64,000 nucleotides of DNA from Oscillospiraceae bacterium (GTDB lineage Bacteria; Bacillota; Clostridia; Oscillospirales; Acutalibacteraceae): NCBI GenBank assembly GCA_902790325.1, contig CADARP010000005.1:63199-127198 (forward strand), written 5' to 3'. Both the position numbers and the translations under genes were made by a program. Below are positions 1 through 64,000 of the stretch, piece by piece (the stretch's first letter is position 1; each line of letters begins with the position of its first letter). Under the pieces are notes generated by a model that saw nothing but the letters and a program-made list of their open reading frames with translations, was not told the origin of the DNA and searched no databases.

Positions 1-842
1 GGAACGTCGTATTCCCGATGCACGCGATCCCATTCCCGGAGGACGTCGGGCATGACGTCGGCATACTCCCGGTTGCAGTCGACAAAGTGACAGTATTGGT
101 AATGCGTCACGGAGTCGAAGCCGAGCATTTTGACAATATCTTTGCTCGAGCCGGTGCGTCCGGAGTCCACGCCGCTGACGTCGACCGCGTGTTCGGAGTA
201 GATGACGGCCTGCAGGTGCAGACCCGGGAAACCGGCCTGTTTCGTCAGCTCGCGGAAATGCGCGAGCGCCTGCACGGTTTGGTCGATCCCGCCCAGACCG
301 CGCACGAGGTTGGACATCTCGTAGATGCTGAACACCGGACAGCCGTCGATCTTGTAGTAATTCGGCTGCGAGAAGTAGCGGCGGATTACGCGTTCGCAGA
401 CGCGGTCAAATTCCGCGCGCGGCTGCGAGCCGTACCAGATGATCTCGTCGATATCCGGCTGCCGCTTGTCCCAAAGGTACCCTGCGTCGTGGTTGGCCCA
501 CATCAGGTAGAACCGCATTTCCCGGTTGTTCGGCGCGCCGAGAAAACCGTTGTCCAGACACTGCTCCAGGAACGGACGGCGGTCGTACCAGTACCAGTCG
601 TAAATAAAAACGTTCACGCCGTGCCGGACGGCCTCGCCGATCTGGAATTCCATTACCTTCGGATCGGCCTCGTCCACGGCGCCCCACAGCGGTTTGCGCG
701 GCAGAATCTGCCCTTCGACTCTCGATTCGGCGGAAAGCACCGACTGCCATTCGCCGATGCCCTTTTCCCAGAACATGCGGCTGCGTTTTTCGGCGCCGGT
801 ATAGGACGGCCACACATAGGCGGCGATATCATATTGTTTCAT
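1..842 (-). CDS. GH99-like / WbsX-family protein, partial at window edge
   Basis: The start is an ATG at 842 (minus strand) preceded by GGAG, and the frame is open to the window edge, so the C-terminus is missing. The visible 280 residues begin MKQYDIAAYVWPSYTG and include VFIYDWYWYD, FYLMWANHDAGY and a W-rich core. This pattern is typical of WbsX/GH99-like TIM-barrel proteins found in polysaccharide and glycan loci. No signal peptide is seen, so it probably acts in the cytoplasm. It lies 49 bases downstream of the secreted phosphoesterase on the same strand and is probably cotranscribed with it. The fold assignment is fairly safe. Whether it is a hydrolase or a transferase cannot be told. 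Confidence 0.72.
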   Translation of the reverse strand, partial: MKQYDIAAYVWPSYTGAEKRSRMFWEKGIGEWQSVLSAESRVEGQILPRKPLWGAVDEADPKVMEFQIGEAVRHGVNVFIYDWYWYDRRPFLEQCLDNGFLGAPNNREMRFYLMWANHDAGYLWDKRQPDIDEIIWYGSQPRAEFDRVCERVIRRYFSQPNYYKIDGCPVFSIYEMSNLVRGLGGIDQTVQALAHFRELTKQAGFPGLHLQAVIYSEHAVDVSGVDSGRTGSSKDIVKMLGFDSVTHYQYCHFVDCNREYADVMPDVLREWDRVHREYDV

Positions 843-891
843 GCTGTTTCTCCTTGCTTTTTTTATGTATGCGGAATGCGCTGCCCGCCCG

Positions 892-2316
892 TTATCTTTT
901 GCCTGCTATATGGGAGAAGAACCAGACGACGCGATGGAACACGGCGGCGAAAAACCCTGTAAAGCCTTGGTGCGTCTTGCCGCAGCGCGGACAGAGATAC
1001 GCGCCGACCTCGACTTGCGTTTCGAGCGCATCGGACTGCACGCCGTATGCCGTTTCCGCGACGACACGGACGGTGTATTTGCCCGCGGGGACGCCGCGCA
1101 GCGTATGTTCGACCGTCTGCTGATCGTTGACGCAGTAATACTTCGGCATCGTCCAGTCCTTGCCGACCGTCATGCCGAGCTTGTTCTGCACGTATACGCG
1201 GTACAGGACCACCGGCATCCCGTCGGTCGGCTGCGCGGGCGGGATCTCCAGCGTGAGCCTGCCGTCGTCTTCGCGCACGGAAAGCGACGCGTCCGGTGCG
1301 AACACAGGCGCTTTGGACGCCGCCTTTCGCTTTTCGGGCGTATACGGCCGGTTGGCGGGATCGGCGGGGTTATCCAGAATGTATTCGCACAGCATTTTTC
1401 CCGCTTCCACATCCATGCCGCGCAGGCGGATGCGGTTCGCGCCGTCGACTTCCACGATCCAGCAGGTGGCGACGCTGTACGCGTCCTCGGGGTTGTACGA
1501 GCGGGTCATGTCCACGGTGAACTCCGTGTAGTAGATCGCGCCGGTGCCGATCGCCGTGAAGTCGCCCTGCCACACGGAGCGCGGGTCATTGAGCGCATAG
1601 TGCGAGTGGCCGGAGAAATCCACGACCTGCGGATAGTCCTTGAGGATGGACGTAAAGTACGGCACGCCCCATGTGTCGTAAAGCGTGCTGCCGTACACCG
1701 TGCCGAGCACGTGTTCGTGGTGGAACACAAAGATCGGCTTGTTCGGGTCGTTGGCGATCGCGTCGTCGAGCTGCTTGCGCAGCCAGAAGAGCTGGCCGGG
1801 ATCGTAGTGCATCAGATCATTGGAGGACGCGGACAGGCCGATGAAGTGGCAGCCGCCGATGACGACGTGGAAGTCCGCGTCATTGCCGGTCAGCGTTTCG
1901 TAGGTGCTGCGCATCTCGGCGCGGCGCATTTTGTAGCCGTCGTGATTTTTGGCCACAACGCCGAGAAAACGCGTCTCGTCCCGCAGAGAGCCGAAGACGG
2001 CGTCGCGGAACTTCTCAAACTCCGTTTTTGTGCCGTCGTGCGTCAGATCGCCGGCGATCACCAGCGCGTCCAGCTTGTTGTAGAAAGCGTCCTGCTGCGC
2101 GGCGGCATAGCCGAGATCGAGCATTTTCCCGATCCGACCGGCCGTCAAGTCGTTGTCGTCCCGCACGTGCGTGTCGCTCGAAGCGATAAAGCGCAGGACA
2201 GGCTTGAAGGCTGCGCTTTCCGCATCGCCGTCCGCGGCAAAGCCGGAAAACGTGAATGCGTTTGCGGTCAAAACAAGCGCTGCAAGGCAAATCAAGAATC
2301 GTTTGCACGCGTTCAT
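892..2316 (-). CDS. Secreted calcineurin-like metallophosphoesterase
   Basis: 474 residues. An N-terminal signal peptide (about residues 1-28, ending near FSGFAADG) precedes a calcineurin-like phosphoesterase domain. Metal-binding motifs are SSDTHVRDD (46-54), GDLTHDG (89-95), KNHDGY (123-128, where families usually have GNHD/E), HHEH and GHSHYALND. It should hydrolyse phosphate mono- or diesters outside the membrane; the substrate is unknown. A beta-rich C-terminal part follows, ending in a short hydrophobic and basic stretch. The start at 2316 is chosen because GGGAGG lies 7 bases upstream. It is clearly paralogous to the protein at 7944-9269, sharing GTVYGST, VVDFSGHSH and NDPRS. It is divergent from the aldo/keto reductase. 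Confidence 0.88.
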   Translation of the reverse strand: MNACKRFLICLAALVLTANAFTFSGFAADGDAESAAFKPVLRFIASSDTHVRDDNDLTAGRIGKMLDLGYAAAQQDAFYNKLDALVIAGDLTHDGTKTEFEKFRDAVFGSLRDETRFLGVVAKNHDGYKMRRAEMRSTYETLTGNDADFHVVIGGCHFIGLSASSNDLMHYDPGQLFWLRKQLDDAIANDPNKPIFVFHHEHVLGTVYGSTLYDTWGVPYFTSILKDYPQVVDFSGHSHYALNDPRSVWQGDFTAIGTGAIYYTEFTVDMTRSYNPEDAYSVATCWIVEVDGANRIRLRGMDVEAGKMLCEYILDNPADPANRPYTPEKRKAASKAPVFAPDASLSVREDDGRLTLEIPPAQPTDGMPVVLYRVYVQNKLGMTVGKDWTMPKYYCVNDQQTVEHTLRGVPAGKYTVRVVAETAYGVQSDALETQVEVGAYLCPRCGKTHQGFTGFFAAVFHRVVWFFSHIAGKR

Positions 2317-2353
2317 ACATGTACCTCCCGAAGAAAAAGGCGATATTTTGTCT

Positions 2354-2382
2354 ATTATATCACATTCGCCGCGAAAAGTCAT
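2354..2382 (-). promoter_or_regulatory. Candidate SigA promoter for the metallophosphoesterase
   Basis: On the minus strand a perfect TATAAT lies at 2354-2359, with a weak ATGACT 17 bases upstream (2377-2382). It sits 38 bases before the start codon and is divergent from the next promoter. Confidence 0.5.
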
Positions 2383-2401
2383 TACTGTTTTGCAGAATAC
2401 A

Positions 2402-2431
2402 TTGACAATTTTTTCGCAAATATGGTATGCT
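2402..2431 (+). promoter_or_regulatory. SigA promoter, extended -10, for the aldo/keto reductase
   Basis: TTGACA (2402-2407), an 18-base spacer ending in TATGG, then TATGCT (2426-2431). The TATGG just before the -10 is an extended -10 element that recurs in this window. The start codon is 31 bases downstream. Confidence 0.8.
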
Positions 2432-2462
2432 GAATTACAGAATAATACGGGAGGGAACAGAA

Positions 2463-3590
2463 ATGCCGGAAAGCTATCTCGGCGAAAATACCATGAAACT
2501 CGGATTCGGTCTGATGCGTCTGCCGCACAAGGGGCCGCGCATCGACGTGGAGCAGACAAAACAGATGGTGGACCGCTTCCTCGAGGCGGGCGGTACGTAT
2601 TTCGATACGGCCTACGTATACATCGGCTCGGAAGAAGCGGCAAGGAAAGCGCTGGTCAGCAGGTATCCGCGCGAAAGCTTTACGCTGGCGACCAAACTGA
2701 ACGCGTCGCTGGCGCCTACGGAAAAAATGGCGCGCGAACAGTTTTACACGAGCCTCAAACGCACCGGCGCGGAGTATTTCGATTTTTATCTGCTGCATTC
2801 TCTGATGGACAGCAACGTCAAAAAGTACGACCGGATGCGGCTGTGGGAGTATGTGCGCGAGCTGAAGGAAAAAGGACTGATCCGGCATTACGGCTTTTCG
2901 TTCCACGGCGGGCCGGAGCTGCTCGACAGACTTTTGACGGAGCATTCCGACGCCGAGTTCGTCCAGCTTCAGCTCAACTATGCGGATTGGGAGAACCCGC
3001 GCGTGCAGTCCCGCGGCGTTTACGAAGTCGCGCGCCGGTACGACAAACCGATCGTCGTTATGGAACCGGTCAAGGGCGGCAATCTCGCCAAACCGCCGCG
3101 CGACGTGAAGGAGCTGCTGCAAAGCTATGCGCCGGACGCGTCGCCGGCATCCTGGGCGGTACGCTTCGCGGCGTCGCTTGACGGCATCCTGACCGTGCTG
3201 TCCGGTATGTCGAACCTGGCGCAGATGGAGGACAACCTGTCCTACATGCGTGATTTCCGTCCGCTGAACGCCGAGGAGCAAAAGGTCATTTTCGAGGCGC
3301 AGCGGCTGATGGGTATGTCCGAGACCGTTCCCTGTACGGCATGCAGCTACTGCACGCAGGGCTGCCCGCAGAGCATCCCGATCCCGGAGATCTTCGCCGC
3401 GAGAAACACGCAGCTCGGCGGCGGCCGGCTCGCGCAGGCGGCGGCAGATTACCGCGCCGCGACGGAATCCCGCGGCAAGGCGTCGGACTGCATCGGATGC
3501 GGTCAGTGCGAAAACGTCTGTCCGCAGCATCTGCCGATCATCCGGCACCTCAAGGAATGCGCGGCGGCATTTGACGGCGAGAACGCGTAA
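2463..3590 (+). CDS. Aldo/keto reductase with C-terminal 4Fe-4S ferredoxin domain
   Basis: 375 residues. The N-terminal part is an aldo/keto reductase barrel: FDTAYVY holds the catalytic Asp and Tyr, ATKLNA the Lys, and FYLLHS the His of the usual tetrad. The last ~100 residues carry two cysteine clusters, CTACSYCTQGCPQ and CIGCGQCENVCPQ, expected to bind two 4Fe-4S clusters. This is the common clostridial 'aldo/keto reductase with ferredoxin tail' architecture, probably cytoplasmic and feeding electrons to or from a carbonyl or sugar substrate. The ATG at 2463 is chosen because GGGAGG lies 7 bases upstream. It precedes a GH99-like gene by 21 bases and is likely cotranscribed with it. Confidence 0.9.
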   Translation: MPESYLGENTMKLGFGLMRLPHKGPRIDVEQTKQMVDRFLEAGGTYFDTAYVYIGSEEAARKALVSRYPRESFTLATKLNASLAPTEKMAREQFYTSLKRTGAEYFDFYLLHSLMDSNVKKYDRMRLWEYVRELKEKGLIRHYGFSFHGGPELLDRLLTEHSDAEFVQLQLNYADWENPRVQSRGVYEVARRYDKPIVVMEPVKGGNLAKPPRDVKELLQSYAPDASPASWAVRFAASLDGILTVLSGMSNLAQMEDNLSYMRDFRPLNAEEQKVIFEAQRLMGMSETVPCTACSYCTQGCPQSIPIPEIFAARNTQLGGGRLAQAAADYRAATESRGKASDCIGCGQCENVCPQHLPIIRHLKECAAAFDGENA

Positions 3591-3611
3591 AACGGCAGGG
3601 GAGGCACATCC

Positions 3612-5423
3612 ATGTATCAGATTCTTGTACAGATCGGCCTCATTTTTGTTATGCTCTGGAACGCGTGCTTCGGCGCATTCCGGCCTGTCCGGACGGATAC
3701 GGTGCGGGAAAACGGATCGCTGGCCGCTGCGGACGCGCTCGGCAGACAGGTCGTCAGCGCCGGCCGGAGCGAAAAACAGGTCGGCATATTCTACTTCCTG
3801 TGGAACGGCGAGGAATCCAAAAGCGGACCGTACGACATCACCAAGATCATGGAAAAGGACCCCGAGGCGTTTCGCTCCGTCGAACGCTGGGAGGCGGCCG
3901 GAGGCGGCGGATACGCGGTGTTCCATCACTGGGGCGAGCCGCTGTTCGGCTATTATTTCCAGTCGGACAAATGGGTGCTTTTGCGTCATTGTCAGATGCT
4001 GACGGATGCGGGCGTCGATTTCCTTGTGTTCGACACGACCAATGCGCGGCCGTATCTCGAACGCGTCCGGGATCTGATCGACGTCTGGTACGGCTGTCTC
4101 GAGGACGGCTGGAACGTCCCGAAGCTGGCGTTCTACACGAACTCTTCATCGGGCATAACGATGAACACGATCTACGACGGTTTGTACGGCAACGCGGAAT
4201 TGGCAGCGCAGTATCCGCGTCTGGACGAGCTGTGGTTCCGTCTCGACGGCAAGCCGATGATCGTGGGCAATCCGACCGATCCCGAACTGCGCCGGGATGT
4301 AAAGGACTATTTCCGCATCAAGGATATCCAGTGGCCGGTCGAGCGCAAAAAGAAAGACGGCTTCCCGTGGATGGAATTCGGCAACAACCTGACTCCGCGC
4401 GCCTACTACAAGAATTCCCCGCGGGACAAGAGCATCATGAACGTGTCCGTCGCGCAGCATCTCGATACGGTGCACTTCAGCGCTTCCGCCTGGTACGGCG
4501 GGAAGGATCACGGCAGAAGCTGGCACCGCGGAAAAAAGGACACGTCCGAAAACGCCGTGCAGCACGGGTTCAATTTTGCCGAGCAGTGGGAGTACGCGAT
4601 CAGACTGGATCCGGATATTGTCTTCGTGACCGGTTTCAACGAGTGGGTCGCCATGCGTCTGAATCAGGACGGAGAGCCCGTGATGTTCGTGGACGCCTGC
4701 GATACGGAGTATTCGCGCGACGTCGAACCGTCGGCGGGCGTGCTCGGGGACAATTACTATATGCAGCTCGTGCGGTATATCGCACGGTTCAAACGCAGTA
4801 CGTCCGTCCTCCCGAAAGGGGAGAATGTGACGCTCGACATATCCGCCGACTTTTCGCAGTGGGACGACGATCGGATCACGGCAGTCTATCGCGATTACTG
4901 CGGCGACACGGTCAAAAGGAACTGCCGCGGCTACGGCGATCTGTATTATACGGACGATTCGGGCAGAAATGACATCGTATCGGCAAAAGTCTGCGAGGAC
5001 GCGGAATATCTGTATTTCTATGTCCGGACAGCCGACGCGCTTTCGCCCGCGACGGACGACGCGTGGATGACGCTGTTCCTCAATGTCGGCGGCAAGGCCG
5101 GGTACGATTTCTGCGTCAACCGCCGCTCGCCCGAAAACGGCAAAACGGCGGTGGAAGCCGTCACCGAAACGGGGTACGCCGACAGGGGCGAAGCGCAGAT
5201 CCGGTTTGAAGAAAACCGCCTGATGCTCAAAGTGCCGAAGTCCGCGGTCGGCTTTGCGGAAAACCAAAAGGCCGCCTTCACCTTCAAATGGGCGGATAAC
5301 TATACGGACGGCAATATCCTGTCCTTCTACACGCGCGGCGACAGCGCGCCGTACGGAAGGCTGAACTGGGTCTACGGCGACGTGAATCTCGCAGGCGCGA
5401 TTGCGCAGGCGGCCGAGAAATAA
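3612..5423 (+). CDS. Secreted GH99/GH71-like glycosidase with C-terminal CBM9-like domain
   Basis: 603 residues. A hydrophobic N-terminus (MYQILVQIGLIFVMLW) acts as signal peptide or anchor. Residues ~55-400 resemble the GH99/GH71/WbsX barrel: VGIFYFLWNG, FLVFDTTNARPY, and FVTGFNEWVAM, whose NEW triplet is typical of this group. Residues ~415-600 form a beta domain (DISADFSQWDD, EYLYFYVRTAD, TLFLNVGGKAGYDF) like CBM9-type sugar-binding modules. GGGGAGG lies 8 bases before the ATG. It is expected to act on an external glycan. The exact family and linkage are not certain from the sequence alone. Confidence 0.75.
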   Translation: MYQILVQIGLIFVMLWNACFGAFRPVRTDTVRENGSLAAADALGRQVVSAGRSEKQVGIFYFLWNGEESKSGPYDITKIMEKDPEAFRSVERWEAAGGGGYAVFHHWGEPLFGYYFQSDKWVLLRHCQMLTDAGVDFLVFDTTNARPYLERVRDLIDVWYGCLEDGWNVPKLAFYTNSSSGITMNTIYDGLYGNAELAAQYPRLDELWFRLDGKPMIVGNPTDPELRRDVKDYFRIKDIQWPVERKKKDGFPWMEFGNNLTPRAYYKNSPRDKSIMNVSVAQHLDTVHFSASAWYGGKDHGRSWHRGKKDTSENAVQHGFNFAEQWEYAIRLDPDIVFVTGFNEWVAMRLNQDGEPVMFVDACDTEYSRDVEPSAGVLGDNYYMQLVRYIARFKRSTSVLPKGENVTLDISADFSQWDDDRITAVYRDYCGDTVKRNCRGYGDLYYTDDSGRNDIVSAKVCEDAEYLYFYVRTADALSPATDDAWMTLFLNVGGKAGYDFCVNRRSPENGKTAVEAVTETGYADRGEAQIRFEENRLMLKVPKSAVGFAENQKAAFTFKWADNYTDGNILSFYTRGDSAPYGRLNWVYGDVNLAGAIAQAAEK

Positions 5424-5692
5424 AGGAGCGTCGGAACCGAAAAAAGAAAGAGCGCTCGGCAGAAAGCGCACAAAAGAATACAGAGAGACCGCGAATCCCC
5501 GAACCGCTTGCGGATGCGCAAACGCTTTCGGGACAGCAGCGATCTGCAAATCGGGCGTCCGCCGCGCATCATGGAGAAGATCCCGCGGCATGAGGCGCAT
5601 TTCGACGGCGAACCGGAATGCGTGCGTGACACAGTCAGGATCATGATCGGCGGCGCACCGGCAACCTGTTTTTGTATGGTGGTGTTGGTAAA
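5424..5692 (+). other. 269-base gap without a convincing gene
   Basis: The stretch between the GH99-like gene and the rhamnosidase has short open frames but none with a ribosome binding site and family-like sequence. An AAAGGAG right after the upstream stop has no start codon in range. No terminator hairpin with a T-tract and no good promoter is visible, so the flanking genes may be on one transcript. Confidence 0.5.
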
Positions 5693-7855
5693 ATGGATAA
5701 GGCGTCAGAGATCGGCAGAGAGACGCAGCACTGGGTCTGGCTGCCGGAAAAAGAATACCCCGACCGGCAGCATACGAAACTCTCCTGCATGGCGGACGGG
5801 GGCGAAACGAACTATACCGTGGCGGAGCTTGTCCGGGAATATGCGTTCCCCGGCCGTACCGTCACGCGCGTAAAGCTGCGCGTGAGCGGCGACACCGCGT
5901 TCGTGCTGTTTGCGGACGGCGCGTTCTTGCTGCGCGGTCCGGCGGCTGTGGGCGGCGATTTTCTGTACAACGACGTCCTGCGTCCGGAGTATTACGCGTT
6001 TGACTGCGAATATGTGCCGGACGAACCTGCGCAGACGGTTTCTCTGCGGGCGCTGGTACGGATGGGATCGGTGCGCATCTGCGAGTATTCGCGCGGAACG
6101 GGCGGCTTTCTTTTGAGCGGAACGGCGGAGTTTGCGGACGGCGGCAGCGAAGAGCTCTTTGCCGACGCGCGCTGGCGCATCCGCCTGCTCGGGGCATATA
6201 CCGCGCCGTACCGATATGACGGCGCGATCCCGCCGGAGCCGTTTCTCCCGGCGCAGCGCGTAAGCAGTCCCGTGCCGACGCTGACCGCGCCTGTTCCGCC
6301 CTGTGCGGAACACATCCTGCCGCTGGAGAACGGCGGCATCGTGCGGCTGGACGGCCCGGGAGAATACGAAACCACGTTCACGCTGGACCGCATCTATGCG
6401 TGTTACGTGAACGCGGCGCTTTCCGGCTGCGGCGCCGAGGTGCAGCTCGTCGGGTACGAGCTTGCGGACGGGCACGACTGGGAGTACGATCTTCGTTTCG
6501 CGGGCAGCGACACCTTCTACGGCATGGAGCTGCAGAGCGCGGGCGGCGTGCGTGTGAAGATCAAAAAAGAAACGCCGGGCAGAACCGAGGTTCGCCTGAT
6601 CCTGCGCGCCAGCCACTATCCGGCGCCCGTTTGCGCGAAAACCGAAACGTCCGATCCGGCGCTGGATCTCGTGCTGGACGTCTGCGCGCATTCCCTGAAA
6701 TACTGCCGGCAGACCCTGCATCTGGACAGCCCAAAGCACTGCGAGCCGCTGGCGTGTACAGGCGATTATTATATTGAAACGCTGATGACGGCGTTTACCT
6801 ACGGCGATCTGCGGCTCGCGGCGTTCGACGTGCGCCGCACCGCGAACCTGCTGCGGCAGCATGACGGCGAGATGTTCCACACCACATACTCTCTCATCTG
6901 GGTTCAGATGCTGTGGGACGTATACCGTTTGACGGGCGAGACGACCCTGCTCTCGGACAACGCGGACGCGCTGGATCTTCTCCTGCGCCGGTTTGCGGGA
7001 TACACGGGGGAGAACGGCCTTGTCGAAACGCCGCCGAACTATATGTTTATCGACTGGGTCGTGGTCGACGGGATCGACCTGCACCACCCGCCGAAGGCGC
7101 TGGGGCAGACGTGTCTGTGCATGTTTTATTTCGGCGCGCTGCAGACTGCCGAAAAAATCTACGGCGTGCTGGGCGAAACGGCAAAGGCGGAAGACGCCCG
7201 CGTCCGGTGCGCGGCGCTCCGCGCGGCTGTCCTGCGGGAGCTGTGGGACGGGGAGCGTCAGCTCTTTTTCGAGGGGCTGAACACACCAACGCCGCCTTCG
7301 ATGCTGTACCACTATATGCCGCAGAACGTCGGGAAACGGTACTTCCGCAAACACGCCAACATCCTTGCGGCATACTTCGGATTCTTTGATAAGGAGGCGT
7401 GCGGTGCGCTGCTGCGCCGCATCCTCGAAAACGATTCGCTCGGCGAGGTGCAGCCGTATTTCCAGCATTTTCTGCTGGATGCGGTGTATCGGAACGGACT
7501 GCGGGAGGAATACACTTTAAAGCTGCTTTCGCAGTGGAAGGCGCCTGCGGCAGAGTGCCCCAAGGGACTGCCGGAGGGCTTCTACAAGCCTACGCCGACG
7601 TACAGATTCGACCGCAGCCACGCATGGGCGGGAACGCCCGCGTATGCGCTGCCGCTGGCGGTATCGGGACTGAAAATGCTTGAACCGGGTTTCAGGCGCA
7701 TCTCGCTGAACCCCTCTTCGCTGGGACTGGACTTCGTCCGCACGCAGATCCCCACGCCTTACGGCATGATCCGGATCGAAGCCGTGAACGCAGCGGCGCC
7801 TTCCGTTGTGGTGCCGCAGGAGATCCGCTGTACGATTGAAACGTCGGACGCGTAA
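5693..7855 (+). CDS. GH78-type alpha-L-rhamnosidase-like protein
   Basis: 720 residues. The middle and C-terminal part look like the six-hairpin catalytic domain of bacterial alpha-L-rhamnosidases: LKYCRQTLHLDSPKHCEPL, TGDYYIETLMTAF, FIDWVVVDG and a late SHAWAGTPAYALP. The N-terminal ~280 residues are beta-rich accessory domains. There is no signal peptide, so it probably works in the cytoplasm on imported rhamnosides. The start is uncertain: ATG 5693 follows GGTGGTG, a weak site, and a TTG at 5672 in frame has no better one. A bidirectional terminator follows. Confidence 0.8.
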   Translation: MDKASEIGRETQHWVWLPEKEYPDRQHTKLSCMADGGETNYTVAELVREYAFPGRTVTRVKLRVSGDTAFVLFADGAFLLRGPAAVGGDFLYNDVLRPEYYAFDCEYVPDEPAQTVSLRALVRMGSVRICEYSRGTGGFLLSGTAEFADGGSEELFADARWRIRLLGAYTAPYRYDGAIPPEPFLPAQRVSSPVPTLTAPVPPCAEHILPLENGGIVRLDGPGEYETTFTLDRIYACYVNAALSGCGAEVQLVGYELADGHDWEYDLRFAGSDTFYGMELQSAGGVRVKIKKETPGRTEVRLILRASHYPAPVCAKTETSDPALDLVLDVCAHSLKYCRQTLHLDSPKHCEPLACTGDYYIETLMTAFTYGDLRLAAFDVRRTANLLRQHDGEMFHTTYSLIWVQMLWDVYRLTGETTLLSDNADALDLLLRRFAGYTGENGLVETPPNYMFIDWVVVDGIDLHHPPKALGQTCLCMFYFGALQTAEKIYGVLGETAKAEDARVRCAALRAAVLRELWDGERQLFFEGLNTPTPPSMLYHYMPQNVGKRYFRKHANILAAYFGFFDKEACGALLRRILENDSLGEVQPYFQHFLLDAVYRNGLREEYTLKLLSQWKAPAAECPKGLPEGFYKPTPTYRFDRSHAWAGTPAYALPLAVSGLKMLEPGFRRISLNPSSLGLDFVRTQIPTPYGMIRIEAVNAAAPSVVVPQEIRCTIETSDA

Positions 7856-7898
7856 AACGGGAAGTCCGAAAAGACAGCATGAACAATTCAGACAAAGA

Positions 7899-7930
7899 AA
7901 ACGGGGCTTTTTACGGCCCCGTTTCTGTAT
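7899..7930. terminator. Bidirectional terminator between convergent genes
   Basis: A 9-bp stem, AAACGGGGC (7899-7907) with GCCCCGTTT (7916-7924), with T-rich sequence on the plus strand and A-rich on the other side. It separates the rhamnosidase from the minus-strand phosphoesterase. Confidence 0.8.
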
Positions 7931-7943
7931 TTGTTATGCTGTT

Positions 7944-9269
7944 TTATTCGGCAGTGAAGGGGATGCTGCGCGTGACGGAATACTTCTGGTACGCGCTTTC
8001 CGCACGCACGAGCAGCGTGTAGGATTTGCCGGATTCGAGCGTGTCGGTCCCGATGCGGAAATCGGCGGTGTTGTCGTCGTCGAATACGAAATAGTCGTTG
8101 ACGAAGTTGTCGCGGAACACGGTCTTGCCTTTGTCGTTTTTGATCGTTACCTTGTACTCGTGCACGATGTAGCCCTGCGGTACGGTCGCTTCGTCAAAGG
8201 AGATCACCCATTCGCCGCTGTCGTTTTTGTACGCGGCGGCAGAGGCGTCCTCGGGGAAGACGGGCGACGCGTCGTGCGCTTTCGCGTTGCGGTATGTGTA
8301 GGCAAAGGAACGGCGGTCGTTCACGTTGTCGATGTAGTACTCGCAGATATACCGGTCGGACAGCAGATCGTAGCCGCGGATGCGCACGCTGCCGTCGTTA
8401 TCCGCCTCGATCACGCACATCTGTGCCGCCGGATCATAGCCGTCCGGATGCTGCCCGGGAATATAATCCTTGTCCGTCTCGAAGGTCGCCATTGCGCCGC
8501 AGCCGACAGATGTGTAGGTCGTCTGAATGATGCTTCTGGGATCGTTCATCGGGAAATGCGAGTGACCGGAGAAGTCCACGACGCTTGTGTGCCCGTTCAG
8601 CACGAGGTTGATCTCCGGATCGCTCCAATAGGTCGAGCCGTAAACCGTGCCCCACGGATGCGGATGCTGGAAGACGAAGACCGCCTTGCCGTCCGCTTTT
8701 TTCTCCGCGTCCTTGATCGACGCGGAGAGCCAGCGCAGGCTCTTGGGCGTGAACGTCCATTCGGTCAAACCGCGCTCGCCGGAGAACGCGATGCAGGAAA
8801 AGCCGTTGATCTCGGTCACGGTGTCGGGATCATGGCCGAAGTATTTGAGAAAATACGCGCGGTAGTTGTCGTCTTTGAATTCATGGTTGCCGTGGATGTT
8901 GACCAGGACGGTTTCGGGACGAACGTGTTCGTGCAGCGTTTCGGCATAGCGGGCATAGTCGCCCTCGCCGCCGACGCTCGAAAAGTCGCCGAGGCCGAAG
9001 AAGCCGTCCACACCTGCGTAGACGGGATCTTTGTCGAACATCGCGTACGCGGTGTCGACCGCGTCCGCGACGTGGTCGTTGCAGTTGTGCGAGTCCGTGA
9101 ACGCGACGAGACGCACGGCCGGTTCAAAATCCGACGGCGTCTGCGGCATGGAATCGGTGATGCTGCCGCCCAGCCGCTGCACGCCGCCGAACGGAAGGAT
9201 CATGCCGAGCACCATGGACAGGCCGTACAGACTGCCGACAACCCATTGCATTAATTCCGCAAAACTCAT
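7944..9269 (-). CDS. Membrane-anchored or secreted calcineurin-like metallophosphoesterase
   Basis: 441 residues. An N-terminal hydrophobic segment (residues ~8-28, WVVGSLYGLSMVLGMILPFGG) is a signal anchor. Metal-site motifs are FTDSHNCND, GLGDFSS, HGNHEFKDDN, QHPHPWG and SGHSHFPMND. It is a paralogue of the protein at 892-2316 but keeps the normal GNHE. The C-terminal ~110 residues form a beta domain (YKVTIKNDKGKTVFRDNF). The start at 9269 is chosen because GGGGGA lies 7 bases upstream. The substrate is unknown; a phosphorylated extracellular molecule such as a nucleotide, phospholipid head group or phosphoglycan is possible. Confidence 0.87.
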   Translation of the reverse strand: MSFAELMQWVVGSLYGLSMVLGMILPFGGVQRLGGSITDSMPQTPSDFEPAVRLVAFTDSHNCNDHVADAVDTAYAMFDKDPVYAGVDGFFGLGDFSSVGGEGDYARYAETLHEHVRPETVLVNIHGNHEFKDDNYRAYFLKYFGHDPDTVTEINGFSCIAFSGERGLTEWTFTPKSLRWLSASIKDAEKKADGKAVFVFQHPHPWGTVYGSTYWSDPEINLVLNGHTSVVDFSGHSHFPMNDPRSIIQTTYTSVGCGAMATFETDKDYIPGQHPDGYDPAAQMCVIEADNDGSVRIRGYDLLSDRYICEYYIDNVNDRRSFAYTYRNAKAHDASPVFPEDASAAAYKNDSGEWVISFDEATVPQGYIVHEYKVTIKNDKGKTVFRDNFVNDYFVFDDDNTADFRIGTDTLESGKSYTLLVRAESAYQKYSVTRSIPFTAE

Positions 9270-9342
9270 ACTGTTATCCCCCTTGACTGGTCTTTTGCAA
9301 GCGTCACGATGCCCTTTCGGAAAGCGGTTTCGGCGGTATGTG

Positions 9343-9371
9343 TTGCATTGCGCCGCTTTTTGCGGTATACT
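9343..9371 (+). promoter_or_regulatory. SigA promoter for the alpha/beta hydrolase
   Basis: TTGCAT (9343-9348), a 17-base spacer, TATACT (9366-9371). It is divergent from, and 28 bases away from, the promoter of the phosphoesterase. Confidence 0.65.
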
Positions 9372-9398
9372 CTGCGTATACGCTTCCGTGCGGGTACC

Positions 9399-9427
9399 AT
9401 TATACCTGAAGCGGCACGTTTTTGCAA
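9399..9427 (-). promoter_or_regulatory. SigA promoter for the metallophosphoesterase at 7944-9269
   Basis: On the minus strand TTGCAA (9422-9427), a 17-base spacer, TATAAT (9399-9404). The transcript would have a leader of about 120 bases. Confidence 0.7.
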
Positions 9428-9476
9428 GACGGGAAATCATTTTTTTGGACAGCTTTTCGGCAGACAGGAGATCGGT

Positions 9477-10349
9477 ATGACGGCTTTTATCAACATTCTT
9501 CTTTCCCTTTCGCTGCTGTTCGGCGGCGTACTTTCGCAGGCGGATTTCGTGTTTCATCCGGAGAAATACAACGCCGTGACGCTCGAAGCGACAGACCTGC
9601 CCGCGCCCGTGACGCAGCCGCAGGCGGACACATTCGTCCGCCTGTCCGAGGTCAATATGCATTATCGGGTTTACGGATCGGGCAAAGCGCCGCTGATCCT
9701 CGTGCACGGAAACGGCGGCAGCGTCAACAGCCTGCAGGAGGCTGCGGCGTATCTGGCGAACGACTTTACCGTCTATGTGCCCGAGAGCCGATGCCACGGC
9801 GAGAGCAGCGATCCGGGCGAGATCACGTATTCCCTTATGGCCAAAGACCTCAAAGAATTCATTGAGACGCTCGGGCTCGAAAAGCCCGTCGTTATGGGGC
9901 ACTCCGACGGCGCGATCAATGCGATCACGCTGGCGGCGGAGTATCCGGACGTCCCGCGCGCGATCATAGCCTGCGGCGCGAATTCGCACCCGAAGACGTT
10001 CAAACCGTACTTTCCGATCGGCGTCGCGGTGCGCAACCTTTTCAAAAAGGACAAGCTCAACGATCTGATGCTCATGCTGCCGGACTTTACGCCGGAATAC
10101 CTCGCGCAGATCACCTGTCCCGCGTACATCGTCAGCGGACAGCACGACATCCTGTGGGTGTCGGACACCGTATACATCGCAGAGCATATCCCGCACAGCG
10201 ACATGGCCGTCCTGCGCGGCGAGACGCACAGCTCCTATATGTCGCAGAACGGGAAAAAAGCCTATGTCCTTGCGCATACGTGGCTCGGCGGTCAGGGCAT
10301 GATCGGCAGTCCCGGAAACGAACAGAAAAAACGACCTGCTTCCGCTTGA
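9477..10349 (+). CDS. Secreted or anchored alpha/beta hydrolase
   Basis: 290 residues with a hydrophobic N-terminus (FINILLSLSLLFGGVLS). The alpha/beta-hydrolase core shows the oxyanion motif LVHGNGGS, the nucleophile elbow VMGHSDGA, an acid in SGQHDILW and the catalytic His in GETHSSYM. The substrate is unknown: esterase or lipase-like chemistry is likely. ATG 9477 has GGAG 6 bases upstream. It is flanked by a promoter and by a terminator whose hairpin starts inside the last codons. Confidence 0.88.
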   Translation: MTAFINILLSLSLLFGGVLSQADFVFHPEKYNAVTLEATDLPAPVTQPQADTFVRLSEVNMHYRVYGSGKAPLILVHGNGGSVNSLQEAAAYLANDFTVYVPESRCHGESSDPGEITYSLMAKDLKEFIETLGLEKPVVMGHSDGAINAITLAAEYPDVPRAIIACGANSHPKTFKPYFPIGVAVRNLFKKDKLNDLMLMLPDFTPEYLAQITCPAYIVSGQHDILWVSDTVYIAEHIPHSDMAVLRGETHSSYMSQNGKKAYVLAHTWLGGQGMIGSPGNEQKKRPASA

Positions 10350-10375
10350 AAAAACGGGGCAGGTCGTTTGGATAT
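10329..10375. terminator. Terminator overlapping the end of the hydrolase gene
   Basis: An 11-bp perfect stem, AAACGACCTGC (10329-10339) with GCAGGTCGTTT (10359-10369). The hydrolase stop codon lies in the loop. It also lies just past the end of the convergent deacetylase gene, so it may serve both. Confidence 0.7.
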
Positions 10376-10411
10376 ATCGGGGGTTGACAGAGCGGCAGAC
10401 GCGAACGCGGA

Positions 10412-11293
10412 TCATCTGCCTTTCATTTGAACAAGTTCGCGGTAGCTGATCAGTTCGATGCCCTGATCTTCAAAGTATTGGTGCGTGACGGGATCTTTCA
10501 TCAGTTCATATTCCCAGCCTCTGCGCTGCCATGTGCCGGTAATGTTCTGCAGCTCTTCGGTCGGCAGTGCGGGATGAATGAACGTCTCGGTGATGCCGGC
10601 GGGAATCTTGCCGTGGAACGCGAGGAACGCGTCGCGGAACTGCTCGTATGTGTCGAGACCTTTCAGGCTCTTGACCTGGTCGGTCAGGATCAGATAGTCG
10701 GGCGTGGGCACGTTGTAGAGCTTGCTCAATGCGCCGCAGAACCGGCAGAAGAAGCGATAGAGGTTCAGCGAAACGCCCTCCGGACAGAATTCGTCCTTCG
10801 GCGTGGTGCACATGCGGAAGGGGTACTTCATGTCGCGGCAGACCGCAAAGACCTTCGGCAGCATCAGGTATCTGCCGTTCATGCCGTAAAGGGAGCCCAT
10901 GTGGTTGTCGATCTGCGTGGGATGCATGCCCATCTTTTCGGCAAGCTCGATCTGCGCGCGGACCTCGGCGATCGCCTCGTCGTAGTCGCAGTGCGCCTCA
11001 AAGTCTTCGTTTTCCGGCCACATCCGACCCTCCGGCGTGCGCAGGGACTTGCCGTCCGTCAGCGGACCCCACGGCCAGCGCTCGCCCCATTCGTTCGTCA
11101 TCGTCAGATGCACGCCGATTGCGTACTGCGGGTGTTCGACGGCAAACTGCACCGCCGCCTTCGCCTCGGGGCAGGGCATCATGATGGTGGACGACACGAT
11201 GCTGCCCGTCTCGAACAGCTCGAAAATCGCTTCGTTTGCGGAGCGGCACATGCCGAAATCATCTGCGTTGATGATCAAATACCGTTTCTTCAT
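10412..11293 (-). CDS. ChbG/YdjC-family carbohydrate deacetylase
   Basis: 293 residues. The metal-site motifs of this family are present: IINADDFGMC near the N-terminus, GVHLTMT and PTQIDNHMGSLYG. Characterised members (ChbG) remove acetyl groups from chitobiose-like oligosaccharides in the cytoplasm. There is no signal peptide. Length fits the family. The start at 11293 has AGAAGGG upstream; an in-frame ATG 60 bases further up is less likely because it lies over the promoter. It has its own promoter downstream of the lipase-like gene. Substrate here is not known. Confidence 0.88.
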   Translation of the reverse strand: MKKRYLIINADDFGMCRSANEAIFELFETGSIVSSTIMMPCPEAKAAVQFAVEHPQYAIGVHLTMTNEWGERWPWGPLTDGKSLRTPEGRMWPENEDFEAHCDYDEAIAEVRAQIELAEKMGMHPTQIDNHMGSLYGMNGRYLMLPKVFAVCRDMKYPFRMCTTPKDEFCPEGVSLNLYRFFCRFCGALSKLYNVPTPDYLILTDQVKSLKGLDTYEQFRDAFLAFHGKIPAGITETFIHPALPTEELQNITGTWQRRGWEYELMKDPVTHQYFEDQGIELISYRELVQMKGR

Positions 11294-11324
11294 TCGGAAC
11301 CCTTCTTTCGATTTCGATGATCCT

Positions 11325-11353
11325 ATCATAGCGTTTTTGTCGGGATTTGTCAA
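11325..11353 (-). promoter_or_regulatory. SigA promoter for the deacetylase
   Basis: Minus strand TTGACA (11348-11353), 17-base spacer, TATGAT (11325-11330). The -35 overlaps the stop codon of the upstream lipase-like gene. Confidence 0.8.
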
Positions 11354-13086
11354 GAAGCCGCGAGACAGAAGATCTGCGTGCGTGATTTGTGCAGCTTCAG
11401 GTTCGGGAATTCGTCGTACCGCAGCGTGATGCTGCCGTAGCGGTTTTGCGCCGTCTGTCCGGTCGGCGACAGTGTGATCGTCTTTGATTGGCCGGGCAGA
11501 AGCAGGATGTTTTTCTGTTCCGTCCCGTACGGAAGATCGTTGAAATCAATCGACTTGACGTACACGGCATGGAAACGCGAGTGGTTTTGCAACACCGCGC
11601 GCACCGCGCCGTCCGCCGGGTGCAGGATCGACGCGGGCGAATCCTGCAGCGTCAGCGACACGTCGGACACGATCGAGCCTGTTTCGGAAAACTGCGGGTA
11701 TGCGGGATCGGAATAAACGTCCCGGATCTCCTCGGTGGTCAGGATCTTCAGCGACAGCTCGCGCGCACGTTTGTCCCAGTAGTTCTGACCGTGCATCTGC
11801 CCGTAAAAGACCCAGGTGTTTTCGGGCAGGAACGCGTTGGTCAGATCGATGCTGCCGGAGTAGGAAACGTGGTTGTGCGCCGGATCCCGACAGACGATCC
11901 GCGCGGGCGCATACGCGTCGTCGAAGTGCGCGCCGACCGGCAGGCACACGCCGCCGGACGCGCTTGCGGCGTCCACCAGCACGTCGCCGCTGCCGTGGCA
12001 GGTGACCAGCTCGCTGCCCTCGTTCACGATGGCATAGACCTGCGTGCCGCGGCTTTGCGCCGTTTGCAGGATCTCGGCGGTCCTTGCCATGACCGCTTGT
12101 TCCGCGTCGGCTTTTTCGATCATGGGCGCATTCTTTTCGGGATCGAGGAACTGCGCTTTTGCCGCCGCGTAATCTTTTGTCGCGCAGCAGCCCCAGAAGC
12201 CGACGCTGGAGATGAAATACGGCTTTATGTAATCCTCGGTCAGCGCCTGGAACACAAGACCGACCGAGCCGTCCGGCAGGAGGTTGAGCAGATATCCGAC
12301 GTCCGCTTCCATGCCGTAGTTGCACATCAGCATGTCAAGGATGTTGACGTTGTTGATGCGCGAAGGCGTTTCGGATGCGCAGAGCATTTCGTAAAAGATC
12401 TCGGAACCGCCGTAGGCAGGGGAGTTCATCAGCGCGTGATGCAGCTCGCCGTCCCGGCCGTATTTGTCCAGATAACAGAGGATCACGCTGCTGCCGAAGC
12501 TTGTTCCGGAGACGTTGACCTTGTCGCTGCCGGTCATCTTTTTGACGTCCCGGATGAACGCGTGCAGGTCGTCCGCCACGTCGATCGAGCTTCTGCGCCA
12601 GTCGTAGTGGAACACGAACGCACGGTCGCCGCCGACGATCTTTGCCGCGTCCCGCAGCATGGTCGTGCCGTATGTGGCATGGATGAGCTTGTGCGCTTTT
12701 TTGAGCGCGTCGTACGAGCTTTCCGCGGCGGTGGAAACAAGGGGCGAGATGTTGTGGACGGAGGTGCCGTCCGGATGCATGCGAAGCGGCTCGCCGACGT
12801 CGTACAGCAGTTTTGCCGAGACGCCGCGGATGCCCTCGGCGTCGCTGCGCGCGAAGGAGAGGACGATCTCCGCGATGTGCCGCAGACCGGAGAGGACGGT
12901 GCTGCCGATCGGCGGCCAGACGAGCTTCTCGGTCTTTTCTCCCTTGTCGAGATACAGCTCGCTTTCCAGAACGCCCGGGATCAGGATGACGGGACAGCCG
13001 GCCGCTTCGGGCTTTTCCGCGGCGAACACCGGCGTCGCGCCCAAAAGCAGCGCCGCGCACAGGCAGATGCACAGGACTTTTTTCAT
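11350..13086 (-). CDS. Secreted LCAT/lipase-like alpha/beta hydrolase
   Basis: 578 residues with a clear signal peptide (MKKVLCICLCAALLLGATPVFA). The next segment, CPVILIPGVLESELYLD, and a later HYDWRRSSIDVADDLHAF resemble lecithin:cholesterol acyltransferase-type lipases. The nucleophile elbow is NVSGTSFGSS and a possible catalytic His is near DPAHNHVSYSG. It should act on an external ester or lipid. The C-terminal ~110 residues are a beta-rich add-on. The start at 13086 has GGAGG 8 bases upstream. It is divergent from rmuC. Confidence 0.8.
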   Translation of the reverse strand: MKKVLCICLCAALLLGATPVFAAEKPEAAGCPVILIPGVLESELYLDKGEKTEKLVWPPIGSTVLSGLRHIAEIVLSFARSDAEGIRGVSAKLLYDVGEPLRMHPDGTSVHNISPLVSTAAESSYDALKKAHKLIHATYGTTMLRDAAKIVGGDRAFVFHYDWRRSSIDVADDLHAFIRDVKKMTGSDKVNVSGTSFGSSVILCYLDKYGRDGELHHALMNSPAYGGSEIFYEMLCASETPSRINNVNILDMLMCNYGMEADVGYLLNLLPDGSVGLVFQALTEDYIKPYFISSVGFWGCCATKDYAAAKAQFLDPEKNAPMIEKADAEQAVMARTAEILQTAQSRGTQVYAIVNEGSELVTCHGSGDVLVDAASASGGVCLPVGAHFDDAYAPARIVCRDPAHNHVSYSGSIDLTNAFLPENTWVFYGQMHGQNYWDKRARELSLKILTTEEIRDVYSDPAYPQFSETGSIVSDVSLTLQDSPASILHPADGAVRAVLQNHSRFHAVYVKSIDFNDLPYGTEQKNILLLPGQSKTITLSPTGQTAQNRYGSITLRYDEFPNLKLHKSRTQIFCLAAS

Positions 13087-13133
13087 GGAAAACGCCTCCA
13101 AACCATAGAATTCACATATACGCTTGCAAGACA

Positions 13134-13162
13134 AGCATAGCAAAACGGGGAAGATTTTTCAA
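13134..13162 (-). promoter_or_regulatory. SigA promoter for the lipase-like gene
   Basis: Minus strand TTGAAA (13157-13162), 17-base spacer, TATGCT (13134-13139). Confidence 0.7.
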
Positions 13163-13212
13163 GCCTTAAACAAAAAAGACCGGATTTGGGTAAAAAATGC
13201 TGCAGAAAAGAT

Positions 13213-13241
13213 TTGACGAACGCCGCAATATATGGTATACT
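13213..13241 (+). promoter_or_regulatory. SigA promoter, extended -10, for rmuC
   Basis: TTGACG (13213-13218), a 17-base spacer ending in TATGG, TATACT (13236-13241). The start codon of rmuC is 33 bases downstream. Confidence 0.8.
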
Positions 13242-13274
13242 ATCTCCAATATTCAACTGTGGAGTAGTATACAT

Positions 13275-14486
13275 ATGGATTTGCTGCTTTGGGTCGCCGC
13301 CGCGCTGGCGGGAATCTGCGCCGTTCTGCTGCTTGTGCTGCTCTTGCAGGTCGCACAACTGCGGCGCACGCACGCCGATCCGTCGGAAAAACTGGCGGTT
13401 CTGGCCGACCGGCTGTCGCAGACGGGCGCATCCGTTTCGGCGGAGTTCGAGCGCAGCCGCCGCGAGCAGGCGCTCTTTCAGGAGCAGCTTCGCCGGCAGA
13501 CCGGCGAGGAGCTCGACGCCATGGCCAAGCAGATCGAGAGACTGCGCGCCGACAACTACGAGCAGATGCACCGCATGCAGGAGAGCAACGAAAAAAAGCT
13601 CGACGAAATGCGCAGGACCGTGGACGAGAAACTGACCGAGACGCTCGGCACGCGCCTGGACGCTTCGTTCAGGACGGTTTCGCGTCAGCTCGAGAGCGTG
13701 TACAAATCGCTGGGCGAAATGAAGGAGCTGTCCACGGGCGTGACGGACAACGTGACTGCGCTCAACCGTGTGCTGACCAACGTCAAGGCCAGAGGCACAT
13801 GGGCGGAGGTACAGCTGCGGGCGGTGCTCGATCAGACGATCCCCGGCATGTACGTCGAGAATTACGCGCCCGACCCGCTCGCAAAGGATCGCGTGGAGTT
13901 CGCGGTGCGCATCCCGTCGACGCAGGGGAGCGAGGCGATGCTGCCGATCGACTCCAAGTTCCCGATGGAGGACTATGTGCGCTACTGTCACTATGCCGAG
14001 TCCGGCGACGCGCAGGCGGCCGCGGCCGCGCGCAAGGCGCTTGAAACGGTCGTTCTGCATGAGGCGCGGACGGTCGCAAAATACATCCAGGTACCGCAGA
14101 CGACGCCGTTCGCGATCCTGTATCTGGCGACGGAGGGGCTGTACGCCGAGATCCTGTCGTCCCGATCCGGACTTGCGGAGCGCATCCAGCGCGAGTGCGG
14201 CGTGCTGCTGGCGGGACCTTCGACGATCACCGCACTGCTCAATTCCCTGGCGCTGGGTTTCCGCGCCGTGGCGGTGAATGAAAAGGCAAACGAGGTGCGG
14301 CTGCTGCTCGCGGCTGCGCGGCAGCAGTATGACAAATTCGGCGACGTGCTGCAGAAGGCGCGCAAGAAGATCGACGAGGCGGGGCGTTCTCTGGACGAGG
14401 CGCAGGACCGCAACCGGATCATCGCCGGAAAACTCAGAAGCGTGGAAACGATCGGCGACGAACAGGCCGACGCGCTTCTCGGCTGA
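13275..14486 (+). CDS. rmuC: DNA recombination protein RmuC homologue
   Basis: 403 residues. An N-terminal membrane helix (DLLLWVAAALAGICAVLLLVLLLQV) is followed by a long charged coiled coil (residues ~35-150) and the conserved RmuC domain: RGTWAEVQL, PIDSKFPMEDY, VPQTTPFAILYLATEGLYAEIL and GPSTITALLNSLALGFR. RmuC family proteins are membrane-attached and limit inversions at short repeats; a nuclease-like fold is proposed. The start at 13275 gives the expected N-terminal anchor and has GGAG 10 bases upstream. It is followed 53 bases later by the GH3 operon without an obvious terminator. Confidence 0.93.
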   Translation: MDLLLWVAAALAGICAVLLLVLLLQVAQLRRTHADPSEKLAVLADRLSQTGASVSAEFERSRREQALFQEQLRRQTGEELDAMAKQIERLRADNYEQMHRMQESNEKKLDEMRRTVDEKLTETLGTRLDASFRTVSRQLESVYKSLGEMKELSTGVTDNVTALNRVLTNVKARGTWAEVQLRAVLDQTIPGMYVENYAPDPLAKDRVEFAVRIPSTQGSEAMLPIDSKFPMEDYVRYCHYAESGDAQAAAAARKALETVVLHEARTVAKYIQVPQTTPFAILYLATEGLYAEILSSRSGLAERIQRECGVLLAGPSTITALLNSLALGFRAVAVNEKANEVRLLLAAARQQYDKFGDVLQKARKKIDEAGRSLDEAQDRNRIIAGKLRSVETIGDEQADALLG

Positions 14487-14539
14487 ACACGGAAACAATC
14501 CTCACAACTGACTTTTGATAGATGGAGATGGTGAAACGG

Positions 14540-16981
14540 ATGCTCAAACACAAATATATCCTGGAACAAATGACTTTGGAAGAAAAAGCGTCCTTGTGCG
14601 ACGGTGCGGATTTCTGGCACCTGAAGGCGATCGAACGCCTGGGACTTGATCCGATCATGGTGTGCGACGGGCCGCACGGCCTGCGCAAGCAGGATGCGGA
14701 ACATAAGAACGGCTCCATCGGCTTGGGCAACGCCGTTCCCGCGACCTGCTTCCCGACCGCCTGCACCACGGCGTGCTCCTGGGACCCGGGTCTTGTGCGG
14801 GAAATGGGCAGAGCGCTCGGCGAGCGGTGCCTGGCGGAGGGCGTCTCCGTGCTGCTCGGCCCCGGGACGAACATGAAGCGTTCCCCGCTGTGCGGACGCA
14901 ACTTTGAGTATTTTTCCGAGGATCCCGTGCTGGCCGGCGAGCTGGCGAGCGGCTGGATCGAGGGCGTGCAGGAGATGGGCGTCGGCGCCTCTCTCAAGCA
15001 TTTTGCCGCCAACAATCAGGAAACGCGCCGCATGACGGTTTCGTCCGTTGTGGACGAGCGCGCGCTGCGCGAGATCTACCTGACCGCGTTCGAGAAGGCG
15101 GTCAAGCACGCGCGTCCCTGGACGGTCATGAATGCGTACAATCAACTGAACGGAACGTACTGCTCCGAAAACGCGTACCTGCAGACGCAGGTGCTGCGCA
15201 AGGAATGGGGCTTTGACGGCGTCGTGGTTTCCGACTGGGGCGCGGTCAATGACCGTGTCGCCGGACTCAAGGCGGGCAACGATCTCGAAATGCCTTCCTC
15301 CGCCGGCGTCGGCACGCGGAAAATCGTTGACGCGGTGCGCGCGGGAACGCTGGATGAGGCGGTTCTGGATGCGCGCGTCGACAACATCGTCGACCTGATC
15401 CTGCGCGCGATGCAAAACAGAAAACAAGTCACGGTGGACGAAAAGGCGCAGCACGCGCTGGCACGGCGGATCGCCGGCGAGTCTATGGTGCTTTTGAAAA
15501 ACGAAGACGGCGTACTGCCTCTGCGCAAGGGACAGAAGCTCGCCGTGATCGGCGAGATGGCGCACAAGCCGCGCTATCAGGGCGCGGGCAGTTCGCTGAT
15601 CCAGCCGACCAGGATCGACAACGCGCTCGAAAGCCTGCGCCGCGAGGGATACGACGTCATTTATGCGCGCGGCTATCGCGGCGGCAGCCAGGAGGCCGAC
15701 ACGGCGCTGCTGGATGAGGCAGTCGCAGCGGCGGCACGCGCGGACGTCGCAATCGTTTTCGTCGGTCTGACGGACGATTTTGAATCGGAGGGCTTCGACC
15801 GCACGCACATGTCCATGCCGCGTCCGCACAACATGCTGGTGCGCGCCGTGGCCGAGGCCAATCCCGACACGGTCGTCGTGCTGGCGGGCGGTTCTCCGGT
15901 CTCGATCCCGTGGCTCGACAAGGTCAAGGGACTGCTCAACAGCTATCTCGGCGGTCAGGCGGGCGGCGCGGCTGTGGCGGATCTGCTCACCGGACGCGTC
16001 AATCCCTCCGGCAAGCTGGCCGAGACCTATCCGATCTGTGAGCGCAGCGCACCCTGTGCGGACAACTTCCCCGGCAATCCCGCCACGGTGGAATACCGCG
16101 AGAGCATCTACATCGGCTATCGTTATTATGAAAAAGCAGACAAGAAGGTGCGGTTCCCGTTCGGTTACGGACTGTCCTATACGCAGTTCCGCTATTCCGA
16201 TCTGCGGCTCGACAACCGTGAAATGGCGGACAACGAGCGTTTGACGCTGTCCTTCCGCGTCAAGAACACAGGCGACCGGGACGGCGCGGAAACGGCGCAG
16301 ATCTACGTCGCCGACTGCGAAAGCACGGTGTTCCGCCCCGTCAAGGAGCTCAAGGCGTTCAAGAAGGTTTTCCTCAAAGCGGGCGAAGAAAAGCGCATCA
16401 CCGTCACGCTCGGCAAGCGCGCGTTCGCTTACTACAATACGCTGATCCACGACTGGCATGTCGAGAGCGGCGCGTTCGACATTCTGGTCGGCGCGTCGAG
16501 CGCGGATATCCGCCTGCGCGACACGGTCACGGTGCGTTCCACACGGCCGGATGTGCCGATCCCCGATTTCCGTGAAACGGCGCCGGATTATTACACCGGC
16601 AACGTGCAGCACATCCCGGCGGAGGAATTTGAAGCTGTATTCGGCGCAAAGCTTCCCAATCCGCAGAAGGCGGGCAAGGTGGAACTGACCGGCAATATCG
16701 AGGATGCGCAGAATACGAAGTGGGGCGGGCGCGTGCACAAGGCGGTGCAGATGATTACCCGCGCCGTGGACAAGGGCAATTCCGGCATGGCGCAGGCTGT
16801 GGCGACGCAGACGCCCGTGCGCAACTTCATATCGATGAGCGGCGGTTTGTTCAACGAAGACATGGCCGACGGCTTATTGCAGATCCTGAATGACGACAAA
16901 CCGCTCGAGGGCGTGGGAAAGATCGCCAAAGGCGTTCCGCATGTCGTGCGCAATCTCGGCGATTTCTTGAAGACCATTTGA
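14540..16981 (+). CDS. GH3-family beta-glycosidase
   Basis: About 813 residues. An N-terminal GH3 barrel begins MTLEEKASLCDG. GVVVSDWGAVND holds the nucleophile Asp of the family. The alpha/beta-sandwich second domain (KLAVIGEMAHKPRYQGAGSS) and a fibronectin III-like domain (LSFRVKNTGDRDGAETAQIYV) follow, plus ~100 extra C-terminal residues. No signal peptide is seen, so it is probably cytoplasmic, cutting imported beta-glucosides or xylosides. The start is ambiguous between 14522, 14528 and 14540; the last is chosen because GGTGA lies 5 bases before it. It is 13 bases upstream of the double phosphoesterase and likely cotranscribed with it. Confidence 0.9.
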   Translation: MLKHKYILEQMTLEEKASLCDGADFWHLKAIERLGLDPIMVCDGPHGLRKQDAEHKNGSIGLGNAVPATCFPTACTTACSWDPGLVREMGRALGERCLAEGVSVLLGPGTNMKRSPLCGRNFEYFSEDPVLAGELASGWIEGVQEMGVGASLKHFAANNQETRRMTVSSVVDERALREIYLTAFEKAVKHARPWTVMNAYNQLNGTYCSENAYLQTQVLRKEWGFDGVVVSDWGAVNDRVAGLKAGNDLEMPSSAGVGTRKIVDAVRAGTLDEAVLDARVDNIVDLILRAMQNRKQVTVDEKAQHALARRIAGESMVLLKNEDGVLPLRKGQKLAVIGEMAHKPRYQGAGSSLIQPTRIDNALESLRREGYDVIYARGYRGGSQEADTALLDEAVAAAARADVAIVFVGLTDDFESEGFDRTHMSMPRPHNMLVRAVAEANPDTVVVLAGGSPVSIPWLDKVKGLLNSYLGGQAGGAAVADLLTGRVNPSGKLAETYPICERSAPCADNFPGNPATVEYRESIYIGYRYYEKADKKVRFPFGYGLSYTQFRYSDLRLDNREMADNERLTLSFRVKNTGDRDGAETAQIYVADCESTVFRPVKELKAFKKVFLKAGEEKRITVTLGKRAFAYYNTLIHDWHVESGAFDILVGASSADIRLRDTVTVRSTRPDVPIPDFRETAPDYYTGNVQHIPAEEFEAVFGAKLPNPQKAGKVELTGNIEDAQNTKWGGRVHKAVQMITRAVDKGNSGMAQAVATQTPVRNFISMSGGLFNEDMADGLLQILNDDKPLEGVGKIAKGVPHVVRNLGDFLKTI

Positions 16982-16994
16982 TCGGAGGTATACA

Positions 16995-19900
16995 TTGGCT
17001 ATGCGTAAGGTATTAACGGCTGCACTTTCGGTGTTCGTATGCGCGGCGCTGCTGTTCTCGACCGTTTCGACAGCGTTCGACGGCACGGACCGTGCGCCGC
17101 TTCAGGTGGGCATTCTGTCCGACATCCATTATTATGCCGAAAAGATGACCGGAAACTGGTGCGACGCGTTCATGCACTATGCGGAGAACGCGCTCTCGGA
17201 GCGTTATGAAACGCCCGCGATATTGGAATCCGCGCTGTCTGCGTTGACGGCGCACGCCGAGGAGAACGGGATGAAATACGTGTTCATCCCGGGCGATCTG
17301 ACGGCGAACGGCGAATACGACGCGCACGTGGAACTGGCTGCCCGTCTGGAGCGGTTCGAGGAGGAAACGGGTCTTTCCGTGATCGTGACCAACGGCAACC
17401 ACGACATCAACAACTTCAACGGCATCACGTTTGAAAGTGGAAAGAAGGAAGCGGCACGCATCACAACGCCGGACGAATTCCGTGAGATCTATCAAAACCT
17501 CGGCTTCGATCTGGCATACCATACTTATACGCCCCAAAACGGGCGTGCGGGGATGCTGTCCTATTCCGTGCGCCTGGACGGCGGTTACCGTCTGATCGTT
17601 CTGGACGTGAACAAATACACCGCGGACGTGACCGGGAACGGCACGGATTCCAAAGAGACCGGCGGCGGTATCACGGACGGTCTGATGGAATGGGCGCTCG
17701 CGGAGATCGAAGACGCGAAAGCATGCGGCGAAGCGGTCATCGGTATGGAGCACCACAGTCTCGTGGAGCATTTCAAAAATCATTCCTCCATCTTCCAGCT
17801 TTTCGTCGTCGACGACTGGCAGGAGCGCGCCGAGGCGTTTGCCGACGCGGGACTGCACTACATGGTGACCGGCCATATGCACGACACGAGCATCACGGAT
17901 TGGGTCAGCGACAGCGGCAACGTGGTTTACGACATCAGCACTTCGTCGCTCACCGGCTATCCCAACCTGTTCCGTGAGATCAAGTTTGACAACGCGGACG
18001 GACTGACCGCGGATATTCAGACGTACGACGTGGATTGCGTGACGCCCGTCACGGTGCGCGGCACAGAGTATGCGCGCCCGTTCCGCGACACGTTCTCGTT
18101 CGTTCATATGTTCAAGACCGGCATCGACGATCTGGCGATCAGTTTCCTGGATGATATTCTCACGGATCTGTTCAACGCGATCGAGACGGAAGGCGGTCTG
18201 TTCGGCGCGATTAAGAAGCTCTATCATGTGGATGTGGAAGAGATCCTTTCGCACTACGTGGACGTGCGGCTCGGCCCGATCGATATTTTTACGATGCGGA
18301 ATGTGATGAGCTTTTTGAACGATCTGGACAGCCAGATCTGCGACAAGGTGTTCAGCAGCCGCGAGGATGTTGAGGCGCTTGTGCGTGAGCTTGTGAACAG
18401 TCTGATGGACTTCCGGGTTTCCGACCTGCCCTGCACGAAGTATATCGACACGCTCGGCTTCGGTGATCCGGGCAGACCCGGCACGCTGCAGGACGTGGCA
18501 TATACGCTGATCGCAACGCTCTTTGCCGGCAATCAGACGCTCGAGGACGACGCGTTCATGCGGGATGTGCTGGACAACTTCCGCAACCGCAACGCGATGG
18601 AGGATCTGTTCAATGTGCTGTACGACGTGCTGCTGAACGATATTCTCCAGGATCGTCTTCTCGGACAGCTTCAGTTCAATATCGACACGCTCTTCCCGAC
18701 CGGAACGCTTGGCCACATTTCCATGACGGTGCTCGACGAGTGCCTGTCGCTTGTGTTCCACGGCGATAAGAGCTATACCAATGTAATCAACAGTGTGCTC
18801 GGGCTGGGACTTGTTCCGGGCATGATGAGCATCAACGGCATCGCCGATCATCTGATCGAGGAATACATGACGCAGAGTCAGTTTGACGGCATGGGCGAGA
18901 CGCTTGCCTCGATGCTCGAGGATATGATGACCGATCACGGCGACGGCGAGGATCTGACGCGTCTGCTGACGGATGACCCGCATCCGGTGGAAGCGACGCG
19001 CGCAAACTGGCGCCTTCCGTCGATCGTGACCGTTACGACCGGCACGGACGCCGAGACGACGCGCAGCATCAGTTGGTACACGAAGTTCAGCGTGACCGGT
19101 TCCGACATCGAGATCGTACCGTACAGCGCGAACCCGTCCTTCAGCGGATCGCCGACCAGAGGCGGCGTGAACGCGACGAGCGAGCGGCACGACCGCTTCT
19201 ATCCCGGCGCTGACCTGGGCGTGCTCGGATTTATGGATACAAAGGTTCCGCTGGTGCGCCACACGGTGGAAGTGACCGGTCTGAACAGCGGCGCCAAATA
19301 CAGCTACCGCGTCGGCGACGCGGAAAAGGGCTGGTGGAGCGAGCCGGGCGTGCTGGACATGGCGGACGGTTCGCAGAACGTCACGTTCCTGCATGTGACC
19401 GACCCGCAGTCGCAGAACGCCGCGCAGTATGAGCGGTTCCACTCGGTTCTGAAGACGGCATTCTCTCTGTATCCCGATACGGATCTTGTGGTCAGTTCCG
19501 GCGACCAGGTGGATAACGGCGCCAACGTCAACCAGTGGCAGGCGCTCGCGGACGTGTCGTCCGACGTGTTGATGTCAACGGTCTTTATGCCGACGACCGG
19601 CAACCACGAAAAGTCGGACGGCGCGCTCGACCAATACTTTGTGCTGCCCAATGTCCCGCAGCAGGACAGGGACGGCGGCGTCTATTACGATTACGATTAC
19701 AACAACGTCCACTTCATGGTGCTCAATACGAACGACGCGACGTCCAAGGACGGCCTGTCCGAGACGCAGCTCAACTGGCTGCAGGACAGCGCGAAATCGA
19801 GCGACGCGCAGTGGAAGATCGTGGTGCTGCACAAGGCCGTTTATTCCAACGGCTCGCACTATGACGACAAGGAAGTCGTCGCCATGCGCAAGCAGTTCAA

Positions 19901-21092
19901 ACGCCTGTTCCCGCAGCTGGGCATCGACATGGTGCTCGAGGGACACGACCACGTGTATCTGCGCACCGGCGCGATGTACTCGAACCTGCGCACGCAGTCC
20001 GCGACGAAAGACGCTTCCTACGGCGGCCGCGACTATACCATGAAGGTCGATCCGTACGGGACGTTCTACGTCATCAGCGGCACTGCCGGCGTGAAGAATT
20101 ATATGCCGAAGAGCGCGGCGGAAACCGGTTTGCTGTTCCCGCCCGCGGAAGGTACGAGCAGTCTGCAGCTGCCGATGTTCTCTGCCGTGCAGATCCGCGG
20201 CAACACACTGTACTTCGACGCGTTCGCCGTGCAGGCGGACGGCAGCGCGGAGCGGATCGACAGCTTTGCCGTCGAAAAGAGCGGCGAAAAGAAAGTCGTT
20301 CCGGCCGTGTCGTACGAGAGTGAAGACGCAATGATCGCAACGCCGGATATGCTCGAGGACGCCATGCTGGTCTATGCTGCGGTGGATGGAATTCCCGTAA
20401 ATGGGAATGAGCTGGAGTCGAGCACTGCGTCTATGCGCCAGGTCGCGGGATCTGACTCTTCGGGTTCCGAAAGCGGCTCGCCTTCGGACGCCGGTCAATC
20501 CGGCTCTTCCGATTCCGGCGCTTCCGATTCCGGTTCGTCCGGCAGCAACACGCCTTCCGGTTCCTCCGGCGCTTCCGAGGACGCGGCGCCGCCCGATTCT
20601 GTCGATCCGGGCGCATCCGGTTCCGGTTCTTCCGGCTACGTCTTTTCCGGCGGATCTTCCAATAACCGTCCCGCTTCCTCCAATGCATCTCCGTCCGGTT
20701 CGGCCGATCCCTTCGGTTCGGGTTCCGGTTCCGGCTCCGGCGCATCCGCTCCCGGCGCCGACGGTTCGGGTGATTCCGGCTCCGACAGCTCGGGCGGTTC
20801 CGGCTCTACCAGATTCGGACTGTTCAGCGCTTCCGGCGGCTCCGCTTCCGGTTCCGGCGCATCGGGCGCTTCCGGTTCCGGTTCGGATGGTTCGGGCGCT
20901 TCCGGCTCCGGTTCCGCGTCGAACGGCTCCGCTTCCTCCGGCTCGGGCGCTTTCGGTACCCGTACCTTCGGCACGGGACAGACGATCCCGAAACTCGGCG
21001 GCAGCAAGCCCGTCGCAACCGTGACCGTGATGTTCTGCGCGATGGTGTTTGCCATGTGGGCACGCTCGCGCAAAGAGCGGGACGAAGAATAA
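16995..21092 (+). CDS. Surface protein with two metallophosphoesterase domains and Ser/Gly-rich tail
   Basis: 1365 residues. Signal peptide (1-28). First calcineurin-like domain ~36-350: GILSDIHYY, PGDLTANGEYD, TNGNHDINN, GMEHH, TGHMHDTS. A mostly helical linker ~370-650 follows. A fibronectin-like domain ~660-785 and a second phosphoesterase ~795-1110 (HVTDPQS, SSGDQVDNG, TTGNHEKSD, VLHKAVY, EGHDHVYLR) resemble purple acid phosphatases. Residues ~1148-1332 are a low-complexity Ser/Gly/Ala/Asp tail, then a membrane helix (VATVTVMFCAMVFAMW) and a basic end. No LPxTG is seen. The start is taken as TTG 16995, 6 bases after GGAGG; ATG 17001 is 12 bases away. It likely hydrolyses external phosphoesters at the cell surface. 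Confidence 0.85.
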   Translation: MAMRKVLTAALSVFVCAALLFSTVSTAFDGTDRAPLQVGILSDIHYYAEKMTGNWCDAFMHYAENALSERYETPAILESALSALTAHAEENGMKYVFIPGDLTANGEYDAHVELAARLERFEEETGLSVIVTNGNHDINNFNGITFESGKKEAARITTPDEFREIYQNLGFDLAYHTYTPQNGRAGMLSYSVRLDGGYRLIVLDVNKYTADVTGNGTDSKETGGGITDGLMEWALAEIEDAKACGEAVIGMEHHSLVEHFKNHSSIFQLFVVDDWQERAEAFADAGLHYMVTGHMHDTSITDWVSDSGNVVYDISTSSLTGYPNLFREIKFDNADGLTADIQTYDVDCVTPVTVRGTEYARPFRDTFSFVHMFKTGIDDLAISFLDDILTDLFNAIETEGGLFGAIKKLYHVDVEEILSHYVDVRLGPIDIFTMRNVMSFLNDLDSQICDKVFSSREDVEALVRELVNSLMDFRVSDLPCTKYIDTLGFGDPGRPGTLQDVAYTLIATLFAGNQTLEDDAFMRDVLDNFRNRNAMEDLFNVLYDVLLNDILQDRLLGQLQFNIDTLFPTGTLGHISMTVLDECLSLVFHGDKSYTNVINSVLGLGLVPGMMSINGIADHLIEEYMTQSQFDGMGETLASMLEDMMTDHGDGEDLTRLLTDDPHPVEATRANWRLPSIVTVTTGTDAETTRSISWYTKFSVTGSDIEIVPYSANPSFSGSPTRGGVNATSERHDRFYPGADLGVLGFMDTKVPLVRHTVEVTGLNSGAKYSYRVGDAEKGWWSEPGVLDMADGSQNVTFLHVTDPQSQNAAQYERFHSVLKTAFSLYPDTDLVVSSGDQVDNGANVNQWQALADVSSDVLMSTVFMPTTGNHEKSDGALDQYFVLPNVPQQDRDGGVYYDYDYNNVHFMVLNTNDATSKDGLSETQLNWLQDSAKSSDAQWKIVVLHKAVYSNGSHYDDKEVVAMRKQFKRLFPQLGIDMVLEGHDHVYLRTGAMYSNLRTQSATKDASYGGRDYTMKVDPYGTFYVISGTAGVKNYMPKSAAETGLLFPPAEGTSSLQLPMFSAVQIRGNTLYFDAFAVQADGSAERIDSFAVEKSGEKKVVPAVSYESEDAMIATPDMLEDAMLVYAAVDGIPVNGNELESSTASMRQVAGSDSSGSESGSPSDAGQSGSSDSGASDSGSSGSNTPSGSSGASEDAAPPDSVDPGASGSGSSGYVFSGGSSNNRPASSNASPSGSADPFGSGSGSGSGASAPGADGSGDSGSDSSGGSGSTRFGLFSASGGSASGSGASGASGSGSDGSGASGSGSASNGSASSGSGAFGTRTFGTGQTIPKLGGSKPVATVTVMFCAMVFAMWARSRKERDEE
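20455..20985 (+). repeat. Low-complexity Ser/Gly/Ala-rich coding region
   Basis: Imperfect repetition of GGTTCC/GCTTCC-type triplet pairs encodes runs such as GSGSGSGASAPGADGSG. It probably forms a flexible stalk between the phosphoesterase domains and the membrane helix. Such tracts often vary in length between strains. Confidence 0.8.
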
Positions 21093-21107
21093 AGCAGAGG
21101 TTTTCGT

Positions 21108-22325
21108 ATGTGGATTCGTTTCGTCTCTCTTCTGCAGACCTTCCTGACGCTGCTTTCCTGCTGGTTTTGCAGCTTTCTGAACCTGCCGAACGCACGCGTG
21201 GAGGACTTCATCGCGCGTAACGGCGGTTATGTCCGCGGCGTCTGCCACCCGAATGAGAACTACGATCTGCTCGCCGACGGCGGCTTCAACTGGGTGCGGT
21301 TCGACATCCCGTATCCGTACAACGCCGACGGTTCACTCAGCGGCAGCTACCTTGCGTTCAAGGAACGCTGCCGCGGTTATGCGGAGCACGGCTTCCGCGT
21401 TATGGCGATCACGCCGTATCCGAAGGACTATATCAACATCGGCGGTTTCAATCCGGTCGAGCCGGAAAATATCGAAAAGACGCAGCAGATCGCCGTCTTT
21501 CTTCTGGAGGATCTGCGCGACGTCTGCGGCGCGTTCCAGATCACCAACGAGATGGGCATCGACGTGTTTACCCTTCCGCTCACGCACGAGCAGGCAATCG
21601 AATTCATCGGCGTGCAGCTCGAGGCGCTCGATCCGGTCAAGGGCGATTTCCCGATCGGCTACAACAGCGCAGGCTTTGTTGAATGGCTTCACAAAGGGAT
21701 GCGGCCGTACCACCGGTACTGCGACTACGTCGGGATCGATCTCTACACGGGGAATACGTCGAACGTGACGGCAAGGGACTACACCAGGACCATTTCCCGT
21801 CTGCACCGTCTGACCGGACTGCCGGTCATTCTGGAGGAATTCGGCTTTTTGAGCGAAGGCACGCGGAAAACCGACGCCGAAAAGGCGCAGATCCTCGCGC
21901 AGTACGGCTACGCCTCCGAAGCGCAGGCGAAAGCGGATATCGACAACTTTGTCAAAAAGCTCCCTGCGGCGCTGCAGGCGCGTCTCAAAGAGTCGTACGA
22001 ACCGTCGCAGTGGGGCGACGCGATCTTCGACAACATGGGCGATCATTTCTATCGGCAAATCGCCTCAACTGCCACATACCGCGGGTATCCGCACACGCCT
22101 CAGGGACAGGCGCAGTTCTATGCGGATATTCTACCGCGGCTGAAGAAACTCAAGTGTCTTGCGGGCGTGATCCTTTACTGCTGCCAGGATAGCAGCTTCT
22201 GCTGGTTCTGCGGCTTCGAGGGTTGTCCGTCCGAGACGCGGTGGGGTATTCTGGACCCGACAGGCAAGCCGAAACCGGCGTTTGATGCGGTGAAGGCAGC
22301 GTTCCGTTCACCGCAGTTCCAATAA
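21108..22325 (+). CDS. Clan GH-A glycosidase (GH5/GH53-like), secreted
   Basis: 405 residues with a hydrophobic N-terminus (LLQTFLTLLSCWFCSFL). The TIM-barrel signature is GGFNWVRFDIPYPY, then FQITNEMGID with the acid/base Glu after Asn, and PVILEEFGFLSE with the nucleophile Glu. C-terminal GWI-like end: TRWGILDPTGKPKPAFDAVKAAF, as in many cellulase-like proteins. It should cut a beta-linked polysaccharide outside the cell; the exact GH family is not clear. AGAGG precedes the ATG. It lies 15 bases after the double phosphoesterase in the same operon. Confidence 0.78.
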   Translation: MWIRFVSLLQTFLTLLSCWFCSFLNLPNARVEDFIARNGGYVRGVCHPNENYDLLADGGFNWVRFDIPYPYNADGSLSGSYLAFKERCRGYAEHGFRVMAITPYPKDYINIGGFNPVEPENIEKTQQIAVFLLEDLRDVCGAFQITNEMGIDVFTLPLTHEQAIEFIGVQLEALDPVKGDFPIGYNSAGFVEWLHKGMRPYHRYCDYVGIDLYTGNTSNVTARDYTRTISRLHRLTGLPVILEEFGFLSEGTRKTDAEKAQILAQYGYASEAQAKADIDNFVKKLPAALQARLKESYEPSQWGDAIFDNMGDHFYRQIASTATYRGYPHTPQGQAQFYADILPRLKKLKCLAGVILYCCQDSSFCWFCGFEGCPSETRWGILDPTGKPKPAFDAVKAAFRSPQFQ

Positions 22326-22339
22326 AAGGAGGCAGGAAT

Positions 22340-22711
22340 ATGCAGCTTCAGGAATCAGGCGAAATGTATCTGGAAACCATTCTGATCTTGTCGAAAAAGA
22401 AGCCGTACGTCCGTTCTGTGGACGTCGGCGAGTATATGGGCTTTTCCAAACCGTCTGTCAGCCGGGCGGTCGGACTGCTGCGTCAGGGCGGCTTTTTGAT
22501 CATGCAGCCGGACGGCGGCCTGATTTTGACCGAGCTCGGCCGGGATCTCGCGGAAAAAATCTATGAGCGGCACACGGTGCTGACGGATATGCTGGTGATG
22601 CTCGGCGTGTCGCAGCAGACGGCTGCGGAGGATGCGTGCAAAATCGAGCACGATCTGAGCGACGAAACGTTCTGCGCCATCAAGAAGCACATGGAACGCT
22701 ATGGCAAATAA
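22340..22711 (+). CDS. Short DtxR/MntR-type metal-dependent regulator
   Basis: 123 residues. N-terminal winged helix-turn-helix (VRSVDVGEYMGFSKPSVSRAVGLLRQGGFL) plus a dimerisation region; the SH3-like third domain of classic DtxR is absent. Aligned to DtxR, Met9, Cys100, Glu103 and His104 (EDACKIEH) match the metal-site residues Met10, Cys102, Glu105 and His106, and His78 matches His79. It should bind DNA when loaded with Fe2+ or Mn2+. It has AAAAGGAGG upstream and is the last gene of the GH3-phosphoesterase-GH-A operon, which is an odd place for a metal regulator. It could be an operon-specific sensor. Confidence 0.85.
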   Translation: MQLQESGEMYLETILILSKKKPYVRSVDVGEYMGFSKPSVSRAVGLLRQGGFLIMQPDGGLILTELGRDLAEKIYERHTVLTDMLVMLGVSQQTAAEDACKIEHDLSDETFCAIKKHMERYGK

Positions 22712-22729
22712 ACCGTAAAAAAACAGAAA

Positions 22730-22770
22730 ACGCCGGGAATTCACCTTTCGGATGAACTCCCGGCGCTTTT
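22730..22770. terminator. Terminator after the DtxR-type gene
   Basis: CGCCGGGAATTCA (22731-22743) pairs with TGAACTCCCGGCG (22753-22765) with one mismatch, followed by CTTTT on the plus strand and preceded by an A-tract that serves the minus strand. Confidence 0.8.
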
Positions 22771-22798
22771 GCGTGTGTGTGCCGGTCGGCGCGTTGGA

Positions 22799-23635
22799 TC
22801 AGAACGCGTTTGCCCGATTGAGATCGAGGTAGTCCTGCGAGAGCATCATATCGTACAGGATCTCGGGACGGTCCGTGATGACGATGTTGGGATTGAGCGA
22901 CAGCGCGTGATACATGTCATAAGTCGAGTTGACGTCCTCCAACACGAAACGAAGCTGACGAACCTCGCTGATCGCCTCGCAGAATGCGCTGCTGACGTCG
23001 CTGAGCTTGCACGACACGGCGCAGACGCCTTCGTCCACATACGCCTGCAGCGCTTCGAGACAGGCGTCGTGATCGGACATTTTGACGTCCATCGAATCCA
23101 GCGAGATGCAGATTTTGAAGTTGCCGTACTGCAGGGAGGATTCCGCCAGCTCGTCCGCCGAAAAGCCGATCAGCATGATCCGCCCGATCAGACCGTATTT
23201 CACGGCAAGATCGGTCAGCGAAGACGTACTTGTATCGTTCATCAGGCGGATGATATACCGCAGAAAGTCTGTGTCCTGAAACTCCTTGAAAATGTCTTCC
23301 AGCTTGACGGAGGCCGGCGTGATATACTCCGAGCCGTCTGCGAGGTACGGGGTACCCTTCGCGTTGAACGCGACGTTCAGCTCCAATGCGTAGGAGCCTT
23401 GGCTGACGTTTTTGCGCGCAGACTGCAGCGTGTTTTTGACCGTGTCGAAGCTGTTGACGGAAGCGGCCAGCGTGAAGTTGTCCGGCAGTACGATCTGCTC
23501 CTGGAATTTTTCCTGCTTGGCCTCGGACAGCGGGCGGTCAAAAAAACGGAACGTCAACGTATAAATCACGCCGCTGCCTGCGATCACACCGCACAGCAGC
23601 ACGACGAAGATCCGCTTGAGAAACATATCAAACAT
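22799..23635 (-). CDS. Membrane-anchored GDPD-like protein lacking catalytic residues
   Basis: 278 residues with an N-terminal membrane helix (VVLLCGVIAGSGVIYTL). The rest follows the glycerophosphodiester phosphodiesterase fold: YALELNVAFNAKGTPYLADGS, then NPNIVITDRPEILYDMM as in the GDPD C-terminus. Aligned without gaps to the intact GDPD at 40482-41303, His46, Arg47, Asp75 and His88 are replaced by Ala58, Ser59, Asn87 and Asp100; only Glu85 remains. It is therefore probably not an active diesterase. It overlaps the upstream kinase-like gene by 8 bases. Start 23635 (AAGG/GGAAAGG upstream) or 23626 are both possible. Confidence 0.72.
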   Translation of the reverse strand: MFDMFLKRIFVVLLCGVIAGSGVIYTLTFRFFDRPLSEAKQEKFQEQIVLPDNFTLAASVNSFDTVKNTLQSARKNVSQGSYALELNVAFNAKGTPYLADGSEYITPASVKLEDIFKEFQDTDFLRYIIRLMNDTSTSSLTDLAVKYGLIGRIMLIGFSADELAESSLQYGNFKICISLDSMDVKMSDHDACLEALQAYVDEGVCAVSCKLSDVSSAFCEAISEVRQLRFVLEDVNSTYDMYHALSLNPNIVITDRPEILYDMMLSQDYLDLNRANAF

Positions 23636-24758
23636 CCTTTCCGATCCTTGCCGCGATCGCAGCCGTGACAGCCTGCATCTGCGGCATTTGCTTTTCCATC
23701 TGCGCAACGAGCGCAAACTGTGTGCGGCAGCGCACGAGGTTGTGGTCGGGATACGCGGTGCGGAAGTAGACGTCGCCCTGCAGATAGTCTGTCAGAAAGC
23801 GCATACCGCATTCAAGCGTCATGAGCTTGGCGGAGAAGGGGAGATACTCGATCTCTTTTTCCGTCAGACTGTCGCCGGCAGCGGACAAATATCCGCGCGT
23901 GTAGGCTTCGTACAGCTCTAACGAGAAATGCACTTTGTCGAGATCCGGCTCGTCCTCCGCGGCGGTACTTGCGCCGAAGCGAATGCTGTCGCCGAAATCG
24001 TACAGCGCGAGACCGGGCATCACCGTGTCGAGATCGACCACGCAGATCCCTCTTTTGGTCTTGTTGTCAAAGAGGATGTTGTTGAGTTTTGTATCGTTGT
24101 GCGTCACGCGCAGCGGGAGCTCGCCCGCGCGCAGCAGATCGACCAGCACATGCGTATCGGCTTCCCGCCGCATCACGAAGCCGATCTCGGACTGCACGGC
24201 CTGCGCGCGTCCCTGTGTGTCGGCCTCGACTGCGCGCCTGAAGTCGTTGAACCGCGACGCGGTGTCGTGGAAATGCGGTATGGTTTCAAAGAGCGTGTCG
24301 CTCGGATAGTCGGCCAGCAGCTTCTGAAACTGTCCGAAGGCCTCTCCGGACGCCCGGAAATCCTGCGGATCGCGGATGGATTCGAGCGTGTAGGTGTCCT
24401 CGACGAAGTTGTAGACACGCCAGCAGTCTCCCGCGTCCGTGCGGTGGTAGAGCGCGCCGTCCTTTGTGGGAAAGACAGTCAGCGTGCCGCGGTCGGGATC
24501 GCTGCCGTTTTTGCGCAGGATGCGCGACAGGAATCCCGTGACGCCGACCACGTTTTTCATCAGTTGGTCGGGCTTTGTGAACACATGTGTATTGATACGC
24601 TGCAGGATGTATCGTTTCTCGCCGCCGTCGTCGTCGGAAAACGTGAGGCAAAGCGTATCGTTGATGTGACCGCAGCCGATCGGGGCAAAGGACTTGAACG
24701 TTCCGGGCAGCGCAAAATGGGACACGATATCCCGAACGGACGTTTCAGAAAACTGCAT
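23628..24758 (-). CDS. Phosphotransferase (APH fold), N-acetylhexosamine kinase-like
   Basis: 376 residues. Aminoglycoside-phosphotransferase fold: LPLRVTHNDTKLNNILFD is the Brenner catalytic loop (His-Asn/Asp), and CVVDLDTVMPGLALYDFGDSIR holds the metal-binding Asp. The overall pattern, including IGCGHINDT near the N-terminus and YILQRINTHVF, resembles NahK-type kinases that phosphorylate N-acetylhexosamines released from mucin or milk glycans. It is cytoplasmic. The start has AGGAG 7 bases upstream. It is transcribed from a consensus promoter and overlaps the GDPD-like gene downstream. Substrate specificity cannot be proven from the sequence. Confidence 0.85.
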   Translation of the reverse strand: MQFSETSVRDIVSHFALPGTFKSFAPIGCGHINDTLCLTFSDDDGGEKRYILQRINTHVFTKPDQLMKNVVGVTGFLSRILRKNGSDPDRGTLTVFPTKDGALYHRTDAGDCWRVYNFVEDTYTLESIRDPQDFRASGEAFGQFQKLLADYPSDTLFETIPHFHDTASRFNDFRRAVEADTQGRAQAVQSEIGFVMRREADTHVLVDLLRAGELPLRVTHNDTKLNNILFDNKTKRGICVVDLDTVMPGLALYDFGDSIRFGASTAAEDEPDLDKVHFSLELYEAYTRGYLSAAGDSLTEKEIEYLPFSAKLMTLECGMRFLTDYLQGDVYFRTAYPDHNLVRCRTQFALVAQMEKQMPQMQAVTAAIAARIGKDV

Positions 24759-24801
24759 AGGTACACTCCTAATCTGTCAAATGTAATCTAAACCATTTTC
24801 T

Positions 24802-24830
24802 ATTATAGTCCTCTTTTTTCGCGGTGTCAA
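24802..24830 (-). promoter_or_regulatory. Consensus SigA promoter of the kinase/GDPD-like operon
   Basis: Minus strand TTGACA (24825-24830), exactly 17 bases, TATAAT (24802-24807). The spacer holds GAAAAAAGAGGAC, one arm of an inverted repeat. Confidence 0.88.
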
Positions 24831-24862
24831 TCACCATTGTTGCATCGGCGGAAAAAGAGGAC
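24808..24862. repeat. Inverted repeat over the kinase promoter spacer
   Basis: GTCCTCTTTTTTCGC (24808-24822) and GCGGAAAAAGAGGAC (24848-24862) are inverted copies with one mismatch in 15, separated by 25 bases. One arm lies between the -35 and -10 boxes and the -35 lies between the arms, which suits an operator for a dimeric regulator. Confidence 0.6.
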
Positions 24863-24890
24863 GTTTTCTATATATGGTGGTCGCCGCGGC

Positions 24891-24908
24891 AGGCGAATCA
24901 ATTCGCCT
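24891..24908. repeat. Short palindrome in the kinase-mraZ intergenic region
   Basis: AGGCGAAT, CA, ATTCGCCT: an 8-bp perfect inverted repeat. No T-tract follows on either strand, so it is not a normal terminator. It could be a protein-binding site or a barrier between divergent transcripts. Confidence 0.5.
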
Positions 24909-24949
24909 CAAAAAACTGAAAAAACTCTCAAAAAAACTGGTGAAAAGGC

Positions 24950-24978
24950 TTGATTCTGCCGGATGAGTATGTTAGAAT
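24950..24978 (+). promoter_or_regulatory. mraZ / dcw cluster promoter
   Basis: TTGATT (24950-24955), 17 bases, TAGAAT (24973-24978). The -10 overlaps the first of the MraZ-type direct repeats, which suggests autorepression. Confidence 0.75.
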
Positions 24979-25014
24979 AGGGACGCTTAGGTATGAATAG
25001 GGACAAATAGTGAC
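24976..25014 (+). promoter_or_regulatory. Putative MraZ operator: four direct repeats, 10-bp period
   Basis: AATAGGGAC (24976), CTTAGGTAT (24986), AATAGGGAC (24996) and AATAGTGAC (25006) are spaced exactly 10 bases apart. MraZ proteins are known to bind several short G-rich direct repeats spaced about one helical turn apart just upstream of their own gene. Two repeats are perfect copies, the second is the weakest. Confidence 0.75.
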
Positions 25015-25061
25015 ATCGTACCGCTCGAAGGCAGACATCCACGGAAAGGCAGGTGATCGTT

Positions 25062-25493
25062 GTGGCGAGACTGATGGGGACATATACCCACAATCTGGAT
25101 CAGCAAAACAGATTGGCCATACCCACGAAGGTACGCGCGGAACTCGGCGACAGCTTCGTGCTGACAGTTTCTCCCAGCGGTGAAGATTGCCTGCTTGCCT
25201 ATTCGTTCGAGGATTGGGACGACGTCATGCAGAAGCTCATCGACGAGGAACCCTCCGAGTTCACGATGATCCGCCAGCGCATGATCTCCATCAACACCGT
25301 CAGAGCCGACATCGACGCGAAAGGACGCATCACCATCCCGACGCGGTTTATGGAAAAAGCGGGCTTCCGGGAAGAGGTCTATATGCTCGGCAACGGCTAT
25401 CACCTGGAGCTGTGGGCGCCGGATAAGTTCGACGAGATGCTTTCGCGCTACAAGGATTTCACAGAGAATCAGAAAACCTATTTCTACAAATAA
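25062..25493 (+). CDS. mraZ: Transcriptional regulator MraZ
   Basis: 143 residues, the usual MraZ length. Two SpoVT/AbrB-like half domains: GTYTHNLDQQNRLAIPTKVRAEL and ADIDAKGRITIPTRFMEKAG. MraZ is a ring-forming DNA-binding protein that represses its own operon. The start is taken as GTG 25062, 6 bases after AGGTG; ATG 25074 has no ribosome binding site. It is the first gene of the dcw cluster and is preceded by a promoter with four direct repeats that fit its operator. Confidence 0.95.
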   Translation: MARLMGTYTHNLDQQNRLAIPTKVRAELGDSFVLTVSPSGEDCLLAYSFEDWDDVMQKLIDEEPSEFTMIRQRMISINTVRADIDAKGRITIPTRFMEKAGFREEVYMLGNGYHLELWAPDKFDEMLSRYKDFTENQKTYFYK

Positions 25494-25508
25494 TACAGGA
25501 GAATCAAC

Positions 25509-26450
25509 ATGTCTTTTTCGCACGTGCCTGTCCTGCTGCGCGAGACGATCGAAGCGCTGAACATCCGGCCGGACGGCACGTATATTGACTGTACCGCCGG
25601 CGGAGGCGGTCATTCGGCGGCGATCCTGGAAAAGCTGACGACGGGCACACTGGTGGAGATTGATCGTGACCCGCAGGCGATCGAGGCGCTGCACGCACGG
25701 TTTGCCGGACGAGACAACGTGCGTATCCTGCACGGCAACTTTTTTGATCTGGAAGCTCTGCTCACACAGCAGGGGATCGACGGCGCGGACGGCGTGCTGG
25801 CCGATCTCGGCGTCAGTTCACACCAGCTCGATACGGCGCAGCGCGGTTTTTCGTTCCACGCGGACGCGCCGCTCGATATGCGCATGAGCATGCAGGGGAT
25901 CAGCGCCGCGGACGTGGTGAACACATACCCGAAGGCGCAGCTGCAAAAGATCCTGTATGCTTACGGCGAGGAAAAGTTTGCGCCCGCCATCGCGTCGGCG
26001 ATCGTGCGCGCGCGGGAGAACGCGCCGATCGAAACGACCCTGCAGCTCGCACAGATCATTGCATCCTCCGTTCCCGCCGCGGCGCGCAGAGACGGCCATC
26101 CCGCACGGCGGACGTTTCAGGCGCTGCGCATCGAGGTCAACGGCGAGCTGGAGAAGCTGGATGAAGCGGTACAGGGGATGTTCCGCGTTCTGCGTCCCGG
26201 AGGACGCCTGTGCGTCATCACGTTCCATTCGCTGGAAGACCGGATCGTCAAAAAACGTTTCGCCGCCCTGTGCACGGGCTGTACATGCCCGCCGGATTTC
26301 CCGGTGTGCGTATGCGGCAAGACGGCCGCGGGAAAACTGCCGATGAAGGCGGTCGGACCGTCGGAAGAAGAATTGCAGGAAAACAACCGCAGCCGAAGTG
26401 CAAAGCTGCGCGTGATCGAAAAAAACAGCAACGAGAAAAAAGGGGAGTAA
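25509..26450 (+). CDS. rsmH: 16S rRNA (cytosine1402-N4)-methyltransferase RsmH
   Basis: 313 residues. SAM-binding motif YIDCTAGGGGHSAAIL, then ADLGVSSHQLDTAQRGFSF and the late VITFHSLEDRIVKKRF, all characteristic of RsmH (MraW). It N4-methylates C1402 in the decoding centre of 16S rRNA. CAGGAG lies before the ATG. It sits 15 bases after mraZ and 3 bases before ftsL, the usual dcw order. Confidence 0.97.
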   Translation: MSFSHVPVLLRETIEALNIRPDGTYIDCTAGGGGHSAAILEKLTTGTLVEIDRDPQAIEALHARFAGRDNVRILHGNFFDLEALLTQQGIDGADGVLADLGVSSHQLDTAQRGFSFHADAPLDMRMSMQGISAADVVNTYPKAQLQKILYAYGEEKFAPAIASAIVRARENAPIETTLQLAQIIASSVPAAARRDGHPARRTFQALRIEVNGELEKLDEAVQGMFRVLRPGGRLCVITFHSLEDRIVKKRFAALCTGCTCPPDFPVCVCGKTAAGKLPMKAVGPSEEELQENNRSRSAKLRVIEKNSNEKKGE

Positions 26451-26453
26451 AAC

Positions 26454-26912
26454 ATGGCAGCGCAAAGAAGTTCCGCGGCTGCGCGCATTGCCGCGCCGCA
26501 GAGAGAGATTCCGTACCGCCCGCAGCGTCCTGTCCGGCTCCGCCCGGTTCCCGAGAAGAAGCGCAGCCATGCCGATCGTGCGGCACATGCCGCCGCGGTC
26601 TCGAGACGCGCCCTGCGTATCGTGCTGGTTTCGGCGGTCACATTCACGATGCTGGCGCTGCTGATCGTGCAGCGTGTGCAGATCGCTACGCTGGACATGA
26701 ATATCGTCAAGGCGCAGCAGCAGCTCGACGAAGCCAAAAGCGAGACGGTGCGCCTGGGATCTCTGTTCAACAGCATGGCGTCTGTCGAGAGTGTGGAGGA
26801 TTACGCCGCGAACCATCTCGGCATGGTCAAGCGCACGCGCAATCAGGTGTCCTTTTTTGTCAATGATAATACCGATGAGATCCTTCTGCTGGACGGTGTA
26901 CTCGGACAGTGA
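26454..26912 (+). CDS. ftsL: FtsL-like cell division protein
   Basis: 152 residues. A basic, Arg/Pro-rich cytoplasmic part (1-58), one membrane helix (IVLVSAVTFTMLALLIVQRVQ) and a short extracellular coiled coil with YAANHLGMVKRTRNQVSFF, typical of FtsL/DivIC-type divisome proteins. Its sequence is poorly conserved, as usual for FtsL, and position between rsmH and the transpeptidase gene supports the call. It should link FtsB/DivIC and FtsQ to the septal synthase. Confidence 0.85.
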   Translation: MAAQRSSAAARIAAPQREIPYRPQRPVRLRPVPEKKRSHADRAAHAAAVSRRALRIVLVSAVTFTMLALLIVQRVQIATLDMNIVKAQQQLDEAKSETVRLGSLFNSMASVESVEDYAANHLGMVKRTRNQVSFFVNDNTDEILLLDGVLGQ

Positions 26913-27042
26913 ACACCGGCTGCATGAACGGCAAGCGTCGGACATATACTTTCCCGGAAGGAAAACGCCTCGTGGCTGAAAACCGATAAGCCAGGGGCTT
27001 CTTTTCGTAAAATGGCAACATGAATGATTTAAGGAGAACGGT
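26913..27042 (+). other. Gap with weak, mutually exclusive hairpins before the transpeptidase gene
   Basis: TGGCT (26973-26977) can pair with AGCCA (26989-26993), or AAGCC (26988-26992) with GGCTT (26996-27000) followed by CTTTT. These two small stems exclude each other, which is attenuator-like, but both are short. No gene is seen. Confidence 0.3.
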
Positions 27043-29310
27043 ATGGCGTCGATGAAATCCTCCCGTAAACTGCTGCTGCAGCGTGCAAGATTCGTGCGCT
27101 TTCTGCTGTGCGTCGTGGGCGTTGCGGTTTGTCTGTGCGCGCTGATCTACGTGCAGCTTGTCAAGGGCAGCGAGTACCGGGAAAAGGCGGCGCAGAACCA
27201 GCTGCACGATACGATCGTGCCGGCGGAACGCGGCAAGATCTATGACGCCAACATGAATCCGCTTGCCGAGAGCAGCAGCGTCAAGAAGGTGTATCTCAAC
27301 GCGTCCGCGTTCGTCGGATACGAGGAGGCGCGGCAGACGGTCGCGGATAAACTCGCCGAACTGTTCGAGCTTGACAGCGAAGAAATGATGAAGCGCTGCT
27401 CGGACACGAACAGCAGATACTATGTCGTCAAGCGCCGTGTGGAATCGGCCAAGATCAAGGAGCTTCTTGCGTTTACAAGCTCCTGCTACACGCGCACCGG
27501 TTCGGACGGCAAGGAATACGAGGTCTATTACAGCAAGTTCATCGGCGTGGACCCGGACGTCAAGCGGTACTACTCCAAGCCGACGCTCGCATCCGCGCTG
27601 CTGGGACGCACCGGAGACGACGGCGAGGGCAAGGAAGGTCTTGAGCTGAAATACGATGCGGTGCTCTCGGGCGTGCCGGGACGCATCATCACGGCAAAGA
27701 CCGGCACCGACAAGGAAGAGATGCCGATCGAATACAAGAATGTGTACGATCCGAAGCCGGGCAACAGCATCGTGCTGACGATCGACGAATACATCCAGAG
27801 CTATCTTGAAAACGCGCTGCAGAGCGCATATGTCGACACGCAGTGCGAATCTGTGCTGTCCATCATTATGGACGTAAACACCGGCGCGGTGCTCGGTATG
27901 GGCAGCCGCGGCGCCGGTTATTTTGATCTGTCCAATCCGTATAAGATCGCGGACGAAACGGTTGCGCAGGGACTCGACGAGATCGAAGATGAAGCGGAAT
28001 ACAAAACGGCATACGCCGCCGCGCGCGACAGACAGTGGCGCAACATCTGCGTGGCGGACTCGTACGAACCCGGTTCGGTCTTCAAAGTCTTTACGGCGTC
28101 TTCGCTGTTGGAGGAAGGTCTCGTCACGATGGACGAGACGTATACCTGCGTGGGCAGCGTCCAGATCGCCGGTTCTCTGTACAACTGCCACCGGCATTCC
28201 GGTCACGGTACGCAGAACATCACCAAGGCGCTGATGAATTCCTGCAACCCGTTCTTCATCACGCGCGGTCTGCGTCTGGGCGTGGACGGTTTCAACAAGT
28301 ATGCCGAAGCATTCGGCTTTTTGGAGCGCACGGGCATCGACCTGCCCGGCGAGGGTTCGTCCGTTTACTTCTCCATTGACAAGATGACGCAGTCCAACGT
28401 CGCCAGTGCGGCGTTCGGACAGTCCTTCCAGGTCACGCCGATCCAGATGCTGACAGCGATCTCGTGCGTGGCGAACGGCGGAAAGCTGCTGCAGCCGTAT
28501 GTCGTCGCCAAACAGCTCGATGCAAACGGCAACACGATCGCGCAGACCAAGCCCACCGTCAAGCGTCAGGTCATTTCGGAAGAAACGTCCGCGAAGCTGC
28601 GCAGCATGATGGAAAGTGTTGTGCGCGAGGGCACAGGTAAAAACGCTTATGTCGCGGGTTACCGCGTGGCGGGCAAGACCGGTACGTCGGAAAACCTCGG
28701 TACAAATAAATACTGGGCTTCCTTTGCGTGCTTTGCGCCCGCAAACGATCCGCAGGTCGCCATGATCCTTGTGATCGACAACCCGCAGGGCGCGCACGGC
28801 GGCGGCGCGGTCGCCGCGCCGATTGCGGCGGGCATTCTGGAGAATGTGCTGCAGTATCTGAACGTGGAACCGCAGTACACGCAGCAGGAGCTGGAGAAGC
28901 TGGAAGTCGTGGCAAAGAACGTGGTCGGACAGGACGTCGGCGAGGCACGCGAAAAGCTCCTCGCGGACGGATTCACCGTCAAGGTCAAAGGCGACGGCGA
29001 TACGGTCCTGTCGCAGATTCCGTCCGGCGGACAGAGCGTGCCGCAGAAGGGCGCGATCATCTTGTTCACGTCCGAGGAATCCAAGGCGGAAACGGTCGAA
29101 ATGCCCGATCTGCTCGGACTTACGGTCAACGAAGCGACAAGCCGCGCGCTGGCGGTCGGCATCAACATCAAGATCGCGGGCAACTCGCTCATGACCAGCG
29201 AACTGCGCGCATATGAACAGAGCGTGGCGGTCGGGACGCCGATCCCGTACGGCACAACGGTAACGGTCCATTTCAAGTCCAACATGGGCATAACGGACGG
29301 AAACGAGTAA
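27043..29310 (+). CDS. Septal peptidoglycan transpeptidase with PASTA domains (PBP2B/SpoVD type)
   Basis: 755 residues. Short cytoplasmic tail, membrane helix (FLLCVVGVAVCLCALIYVQL), PBP dimerisation domain (ERGKIYDANMNPLAESS), then the transpeptidase domain with SVFK (Ser345), SCN (400-402) and KTGT (545-548). Two PASTA domains end the protein (ending near HFKSNMGITDGNE). The family crosslinks septal peptidoglycan with FtsW. In Bacillus the PASTA-bearing paralogues are PbpB and the sporulation-specific SpoVD; only one is present here. AAGGAG lies 6 bases before the ATG. Confidence 0.93.
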   Translation: MASMKSSRKLLLQRARFVRFLLCVVGVAVCLCALIYVQLVKGSEYREKAAQNQLHDTIVPAERGKIYDANMNPLAESSSVKKVYLNASAFVGYEEARQTVADKLAELFELDSEEMMKRCSDTNSRYYVVKRRVESAKIKELLAFTSSCYTRTGSDGKEYEVYYSKFIGVDPDVKRYYSKPTLASALLGRTGDDGEGKEGLELKYDAVLSGVPGRIITAKTGTDKEEMPIEYKNVYDPKPGNSIVLTIDEYIQSYLENALQSAYVDTQCESVLSIIMDVNTGAVLGMGSRGAGYFDLSNPYKIADETVAQGLDEIEDEAEYKTAYAAARDRQWRNICVADSYEPGSVFKVFTASSLLEEGLVTMDETYTCVGSVQIAGSLYNCHRHSGHGTQNITKALMNSCNPFFITRGLRLGVDGFNKYAEAFGFLERTGIDLPGEGSSVYFSIDKMTQSNVASAAFGQSFQVTPIQMLTAISCVANGGKLLQPYVVAKQLDANGNTIAQTKPTVKRQVISEETSAKLRSMMESVVREGTGKNAYVAGYRVAGKTGTSENLGTNKYWASFACFAPANDPQVAMILVIDNPQGAHGGGAVAAPIAAGILENVLQYLNVEPQYTQQELEKLEVVAKNVVGQDVGEAREKLLADGFTVKVKGDGDTVLSQIPSGGQSVPQKGAIILFTSEESKAETVEMPDLLGLTVNEATSRALAVGINIKIAGNSLMTSELRAYEQSVAVGTPIPYGTTVTVHFKSNMGITDGNE

Positions 29311-29333
29311 ACAAAGCGAGGAGGGCAGACGGT

Positions 29334-30779
29334 ATGCTGCTGAGAACGCTGATCCAAAATGTGGAGGTCATCGCATCCAACGTGCCGCAGGGCACGGAAA
29401 TCACAGCGGTGACGGATGACAATCGAAAAATCACGGCGGGCAGTCTGTTCGTGTGTATAGAGGGCAAAAACTTTGACGGTCACAGCGCGGCGGAAGACGC
29501 GCTGCGCGCCGGAGCCGCTGCAGTCGTCACGCAGCGGCCGCTCGGCCTTTCCGCCGAGATACAGGTGCCGAACACGCGTGCCGCATATGCGCTGCTGTGC
29601 GCGGGCTGGTTCGGCAATCCCGCGGAGTCGCTGCAGCTTGTCGGCGTGACGGGAACAAACGGCAAGACGACGAGCTGTTTTCTGCTGTATGACGTTCTCA
29701 CGCGGTTCGGCGTCCGATGCGGCCTGATCGGCACGGTCAAGAACTGCATCGCGGGCGAGGAAGTGCCCGCGACACTGACGACGCCCGATCCGTTCGAGCT
29801 GCACGGGCTGTTCCGCCGCATGGTCGACGCGGGCTGCACGCACTGCGTGATGGAAGCGTCCTCGCAGGCGCTCGCACAGTACCGGCTGGAGGGCGTGCAT
29901 TTCGAGGCGGCAATATTTACGAATCTGACACAGGATCACCTGGATTACCACGGTACATTCGAGAATTATCTTGCGGCCAAACGCAAGCTGTTTTTGCAGG
30001 CAAAGCGCGCGATCGTCAACGCGGACGACGCCGCGGCGCAGCAGATCGTGCGCGACACGCCCTGCTCCGTCGTGACGTTCTCGGCAAAACGCGACGAGGC
30101 GGATTACACCGCGAAAAATACGCGCATCACGACCGCGGGCGTGGAGTACGAACTGGTCAGCGCCGAGCGCATCGGCCGCGTGCGTTTCCGCGTTCCGGGC
30201 GGATTCTCCGTCTACAACTCCATGGGCGTGATCGTCTGTCTGACGGAGATGGGTTACCCGTTTGCGGAGATCCTGCGCGCCGTTGCGCAGTTTGATACGG
30301 TTCCCGGACGCATGGAGATCGTGCCCGCGGATACGCCGTATACGATCGTGATCGACTATGCCCACACGCCGGACGCGCTCGAAAACGTGCTCAAAACGCT
30401 GCGGCAGATCACGCAGGGCAAGGTGTTCGCCGTGTTCGGATGCGGCGGAGATCGGGATAAAACGAAACGCCCGATCATGGGCAGTATCGCCGCGGCAAAT
30501 GCGGATGTGGTGATCGTCACGTCCGACAACCCGCGCACAGAGGATCCGGAAGCGATCCTCGACGACATCATGGAGGGCGTCGGAAAGCCCAAGTGCACGG
30601 TGTACCGGATCTGCGACCGCAGGGAAGCGATCGCCAAGGCAATGAAGAAAGCGAAAGCGGGCGATGTGATTCTGCTCGCGGGTAAGGGTCAGGAAACCTA
30701 CCAGATCATCGGACACGAGAAACATCACCTGGATGAGCGTGAAGTCGTGGCGGAGATCCTGAACAACGCTAAACCGTAA
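29334..30779 (+). CDS. murE: UDP-MurNAc-tripeptide ligase MurE (meso-DAP type)
   Basis: 481 residues. ATP-binding GVTGTNGKTTSCFLLY, substrate Lys region, DYAHTPDALENVL, and VTSDNPRTEDP. The DNPR motif is the mark of enzymes adding meso-diaminopimelate rather than lysine. It works in the cytoplasm on UDP-MurNAc-L-Ala-D-Glu. GAGGAGGG precedes the start. It is 14 bases upstream of murF. Confidence 0.96.
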   Translation: MLLRTLIQNVEVIASNVPQGTEITAVTDDNRKITAGSLFVCIEGKNFDGHSAAEDALRAGAAAVVTQRPLGLSAEIQVPNTRAAYALLCAGWFGNPAESLQLVGVTGTNGKTTSCFLLYDVLTRFGVRCGLIGTVKNCIAGEEVPATLTTPDPFELHGLFRRMVDAGCTHCVMEASSQALAQYRLEGVHFEAAIFTNLTQDHLDYHGTFENYLAAKRKLFLQAKRAIVNADDAAAQQIVRDTPCSVVTFSAKRDEADYTAKNTRITTAGVEYELVSAERIGRVRFRVPGGFSVYNSMGVIVCLTEMGYPFAEILRAVAQFDTVPGRMEIVPADTPYTIVIDYAHTPDALENVLKTLRQITQGKVFAVFGCGGDRDKTKRPIMGSIAAANADVVIVTSDNPRTEDPEAILDDIMEGVGKPKCTVYRICDRREAIAKAMKKAKAGDVILLAGKGQETYQIIGHEKHHLDEREVVAEILNNAKP

Positions 30780-30792
30780 CGGAGGACAGCCT

Positions 30793-32148
30793 TTGAAAGA
30801 ATTGACCATACAGGAGATCGCACGGGCGGTGCAGGGGACGGCGTCGTTCGACGGAACGGTGCGCGACGTGTGCATCGACAATCGTGCGCTGACGCCGGGC
30901 TGCTTGTTCGTCTGTATCGAGGGCGAACGGTTCGACGGCCATACCTTTGCCGAGAGCGCGCTGCGGAACGGCGCGTCGGCGGTGCTGTGCGCGCGCGATC
31001 TGGGATTGCCGCGGCAGATCATCGCGGAGGATACGCGCAAAGCGCTGCTGAGCCTCGGACGCTATTACAGAAGCCTGTTCGATATCCCGCTCGCCGCGGT
31101 GACCGGCAGCGTGGGCAAAACGACCGTCAAGGAAATGACCGCTGCCGTGTTCGGCGCCAAATACCGCACGCTCAAGACCGAGGGAAATCTGAACAACGAG
31201 ATCGGTCTGCCGCGCACGCTGTTCCGTCTGCAGGCGGATACGGAAGCGGCCGTGATCGAGATGGGCATGAATCATTTCGGCGAGATATCCCGTCTGTCGC
31301 GCACGGCAATGCCCACGATGGGCATCATCGGCAATATCGGCATTTCGCACATCGAAAACCTCGGTTCACAGGAAAACATTCTGAAGGCAAAGCTGGAGAT
31401 CACGGACGGGATGGCGGAAGATGCGCCGCTGATCCTCAACGGCGACGACCGTCTGCTGTACGGCGCGAAAGTCGGAAACCGTCCGGTCTACTATTACGGG
31501 ATCGACAACCAATACTGCCGGTTCAAGGCGTATGAGATCGAGTCGGATGCGGACGGCACGCAGTTCACCGTGGACTTCGGCTGCGCAGAACAGCGCATAG
31601 CGCTTCCGACGCTCGGGAAACATAATGTATACAACGCGCTTGCGGCGTTTGCGGCAGGATTTCTGATCGGAGTCCCGCCGGAAGACGCAGCCGCCGCTCT
31701 CGCAAAGTACGAGCCGACGGGAATGCGGCAGCGCATGCGCCGTGTCGGCGGCGTACAGTTCATCGAGGACTGCTACAACGCCAGCCCCGATTCCGTGCGC
31801 GCGGCGTTTGCAACGCTGCACGAGGTGCGCGCACAGCGCAGGATCGCCGTTTTGGGCGATATGCTGGAGCTGGGCGAGGCGGCGGACGAAGCGCATCGGC
31901 AGAGCGGCGTCCGCGCGGCCGAGGCCGGTACGGACATACTGCTGACCTACGGCGAGAAGTCGGCGAAAACGGCTGCGGCCGCACGCGAAAGCGGCATGAC
32001 GCAGGTGCGGCATTACGAAGACAAGCAGGCGCTGGCGCAGGATCTGTCGCAGATGCTGCACGAAGGCGATGCGGTGCTTGTCAAGGGCAGCCGCGGCATG
32101 AGAATGGAAGAAATACTGCAAAAGATATACGAGGAGATGGATTCATGA
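30793..32148 (+). CDS. murF: UDP-MurNAc-pentapeptide ligase MurF
   Basis: 451 residues. N-terminal Mur domain (DNRALTPGCLFVCIEG), ATP loop VTGSVGKTTVKEM, EMGMNHFGEI, FIEDCYNASPDSV and VKGSRGMRMEE. It adds D-Ala-D-Ala to UDP-MurNAc-tripeptide. The start codon is TTG, fixed by GGAGG 7 bases upstream; there is no ATG alternative nearby. The stop overlaps the mraY start by ATGA. Confidence 0.96.
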   Translation: MKELTIQEIARAVQGTASFDGTVRDVCIDNRALTPGCLFVCIEGERFDGHTFAESALRNGASAVLCARDLGLPRQIIAEDTRKALLSLGRYYRSLFDIPLAAVTGSVGKTTVKEMTAAVFGAKYRTLKTEGNLNNEIGLPRTLFRLQADTEAAVIEMGMNHFGEISRLSRTAMPTMGIIGNIGISHIENLGSQENILKAKLEITDGMAEDAPLILNGDDRLLYGAKVGNRPVYYYGIDNQYCRFKAYEIESDADGTQFTVDFGCAEQRIALPTLGKHNVYNALAAFAAGFLIGVPPEDAAAALAKYEPTGMRQRMRRVGGVQFIEDCYNASPDSVRAAFATLHEVRAQRRIAVLGDMLELGEAADEAHRQSGVRAAEAGTDILLTYGEKSAKTAAAARESGMTQVRHYEDKQALAQDLSQMLHEGDAVLVKGSRGMRMEEILQKIYEEMDS

Positions 32149-33170
32149 ACCGCATACTTGCTGATGTACTGGCGGCAGTGTTGTCCTTCGGCGTCACGGC
32201 GTCGCTTGGTTTTGTCGTGATCCCGTGGCTGCATAAGCTGAAATTCGGACAGAAGATCCTGGACATCGGTCCCGCGTGGCACAAGAAAAAGGAAGGCACG
32301 CCGACGATGGGCGGCATCCTGTTCATTGCCGGTACGATCCTGTCTGTCATCGTGGTGCTCGTGACAGATAAGCTCGCGGGCGGCGATCTCCTCGCCGGCG
32401 ATTATCCGGTACCGCTTGAGATCCGCTCCAAATGTATCTCGGGCATTCTGATGGCGTTTGCGTTCGGCTTGATCGGCTTTGCGGACGACTATGTCAAGAT
32501 CGTCAAAAAGCGCAATCTGGGTCTTACGATCCCGCAGAAGACCGTGGCGCAGATCCTCGTTATGACGGCCTATCTCGTGAGCCTTTACATGAGCATGAAC
32601 CGCAAGCCCTACATGTTTATCCCGTTCGTCGGAAACGTCGAGATGGGCGTCTTTTTCTGGATATTCGGCGCTTGTGTGATCTATGCGGCGATCAACGCGG
32701 TCAATTTCACCGACGGCATCGACGGACTTTGCGGCAGCGTGACGCTGACGGCTGCCGCGGCATTCATCGTGATTGCGGCGATGCGCAATCTGTTCGGCGT
32801 GAGCATGATCGCGGCGGCGCTGCTCGGCGGCTGCGCGGGCTTCCTCGTGTGGAACCACTATCCCGCGAAGGTGTTTATGGGCGACACCGGTTCCATGTTC
32901 CTGGGCGGTATGGTCGTCGCGCTGGCCTATGCGGTCGGCTGTCCGCTGATTCTGCTGCCGGTCGGCATCATCTATGTGATCGAGGGCGCTTCCGATGTGA
33001 TTCAGATCAGCTATTTCAAGCTCACGCACGGCAAGCGTATTTTCAAAATGGCGCCGATCCATCATCATTTTGAGATGTCCGGATGGAGTGAAAAGAAGAT
33101 CGTAGCGGTCTTCACGCTGGTCAATCTTGTCGGCTGCGCGGCCGGTATACTGCTGATGCGGTTTGATTGA
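32145..33170 (+). CDS. mraY: Phospho-MurNAc-pentapeptide transferase MraY
   Basis: 341 residues, polytopic membrane protein with about ten helices. Motifs: GTPTMGGILFI, FADDYVKIVKKRNLGL (Asp pair), NAVNFTDGIDGL and HHHFEMSGWSE. It transfers phospho-MurNAc-pentapeptide to undecaprenyl phosphate, forming lipid I. It overlaps murF by 4 bases, so translation is probably coupled. The next gene is ftsW; murD, often found here, is missing. Confidence 0.97.
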   Translation: MNRILADVLAAVLSFGVTASLGFVVIPWLHKLKFGQKILDIGPAWHKKKEGTPTMGGILFIAGTILSVIVVLVTDKLAGGDLLAGDYPVPLEIRSKCISGILMAFAFGLIGFADDYVKIVKKRNLGLTIPQKTVAQILVMTAYLVSLYMSMNRKPYMFIPFVGNVEMGVFFWIFGACVIYAAINAVNFTDGIDGLCGSVTLTAAAAFIVIAAMRNLFGVSMIAAALLGGCAGFLVWNHYPAKVFMGDTGSMFLGGMVVALAYAVGCPLILLPVGIIYVIEGASDVIQISYFKLTHGKRIFKMAPIHHHFEMSGWSEKKIVAVFTLVNLVGCAAGILLMRFD

Positions 33171-33201
33171 GCCGACCGAAACAAACAGATCGGAGGGACT
33201 T

Positions 33202-34374
33202 ATGCGCCAAAAGCTGAAACAGTGGATCCAGCCCGGTTCACTTGATACGGTTTTTTTGCTGATCGTCTTTGCTTTGCTGACGGTCGGCATCGTCATGATG
33301 TTTTCCGCCAGTTATGTTTCCGCCAGCTACAAAACGAGCAGTCCGTATTACTATTTTGTCCGACAGCTCCGATTTGCGGCTCTGGGCATCGTTGCGATGT
33401 TTGTGATTTCGCGTATCCGGCTGGAACTGTTCGACAAACTGTCGAAAATCATACTTCTGGGCTGTATCGCACTGCTGATCCTGGTGCTGATCGCGCCGCT
33501 CAAGATCAGCGACAAGGAGGATTTCCGCCGCTGGCTGGGGATCCCCGGCGTGCTCCAGTTTCAGCCGTCGGAAGTGGCGAAGCTGGGTTTGATCATGTAC
33601 TGCGCGAGCGTTTTCAGCAATCGCCTAAAGGCGCAGCGCAAGCCGGGCGAGCAGGATCATTCCGTGCGCACCTGTCTGATTGTGATCGGACTGTTTTGCG
33701 GATTGGTCATTCTGGAACGGCATTTGTCCGGTACGATTCTGATGTTGGGAATCGGCGCGGTCATGCTTGTGCTGGGCGGCGTCAAAAAGAAATGGATCGT
33801 ATTTGTGCTCGGCGCGGCGATATGCGGCTTGCTGCTGTTCCTGATGCTCAAGGAGAAGCTGATCGACCTGCTGCCGATCAAGGGGTATCAGAAGGCGCGT
33901 ATCATCGCGTGGATGGATAAAGATTATGACCCGACGGGCGACCGCTGGCAGACGAACCAGTCGCTGTACGCGATCGGGTCCGGCGGATTGTTCGGACTGG
34001 GACTCGGCCAATCCAAACAGAAGTTTTTGTACATGCCCGAGCCGCAGAACGACTTCGTTTTTGCGATTGTCTGCGAGGAGCTCGGCTTTGTGGGCGCGGT
34101 GGTCATTCTGGCCGCGTTCGCGGTACTGATCTGGCGCGGATTTGACATTGCCATGCGCAACAAGGACCGCTATTCGGCGCTTGTGGTCATGGGCGTGATG
34201 TCCCACGTCGCGCTGCAGGTTATTCTGAATATTCTCGTCGTGACCGACACGGTCCCGAATACGGGCATCGGTCTGCCGTTCTTCAGTTACGGCGGTTCGT
34301 CGCTCGTTATTCTGCTTGCGGAAATGGGACTGGTGCTGTCTGTGTCACGCGCGTCACGAATACGAAAAAGATAG
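33202..34374 (+). CDS. ftsW: FtsW/SpoVE-type peptidoglycan polymerase
   Basis: 390 residues with about ten membrane helices. SEDS-family motifs: MMFSASYVSA, FQPSEVAKLGLIMY, GLGLGQSKQKFLYMPEPQNDFVFA and GLPFFSYGGSSL. It polymerises lipid II at the septum with the PASTA transpeptidase. Whether it is FtsW or the sporulation paralogue SpoVE cannot be decided. The ATG at 33202 is chosen because CGGAGGG lies 6 bases upstream; an earlier in-frame start at 33163 overlaps mraY. Confidence 0.93.
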   Translation: MRQKLKQWIQPGSLDTVFLLIVFALLTVGIVMMFSASYVSASYKTSSPYYYFVRQLRFAALGIVAMFVISRIRLELFDKLSKIILLGCIALLILVLIAPLKISDKEDFRRWLGIPGVLQFQPSEVAKLGLIMYCASVFSNRLKAQRKPGEQDHSVRTCLIVIGLFCGLVILERHLSGTILMLGIGAVMLVLGGVKKKWIVFVLGAAICGLLLFLMLKEKLIDLLPIKGYQKARIIAWMDKDYDPTGDRWQTNQSLYAIGSGGLFGLGLGQSKQKFLYMPEPQNDFVFAIVCEELGFVGAVVILAAFAVLIWRGFDIAMRNKDRYSALVVMGVMSHVALQVILNILVVTDTVPNTGIGLPFFSYGGSSLVILLAEMGLVLSVSRASRIRKR

Positions 34375-34389
34375 GAAAGAGGAAACGAT

Positions 34390-35520
34390 ATGCTTCGTGG
34401 AAAACGGATCTTGTTTGCGACCGGCGGTACGGGCGGGCACATCAATCCCGCGCTTGCCGTGGCGGGGTACATCCGCAGACAGGAGCAGGATGCGCAGATC
34501 CTATTCGTCGGAACGGCGGAGAAGATGGAGGCAAAGCTGGTGCCTGCGGCCGGTTTTGATTTTCGGACCATCGACATTTCCGGGTTTCAGCGTTCGCTGA
34601 GCTGGACGAACATCAAGCGGAATATCGGCACGCTCTCGAAGCTGCTGCGCGCGTCGTCGCAGGCAAAGAAGATCCTGAAAGAGTTTAAACCGGACGTCGT
34701 AGTGGGGTTCGGCGGCTATGTCAGCGGCCCTGTGCTTCGCATGGCGGCGAAAATGGGCATCCCCACCGCGATCCATGAGCAGAACGCCTATCCCGGCGTG
34801 ACGAACAAAACGCTTGCAAAGCGAGTGGACGCGGTCATGCTGACCGTGCAGGCGGCGGAGAAATATCTGTCGCCGAAGAATCCGTGCATCCTGACGGGAC
34901 TGCCCGTGCGCGGTGAGATCGTAGAGGCAGACCGTGTTTTTGCCCGTGCGGAGCTTGGACTGGACGAGAGACCGCTTGTGCTTTCGATGGGCGGCAGTCT
35001 CGGCGCACGCGCGATCAACGAAGCCGTGGTCGAGCTGATCGCCGCAAATGCGCCGAAGGGCGACTGCTGGTTCCGCCATGCGTACGGTCAGTATGGCAAA
35101 TGGGTGCCGGACAAGCTGCGCGAGGCAGGCGTCGATCCGGATACGACCGAAAATGTGACAGTTTGCGAATATATCAGCGACATGGACAGATGTCTTGCCG
35201 CAGCCGATCTGGTGATCTGCCGCGCAGGCGCATCGAGCCTGTCCGAGTTTGAGGCGGTCGGACGCGCGTCCATCCTGATCCCGTCGCCCAACGTGGCGGA
35301 AAACCATCAGTACCACAACGCCATGGCGCTCGTCAACAATGACGCGGCGGTGCTGATCGAAGAAAAGGATCTGACCGGCGCCCGTCTGATCGAGGAAGTC
35401 AACGCGCTGCTGTCGGACCGTGAGAAACTCCGCAGACTCGGCGAGAACGCCAAAAAGATGGCCATCCCCGACACGGTGGAGCGCATCGCGGGAATTCTTT
35501 CCGATCTGGCCGGCGATTGA
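34390..35520 (+). CDS. murG: UDP-GlcNAc transferase MurG
   Basis: 376 residues. GGTGGHINPALAVA near the N-terminus, IHEQNAYPGVTNK, SMGGSLGARAIN and the donor-site region CRAGASSLSEFEAVGRASILIPSP with AENHQYHNA. It adds GlcNAc to lipid I on the inner face of the membrane, making lipid II. GAAAGAGG lies before the ATG. It is 15 bases after ftsW. Confidence 0.97.
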   Translation: MLRGKRILFATGGTGGHINPALAVAGYIRRQEQDAQILFVGTAEKMEAKLVPAAGFDFRTIDISGFQRSLSWTNIKRNIGTLSKLLRASSQAKKILKEFKPDVVVGFGGYVSGPVLRMAAKMGIPTAIHEQNAYPGVTNKTLAKRVDAVMLTVQAAEKYLSPKNPCILTGLPVRGEIVEADRVFARAELGLDERPLVLSMGGSLGARAINEAVVELIAANAPKGDCWFRHAYGQYGKWVPDKLREAGVDPDTTENVTVCEYISDMDRCLAAADLVICRAGASSLSEFEAVGRASILIPSPNVAENHQYHNAMALVNNDAAVLIEEKDLTGARLIEEVNALLSDREKLRRLGENAKKMAIPDTVERIAGILSDLAGD

Positions 35521-35593
35521 TGACACCCGTCCGCAGTCTTTCGCATAGGATAAACCGAGAAACGATTCGGTGATGCTTTGCGAAAGGGTGCAC

Positions 35594-36868
35594 ATGAGGA
35601 TGGAATTATTGGTTATCGAAGGCGGCAAACGGCTGGAAGGGGAGCTGGAACTGCAGGGCTCCAAAAACAGCGCTTTGCCGATCCTGGCGGCAGCCGCCGT
35701 CACGGGAGAAACTTCGATTTTGAAGCATTGCCCGTATTTGCGGGACACGGACGCCGCGATGCGGATCCTGCGTCACATCGGCTGCACGGCCGAACGCGCA
35801 GGAGATACGGTGATCGTCCGTTCCGACGCGCCGAAACGGTGGGAGATCCCGGATGCGCTCATGCGCGAGATGCGTTCGTCGATCATTTTTCTCGGCGCGC
35901 TTTTGTCCCGGTTCGGCAGAGCGGAGCTGTCCGCTCCGGGCGGATGCGACATCGGCCTGCGTCCGATTGATCTGCACCTGTCCGCGCTGTCCGCGCTGGG
36001 CGTGCGGATCGAAGAGCAGTGCGGCAGACTCTGCTGCAGCGCACCGAAGGGACTGCACGGCGCAGCGATCACACTGCCGTTTCCGTCCGTGGGCGCGACG
36101 GAGAATTCGATACTCTGTGCCGTCACGGCGAAGGGAGAAACGGTGATCCGCAACGCCGCACGCGAGCCGGAGATCTGTGATTTAGCGGCGTTTTTCAACG
36201 GGTGCGGCGCGCGCATCAGCGGCGCGGGCACCGACACGATAACGGTGGAACCGGCGGCGCGTTTCCGCGCGACGGAGTTTACGATCATGCCCGACCGGAT
36301 CATGGCGGCGACCTTTCTCGCTGCCGCGGCGGTGACAGGCGGCAGCGTTTGCGTGCATCGCGCCGCGCCGCAGTACCTTGTGCCCGTCCTGCCGTATTTT
36401 GAGCAGGCGGGATGCGTGGTGCAGACGCAGGGCGACGACGTCCTGCTGCATGCCCCGCGCCGGCTGCAAAGCACCGGCCTTGTGCGCACGATGCCGTATC
36501 CCGGATTCCCGACGGACTTTCAGGCGTCGGCGATGGTGATGGCGGCGCTCTCGCAGGGGACGAGCGTTTTTGTGGAGACCATCTTTGAAAACCGTTTCAG
36601 GCATGTGCCGCAGCTTCGGCGAATGGGCGCGCACATCACGGTGCACAACAATGTCGCTGTCGTCGAGGGCGTACCGCAGCTTTGCGGCGCGGCGGTTCAG
36701 GCGACAGATCTGCGCGGCGGCGCCGCGCTGGTAACGGCGGGACTTGCCGCGCAGGGGGAGACACATGTTTCCTGCGTCGGACATATCGACCGCGGATGCG
36801 AACGATTTGAACAGAATCTTGCGCTTCTGGGCGCAAGAATCAAAAGAATAGAAACGGATACGGAATAG
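35594..36868 (+). CDS. murA: UDP-GlcNAc 1-carboxyvinyltransferase MurA
   Basis: 424 residues. LQGSKNSALPILAAAA at the N-terminus, MRSSIIFLGALL, and APGGCDIGLRPIDLHL with the PEP-binding, fosfomycin-sensitive Cys retained; later EDR-like END: FQASAMVMAALSQGTSVFVETIFENRF. It makes the first committed precursor, enolpyruvyl-UDP-GlcNAc. The ATG at 35594 is preceded by AAAGGG; the frame extends upstream without a better start. A 73-base gap separates it from murG. Confidence 0.95.
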   Translation: MRMELLVIEGGKRLEGELELQGSKNSALPILAAAAVTGETSILKHCPYLRDTDAAMRILRHIGCTAERAGDTVIVRSDAPKRWEIPDALMREMRSSIIFLGALLSRFGRAELSAPGGCDIGLRPIDLHLSALSALGVRIEEQCGRLCCSAPKGLHGAAITLPFPSVGATENSILCAVTAKGETVIRNAAREPEICDLAAFFNGCGARISGAGTDTITVEPAARFRATEFTIMPDRIMAATFLAAAAVTGGSVCVHRAAPQYLVPVLPYFEQAGCVVQTQGDDVLLHAPRRLQSTGLVRTMPYPGFPTDFQASAMVMAALSQGTSVFVETIFENRFRHVPQLRRMGAHITVHNNVAVVEGVPQLCGAAVQATDLRGGAALVTAGLAAQGETHVSCVGHIDRGCERFEQNLALLGARIKRIETDTE

Positions 36869-36879
36869 GGGAATGGAAG

Positions 36880-38019
36880 ATGAAAGGGAAAGGAAGTGCG
36901 CCGAAAAAGCGAAAGCTGCCGCTGTATAAGCGCGCCGTGATTTCGTTGGTTCGGACGTTGGAGGAGAACGAGCGCAAAAAACAGAACAAACAGCAGCAAA
37001 AAGCCGCACGGCATGAGCAGGCGGCGGCGCAGCGAAAAGCCGGTCAGCGCAGGCCGGCGACGTCGGACAGATCCGCACGGCGAAACGCACAGCCGAGAAC
37101 CGCACAGCAGAACGCGCCGGGACGCCGTCCTCCGATGACGGCCGAGCAGAAACGCCGGAGAGCTGTCTATCTGCGCCGTATGCGTTTGCGCAAGCGCATC
37201 ATCCGGATCTGCGCGGCGGTCATACTGCTGCTGATCGTGATCCTGATTTTGTCGCGCACGGTGCTGTTCAAGATCCAGAATATCGAAATCACCAATCCCG
37301 GGGACGCCGATTATACCGCGTCGCAGATCGTCTCGGAAAGCGGCATCGTATACGGCACACAGAACCTGTTCAGCTGCGATCTTGACAAGGTGGCCAAGAA
37401 TATCGAGCAGCGCCTGCCGTATATCGGCAAGGCGCAGGTGGAACGCGATTTCCCGAAGTCGCTGCGCGTGACCGTCACGCCGACACACGCATCCGCCGCG
37501 ATCGCGTTCGGGACAGGCTATCTGCTCATCGACCCGCAGGGCAAGATGCTCGAAAAGGTCGATACCGCGCCGGAGGAGATCCCGGTGCTGCGGTGCAAGA
37601 CGGAGTTCGAGCTCAATCTCGGACAGTACATCGGCGTGTCGCCGAACGGCAGGAAAGCAGACGATCAGACAAAAGCCGCAACGCAGATGATCACGCTGTA
37701 TAAGAAAATCTATGCGGCGGCGGAACAGGCGCAGATCCAGGACATCACGCTGATCGACATCCGCGACGTGCGCGCGATCACGCTCATGTACCAGAACCGC
37801 CTGACACTGCATCTGGGTACGCAGGACAGCCTGGAGCAGAAGCTCAAGACTGCGGCAAAGACGATCGCCGTGGAGAGCGACGCGTCGAGGACGCGCACGG
37901 GTGCGATCGACCTGACGAGTATCCCCTATGTTTATTCGCGCGATACGTATGAAACGATCGGCGAGGAAGCGTCGACCGAAGTGACCGAACCGGAGAGCGA
38001 GACGGAAAAGGCGGAATAA
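36880..38019 (+). CDS. ftsQ: FtsQ/DivIB-type cell division protein with long basic N-terminus
   Basis: 379 residues. An unusually long cytoplasmic region (~105 residues) rich in Arg, Lys, Gln and Ala comes first, then one membrane helix (IICAAVILLLIVILILSRTVLF region), a POTRA domain (IQNIEITNPGDADYTASQIV) and a beta domain with VERDFPKSLRVTVTPTHASAAI. The C-terminus is acidic (TEVTEPESETEKAE). FtsQ/DivIB stabilises the FtsL-DivIC complex outside the membrane. Position between murA and ftsZ supports it. GGGGAATGGAAG precedes the start. Confidence 0.9.
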   Translation: MKGKGSAPKKRKLPLYKRAVISLVRTLEENERKKQNKQQQKAARHEQAAAQRKAGQRRPATSDRSARRNAQPRTAQQNAPGRRPPMTAEQKRRRAVYLRRMRLRKRIIRICAAVILLLIVILILSRTVLFKIQNIEITNPGDADYTASQIVSESGIVYGTQNLFSCDLDKVAKNIEQRLPYIGKAQVERDFPKSLRVTVTPTHASAAIAFGTGYLLIDPQGKMLEKVDTAPEEIPVLRCKTEFELNLGQYIGVSPNGRKADDQTKAATQMITLYKKIYAAAEQAQIQDITLIDIRDVRAITLMYQNRLTLHLGTQDSLEQKLKTAAKTIAVESDASRTRTGAIDLTSIPYVYSRDTYETIGEEASTEVTEPESETEKAE

Positions 38020-38069
38020 CTGCACAAAAACACGGCGGAAAATACGCAAAAAAAAATACAAATTAGTTC

Positions 38070-38098
38070 TTGTATTTTCAAAAAAAGTATGGTATGCT
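38070..38098 (+). promoter_or_regulatory. Promoter for ftsZ, extended -10
   Basis: TTGTAT (38070-38075), a 17-base spacer ending in TATGG, TATGCT (38093-38098). It gives ftsZ its own transcription start inside the dcw cluster. Confidence 0.75.
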
Positions 38099-38154
38099 GT
38101 TAATGTGTTTTTTAATATGGACAAGGTGTGCAAATATTATTAGGAGGATCAGAC

Positions 38155-39447
38155 ATGGCATTTGAAATGGAAAATGAATTTGAAAGCGCAGTTCAGATAA
38201 AAGTGATCGGCGTCGGCGGCGGCGGCGGAAACGCCGTCAACCGTATGGTGGATTCCGGCGTCCTTGGTGCGGAATTCATCGCTGTCAACACGGATAAACA
38301 GATCCTGACCCACTCCCGTGCAACGCATAAGATCCAGATCGGTGAAAAGGCGACGCGCGGACAGGGCGCGGGCGGCAAGCCCGAGGTCGGCGCAAAAGCG
38401 GCCGAGGAGAGCAAGGAACTGATCGCCGACGTGCTCAAGGGCACCGACATGGTTTTCATCACCGCGGGCATGGGCGGCGGCACCGGAACGGGTGCAGCGC
38501 CGATCATTGCGCAGACCGCCAAAGAGATGGGCATTCTGACCATCGGCGTCGTGACCAAACCGTTCAAGTTCGAGGGCAAGATGCGCATGAATCAGGCGCA
38601 GCAGGGTATCGCGAAGCTGTCGGAGCATGTGGACAGCCTGATCGTGATCCCGAACGACCGCCTTCGCTACATCACCGAGCAGCGCATGAGCCTTGCGCAG
38701 GCGTTCGCTATGGCGGACGAAGTGCTGCTGCACGGCGTCAAGAGCATTTCCGAGCTGATCAAGGTGCCCGGCTTCATCAACCTTGACTTCGCCGACGTGA
38801 CGAGCGTAATGAAGGACGCAGGCTTTGCGCATATGGGCGTGGGCAGCGCTACCGGTAAGGACAAGGCCGAGCAGGCCGCGCTTGCCGCAGCGTCCAGCCC
38901 GCTGCTGGAGACGTCGATCGCCGGTGCGAAGGGCGTCATCATCAGCATCACATCTTCCGAAGACATCGACCTCGAGGACGTCGAGGACGCCGCCAGCACC
39001 ATCACGGCGCAGGCGCATCCGGACGCCAACATCATTTGGGGCGTCGCGTTCGATCCGAACCTGGACGACGAGATGATCATCACGGTCGTGGCGACTGGTT
39101 TCGCATCCGACAGAGCCGGCGCTTCCGCGGCTGTCGAGAGTTTCATGAACCAGATCCAGCAGGCGAGCAAAGAGACCGGTACGCCCGCTCCCGCCGTGAG
39201 CGCAGCGCCTGCGGCTGCACCGGCAAAGCCGGTTGTCAGCGCGGCTCCGTCCAACACGGTTTACGAAGCGCCCCCCGTGCGCAGAAGAAACGAGCCGGTC
39301 GAGCAGCCGCCTGTCGTCTCCGCGCCTCCGACGCGCAAGCCGACTCCCGCCGCCCCGCAGCCTGCGGCAGCGCAGAGCAGCGACATCGACGACGATGACT
39401 TCTATATGTATCTCAAGGATATCATCAAGACGAAGAACAATTCCTGA
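38155..39447 (+). CDS. ftsZ: Cell division GTPase FtsZ
   Basis: 430 residues. GTPase domain with [13 protein letters not shown] (18-31), the tubulin signature GGGTGTG (107-113), and [16 protein letters not shown] Pro/Ala-rich linker (~335-405) follows. The extreme C-terminus, [21 protein letters not shown], keeps an acidic-hydrophobic-basic pattern but not the usual DIPxFLR core that binds FtsA or SepF. FtsZ forms the division ring. The start at 38155 has AGGAGG 8 bases upstream. A strong terminator follows. Confidence 0.97.
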
Positions 39448-39463
39448 CGGACGGATTACAAAC

Positions 39464-39496
39464 AGCCCCCTATGGACTTGCCATAGGGGGCTTTCG
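39464..39496 (+). terminator. Terminator after ftsZ
   Basis: AGCCCCCTATGG (39464-39475) and CCATAGGGGGCT (39481-39492) form a perfect 12-bp stem with a 5-base loop, then TTT. It ends the dcw cluster. Confidence 0.88.
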
Positions 39497-39519
39497 CATG
39501 GAAGGAAAGGGGGATTTGT

Positions 39520-40419
39520 GTGGAATCCCGAAAAGCCGTTTTTGCGGTGATCGGCGCCGGTATTCTGTGGGGTGTGATCAGTTTGTTTATCCGCCCGTTG
39601 TCCGCAGCCGGACTCGATCCGATGCAGATCGCGTCGGTGCGCATGGTCACGGCGTCCGTACTGTTTCTGTGTGTGATCGCCGTGCGTTCTCCCGGCAAGC
39701 TGCGCGTGCGCGTGCGTGATCTGTGGATGTTTGCCGGCACAGGGATCGTCAGCGTTTCGCTGTTCAATTTCTGCTACTTTTACACGATCATTCACAGCGA
39801 AGCGTCTGTGGCTGTCGTACTGCTGTATACGTCTCCGGTTTTTATTCTGCTGCTGTCTGCGATCCTGTTCCGCGAGCGCATCACGCGCCGCAAGGTGTTC
39901 GCGCTTTTGCTGACATTTGCCGGATGTGTCTGCGTGGCAGGTCTGACCGGCGGCGTGCGGCTGTCCGCGGTCGTGTTTCTGACCGGGATCGGTTCCGGAT
40001 TGTTCTACGGCCTGTACACGATCTTCGGCCGATACGCGCTCGCAAAATACGACGCCGTGACGGTGACCGCGTATTCTTTTTTGTTTGCGCTGGCTGGTTC
40101 TCTGCCGTTCGGAAGACCGGCTGCGCTGGTACGAACGATCGCAGCGGAACCGCGTCAGCTGCTTTTGTGCGCGGGAATCGGCTTGTGCAGCACGGTATTG
40201 CCGTATTATCTGTACACTTGGGGACTCGAGCGCATGGAGTCCGGCAAGGCGGCGATCCTCGTTGCGGTGGAGCCGCTGGTCGGCGCGGTCGTCGGAATGC
40301 TCGTTTTTCACGAGAGCCGCAGCGCTGTCAAACTCATCGGGATCGCGCTGATCCTGACTGCGATCGTGCTGCTGAACCTGCCGGATAAAGCGAAGGAAAC
40401 GATCTCGCCAACGGAATAA
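39520..40419 (+). CDS. EamA-family (DMT) transporter
   Basis: 299 residues with ten predicted membrane helices in two EamA repeats: the first starts FAVIGAGILWGVISLFIRPL, and the second includes VLLYTSPVFILLLSAILFRERI and AAILVAVEPLVGAVVGMLVFHE. The family exports or imports small metabolites; the substrate is unknown. The start is GTG, 6 bases after AAAGGGGG. It stands alone between two terminators. Confidence 0.92.
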   Translation: MESRKAVFAVIGAGILWGVISLFIRPLSAAGLDPMQIASVRMVTASVLFLCVIAVRSPGKLRVRVRDLWMFAGTGIVSVSLFNFCYFYTIIHSEASVAVVLLYTSPVFILLLSAILFRERITRRKVFALLLTFAGCVCVAGLTGGVRLSAVVFLTGIGSGLFYGLYTIFGRYALAKYDAVTVTAYSFLFALAGSLPFGRPAALVRTIAAEPRQLLLCAGIGLCSTVLPYYLYTWGLERMESGKAAILVAVEPLVGAVVGMLVFHESRSAVKLIGIALILTAIVLLNLPDKAKETISPTE

Positions 40420-40424
40420 AAGAA

Positions 40425-40457
40425 AGGGACTGCCGTCATGACAGTCCCTGTTTTTTT
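40425..40457. terminator. Terminator between EamA transporter and GDPD
   Basis: AGGGACTG (40425-40432) with CAGTCCCT (40442-40449), 9-base loop, then GTTTTTTT on the plus strand. The minus strand side is A/T-rich, so it may serve both convergent genes. Confidence 0.85.
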
Positions 40458-40481
40458 GATTCGGAACGGCTTTTCGACCGC

Positions 40482-41303
40482 TTACGGTGCAAGGCGGTCG
40501 GTCTCCATATAGCGGAAACCGGCTTCGTACAGCATTTTGGCGTCCTTGATGCTGTCCACCGTCCACATCGACACGGGTATGCCTGCATCGACAGCGGTCT
40601 GCATGGTTTCAACCGTGTTGGCTTCCCAGTCGCAGGACAGCCAGACGTTGCCGCCGATCGACTTCGCCTCGTCGATTTCCTTCTGCGTGATCTTGTCGCA
40701 CAGGTACCACAGTTCCATGTCGGGATCGATCGAGCGGATGTACTGAAGCTGGCCGAGGTCGAAGCTGATGACCAGCGCCTGCTTCCCAAGTCCCTTGTCG
40801 TGTACCGACTGAATCAGCGCGTCGATACCCTTGTAATCGCTGCCGCGCGATTTGATCTCGATCTGCGGACGGCATTCGGTGCCCACGAACAGATCGAGGT
40901 ATTCCTCGAGCGTCGGGATCTGCAGTTTGCCGTATTTCAGAAGACCGTGTCCGCCCTTGACGTGGTACTTCAGGAGTTCCTCGTATGTTGCGTCTTCGAT
41001 CTCGACGTTTCCGTTGTACCATTTTTTGATGTTGCTGTTGTGGCTGACGACCCAAACGCCGTCTTTGGTCAGATGCACGTCCGTTTCCGCCGAATAGAAC
41101 CCCTTTTCGATCGCCAGACGGAATGCCGGCAGTGTGTTTTCGGGCGCCTGCGCGTTGACGCCGCGATGTGCGGTCAGATAGATCGGGTCATCCGCGGTCG
41201 CAACGCCTTTTCCCGTTACGGACGGCATGGGCAGGATCCAGAAGATCACCAAATCGACTGCGACCATCAGAAATGCGGTCAAAGAAGAAAAAATACTTTT
41301 CAT
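40482..41303 (-). CDS. Glycerophosphodiester phosphodiesterase, membrane-anchored
   Basis: 273 residues. N-terminal hydrophobic anchor (FLMVAVDLVIFWILPM). Catalytic set intact: HRG (46-48), APENT (53-57), Glu73 and Asp75 in AETDVHLTKDG, and His88 in VSHNS; later QIEIKS. It should hydrolyse glycerophosphodiesters (or teichoic-acid-like polymers) outside the membrane. CGGAGGG precedes the start. It lies 18 bases after the lipoprotein gene, likely as one operon. It is the active relative of the degenerate GDPD at 22799-23635. Confidence 0.92.
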   Translation of the reverse strand: MKSIFSSLTAFLMVAVDLVIFWILPMPSVTGKGVATADDPIYLTAHRGVNAQAPENTLPAFRLAIEKGFYSAETDVHLTKDGVWVVSHNSNIKKWYNGNVEIEDATYEELLKYHVKGGHGLLKYGKLQIPTLEEYLDLFVGTECRPQIEIKSRGSDYKGIDALIQSVHDKGLGKQALVISFDLGQLQYIRSIDPDMELWYLCDKITQKEIDEAKSIGGNVWLSCDWEANTVETMQTAVDAGIPVSMWTVDSIKDAKMLYEAGFRYMETDRLAP

Positions 41304-41321
41304 TCCTGAACCCTCCGTTTT

Positions 41322-42137
41322 TTATTCCGTTACAGCTTCTTCCGTGGGCGCTTCCCAAACGAAGTCCTGGTATTCCTGCGTCTGCTGGAGATTAAAGGAG
41401 ACGCGCGTTTCGCCCAGCGACACAAGCGTGCCGGTAAAGTTGACTTCGGCGGTCACGACGGAATTCTTGACGAGCTTGAGCCACACGACCTGATCGGTTT
41501 CTTTGTTGATGCGGGCAAAGATCTCGCAGCCGTTGTAGGAGACGTCGTAGTCGCTGACTTCGATCGTGTCATGGTAATCTGTGAAGGTTTTGAGGATCTC
41601 GCTCTTGCTTGCCTCGAAATCGAACGCATCGGCAGCGGGACCGTTTTCGTCGCTGTCCTGCAGCACCATGTGCACTTCGTACAGATAGCGGTCGTCCTCT
41701 ACGTCGTTGAGCGTCGCTTCGACGACGTCCTCCGGGTTCAGTCTGCTGACGACGGCGCTGCCCTTGATGGGAAGAAAGTCGTTCAGATCGCTGCCGTATT
41801 CTTTCGTTTCACTCTGCTCCTTGATCGAATCTGCAAAGTGCTCGGCAAAGGCGATCATCGCTTTTGCCTCGGCGTTGTCCGCCGTGTCCACATCGCGCAC
41901 ATCTGCCCAGACGTTTCTCTTTACGCCGGGTTTCTCAGCCTTGATCGCATTGACGGCGGTGTTGTAGAAGTTCACGATCCCGGAGACGTCCTCGGGACGC
42001 TCGACCATCGTCACGACTTCGGGCTCCGTCGTCGTTTCTTCGGCGTCTTCCCCGGTCAAAGAGCAGGAAGCCGTCAAAAAAACAGTCAGTGCCGCAAGCA
42101 GCAGCGCGGCGATTTTCAAAAGATTCGATGCGCGCAT
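41322..42137 (-). CDS. Lipoprotein of unknown function
   Basis: 271 residues. Signal peptide with lipobox LTASCSLTG, then an acidic linker (EDAEETTTEPE). No family is recognised with certainty. The body is mixed alpha/beta with a repeated pattern of strands (RYLYEVHMVLQD, YDVSYNGCEIFARINKETDQVVWLKL), similar in feel to extracytoplasmic ligand-binding or DUF-type lipoproteins. The start at 42137 is chosen because AAGGGAG lies 8 bases before it; an ATG at 42155 is possible. It is cotranscribed with the GDPD. Confidence 0.75.
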   Translation of the reverse strand: MRASNLLKIAALLLAALTVFLTASCSLTGEDAEETTTEPEVVTMVERPEDVSGIVNFYNTAVNAIKAEKPGVKRNVWADVRDVDTADNAEAKAMIAFAEHFADSIKEQSETKEYGSDLNDFLPIKGSAVVSRLNPEDVVEATLNDVEDDRYLYEVHMVLQDSDENGPAADAFDFEASKSEILKTFTDYHDTIEVSDYDVSYNGCEIFARINKETDQVVWLKLVKNSVVTAEVNFTGTLVSLGETRVSFNLQQTQEYQDFVWEAPTEEAVTE

Positions 42138-42167
42138 ATTCAAAACTCCCTTCATTTTATCCTTATT

Positions 42168-42196
42168 ATTTTACCATATCCTCTTTTTTCTGTCAA
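42168..42196 (-). promoter_or_regulatory. SigA promoter of the lipoprotein/GDPD operon
   Basis: Minus strand TTGACA (42191-42196), a 17-base spacer, TAAAAT (42168-42173). The spacer is GAAAAAAGAGGATATGG: it holds both the GAAAAAAGAGGA word found in the promoter at 24802-24830 and the TATGG extended -10. Confidence 0.85.
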
Positions 42197-42234
42197 CCGA
42201 AAACGGGCGAAAAATCCTTGCCGTTTCATAGGGA

Positions 42235-42263
42235 TTGACAAATCCTTGAAAATGCCGTAAAGT
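42235..42263 (+). promoter_or_regulatory. Possible promoter for the CotH operon
   Basis: TTGACA (42235-42240), 17 bases, TAAAGT (42258-42263). The -10 is weak, so sporulation-type or other control is not excluded. Confidence 0.4.
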
Positions 42264-42307
42264 AATACATATAGAATAATCTGACGCTTCGGAGAGGATG
42301 TGGCGGC

Positions 42308-43771
42308 ATGCGCAGAACGCTTTGTTTCTTTTGCTGTCTGCTGTGCCTGCCGTCCTTTTTTCTCTTTGCCGCTGCCGGTACGGACGCGCAGGCGTACAGC
42401 TACCCCGAGCCGGAAGTGCTGCAGATCGACCTGATCATGCAGCCGTCCAGGTATCTGCGCATGATCCATTCCGCGGAAAAGCAGAAATATCCCGCTGTGG
42501 TGTGCATAGACGACGGCGATCCGCAGCCTGTCGGGGTACAGGTGCGCGGCGACCGCTCCCTGCGCGAAGGGATGGAAATGTACTGCAAGCGCGTTCCGCT
42601 GGAGCTTTGTTTTGACTATGCCGGATCGGACGGCGCGTTTCGCGGCAATCCGTCTTTGAAGCTCATCAACTGTCTGACGCCGGCACGGCTGCTGACGCAG
42701 ATCATTGCCATGCAGACATTTGAATATATGGGGATCCCCACGCCGCGGGTCACGCCTGCCTTTATCCGGATCAACGACACGGATTTCGGACTGTATCTGG
42801 CGGTGGAGGATCTGAACGAAGCGTTTGCGCGGGACCGATTCGGCAGCGCGACTTTGTATCGGCCGCTCTCCGCAAAGGACGATGCGGATAAACGGACGGT
42901 CGTGTCTTTTGATACGATCAGAATGGTTCTCAAAGTTGACGGCGGCGGCAGCGCGCTCTCGCAGTATACCGAAGCAAAGTGCAGCAGTCAGAACGCCGAC
43001 ATGTATCTGGATGTGGATGAGTTCCTGCGCTATATGGCGTGCGAAACATTCATTATGGATGACGACGGATTCATGGACAGCAGACGAAACTTCTATCTTG
43101 CGGACGATCACGGCAAGCTCAAGCTGCTGCCGTGGGACAAAGACAATGTGTTTTCCGCATTTGAGGAACGCAACAGTTTCCGCGAATTTGAAGATCGCAG
43201 CAACCCGCTGTTTCAGGAGATGATGCAGAATGCGTCCTACGCGGCGCGTTACCGTCAATATCTGCAAATGCTGGTCGATGCGTTTCTGGATCCCGACGCG
43301 TTTCTGCCGTGGCTTGACACGTATATCCGGGCGCTCGAACCGTATTTCCGCCGCGACGGGACGATCGCAAGGTATGCGGACGATGTGATCGCCGAATTGA
43401 CGACGGGCAATGCGCTGTTCAACACCATGAGCGGGAACCTGATGCTGACGTTCCGGACTTTCCACGATCAGGCAGACGCGCAGCTTCGCGGCACAGCGGC
43501 GGGATTCTCCGTTCCGCAGGATATGACGCTCGCGTCTTATTCGGTCCTGTCGGGCGACAAACAGGACGAATGGGGGACAGACCGTTCGGTCATCTTCCGC
43601 GTTTGCGCGGGCTATTGGCGGCTGCGGCGGCAGGCGCTGTTTGACAACGAAGGCAAGGCGACGCTCGCGATCAGCTTGTTTTTTGCGCTCGTTTTTGCCG
43701 CGACACTGATTTGTGTTTATCATCCGGCGGCTCCCCGCCGTCGGAAAAAGATACATGAGGAGGAACACTAA
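42308..43771 (+). CDS. CotH-family kinase-like protein, membrane-anchored
   Basis: 487 residues. Signal peptide, then a CotH-type domain: VGVQVRGDRSLR, LKLINCLTPARLLTQ, RVTPAFIRINDTDFGLYLAVEDLNEAF and the Asp-containing MDSRRNFYLADDHGKLKLLPWDKDNVF, matching the DRHxxN.../IPWDLD pattern of CotH. A C-terminal membrane helix (LAISLFFALVFAATLICVY) and basic tail follow. CotH proteins are atypical kinases; in Bacillus CotH phosphorylates spore coat proteins. Here the export signals imply an outside location. It is one base from the cyclophilin gene, as a tight operon. Confidence 0.85.
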   Translation: MRRTLCFFCCLLCLPSFFLFAAAGTDAQAYSYPEPEVLQIDLIMQPSRYLRMIHSAEKQKYPAVVCIDDGDPQPVGVQVRGDRSLREGMEMYCKRVPLELCFDYAGSDGAFRGNPSLKLINCLTPARLLTQIIAMQTFEYMGIPTPRVTPAFIRINDTDFGLYLAVEDLNEAFARDRFGSATLYRPLSAKDDADKRTVVSFDTIRMVLKVDGGGSALSQYTEAKCSSQNADMYLDVDEFLRYMACETFIMDDDGFMDSRRNFYLADDHGKLKLLPWDKDNVFSAFEERNSFREFEDRSNPLFQEMMQNASYAARYRQYLQMLVDAFLDPDAFLPWLDTYIRALEPYFRRDGTIARYADDVIAELTTGNALFNTMSGNLMLTFRTFHDQADAQLRGTAAGFSVPQDMTLASYSVLSGDKQDEWGTDRSVIFRVCAGYWRLRRQALFDNEGKATLAISLFFALVFAATLICVYHPAAPRRRKKIHEEEH

Positions 43772-43772
43772 A

Positions 43773-44387
43773 ATGAAAAAATGGATCTGTTTGTTTCTGG
43801 CGGCTGTGATGACGCTGACGCTTCTTGCCGGCTGCGGAAAGGCTGAAACAGCGGAAGAATCACCGGACGTCTCGACAAACGCGGAGCACAGCTTTGTGCT
43901 GTTCACAATGGAAAACGGCGGCACGTTCAAGATCGAACTGTACCCCGAGTACGCGCCGAAGACAGTCGACAATTTCCTGAAGCTCGTCAATGAGGGTTTC
44001 TACGACGGACTGACATTCCACCGCGTGATCGAAGGATTCATGGCGCAGGGCGGCGATCCGACGCTCTCCGGCAAGAAGGAAGCCGAGACGATCTACGGTG
44101 AATTCTCGTCCAACGGGTTTGCGCAGAATACGCTGCACCACGGACGGGGCGTTGTCTCCATGGCGCGCACGCAGGTGCCGGATTCCGCATCTTCGCAGTT
44201 CTTTATCTGCTATGCGGATGCGAACCATCTCGACGGCAACTATGCGGCGTTCGGCAAGGTGGTCGAAGGCATGGAAACCGTGGATGATTTCCTGAAGGTC
44301 GAGCGCTCGTTCAGCCCGTCTGACGGGACGAATTCGACGCCCGTCACGCCGATCGTGATCGCACACGCCGAGGTTGTGGATGCATGA
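43773..44387 (+). CDS. Cyclophilin-type peptidyl-prolyl isomerase, lipoprotein
   Basis: 204 residues. Signal peptide with lipobox LLAGCGK, then the cyclophilin domain: FKIELYPEYAPKTVDNFLKLV, YDGLTFHRVIEGFMAQGGDP, SSQFFICYADANHLDGNYAAFGKV. The catalytic Arg (FHRV) and the QGGD motif are present. It should help fold secreted or coat proteins on the outer face of the membrane. GAGGAGG precedes ATG 43773. Its stop overlaps the GH43 start by ATGA. Confidence 0.93.
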   Translation: MKKWICLFLAAVMTLTLLAGCGKAETAEESPDVSTNAEHSFVLFTMENGGTFKIELYPEYAPKTVDNFLKLVNEGFYDGLTFHRVIEGFMAQGGDPTLSGKKEAETIYGEFSSNGFAQNTLHHGRGVVSMARTQVPDSASSQFFICYADANHLDGNYAAFGKVVEGMETVDDFLKVERSFSPSDGTNSTPVTPIVIAHAEVVDA

Positions 44388-45418
44388 GACGCGCTGCCCT
44401 CGCCGCGCTTACTGCGCTGCTCGTCCTGATGACGGCGCTGCTCGTCCTGATGACGGCGCTGCCGACGGCAAACGCGCAGCGCGCAGCGGAGTACGATCTG
44501 ACAACAACGGATTTCCAACTGCGTGATCCGTTCGTTCTCGTGCACGACGGTCTATATTATATGTATGGCACGGGTGCGGCAAGCGCAAGGGGATACGGCT
44601 GTTACGTGAGTCCCGATCTCGAGCATTGGGCAGGCCCGTTCGACGTCTTTACGGCGCCGGACGGTTTCGACGGCGTACGGGATTTCTGGGCGCCGGAATG
44701 TCATGCGTACGCGGGGCAGTTTTACCTGTTTGCTTCCTATTATTCCCAAACGACCGGCCGGCGCGGCGTTTCGATCTTCCGTGCCGACGACCCTCTCGGC
44801 CCGTTCGAGGAGATCACGGACGGTCACATCACGCCGCATGACCGTGACTGCATCGACGGCACGCTGTATGTGGATGACGCCGGACAGCCGTACATGGTCT
44901 ACGTTGTGGAATGGACGGGCACGGACGACGGCATCGGCCGCATGGCAGCCGCGCCTTTGAGCAGCGATCTGACACGCTTCACTTCGGAACCGAAGGAACT
45001 GTTTCGTGCGGATGATCCGTCGTGGAACCCGGACAAGGTCACGGACGGTCCGTTTTTGTACAGGAGCCGCACGGGAAAGCTGCTGATGCTCTGGTCGGAT
45101 TTTTCGCCGCAGGGTTACTGCGTCGCGCTTGCGTCGGCAAAATCTGTGATGGGAACGTGGCGGCAGCAGCGCGCGCGGCTGTATACAAAGGACAAGCATC
45201 ATGCCGATGACGGCGGACACGGGATGCTGTTCACGGATCTGAACGGACAGCTCACGATGTGCATCCACGCGCCGAACGCCGACGCGCCGCAGCGGGCGCA
45301 GTTTTTGCCCGTGCGCGATCTGGGATTCACGCTCGCGTTGAACGAAAGAGCGACCGTACAGACATGGTTCATGCGCTGTTTCGACTTTCTGTGCAGCCTT
45401 TGGCCGCAGAAGGACTGA
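44384..45418 (+). CDS. Secreted GH43-family glycosidase
   Basis: 344 residues. Signal peptide whose core contains LLVLMTA twice. Five-bladed propeller motifs: FQLRDPFVLVHDGLYYMYGT (base Asp), FWAPECHAY, DRDCIDGTLYVDDAG (Asp) and KVTDGPFLYRSRTGKLLMLWS. At the position of the usual catalytic Glu in xEGPF the sequence has Asp; this is seen in part of the family, but activity is less sure. Expected substrates are arabino- or xylo-oligosaccharides. It is translationally coupled to the cyclophilin gene. Confidence 0.85.
   Translation: MRRAALAALTALLVLMTALLVLMTALPTANAQRAAEYDLTTTDFQLRDPFVLVHDGLYYMYGTGAASARGYGCYVSPDLEHWAGPFDVFTAPDGFDGVRDFWAPECHAYAGQFYLFASYYSQTTGRRGVSIFRADDPLGPFEEITDGHITPHDRDCIDGTLYVDDAGQPYMVYVVEWTGTDDGIGRMAAAPLSSDLTRFTSEPKELFRADDPSWNPDKVTDGPFLYRSRTGKLLMLWSDFSPQGYCVALASAKSVMGTWRQQRARLYTKDKHHADDGGHGMLFTDLNGQLTMCIHAPNADAPQRAQFLPVRDLGFTLALNERATVQTWFMRCFDFLCSLWPQKD
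44414..44455 (+). repeat. Perfect 21-bp tandem duplication in a signal peptide
   Basis: The 21-base unit at 44414-44434 is repeated exactly at 44435-44455, giving LLVLMTA LLVLMTA in the signal peptide core. It is in frame, so copy-number change would keep the gene open and alter the hydrophobic length. Confidence 0.95.
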
Positions 45419-45439
45419 ACTACATATTGGGCAAATCAA

Positions 45440-45472
45440 AAGGGGCTGCCGCTCGGCAACCCCTTGTTTTTT
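45440..45472. terminator. Terminator between GH43 and the 1903-residue surface protein
   Basis: AAGGGG and TGCC pair with GGCA and CCCCTT (45440-45465, one mismatch), followed by GTTTTTT. It can serve both convergent genes. Confidence 0.82.
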
Positions 45473-45495
45473 ATGCTGTTTTTTGCGGACTGTGG

Positions 45496-48400
45496 TTACG
45501 CATACGCCGGATGACGTCTGCGCCGCCGCAGGATCAGGAACCCTGCCAGCAGGATGAGCGCGCCGCCGCCGCAGTAGAACGTGTATGTGCCGGGTCCGCC
45601 GATGAACGGCAGCGGGACGTCTGTCAGGTTCCAAACGCGGATCTGCCATGTGTCATCGTCCTGTCCGGCGACCCAGTAGCCGTTTGCGTCGTTCTTCTGC
45701 ACGACTTCCGCCGCGCGGCCGGACTGGGTCGCGGTGACGGAACCGGAGGCGACCGTGATGCGGACGGCAGCAATGGGCAGAGCGAATCCTTCGGGCGCCA
45801 CCGTCTCCATCAGGCGGTATTCGCCGAGCGGCAGACTGCCCAGGAACAGGATACCGTTTTCGTCGGTTTCGCCTGTCATGACGGGCGTCGCGTTGCCCAT
45901 GGGACTCGCTGTCAGGTCGTTGAAATCCGATGCGCGGTACAGCGCGAACGTCGCGCCGGTCGTGATCGTCGTATGATTCAGATCGGTCTTCCAGATGGAT
46001 ACCTTGATCCGCTGGGAGTTCGGTATGGTCATGACGTAATTGACCGTGCCGTCCTGCGCGGGTTGCGACGTGGTCAGCGTGACGATGTCCGGGTGGGAGC
46101 CCATCGTGATCTCGCCCGTGTCGCTGACGGTGAAGCGGATGTATGCGGGCAGCGACTGATAGCCCTGCAGTGTGCTGGATTCGCGCAATTCATACGTGCC
46201 GGGCGGCAGCGTATTGTCTAGACGCGGGATGACGCCGTTGGCGTCCGTGACGAGATCTGCGTAGCCGGGCATGGGGTTGAAGTCGATGGTCGTCACGTCG
46301 CCGATCTTGACCTGACGGTGCAGTGCGAAATGCACGCCCGCCAAAGGCGCATGGGTATCCATATCCGTCTTGACCACGCTGAAGCTGCGCGGACGGTTTT
46401 TGACAACCAGAGTCGGCGTGATACCCGCTCCCTGTGTCAGAGTATAGTACTCCGCATTGACGCCGCTGACGGTGACCGTGCCGTTGCTCAGTCGGAGCGT
46501 GATGTCCGTTCCGGGGCCGACATAGTTCTGCGGCGTTGAGATTTCCGTGAGGGTATAGTCGACGTCGTCTCTCAGGAACGCGATGGTGATCAAACCGTCC
46601 GCGTCGGACGTGAATGTTCCGATGAGCGTATCGCTGTTGTCTCTGAGCTCGAACTGCGCGTTCGCAAGCGGCGTCGTGCCGTTCCACTGCGCCTTCCGCA
46701 GTACGATACCGGGACGGTTGTTTGTCGTCGTATCCACGCGGACGTTGGAGTCTGAATCGATCGAGCCCTCGTCGTATAGGACTGTGTACTCAAAATCGGA
46801 CTCCGTCGTTTCGCCGATCTGCGTGCCGCTGACCGTGACATCGCCGTTATTCGCGATCGGTTCGATCGTACCGTATGCCGTGACGACGCCGTCTGAATCG
46901 ACCGTCGGATTGGTCAGCTCGACTTCGCGGATCTTGTACTGCTCGAACGGTACGGCGACGGGAAGTGTCTGGAAATACCAGTACAGCGTTGACTGGTTCT
47001 GTGTAAGCTGCCGTACCGTGCCGGGAACAAGCGTAAGATTCTCTTCGGTGGTGCCGGTGTAGATCGCAAAGTACGTCGGACCGCGCTGTGACATATAATC
47101 CGCATCGGACCAGAGTTTGTTGACACGAAGTCCCCAGCCCTTCAGGTTGCAGACGTCCACATGCGGGTCCTTGCTCGCTTCGATCGTACCCTGCGCGGGG
47201 TCTTCTTCCGTTCCGGTTCCGTTGAGACCCTCCGGATAGAGCATGTATTTCTGCAGCGAATAGCCGTCGGGGATCTCGTAGTCGCGTTCCTCGACCCTGT
47301 ACTGCGTGCCTGCCAGCAGTTCGCGCACCTCGACCGTATAGAAAGCGGGAACCTTGGAGATAGAGCCGTTCATCGAGGTTGTGAAGGTCGTTGCGGCTCT
47401 CTCGGCTGCGGTAAACTGCGTATAATCCGTCTTGCCTGCGCCGAGCGGGGCAAAGCACTGATTCGTGACGTCCCACGTGCAGTACACGCCGTTTTCGTCC
47501 TTGACGTGGTAGGATGCCATGTTGGTGAGCGAAAGGCCGTCCTCGTACTCCGCGCCGAGATACAGACGCATACCGAACAGCGTGGGATCATCGTGCAGCT
47601 CGCGTGTGCCGGTCTCGTCGTACAGCACCTTGCGGAACGTCAGATCGCGCAGCGCCTCCGGGTTGACGTTGTTGCGGTAGTTGACACGCGAACGCACTTT
47701 GGCTGTTTCGTAATCGACGGCGTAGTCCATACGATGGTCGTTGCCGGTGATCTCCGTACCCTCGAGCGTTTGACCGTTTGCCGAGACGCTGCTGTAAACG
47801 TCCGTATTGATGCCGCACTCCACGATCTTGTAGGAGATTGCGTCGTCGGGCAGTTGGATCTCGGCGATCTCGGTCGGCTTGAGTATGAATACACTTTGAT
47901 ATGTCAGACCGTCGATTGTCAGTGTCGGCTTGTATTTCACCGGTGTAATGGTGTCTTTGTAATACACGTGGATGTTCAGATTGTCCTCGGTAAGCAGATA
48001 ATCCGTGTTGTCTTCCGATTTCTTGTACCAGATCTGATACGGATACTCCGCGTGGATGGTTTCCGGCTCGTCCACGTTGCCGAGCTCCTTGCTCAGAAGC
48101 ACGGTGCCGGGCTTGACCGAGGCCAGGTTGAAACGCATGTGCAGGTTGGATGCGCCCGCGCCGCGCTCCATGTAGAAGATGCGCATGGTATGTGTCGAAT
48201 AGGGCTTGAACACATAGTTTCCATGCTCGTTCAGCTCGAACAGATCGTCAACATAGGCCTGCGCCTCCGCGGCGGTGTGCTGGAGTCCGGTGGTCTCGTC
48301 GATGCGTCCGAGGTAGTTGTTATAGAACAGTTCGTACAGCGTCGTAGTCCTGCCGTTGACGTAAACATCGCCCGTGCAGAAGTTGACGTTTCCGGCCAGT

Positions 48401-51207
48401 GCACTGTGGATACCGCCGAGGTCGATGACCAGTTCGCCGTCCACGTACAGCCAGAAGTCATCGTCGCCGGTGAATTCATAGATGATGTCGTGCCCCCACG
48501 CGTCGTGGCCGTTGGGCGTCTGGACGAAGCTGGCCTCCAGCTCCATGCCGAAATAATAGTCCGGATTGCGCACAAGGTACATATGCTCGCTCATACGCGG
48601 ATCATTGCTCGGCAGCGGCTGCGCCAGGGCGTTGTAAAGGTTTTTGGGGTTGAGGGAGGAGAAGTAGCCCGCCTCCAAATCGTTGAACGGCATGAACTGT
48701 CCGTGCTTCAAGGTCGGTCTGTCGCCGGTGTCCATCGTGCCGAGCTCCTCATATACCTTGAAGTCGCCGGTGGTGTGGTCGATGCTCGCGAAGTTCTGGG
48801 TACTGTCGAACTCAAAATAGCCGCTGGCGTTGTAGATGCTCTGGATAAACAGATGGTTGACGTCTTCCAACTGGCTTTCCTCAAACAACTCCGAGAAGGA
48901 CGCGTGCTCGCCCCATGTTGCAAACGGGTAGCCGTCCTCGCCGAGATTCGTGGACAGCAGTCCCGGCACCGTGTACGTGACTGCGCCGCCGACGCTGCTG
49001 TTGAGGAAGCGGTCCTGTTCGTTCGGGTTCGAGTTGCTGTTGTTGGCCTTTGCGGTGAAGTCGATCATCTTCATGGTGATGCCGTGCTGGTTATTGTCGA
49101 CCGTATCGACCAGCGTCAGCGAATCGTCCGCGGATTCATCCTGAATGATGGCAAAGTAGAAATCCGCGGTCTGGTTCAGCAAACAGGACTGGATCTGATC
49201 GTCGTCAACCTTCAGTCCGGCGTAGGAGTAGTTGGCGTCGTCCCAAGCCACGATCGGCGTGTAGTAGTAGCCGTTACGGCGGCCGTTGAGGTTGATGCCG
49301 ATGGGGTCGTCGGACAGGATCTGGCCGTCCGAGATCTGCGGTGCGATGAACTTCTCCGAATACGGATTATAAAGCTCGTAGTAGTAGTTGGGGTCGTTCG
49401 TGCCTTCCCAGTAGTACTCCACAAAGTTCCACAGCAGTGTATTGATGCGGTTGCCGACCCACTTGATGGAATCGCCTGTATCATAGCAGGGCACCAGCGT
49501 GCCGTCGTGATCGACGGCATAGACCTCGTAACGCTTGGTGCTGGGGTTCCAGATACGGGTGTAGAGGATGATGTGCGAGCCGTTTGTCACGCTCGGATCG
49601 GATACGCTGACCTTACGTGCCGAGTACGTCATCATGTAGTCCGGCGTCAGCTCGGTCATCTCTACGAAATTGAGCCACTCGCTGCCGGCGGTGCCGCCGA
49701 CCGAGAAGCCTGTGGCCTGGCTGCCGGAATAGGTTAAGGTGTTGGCGCCCGATTTCAGACAGATCTCTCCGGCGTGGTTGCCGGTACCCGGCACCACGCG
49801 CAGTTTGCAGCTGTCGTCCGGCACGCTGACCAGAGCCGGACCGTTTTCTGTGAGCTGCAGGTATTTCAGACTGCCGCCTGCATTCGCTTTGAGATAGTAC
49901 TCATCGCCGGACACCCACTCAAATGTCCACTCCGTAATGTCGGCGTCGTTGGATACGAAAACCTTGTCGTCGCGGTCGTTTTCCTGCTCCAGAACGACGA
50001 GGTTCATGGCTTCGAGCGCACCGCCGCCGTCCACTTCGCTTGCCATCAGCGCTTTGCCCGTCAGATGACCGGAATAATGCATCAGAGCGACTGTTCTTCC
50101 GTCGAGACCGTAGACGTCATCGCCCACAACGACATAGTTCCAGAAGCCGATCCGGGCGTTCGTATCAAAGTTTGAATTATAGGCAGCGAAAGACTTACCG
50201 CCGGTGCTGCTTGTGCTGTATGACGTACCGCCCTGCATGTTCCAGCAGAAATTGCCGGAGCCTTTGATCTGGAATGTGTCCGCCTGATTGTTGAAAGGCT
50301 CGATCGTAAAGACCGTCGCTTGGCTTTCGGTGTCAAAAGACAGACTGTTTCCGCTTTGCCGGATGTACTGCTTCTGGTGGTTATCGTCGTAGCAGTATGC
50401 CTTGAATTGGTTGGACGTTTCGCTTGTAAACTCGAAGTAGTACAGCGCGGCGTCCGCGGACGGCACATCCGTCGGCGGATACGTTTTCAGAATGCCGGTA
50501 CGCGTGTTGTTGATCCGGAACTGCTCATTTGTGAAGTAGTAGCCGAGAACGTGACCCATGTAAAAACCGCTTTCGGCATGTTCGCGGATTTCATCGATCG
50601 AAGAGAATCGCTGCCAGCCGATATTATCGGCCGAGCCGGAGGGACCGCTGACGATTGCATACGCCGAGAAGCCGCTCGTCTCGAAGCTGACGTCGCTGTC
50701 TGTTACCTCGACGCTTTGCAGCACCTCGGGCGTCTCGTAACTGCCGGCAAAGTGGATTACGTTGACGTCCGCATCCTGTTCGAGCAGCTCGTCCGCGTCC
50801 GTCATGCGGATGCGCACATCCACCGATGAGCCGGCTGCCGGCTGCAGCGACAGGTTGGGATCGGACTTGTCGACAATGGAAATATCCAGCAGCCGCGTAT
50901 AGGAAAGCGAATTGTCGTCGGTATGCAGCGCTTCCTGCGTCTTGCGCACATAGTCGGGATACCGTTCATCTGTTTCCGGTATCTCCTCGACCGCCAGACG
51001 CGCATCGGCAGGAATGCCGGTCGTGTCCCCGAACTGCACGCTGACTTTGTATGTGTTGCCGTCCTGCGTGCGCAGCTTTGTGCTGATCTCGTGCAGAGCG
51101 GACTCTTCGCCGATCGAAGAAACGACAACCGGGACGGAGGAGAGAAGCATGACGAAACAAAGCAGCAGGCACAGTGCGCGCCGCGCGGCAAACACGAATG
51201 AACGCAT
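45496..51207 (-). CDS. Giant surface protein: fibro-slime domain, prealbumin-like repeats, LPFIG anchor
   Basis: 1903 residues. Signal peptide (1-31). Residues ~35-190 are a beta region with SVDVRI and FETSGFSAYAIVSG. Lectin-like stretches follow to ~720. Residues ~735-1010 match the fibro-slime/PA14-like domain: YNASGYFEFDSTQNFAS, FTGDDDFWLYVDGELVIDLGG. From ~1030 to ~1840 there are at least five Cna-B/SpaA-type repeats (LANAQFELRDN, LAGVHFALHR, TTGATFALYRASDF, GTYELRES, GEYRLMET). The end is LPFIGGPG, a membrane helix and RRRRRHPAYA, a wall-sorting signal with Ile for Thr. Likely an adhesin or pilus-like stalk. AAAGGAGGGAG precedes the start. Confidence 0.88.
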   Translation of the reverse strand: MRSFVFAARRALCLLLCFVMLLSSVPVVVSSIGEESALHEISTKLRTQDGNTYKVSVQFGDTTGIPADARLAVEEIPETDERYPDYVRKTQEALHTDDNSLSYTRLLDISIVDKSDPNLSLQPAAGSSVDVRIRMTDADELLEQDADVNVIHFAGSYETPEVLQSVEVTDSDVSFETSGFSAYAIVSGPSGSADNIGWQRFSSIDEIREHAESGFYMGHVLGYYFTNEQFRINNTRTGILKTYPPTDVPSADAALYYFEFTSETSNQFKAYCYDDNHQKQYIRQSGNSLSFDTESQATVFTIEPFNNQADTFQIKGSGNFCWNMQGGTSYSTSSTGGKSFAAYNSNFDTNARIGFWNYVVVGDDVYGLDGRTVALMHYSGHLTGKALMASEVDGGGALEAMNLVVLEQENDRDDKVFVSNDADITEWTFEWVSGDEYYLKANAGGSLKYLQLTENGPALVSVPDDSCKLRVVPGTGNHAGEICLKSGANTLTYSGSQATGFSVGGTAGSEWLNFVEMTELTPDYMMTYSARKVSVSDPSVTNGSHIILYTRIWNPSTKRYEVYAVDHDGTLVPCYDTGDSIKWVGNRINTLLWNFVEYYWEGTNDPNYYYELYNPYSEKFIAPQISDGQILSDDPIGINLNGRRNGYYYTPIVAWDDANYSYAGLKVDDDQIQSCLLNQTADFYFAIIQDESADDSLTLVDTVDNNQHGITMKMIDFTAKANNSNSNPNEQDRFLNSSVGGAVTYTVPGLLSTNLGEDGYPFATWGEHASFSELFEESQLEDVNHLFIQSIYNASGYFEFDSTQNFASIDHTTGDFKVYEELGTMDTGDRPTLKHGQFMPFNDLEAGYFSSLNPKNLYNALAQPLPSNDPRMSEHMYLVRNPDYYFGMELEASFVQTPNGHDAWGHDIIYEFTGDDDFWLYVDGELVIDLGGIHSALAGNVNFCTGDVYVNGRTTTLYELFYNNYLGRIDETTGLQHTAAEAQAYVDDLFELNEHGNYVFKPYSTHTMRIFYMERGAGASNLHMRFNLASVKPGTVLLSKELGNVDEPETIHAEYPYQIWYKKSEDNTDYLLTEDNLNIHVYYKDTITPVKYKPTLTIDGLTYQSVFILKPTEIAEIQLPDDAISYKIVECGINTDVYSSVSANGQTLEGTEITGNDHRMDYAVDYETAKVRSRVNYRNNVNPEALRDLTFRKVLYDETGTRELHDDPTLFGMRLYLGAEYEDGLSLTNMASYHVKDENGVYCTWDVTNQCFAPLGAGKTDYTQFTAAERAATTFTTSMNGSISKVPAFYTVEVRELLAGTQYRVEERDYEIPDGYSLQKYMLYPEGLNGTGTEEDPAQGTIEASKDPHVDVCNLKGWGLRVNKLWSDADYMSQRGPTYFAIYTGTTEENLTLVPGTVRQLTQNQSTLYWYFQTLPVAVPFEQYKIREVELTNPTVDSDGVVTAYGTIEPIANNGDVTVSGTQIGETTESDFEYTVLYDEGSIDSDSNVRVDTTTNNRPGIVLRKAQWNGTTPLANAQFELRDNSDTLIGTFTSDADGLITIAFLRDDVDYTLTEISTPQNYVGPGTDITLRLSNGTVTVSGVNAEYYTLTQGAGITPTLVVKNRPRSFSVVKTDMDTHAPLAGVHFALHRQVKIGDVTTIDFNPMPGYADLVTDANGVIPRLDNTLPPGTYELRESSTLQGYQSLPAYIRFTVSDTGEITMGSHPDIVTLTTSQPAQDGTVNYVMTIPNSQRIKVSIWKTDLNHTTITTGATFALYRASDFNDLTASPMGNATPVMTGETDENGILFLGSLPLGEYRLMETVAPEGFALPIAAVRITVASGSVTATQSGRAAEVVQKNDANGYWVAGQDDDTWQIRVWNLTDVPLPFIGGPGTYTFYCGGGALILLAGFLILRRRRRHPAYA
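45598..45612 (-). other. Wall-sorting motif LPFIG
   Basis: Codes for LPFIG followed by GPGTYTFYCGGGALILLAG and a basic tail. Canonical LPxTG would have Thr at the fourth position. No sortase gene is in the window. Confidence 0.6.
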
Positions 51208-51479
51208 GGTTTCTCCCTCCTTTCCGTGGTCGTCAATCGCTGCTTTCAGCGAACGAGATAATTATAATTGGAAATGATAATGACGACATTCAAATTAAGG
51301 ATAAATATAATAATACTTATATTTACAGACTTACTATTTTATCAGCTATATATTATATACTCCATATACCACTTTTTCAAGTCTTTTTCCAAAATTATAT
51401 CCTTAAATAGAATATTCGTAACATTGAACAGTTTTAGCACGCTTTGTTTTCCGATTGCAATCATTCTGAACAAAGAAAA

Positions 51480-51576
51480 GCCGCTGCATGTGCAATAGGT
51501 TCACATGCGCGGCGGGCAGACGCCTGAAACTGCGGCAAACCGCGTCCGTTCGTCCGAATAAATGCCGCGGACGCGC
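51480..51576. other. Cluster of hairpins, possible small RNA or leader
   Basis: First hairpin 51480-51513: GCCGC/GCGGC and GCATGTG/CACATGC with one bulged T; on the minus strand it is followed by TTTTCTTT, terminator-like. A small GCGG-CAAA-CCGC stem is at 51532-51543. CGCGTCCG (51541-51548) can pair with CGGACGCG (51568-51575), while a second CGTCCG at 51551-51556 competes for the same partner. No RNA family is recognised. Confidence 0.45.
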
Positions 51577-51735
51577 TTTAAATTTGGTACCTTATGAATT
51601 TGGTTTTTGACGGCATTTTGCGTTTGTTCGGCACCGAACCATCACATTCGGACACGGATGATCCTGCCGGTATTTCCGCGCGGACATTCGATCGAAAAAC
51701 GTACGATCCGCGCTTCCCTGCGCCGATCATTTTGC

Positions 51736-51764
51736 TTGACGAACCGCGTCCGTGTTGGTATACT
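51736..51764 (+). promoter_or_regulatory. SigA promoter for the HAD phosphatase
   Basis: TTGACG (51736-51741), 17 bases ending in GTTGG, TATACT (51759-51764). The start codon follows 19 bases later. Confidence 0.8.
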
Positions 51765-51783
51765 GGATGCGGGAGGGGATTGC

Positions 51784-52353
51784 ATGCTTGCGGACCTTTA
51801 TGACTACGACGGCACCATCTGTCCCGGCGAAACCGAGACGGCTTTCTGGCTGTACTGCCTGCCGCGGCGGCCGTATATCCTCGTGTTCGCGCCGGTGCAG
51901 CTCGTCGGTCTGATCTGTTATTTCCTGTGTATAGACAACAGATTCACCCGCTATGTGAACATCTACTGTTTTTTGCGCGCCGTGAACGGCGAGAAGCTCG
52001 CACGGCGTTTTGCCGAAAAGCGCGTGCGCAAAACATACCCCTATTTCCTAGAGCGCGACCGCACGCGTCCGACCGTCGTTTGTTCCGCGTCGCCGGAATT
52101 CCTGCTGCGCCCGATCTGTGACGCGCTGGGCGCGGAATACCTCATCGGGACACAGGTCGATCCGACGACGGGCGTCGTGCTCGGTAAAATCTGTAAGAGA
52201 GCGGAAAAAGTACGCCGTCTGAACGAACAGCTTCCGGATGTTACATATGAAAATGTCTACTCTGATTCGATCCGGCACGACGTGCATATACTCAAACTCG
52301 GCCGTACCGCGTACAAGGTCGTACACGGCAAGCCGACGGAGATTCGGATCTGA
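51784..52353 (+). CDS. HAD-superfamily (SerB-like) phosphatase
   Basis: 189 residues. Motif I is LYDYDGTICPGET (nucleophile Asp and general acid Asp), motif II VVCSASPEF, motif III Lys near KRAEKVRRL, motif IV YSDSIRHD. The cap region contains a very hydrophobic run (ILVFAPVQLVGLICYFLC), as in clostridial HAD-IB proteins with a membrane-near cap. It removes phosphate from a small metabolite, perhaps phosphoserine or a lipid phosphate. GGGAGGGG lies 6 bases before the ATG; the frame upstream is open but unlikely. It is 54 bases before a metallophosphoesterase gene. Confidence 0.88.
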   Translation: MLADLYDYDGTICPGETETAFWLYCLPRRPYILVFAPVQLVGLICYFLCIDNRFTRYVNIYCFLRAVNGEKLARRFAEKRVRKTYPYFLERDRTRPTVVCSASPEFLLRPICDALGAEYLIGTQVDPTTGVVLGKICKRAEKVRRLNEQLPDVTYENVYSDSIRHDVHILKLGRTAYKVVHGKPTEIRI

Positions 52354-52407
52354 TGTGCGCATAAAAGCAGAAGCACCGATTTTTTTGTTAAAAAAGGAGA
52401 TGATTCC

Positions 52408-53472
52408 GTGGCAAGCGGATACCCGTACCTTCTGAATCTGGAGCAGAAACAGCTTCGCAAAGCACCGCTGCGTTTTCGTGCAGACGGTACATTCCGTATC
52501 CTGCATCTGACGGACGTTCACTTGATGGATCTCGAGATGAAGGATGATGATCCGGCGCGTACCGACCCGCAGCGCTGTGAAGCGCGCACATTCGAGGTGC
52601 TCGAAAAAAGCGTGGATCTGGTGCAGCCCGACCTTGCCGTTCTGACCGGCGACGTCGTCAACGGCTACCTGCGTGATCTGAATTACAATTATCTTTACAG
52701 GATCATCCGCAAAGTCACGGACGTCTTTGCGCGTCGGAACGTCCCGATGGCGGTCACGTTCGGCAACCACGACAGCGAGCTGAATTTTCACCGCGAGATC
52801 CAGACGGCGATGTATATGGAGTACGACGGATTCTACGGCACGTTCAATGCCGAGGAGATGCACGGCTGCGGCAACTGCTTCCTGCCGATCCTTTCGCGCG
52901 ACGGCAGCGCCCGCAAGGCGTTCGGACTGTGGCTGATCGATTCGGGCGACTATTTGCGCGATGCGGACGCGAACATCCTGGAGGGCTATGACTATGTGCA
53001 CGAAAGCCAGATCGCCTGGTACGAAAAGACCGCGGCCGCGCTGAAAGCCGAAAACGGCGGCGTCCCGCTGCCGTCGATCCTGTTTCAGCACATACCGGTG
53101 CAGCAGGAATACGACCTGATCCGCAAAGCCGACGCGCCGGTTCCCGGCACGAACGGTTTTACACGGGACGGCGTCTATTGGTATATCCCGGATGCGGTTT
53201 CCGGCCGCCTGCGCGAGCCGCCGTGTCCGCCTGCCGGGGATCACCGCGAGCAGTTCGAGAGCTGGCTGCGCACGGGCGACGTCCTTGCCGCCTTTTTCGG
53301 GCACGATCACGTCAATGATTTCGTTGCCGAGAAGGACGGCATCCTGCTTGTGCAGACGCTGTGCGCGGGGCAGTTTACCTACGGCATAGAGCGGGGATGC
53401 CGCAGCATCATCCTGCATGAGGACGACCCGCGGAATATCGAAACAGAATCGGTTGAGATCCTGCGGGATTGA
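52408..53472 (+). CDS. Metallophosphoesterase, probably cytoplasmic
   Basis: 354 residues, no signal peptide. Calcineurin-like motifs in order: LHLTDVHLMD (Asp, His), LTGDVVNGY, TFGNHDSELN, FQHIPVQQEY and FFGHDHVNDF. It resembles the DR1281/Ser-Thr phosphatase-like purple acid phosphatase group (PPP fold) found in Firmicutes and fungi. The start is GTG, 8 bases after AAAAGGAGA. Probably cotranscribed with the HAD gene. Substrate unknown. Confidence 0.9.
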   Translation: MASGYPYLLNLEQKQLRKAPLRFRADGTFRILHLTDVHLMDLEMKDDDPARTDPQRCEARTFEVLEKSVDLVQPDLAVLTGDVVNGYLRDLNYNYLYRIIRKVTDVFARRNVPMAVTFGNHDSELNFHREIQTAMYMEYDGFYGTFNAEEMHGCGNCFLPILSRDGSARKAFGLWLIDSGDYLRDADANILEGYDYVHESQIAWYEKTAAALKAENGGVPLPSILFQHIPVQQEYDLIRKADAPVPGTNGFTRDGVYWYIPDAVSGRLREPPCPPAGDHREQFESWLRTGDVLAAFFGHDHVNDFVAEKDGILLVQTLCAGQFTYGIERGCRSIILHEDDPRNIETESVEILRD

Positions 53473-53489
53473 CAATCAGACAAAAAAAC

Positions 53490-53534
53490 AGGGCTGCCGC
53501 ACACTGACAGACGTCAGAAGCGGCAGCCCTTTTG
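53490..53534. terminator. Terminator between metallophosphoesterase and endonuclease IV
   Basis: AGGGCTGCCGC (53490-53500) with GCGGCAGCCCT (53520-53530) plus an inner CTGAC/GTCAG stem, followed by TTTT on the plus strand and by a T-run on the minus strand. Likely bidirectional. Confidence 0.88.
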
Positions 53535-53543
53535 CGTAAAGTT

Positions 53544-54374
53544 TTATGTGCGCAGTTCCTTCAGCAGCGCGATCTCCGCGGCGTAGCCGTCGAGTTCGTT
53601 CGGCGTTTCGAGATAGAACGGCAGGTCGCGCAGCGCGGGGTGGTTGATGATGCGCGCGAACGCCTGTGTGCCGATCGAGCCCAGACCGATCTTTTCGTGG
53701 CGGTCCTTGTGCGAGTTGAAGGGGGTTTTGCTGTCGTTGATATGGACGGCGCGCAGACGCGAAAGGCCGATCACGTTGTCGAACCGCGTCAGTACGCCGT
53801 CGAGGTCGTTCACAATGTCGTAGCCGCCGTCGTGGACGTGGCAGGTGTCGAGACACACGCCGAGCTTGTCGGACAGCTCCGTGCGGTCGATGATCTCGCG
53901 CAGCTCCTCAAAACGCGACCCGACCTCCGAACCCTTGCCCGCCATCGTTTCCAGCAGCACCGTCGTGGTCATTTCCGGCCATAGGATCTGATTGAGCGTG
54001 CCGGCGATCTTTTCGATGCCTGTCGGGATGCCCTGCTGCACGTGGCTGCCGGGATGGAAGTTATAGAGCTGGCCGGGCGTTGCTTCCATGCGCTCCAGGT
54101 CGTCTTTCATGGTCATGAGGCAAAAGTCCATCACGCGCGCATCGGCGGCGCAGGCGTTGAGCGTATAGGGCGCATGCGCCAGGATCGTGCGGATGCCGTG
54201 CTCGGCGGCATAGGCGCGGAACGCGGCGACGTCCTGCTCGTCAATGGGTTTGGCAGTGCCGCCGCGCGGATTGCGCGTAAAAAACTGGAAAGTGTTTCCG
54301 CCCAGTTCCACGGCCTGCTTCGCCATGGCGAGATACCCTTTGGATGCGGATAAATGACAACCGATCGTAAACAT
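53544..54374 (-). CDS. nfo: Endonuclease IV (AP endonuclease)
   Basis: 276 residues. TIM-barrel AP endonuclease with its zinc ligands in typical motifs: [10 protein letters not shown] at the N-terminus, [46 protein letters not shown] and [18 protein letters not shown]. It cuts DNA at abasic sites in base excision repair. Length fits the family. GAGG lies before the ATG. It is the third gene of an operon behind two isomerase-like TIM barrels, with which it shares fold but not function. Confidence 0.95.
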
Positions 54375-54383
54375 AGCCTGACC

Positions 54384-55250
54384 TCACACCAATGCGATAT
54401 AGCGTTTCAGATTTTCAAGCCCGATTTCGAGCGCGGGGAGGTTGTCCTCCATGCCCTCGAACTCAATGCTCACATACCCGTCGTAGCCCTGCTCGTGCAG
54501 GACGCGCAGGCATTGATATACCGGCACGTTGCCGTGGCCGAGGATCGCGCCGCGCAGATAGTTGCCGCCGCGCGTGCCGAAGAAACCGCGTCCCGGATTT
54601 GGCTCGCTTCCGGATTTTACATGGAAATCCTTGACGTGCACGTGCCGCGCAAAGGCAGCGACGCGGGACACCGCCGTCACGGACGGGTCGTCCGCGCACA
54701 GGAAGTTGCCGATGTCCACCAGGAGTCCGAAGTTGGAGTGGTCGACCGCGCCGACGAGCTTTTCGACGCGCGTGCTGTCCTGGCAGAAATACCCGTGATT
54801 TTCGACCATTGTGGTGATGCCGCGTTCGGCGGCGTATTCCGTGACGCGGCGGCAGCCGTCGGCGAGCGTCGGCAGCGCGGCGTCAAAGGTTTTGTAGGTG
54901 CGGAAGTTGTTGCGGAAGCCGCCGGTCGCGTCGTGACGCATCCCGAACGCGCCGAGCGTTTGGGCAATATCGACCTGCCCGCACAGCCGTTCGACCTCCG
55001 CGTCGAGGTCGGGCGCGTTCAGAAGGTCCGCGCCGATCGTGTAGTTGACGATCGGCAGGGCAAGACGCTCGGATTCCTCACGCAGGAGCGCGGCAAATTC
55101 CGCCTTCGTCATGCCGTCGGGCGCATCGAGGTCGGTCATTTCGATCGCGTCGAAGCCCATCTCTTTGGCCAGCACGATCAGATCGAGCTGGTTCGCGCCG
55201 CTTTGCCGCATATACTGTGAAAAACTGTAGCTGCTGACACACGTCTTCAT
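54384..55250 (-). CDS. Sugar phosphate isomerase/epimerase-like TIM barrel protein
   Basis: 288 residues. Xylose-isomerase-like (AP endonuclease 2 family) barrel: GFDAIEMTDLD, IVNYTIGADL, ITTMVENHGYFCQDS with a metal-ligand Glu, GLLVDIGNF (Asp), VHVKDFHVK (His) and VSIEFEGMED (Glu). It probably isomerises or epimerises a sugar or inositol derivative. The start at 55250 has GAGGTGAG upstream and lies 10 bases from the end of the upstream gene, so the two are coupled or nearly so. Confidence 0.85.
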   Translation of the reverse strand: MKTCVSSYSFSQYMRQSGANQLDLIVLAKEMGFDAIEMTDLDAPDGMTKAEFAALLREESERLALPIVNYTIGADLLNAPDLDAEVERLCGQVDIAQTLGAFGMRHDATGGFRNNFRTYKTFDAALPTLADGCRRVTEYAAERGITTMVENHGYFCQDSTRVEKLVGAVDHSNFGLLVDIGNFLCADDPSVTAVSRVAAFARHVHVKDFHVKSGSEPNPGRGFFGTRGGNYLRGAILGHGNVPVYQCLRVLHEQGYDGYVSIEFEGMEDNLPALEIGLENLKRYIALV

Positions 55251-55260
55251 TCGGCTCACC

Positions 55261-56106
55261 TCAGCGGATCTTGCCTTCAAGGAAGGTCACTGCCTTGCGG
55301 ATGTCGGCTTCGGGATCGTCGCCGACCTCGCGCTCGATGGTCAGAAAACCTTTATACCCGATGTCATTGAGAGCGGCGAGATAGGCGTCCCACGGCACAT
55401 CGCCGTCGCCGAGCGGCAGTTCGATGAAGGACGCGCCGGTGACGAGCGCATTCTTGGCCAAACCGTACACGCTTTCCGGTCCTTCGTAGAAAAGCTGTCT
55501 GCCGTCCTTGGCGTGCGTATGGACGATGTAATCGCGCAGATTATAGACGGCCTGCGCGGGATCGTCACCCGTGACCATCACGAGATTGGCGGGATCGAGA
55601 TTGACACCCACGCCCGTGGAGCCGAGCGAGTCAAGGAAGTTCTTGAGCACGGCCGACGTTTCGGGGCCTGTCTCGACCGCGAAGTGTGCGCCGACGCTGT
55701 CCGCGTAATGCGCCAGCTCATAGCACGCTTCCTGCATGACCTTGAAGCGGTCGATGCTGCTGTCCTCGGGCACGACGCCGATGTGGGTCGTCACGACGCT
55801 GGTATCCAGCTCTTTCGCCAGATCGATGATGCGCTTGGAACGCTCGATTTTTTCGGGATTCTTCTCGGCCCACATGAATCCGCCGCCGCCGAGATCGCCG
55901 CACAGCGCGGAGATCGTCAGTCCGTTTGATTTCACAAGGTCGAGGAATTCCGCGCGTTTCGCGCCGGTCAGGTTTTCGGGCGCCATCTCGCCGCGCGTGG
56001 CATAGACCTGGATGCCCTGCGCGCCGACTGCGGCAGCTTTTTTGACCGCGGTCGGGATGTCCGTACGGAAACTGTCAATGATTACGCCGATCGAAAAAGG
56101 ATACAT
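55261..56106 (-). CDS. Sugar phosphate isomerase/epimerase-like TIM barrel protein
   Basis: 281 residues. Related to its downstream neighbour but distinct: IGVIIDSFRTDIP, GAQGIQVYATRGEM, ISALCGDLGGGGF, VTTHIGVVPED, FAVETGPETS (Glu), GVNLDPANLVM (Asp), VHTHAKDGRQ (His) and LTIEREVGDDPE (Glu). Paired enzymes of this family are often found in inositol, erythritol or uronate catabolism. No transporter is next to it here. CGGAGGG precedes the start at 56106. First gene of the operon. Confidence 0.85.
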   Translation of the reverse strand: MYPFSIGVIIDSFRTDIPTAVKKAAAVGAQGIQVYATRGEMAPENLTGAKRAEFLDLVKSNGLTISALCGDLGGGGFMWAEKNPEKIERSKRIIDLAKELDTSVVTTHIGVVPEDSSIDRFKVMQEACYELAHYADSVGAHFAVETGPETSAVLKNFLDSLGSTGVGVNLDPANLVMVTGDDPAQAVYNLRDYIVHTHAKDGRQLFYEGPESVYGLAKNALVTGASFIELPLGDGDVPWDAYLAALNDIGYKGFLTIEREVGDDPEADIRKAVTFLEGKIR

Positions 56107-56133
56107 GATTTGTCCCTCCGTTGTTTTTTTCTC

Positions 56134-56162
56134 ATGATAACAGAAATGCACACGTGTTGCAA
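56134..56162 (-). promoter_or_regulatory. Promoter of the isomerase/endonuclease IV operon
   Basis: Minus strand TTGCAA (56157-56162), 17 bases, TATCAT (56134-56139). Divergent from cotJABC. Confidence 0.65.
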
Positions 56163-56271
56163 GGGGCAAAGAAAAAAACATTTTGCGCACACGATTTTGC
56201 CGCACCTTTCCGGACAGTGTCATATACTGAAAGAGGGGAGTGACCCCAAATCACGGAAAGGAGCATCAAGG

Positions 56272-56514
56272 TTGAACGACATGACAAGAAACTACTACGG
56301 ACAGCGCGGGACGAACCGGAATGCTGCGGTGCAGCAATTTGCTGGCGCGGCGCAGCCGGGGCTGTCCGCACTGCCGTCGGACGCGGCTGTCACAATGGCA
56401 TATGTGCCCATGCAGACGGACGCGACGGTCTACGACGCGGACAAAGCGCTGCAGGCCGGCACGCTGTTCCCGGTTCTCAACAAGCCTTTCGCAGGCGCGG
56501 GTGATCGCAGATGA
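56272..56514 (+). CDS. cotJA: Spore coat-associated protein CotJA-like
   Basis: 80 residues. C-terminal half VTMAYVPMQTDATVYDADKALQAGTLFPVLNKPF fits the CotJA pattern (AYVP-x-Q ... AL-x-x-GTLFP-x-L-x-x-PF). CotJA is a small coat protein made in the mother cell. The start is TTG 56272, 8 bases after GGAG; the in-frame ATG 56281 is 17 bases away, too far. A CATATACT (56221-56228) upstream resembles a SigE -10 box, but no -35 match is clear. It overlaps cotJB by 4 bases. Confidence 0.78.
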   Translation: MNDMTRNYYGQRGTNRNAAVQQFAGAAQPGLSALPSDAAVTMAYVPMQTDATVYDADKALQAGTLFPVLNKPFAGAGDRR

Positions 56515-56759
56515 ACAAACGGGAAACCGCCATGCGAAAACTGCAAAGCGCAAAGTTCGCGCTGCTGGAATGGCACCTGTATCTCGACACGCACCCGGAA
56601 GATCTCGAGGCGATCGCCGCGTACAAACGGCTTGAGGCGAAATACGGCGTGCTGCTCGGTGAGTTTACGGAACAGTACGGTGCGGTGGATTGGCTCTCGG
56701 CTCCGGGCGTCGCCTGGTTCAAAAGCCCGTGGCCGTGGGATGCGGAGGTGTGTGATTAA
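56511..56759 (+). CDS. cotJB: Spore coat protein CotJB
   Basis: 82 residues, the normal length. Family pattern: LQSAKFALLEWHLYLDTHPEDLEAI, then YGVLLGEFTEQYGAVDW and the Trp/Pro-rich end WFKSPWPWDAEV. CotJB is an inner coat-associated protein. It starts inside the end of cotJA (ATGA) and is followed 3 bases later by cotJC, a fully coupled operon. Confidence 0.9.
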   Translation: MNKRETAMRKLQSAKFALLEWHLYLDTHPEDLEAIAAYKRLEAKYGVLLGEFTEQYGAVDWLSAPGVAWFKSPWPWDAEVCD

Positions 56760-56762
56760 GCT

Positions 56763-57383
56763 ATGTTCAGTTATGAAAAGATGCTGCAATATCCGGTTCG
56801 GATCAAGAATCCGAACCCGAAATACGCGCAGATCATCGCCAGTCAGTATGGCGGTCCGGACGGAGAATTGGGCGCATCGCTGCGGTATCTCAGCCAGCGG
56901 TTCTCGATGCCGTATCCGGAGCTGAAGGGACTGCTGACGGACGTCGGCACGGAGGAACTCGGGCACCTCGAAATGATCGGGACGATCCTGTATCAGCTCA
57001 CGCGCAATCTTTCCTATGACGAGATCAAGCGCAACGGCTTCGATACGTACTTCGTCGATCATACCACGGGCGTGTACCCGACGGCCGCGAGCGGATTCCC
57101 GTACACGGCGGCAAGCATGCAGTCGAAGGGCGACCTGATCGCCGATCTGACCGAAGACCTTGCCGCGGAGCAGAAGGCGCGCGTGACGTACGACAACATC
57201 CTGCGCCTGGTGGACGATCCGGATGTACGCGAGCCGATCAAGTTCCTGCGCGAGCGCGAGATCGTGCATTTCCAACGCTTCGGCGAAGGGCTGCGTCTGG
57301 CAACGGAGCGCCTGAACAGCAAGAATTTCTACGTCTGCAATCCGAGTTTCGACGACAACTGCGGCTGCGGCTGCGAGCCGTAA
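56763..57383 (+). CDS. cotJC: CotJC / manganese catalase-family coat protein
   Basis: 206 residues. Ferritin-like four-helix protein of the manganese catalase family: DVGTEELGHLEMI, EQKARVTYDNIL and EREIVHFQRFGE supply Glu and His ligands for two manganese ions. The Cys-rich end (CGCGCEP) is typical of Clostridia. In spores the related proteins sit in the inner coat and may detoxify peroxide. Last gene of cotJABC, followed by a terminator. Confidence 0.95.
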   Translation: MFSYEKMLQYPVRIKNPNPKYAQIIASQYGGPDGELGASLRYLSQRFSMPYPELKGLLTDVGTEELGHLEMIGTILYQLTRNLSYDEIKRNGFDTYFVDHTTGVYPTAASGFPYTAASMQSKGDLIADLTEDLAAEQKARVTYDNILRLVDDPDVREPIKFLREREIVHFQRFGEGLRLATERLNSKNFYVCNPSFDDNCGCGCEP

Positions 57384-57402
57384 AGCAAAATCTGCAGAAA
57401 AC

Positions 57403-57435
57403 AGCGTCCTGTGAAAAACGGGGCGCTATTTTTAT
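57403..57435 (+). terminator. Terminator after cotJC
   Basis: AGCGTCC (57403-57409) pairs with GGGCGCT (57421-57427, one G-T pair), followed by ATTTTTATTTTT. Confidence 0.8.
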
Positions 57436-57464
57436 TTTTAATTATTAGTTTTTTAGAATTATAA

Positions 57465-57493
57465 TTGACAATCCACACAATATATGGTATATT
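57465..57493 (+). promoter_or_regulatory. SigA promoter, extended -10, of the repeat protein
   Basis: TTGACA (57465-57470), 17 bases ending in TATGG, TATATT (57488-57493). It gives a leader of about 90 bases that holds a short open frame and a hairpin (ACTGCC 57538-57543 with GGCAGT 57548-57553). Confidence 0.88.
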
Positions 57494-57520
57494 TGATATG
57501 TATTAGTATAAGGAGTCTTC

Positions 57521-57592
57521 TTGCCAATGTGCGGTTCACTGCCGGACGGCAGTTTAAAATATGTAGATTCACACTGGGAGGGTGTAACATGA
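57521..57592 (+). CDS. Possible leader peptide, translationally coupled to the repeat protein
   Basis: A 23-codon frame from TTG 57521 (or 21 codons from ATG 57527) follows AAGGAG at 57510-57515. It reads (M)PMCGSLPDGSLKYVDSHWEG, then V-T. Its TGA stop (57590-57592) overlaps the ATG of the giant gene (57589-57591), the ATGA arrangement seen in coupled genes. The ribosome binding site of the large gene lies in its last codons. A hairpin lies within it. Such an ORF could regulate entry of ribosomes into the large gene. It could also be chance, as it is short. Confidence 0.4.
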   Translation: MPMCGSLPDGSLKYVDSHWEGVT

Positions 57593-60500
57593 TAAGAAAC
57601 GTGATGAAAAGGACATTGAGCGTGCTGCTGGTGCTGACACTGGTATTCACGACCTTTGTCATCTTCGACCCGACGGCGTTGTTCCCGACGGCGGAGGCTG
57701 CCACGAGCGCGAAAAACGAGGAGCCGTATTCGCCCCTGTATTTCAACGTGCCGGAGGCAATCTACCTCAAGCCGATCTGGAACTCGTACAAGGCGGAGAC
57801 GACGGGTACGTTCCAATGGTACGTCAACAATACCGTGAACGTCAAAACCGGCGAGCTCACGCCGAACACCGGCGAGGAATCGACCGGTATCGTGCAGTTC
57901 TACTACGCCAATGCGACGGACGTCAAGCTGCAGTATAAGTGGCAGACGGAGCCGGGTTCGGACTACGGCTCCACGTCCAACAAGATCACACTGGGCGGCA
58001 CCGCGCGTGCGCAGAGCACCAACTTCGACATGGCGCAGGTGGAGTCCGGCGTGCACCGCCGCGGTTCTTATCAGGCGAACATCACCGCCGGTACGGCGAT
58101 CCCGTACGCGGCGGGCGTCACGGGTCGCTACATCTGCTGGATCGCGACCTACACGGATCGCCAGGATAACCAGACCAAGCAGGCGTACGCGTACACGTAC
58201 GTCTACAAGCCGTATCCCGCGGCGGCCGGTATCGCCATCCGCTGTAAGAACACCAGAGGCGATGACCACTTCGGCTCGAACCTTGCATGGATCAGCGGCT
58301 TCCATACGCACGACAACGGCGGCGACCGGTATGCGAAGGCGACGACGGGCAAATACCTCGTTCCGTTCTCCTCCTCCGACAGCAGCGGTACGGCAGCCGG
58401 CGAGACAGGCGGTCTCTATAAGCAGATTCCGGATCGCTGGAACGATTCGTCCAACAACAATAACTCCTGGGACTGGCTGACCGAGACCGAGAGCCAGGGC
58501 AACTCGCTCGGCAAGACGTTCAACCTTTTGGGCGGTACCGAGAGCTCGCACAACAGCGGTACGGACTATATTGAAAACTGGACGTTCATTAACGACGCGA
58601 ACATCTACGTCGACATCAGCCGTTACACGAACTACAACCAGATCCCCAACCTGACGGTCGGTCTGCAGGTGACCGACGACGCGGATTCTGCCAGCGGCAA
58701 CTCCGGCGCGTGTTTCATTTCAAACTCCAACACTGCGATCATCAACGGCGATGAGCATTCGGACTACTGGAAAATCGGCCAGTCCGGCGGTCACATGCCT
58801 GACAAGTGGAACTCCGCCCGCAACACGGGCGACCTCTGGTTTTACAAGGGCGACCAGCGCTCCGGCGGCATGGGCGGCGACTACACCGTCTACAATGGCA
58901 AGTGGCCCAAGGCGACGCCGACCTCTGCCGGCAACGGCCGCACCTACATCGAGACCGGCTACTGGAACAAAGACGGCGGCAACGACCAGATCTACAATCT
59001 GGGCGAGATCCAGGTCTATACGTACGCCCACGACAAGTCCGCGCTGCGCAGCGCGTACTGGGAAACGATCAAAAAGTTCCCCAGCCTCTATCTGTCGAAG
59101 GACACGAGCGCCTACACCACCATGATGGGCTACTTCCGCTCCGTCGCCAAGGCGCTGTGTAAGGTCGACGGCGGCAACGACGCGACCGCCGCGTCCAACC
59201 TGGCGGGCGCCAACAGCATCACGATCACGCCGGCGAACCAGTTTACAGTCGCCGCGACGCACTACTCCACCACGGGCAAGACGCTCGGCACCGACACCAC
59301 CCGTCAGATCACGACGGGCGGCAACTACACCGTCTACTCCAATTCTTACAACGGCTACTCCTACGATCCCACGAAGACCACAGTGACCTACGCCGGCGAT
59401 TCCACGGCATATAAACCCTTTATCTTCCGTGACTGGAAGGACAGCTCGTGTTTCGCGGTCGTCGGCGGTTCGGGCAACGGCTCGGTTGCTTTCAGCTCGG
59501 ACATCCTGACGCTGACCACCACCGCCGCGGACAACAAGACCGAGTACACCACCGGCAACTGTAAAGCCAGCGGCACCAACTGGCACTACTTCTCCGTCAC
59601 GGCGGGCGCCAAATACTCGATCTGTTACAGCTATTCCGGCACTGCCGATCCGGAGTTTCTGGTCGCCTACTACAAGTCGGACGGCTCTTACCTGAGTTAC
59701 TCGTGGTACCATGACGGCTACCGGTCGCGTTCCGCGACGAACAACAAGTGGAGAACGTACGTCCAGTCGTTCGAGGTGCCTTCCAACGCGGCGTACGCGA
59801 TCCTCTCGTTCTCCGCCTATCCGACCAAGGGTACCGGCAAATACAGATACGTCAACGTCGTAAAGGAACACGACCGTTCCAACAAGACGTATAAATTCTA
59901 TTATGAACCCATCAATTACACCGTCACGTTCGACGTGAACGGCGGCAGCAGCTACTCGAACAAGACGTACAACATCGAGTCCACCGCAACACTCGGCACG
60001 CCCAGCAGAACGGGTTATTCCTTTACCAACTGGAAGGTAACGGCGACGGCGGGCAACTGGGCTGCGGTCGGCAATACCTACAGCGCGAGCGAGTCCCTGA
60101 CCGGCAAGTACGGCAACGTCACGCTGCAGGCGCAGTGGTCGATCAACAGCTACAAGCTGACGATCAAGCCGAACGGCGGCTCGTGGAACAATACGACGAG
60201 CGATACGGTCATCACGCAGAACTACAACACGACCTATACCGTTTCCGGTACGCCGACCAGAACGGGCTACACGTTCTCGAGCTGGACGAAGGGCGGCACA
60301 GGCACGTGGTCGTCGCCGACGTGGACGTTCGGCGCGGGCGACGGCACCCTGACCGCAAACTGGACGGCAAACACCTACAAGGTCACGTTCAACGTCAACC
60401 ACGATTCCATACCGGTCAACATGTTTGCGTTCAATGCGAACAGCGGCAAGACGTCGGTCAACGGCGGCTCGTCCAACGGCATCACGTATTCCTATGATCC

Positions 60501-63381
60501 GGCGACCGGCATCATCACGCTGAACGGTACGGCGTCCGCGACCGGCTCCACGTTCAGCTTGAACTCGATCGCGACGGAAGCAGGCGACTATACGATGACC
60601 GCACAGATGGTCGGCGGCACTGCGACGTTCTCGTCGTCCTACGCCTGCCTGGTGCTCGAGCCGAAAAACAGCGGCTCCAGTCCGGCGTCCGGCAGAAAGA
60701 ACATGGACTTCAAACTGACCGCCAGCGGCGCCAGCGCGTCCAAGAAGATCACGTTTACCAACGCGAACGAAGCGAACCAGCTGCAGTTCTGGATGTGGAT
60801 GGACGTATCCAACGGCGGCAGCATCGTGCTGAACAACGTGCAGCTCAAGCTCGCCATGTACAAGGCAAGCAGCGCCGCATCGGAGTATCCGCCGTCCGGC
60901 CGCACCGTTACCTTCGGCAGCGCCTACGGCACGCTCCCGACCGTGTCCCGCACCGGCTACACATTCAACGGCTGGCATGTAAACAGCGCGACCGGCACGA
61001 CCGTGACCGGCACCACCAACGTGGCGACTTCGAGCGACCATGTGCTCTATGCCGGATGGACTGCCCATACCTACACCGTCGCCTACAACGGCAACAACAA
61101 CACCGGCGGCAGCACGTCGAGCTCGTCGCATACATACGGCACCGCCAAGAACCTGACCGCCAACGGCTTTACGCGCGCACATACCGTTACATACAAGAAT
61201 CCGGACGGCACAGCCGTGTCCGGCGTCTCCAACGGCACCGCGACCTATGCGTTTTCCAACTGGTCGACGCAGGGCGCCAACGAGACCGCCGAATACAGCA
61301 AGGATTTGACTTCGGCAAGCAGCTCGAACGATTTTAAGTCCATTTCCTTCTCTGTGAAAACAGGCGATGTGTTCGTCGTCGAATACGACGCCAAGGTCAC
61401 GGGTACCGGAACGGGTTTAACAAACTATTTCTACAACAACACGTCAACAAACGTCCAGTGCAGCTATGTTGAGCGGCTGTCTTCCAACGGCAAGAGCAAC
61501 CTCTCCCAGGCGCGCTCCGGGACGAACGACGGCAACAACACGATTTCTCCGTCCGAAAACGGCGGTACATACGTCCATTACCGCACGACGTATACATTTA
61601 ACACTGCGGGCAATACGTGTAACAAGACACTGCTCTTCCGTGCGTGGCCCGGCAGCGTTTGCTACGTCAAGAACATCAAGGTCACGAAAGTGAGCGGCAC
61701 CAATATCTACACCAACAGCCAGTCCGTCACCAACCTGACCTCGACCAACGGCGGCACGGTGCAGATGTACGCCAACTGGACGACCGGTTCTGTCACGCTG
61801 CCCACGCCGACCCGCGAAGGCTATACCTTCGGCGGCTGGTTCTATGAGACGAGCCTGACGACCAGCGCAGGCGCGGCTGGCGCGGCCTTCACGCCCATCC
61901 AGAACACGACGCTCTACGCGAAGTGGACGATCAACAGCTACACGCTGACGGTCAATCCGAACGGCGGTACGTTCAACAGCACCACGAGCAATTCTACCTT
62001 CACACAGAATTACGGCACGACCAAGACTGTCGGTGCGGCGACCAGAACGGGCTACACGTTCACAGGCTGGACAAAGTCCGGCACCGGCTCCTATGCCGCG
62101 AACAGCGACCCGAAGACGGGCGGCACGTTCACCTACGGCGCGGGGGCAGGCACGCTGACCGCGGGCTGGACGGCGAACACGTATACCCTGACCTTCAACC
62201 CGAACGGCGGTACGTTCGTCGCGGCGGGCGGCTTCTCCGCGGGTACCTCGAACCAGTCGAAGACTGTCACATACGCCAGCACCTACGGCGCATCGGACGG
62301 CAGCAAGACGTGGCCGACCGATCCGACCAGAACGGGCTACACGTTCGGCGGTTGGAAGAACGGCTCGACGACCTTCACCAGCAGCGGAACGGTCAATATC
62401 ACGGCGAATACCACCATCACGGCGGCATGGACGGCCAAGACGTTCACGCTGACCTTCAACCCGAACGGCGGTACGTTCGTCGCTGCGGGCGGCTTCACGG
62501 CGGGCACCTCGAACCAGTCGAAGACCGTCACGTACGCGAGCACCTACGGCGCATCGGACGGCAGCAAGACGTGGCCGACCGACCCGACCAAGACGGGTTA
62601 CACGTTCGGCGGCTGGAAGAACGGTTCGACGACCTACACCAGCGGCGGCACAGTTTCGATCACGGCCAATACAACCATCACGGCAGCATGGACGGCCAAG
62701 ACATTTACGCTGACCTTCAACCCGAACGGCGGTACATTCGTCGCTGCGGGCGGCTTCACGGCGGGTACCTCGAACCAGTCGAAGACCGTCACGTACGCCA
62801 GCACCTACGGCGCGGCGGATGCGAACAGCAAGACATGGCCGACCGATCCGACGAAGACAGGCTACACGTTCGGCGGCTGGAAGAACGGCTCGACGACCTT
62901 CACCAGCGGCGGAACGGTTTCAATCACAGCGGATACCACCATCACGGCGGCATGGACGGCGAACACCTATACCCTGACCTTCAACCCGAACGGCGGTACA
63001 TTCGTCGCGGCGGGCGGCTTCTCCGCGGGCACATCCAACCAGTCGAAGACCGTTACCTACGCGAGCACCTACGGCGCATCGGACGGCAGCAAGACCTGGC
63101 CGACCGACCCGACGAAGACGGGCTACACGTTCGGCGGCTGGAAGAACGGCTCGACGACCTATACCAGCTCCGGCACGGTTTCGATCACGGCAAATACCAC
63201 CATCACGGCGGCATGGACGGCGAATTCGTATTCCGTCGTATTCAACGCGAACGGCGGCGGCGGAACAATGGCCAACCAGAGCTTCACCTACGGAACGGCG
63301 AAGGCTCTGTCCCAGAATTCGTTCCAGGCTGGGCGACAAGCGCTTCCGGCGCGGTCGTTTACACCGACAAGCAGAGCGTAA
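57589..63381 (+). CDS. Giant InlB B-repeat surface protein (main frame up to first frameshift)
   Basis: 1930 residues in this frame. Signal peptide after a basic start (MIRNVMKRTLSVLLVLTLVFTTFVIF), likely cleaved after AEAA. Residues ~40-770 are a large beta-rich region without a recognised family. From ~780 on there are many InlB B-type (Flg_new) repeats, marked by FNPNGG, YTFGGW and AAWTA. Four of these, at 62188-63234, are almost identical. Translation in this frame drifts into QAGRQALPARSF and stops at 63381, because one G seems missing at 63327-63328; the true protein continues in another frame. It is likely a wall or membrane-bound adhesin. GGGAGGGTG precedes the start. Confidence 0.85.
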   Translation: MIRNVMKRTLSVLLVLTLVFTTFVIFDPTALFPTAEAATSAKNEEPYSPLYFNVPEAIYLKPIWNSYKAETTGTFQWYVNNTVNVKTGELTPNTGEESTGIVQFYYANATDVKLQYKWQTEPGSDYGSTSNKITLGGTARAQSTNFDMAQVESGVHRRGSYQANITAGTAIPYAAGVTGRYICWIATYTDRQDNQTKQAYAYTYVYKPYPAAAGIAIRCKNTRGDDHFGSNLAWISGFHTHDNGGDRYAKATTGKYLVPFSSSDSSGTAAGETGGLYKQIPDRWNDSSNNNNSWDWLTETESQGNSLGKTFNLLGGTESSHNSGTDYIENWTFINDANIYVDISRYTNYNQIPNLTVGLQVTDDADSASGNSGACFISNSNTAIINGDEHSDYWKIGQSGGHMPDKWNSARNTGDLWFYKGDQRSGGMGGDYTVYNGKWPKATPTSAGNGRTYIETGYWNKDGGNDQIYNLGEIQVYTYAHDKSALRSAYWETIKKFPSLYLSKDTSAYTTMMGYFRSVAKALCKVDGGNDATAASNLAGANSITITPANQFTVAATHYSTTGKTLGTDTTRQITTGGNYTVYSNSYNGYSYDPTKTTVTYAGDSTAYKPFIFRDWKDSSCFAVVGGSGNGSVAFSSDILTLTTTAADNKTEYTTGNCKASGTNWHYFSVTAGAKYSICYSYSGTADPEFLVAYYKSDGSYLSYSWYHDGYRSRSATNNKWRTYVQSFEVPSNAAYAILSFSAYPTKGTGKYRYVNVVKEHDRSNKTYKFYYEPINYTVTFDVNGGSSYSNKTYNIESTATLGTPSRTGYSFTNWKVTATAGNWAAVGNTYSASESLTGKYGNVTLQAQWSINSYKLTIKPNGGSWNNTTSDTVITQNYNTTYTVSGTPTRTGYTFSSWTKGGTGTWSSPTWTFGAGDGTLTANWTANTYKVTFNVNHDSIPVNMFAFNANSGKTSVNGGSSNGITYSYDPATGIITLNGTASATGSTFSLNSIATEAGDYTMTAQMVGGTATFSSSYACLVLEPKNSGSSPASGRKNMDFKLTASGASASKKITFTNANEANQLQFWMWMDVSNGGSIVLNNVQLKLAMYKASSAASEYPPSGRTVTFGSAYGTLPTVSRTGYTFNGWHVNSATGTTVTGTTNVATSSDHVLYAGWTAHTYTVAYNGNNNTGGSTSSSSHTYGTAKNLTANGFTRAHTVTYKNPDGTAVSGVSNGTATYAFSNWSTQGANETAEYSKDLTSASSSNDFKSISFSVKTGDVFVVEYDAKVTGTGTGLTNYFYNNTSTNVQCSYVERLSSNGKSNLSQARSGTNDGNNTISPSENGGTYVHYRTTYTFNTAGNTCNKTLLFRAWPGSVCYVKNIKVTKVSGTNIYTNSQSVTNLTSTNGGTVQMYANWTTGSVTLPTPTREGYTFGGWFYETSLTTSAGAAGAAFTPIQNTTLYAKWTINSYTLTVNPNGGTFNSTTSNSTFTQNYGTTKTVGAATRTGYTFTGWTKSGTGSYAANSDPKTGGTFTYGAGAGTLTAGWTANTYTLTFNPNGGTFVAAGGFSAGTSNQSKTVTYASTYGASDGSKTWPTDPTRTGYTFGGWKNGSTTFTSSGTVNITANTTITAAWTAKTFTLTFNPNGGTFVAAGGFTAGTSNQSKTVTYASTYGASDGSKTWPTDPTKTGYTFGGWKNGSTTYTSGGTVSITANTTITAAWTAKTFTLTFNPNGGTFVAAGGFTAGTSNQSKTVTYASTYGAADANSKTWPTDPTKTGYTFGGWKNGSTTFTSGGTVSITADTTITAAWTANTYTLTFNPNGGTFVAAGGFSAGTSNQSKTVTYASTYGASDGSKTWPTDPTKTGYTFGGWKNGSTTYTSSGTVSITANTTITAAWTANSYSVVFNANGGGGTMANQSFTYGTAKALSQNSFQAGRQALPARSFTPTSRA
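62188..63234 (+). repeat. Four near-identical 261/264-bp tandem repeats (InlB-type)
   Basis: Units begin at 62188, 62449, 62710 and 62974 (periods 261, 261 and 264), each encoding about 87 residues from LTFNPNGGTFVAAGGF to ITAAWTA. The third unit has one extra codon (AADANSK instead of ASDGSK). Differences are few and mostly Thr/Ser, Lys/Arg and Gly/Ser swaps. A further copy starts at 63973 and runs off the window. Confidence 0.93.
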
Positions 63382-64000
63382 GCAACCTTACGGCGACGAA
63401 CGGCGGCACGTTCAATCTGTACGCGAAGTGGACGCAGGACACCTACTCGATTTCGTATGATCTTGCGGGCGGCACGAACGCGTCCGGCAATCCTTCGTCC
63501 TACACGTCGAGCTCGAGCGCGATCACGCTTGCGAACCCGACGAGAACGGGCTATACGTTCACGGGCTGGACGAAGCAGTATGTCAGCCCGACGTGGACGA
63601 GCGGCTTTATTAACCTGAACACCGGCGTCATGGAAACGAACAGCAGCTATCCGAACACGATCTTCACGAATCCGCTCTATCTGGAGAGCGGCGTGCAGTA
63701 TACGATCAGCGGCGGCCTTACGAGTGGTTCCCTGCGCTGGAGACGTTTCAATACGTCGGGCGTTTATCAGGGCAACGGCGCGAGCGGTGCTACATTCACG
63801 CCCTCTGCAAATGAATTCGTCAAGATCATGTACATTGAAAGCGCCACGGATGCGCAAAAGGCCAACACAGTCGTCACATCCGGCAAAAACTACACAAGCT
63901 CGACGGTTGCGATTCCGGCAGGCAGCGGGCAATATCAAGTTTACGGCGAAGTGGTCGGCGAATACCTACACCCTGACCTTTAACCCGAACGGCGGTACAT
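63328..64000 (+). pseudogene. Continuation of the InlB repeat protein in shifted frames, partial
   Basis: From 63327 the sense continues in a frame shifted by one base: GWATSASGAVVYTDKQSVSN, then NLYAKW, TRTGYTFTGWTK and more beta-rich sequence up to VY at 63944. One extra G at 63945-63946 then returns the frame to that of 57589, giving AKWSANTYTLTFNPNGG at the window end. So the two one-base changes cancel, and the stretch between is out of phase. It may be an assembly error or a true lesion. As it stands, the downstream part is not translated from the main start. Confidence 0.75.

Follow-up and report, generated by a model that had tools for sequence, protein, structure and literature searches.

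Two frame breaks inside repeats of a giant repeat-protein gene near a contig end

A giant repeat-protein gene at the 3' end of the window (the whole stretch of 64,000 nt analysed here) leaves its reading frame and later returns to it, which raises the question of whether the gene carries a special decoding signal, is damaged, or is wrongly assembled. The gene is of an ordinary kind, either frame-broken or mis-assembled, and no special decoding signal is at work. The choice between these two is considered last, after the place and size of each break.

The gene and its reading frames

The host is an uncultured gut-type bacterium with a genome of 2.87 Mb in 52 contigs (95% complete). The contig in question is 127,521 bases long, and the window stops 323 bases short of its end. 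The giant gene starts at 57484, runs past the window and is still unfinished at the contig end. Its first open frame encodes 1965 aa with a signal-peptide-like N-terminus, and matches PF09479 (Flg_new) in 8 stretches (E 2.4e-53, 178.6 bits, cut-off 27) and TIGR02543 (List_Bact_rpt) with 113 bits (cut-off 20.95). These tandem matches, above the curated cut-offs, place the product among the Flg_new or Listeria-Bacteroides repeat proteins (InlB B-repeat type), with which it shares tandem repeats of ~75 aa, a GY-x-F-x-GW core and secretion. Unlike those proteins it is giant (1,965 aa before the first break), has an inserted domain between the halves of one repeat, and is frame-broken in this copy. 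Near it on the minus strand (45496-51207) lies an apparently intact gene for a surface-type protein of 1,903 aa, the C-terminus of which has a hydrophobic stretch followed by a basic tail. The features of the broken gene are as follows.

57484-63381, plus strand: 5' part of the giant Flg_new/InlB-B-repeat secreted or surface protein gene (ORF list; PF09479; TIGR02543)
63325-63327, plus strand: frame break 1, from position modulo 3 = 1 to 0 (codon likelihood profile; family repeat spacing)
63328-63926, plus strand: segment coding with position modulo 3 = 0, comprising the rest of the broken repeat, one Flg_new repeat and the inserted domain (codon log-odds; Flg_new 38.4 bits)
63379-63381, plus strand: TAA stop between the breaks, in the frame of a ribosome passing break 1 (ORF reading)
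63444-63578, plus strand: further Flg_new repeat in the middle segment (Pfam Flg_new, 38.4 bits)
63597-63923, plus strand: inserted domain of ~109 aa between the two halves of one repeat (homologue search)
63924-63927, plus strand: frame break 2, back to position modulo 3 = 1 (profile optimum; spacing; intact homologue)
63928-64000, plus strand: 3' part, original frame regained, continuing to the contig end (frame reading)

Reading frames were scored with a codon model, for which the giant gene and its siblings supplied the training codons, and frame breaks were called with a joint two-strand frame model that sets a cost on each break; the latter replaced a single-strand version prone to false calls on the shadow strand. 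The joint model places exactly two frame breaks in the whole window, both in the giant repeat gene. Before 63320 the original frame (position modulo 3 = 1 from 57484) is favoured by +112 nats, between the sites the frame one base back (modulo 0) scores +104 nats while its two alternatives score -268 and -213, and after 63950 the original frame, which is kept to the contig end, scores +85. In the segment between the breaks the Flg_new domain (38.4 bits, cut-off 27) is found in the middle frame alone. The openness of this frame is no evidence of coding, since the same frame also stays open over the 1,488 nt before break 1 without coding there. Both breaks are genuine features of the sequence as it stands, and the sequence-only reading, which had reported two frame changes with a segment coding in a shifted frame between them and the original frame afterwards, is borne out by both the codon log-odds and the joint model.

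Place and size of the breaks

The switch profile for break 1 peaks at 63325-63327, within a repeat of the class M-xxQ...L-x-x-N-x-F...GW. In this class the spacing from N-x-F to GW is exactly eight residues in all 25 repeats found in the genus (25/25), and in a looser class it is eight or nine residues in 45 of 47. At the break, the F codon is complete at 63324 and the first base of the GW codons is 63327. Judged by the family spacing, break 1 is a 22-nt deficit, because 2 nt stand where repeats of the same class have 24. In relatives, repeats of this class pass the corresponding position with no stop codon.

For break 2 the profile peaks at 63924, and positions 63911-63929 lie within ~2.5 nats of this optimum except for a dip at 63914-63916. 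The site proposed previously, 63945, scores 14.4 nats below it. The spacing from AG to G[ND] is two residues in 20/20 comparable repeats and also in the intact-frame homologue of the inserted domain (G193:C14), while here the AG and G[ND] codons are separated by 4 nt (63924-63927) versus the 6 nt of the rule. On this measure break 2 is a 2-nt deficit. The two deficits, 22 + 2 nt, sum to 24, and for this reason the original frame returns after break 2. Intact copies of both affected repeat types are present in relatives. The inserted domain has no Pfam match, and a search of 300 genomes of the family gave a single homologue for it, the G193:C14 protein with 37% identity.

The sequence-only reading had called the two changes compensating, but this holds as arithmetic only. 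The TAA at 63379-63381 lies in the frame of a ribosome that has passed break 1 and more than 500 nt ahead of break 2, so that the second break cannot rescue the first. As the stop precedes it, the second event is not open to selection, and any second frame-changing indel would have about an even chance of returning to the original frame. With the stop between the two breaks, the sequence as given would yield a truncated protein of ~1,965 aa and leave the 3' part untranslated. To this extent the locus fits an indel-broken gene (pseudogene or null allele), having a frame broken relative to intact homologues and a truncated product. Annotation pipelines would give two or three fragments here.

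An exact 25-base query spanning the break-1 junction had no match across the genome contigs, blastn against plasmids gave no match, and no orthologue with both sites appeared in a DNA search of 98 genomes or a protein search of 300. One relative among the GTDB contigs, a Clostridia MAG from goat rumen, matches the middle segment in its first part only.

Decoding, base errors and separate genes

The sequence-only reading had proposed, as one option, two short G-run errors, with one G missing at 63327 and one G extra at 63945. This agrees with the frame arithmetic only, and is very unlikely, given that the family members (25/25 and 20/20) put the deficits at 22 and 2 nt. A one-base change at break 1 would leave the repeat without seven of the eight residues found in 25/25 relatives, and for break 2 the 14.4 nats lost at 63945 tell against an error there. 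Programmed ribosomal frameshifting or transcriptional slippage, which would join the three segments, could account for the coding bias in the middle frame. It has almost no chance of being right: no slippery X-XXY-YYZ heptamer occurs in 63230-63400 in any phase, in agreement with the doubt already voiced about this option, the deficits in conserved repeats are 22 and 2 nt rather than a 1-nt shift, and the sites are not common to siblings, all 25 same-class repeats being intact at that place. A gene using a programmed -1 frameshift would have both a heptamer and a conserved site.

The case that had been set as a refutation, two genes divided by a conserved stop, would divide the locus into a repeat protein cut short at 63381 and a second gene downstream. 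Open frames do lie on both sides, but the breaks fall inside single repeats which in relatives are read straight through, without the stop, the downstream coding register starts in the middle of a repeat, and the start codons of the middle frame (63630, 63693 and 63828) all fall within the inserted domain. Inspection by eye of the sequence ahead of these three starts gave no sign of a ribosome-binding site, and separate genes are extremely improbable.

Phase-variable surface genes with simple-repeat tracts have been described (PMC3711429), and the locus resembles them in joining a surface protein with loss of frame. It differs from them in that direct reading of 63321-63340 and 63911-63950 reveals no homopolymer or short tandem tract at either site. 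Phase variation, which the sequence-only reading had also allowed for, requires such a tract in its simple-repeat form and is not supported.

Real deletions or an assembly fault

This leaves the pair of candidates that the sequence-only reading had rightly named, namely faulty assembly and two real indels, and the sibling genes bear on the choice. The gene is one of a set of ~45 open frames with Listeria-Bacteroides repeats (92,153 aa in total) from this genome and its congeners. The giant genes of this genome have three breaks in 75.8 kb, and those of congeners have two in 200.7 kb; the breaks are clustered in few genes (2, 2 and 1), and more than 30 siblings are intact. Three of these breaks lie in siblings, one of them with a 4-base microhomology. 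This one is in the same genome (G000 contig 2, ~253,577; L028:13445-13697), where a second giant repeat gene has lost ~127 nt of one repeat, the preceding repeat (97% identical) serving as reference. The joint lies on a 4-nt ACAA overlap of the flanks, and the frame of 4,128 aa is followed by one of 1,549 aa with a dockerin-like C-terminus. Lacking a long shared word at the joint, this break is unlike the repeat mis-join of a k-mer assembler, which needs one. In a congener (G003 contig 33; L073), a giant repeat gene on the reverse strand is broken twice, at ~4,023 and 5,930, in the same sense and without compensation.

Breakage of the giant gene by real, recent small deletions, giving a truncated protein, is put at an even chance and slightly favoured over an artefact. 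Two out-of-frame deletions would have occurred inside two repeats, one of ~22 nt removing the core of a repeat and one of ~2 nt immediately behind the inserted domain, most likely by slipped-strand or microhomology deletion, to which repetitive genes are prone. Homopolymer errors do not account for deficits of 22 and 2 nt, the window is otherwise free of frame breaks, the siblings carry the same type of lesion, and the gathering of breaks in few genes is the pattern that genes no longer functional should show. The deletions would be present in cells, and probably recent because the 3' part is free of other decay, with no stop in the coding register and a strong codon bias. This same state counts against real deletions in that both events must then be recent, as do the position of the breaks, 998 and 398 nt from the contig end, and the lack of any selection for the second event behind the stop.

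A consensus or assembly fault, in which the last kb of the contig derives from thin or mixed-strain coverage and the repetitive gene is truly intact, stands at a little below even. The contig stops within the repeat array, 323 nt beyond the window, both breaks fall within 600 nt after 63 kb of clean sequence, and the coding on either side of them is undecayed. By our estimate, three random breaks in 75.8 kb would put two within 600 nt in ~5% of cases, a figure suggestive of a common local cause; moreover, singleton frame breaks confirmed by homology are expected to stem from sequencing errors and not from real indels (PMC3711429). Against a fault stand the deficit of 22 nt, which is not a base-calling error, the expectation that a repeat mis-join would use a long shared word and would in most cases keep the frame, and the similar lesions far from contig ends, 22 kb away in G000 contig 2 and mid-contig in G003 contig 33. 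A search of the genome for a near-exact copy of the contig end, as a cause of the assembly break, found none.

The GeneTack survey places singleton frame transitions of this kind in an indel-or-sequencing-error class (PMC3711429). The present gene resembles that class (an indel or pseudogene, or a sequencing error) in being a singleton, unconserved, without recoding signal and with homology on both sides, and differs in having two breaks, opposite in sense and separated by 600 nt, with deficits of 22 and 2 nt. Literature searches for giant repeat surface proteins in assemblies from metagenomes gave nothing that bears directly on the case.

The main value of the case is as a caution, since single-base readings of frame breaks in long repeat proteins can mislead; family spacing together with codon likelihood is the better guide to the place and size of a break. 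If the deletions are real, the large repeat adhesins of the genus would decay through small slipped deletions. A wider proposal, that its giant Flg_new-repeat genes lose and regain full length via out-of-frame microhomology deletions within repeats, is a long shot; if true, populations would mix truncated and full-length surface proteins, and would vary in phase or length with no simple-repeat tract involved.

Other genes of this genome also look frame-broken. A BspA-like leucine-rich-repeat surface protein is apparently broken at ~168,427 on contig 9 (L128), 3.3 kb from the contig end, and on contig 2, at ~128,480 and 131,315 (L117), two ordinary-looking genes less than 3 kb apart, by eye acetyltransferase-like and hydrolase-like, may belong to a decayed cluster.
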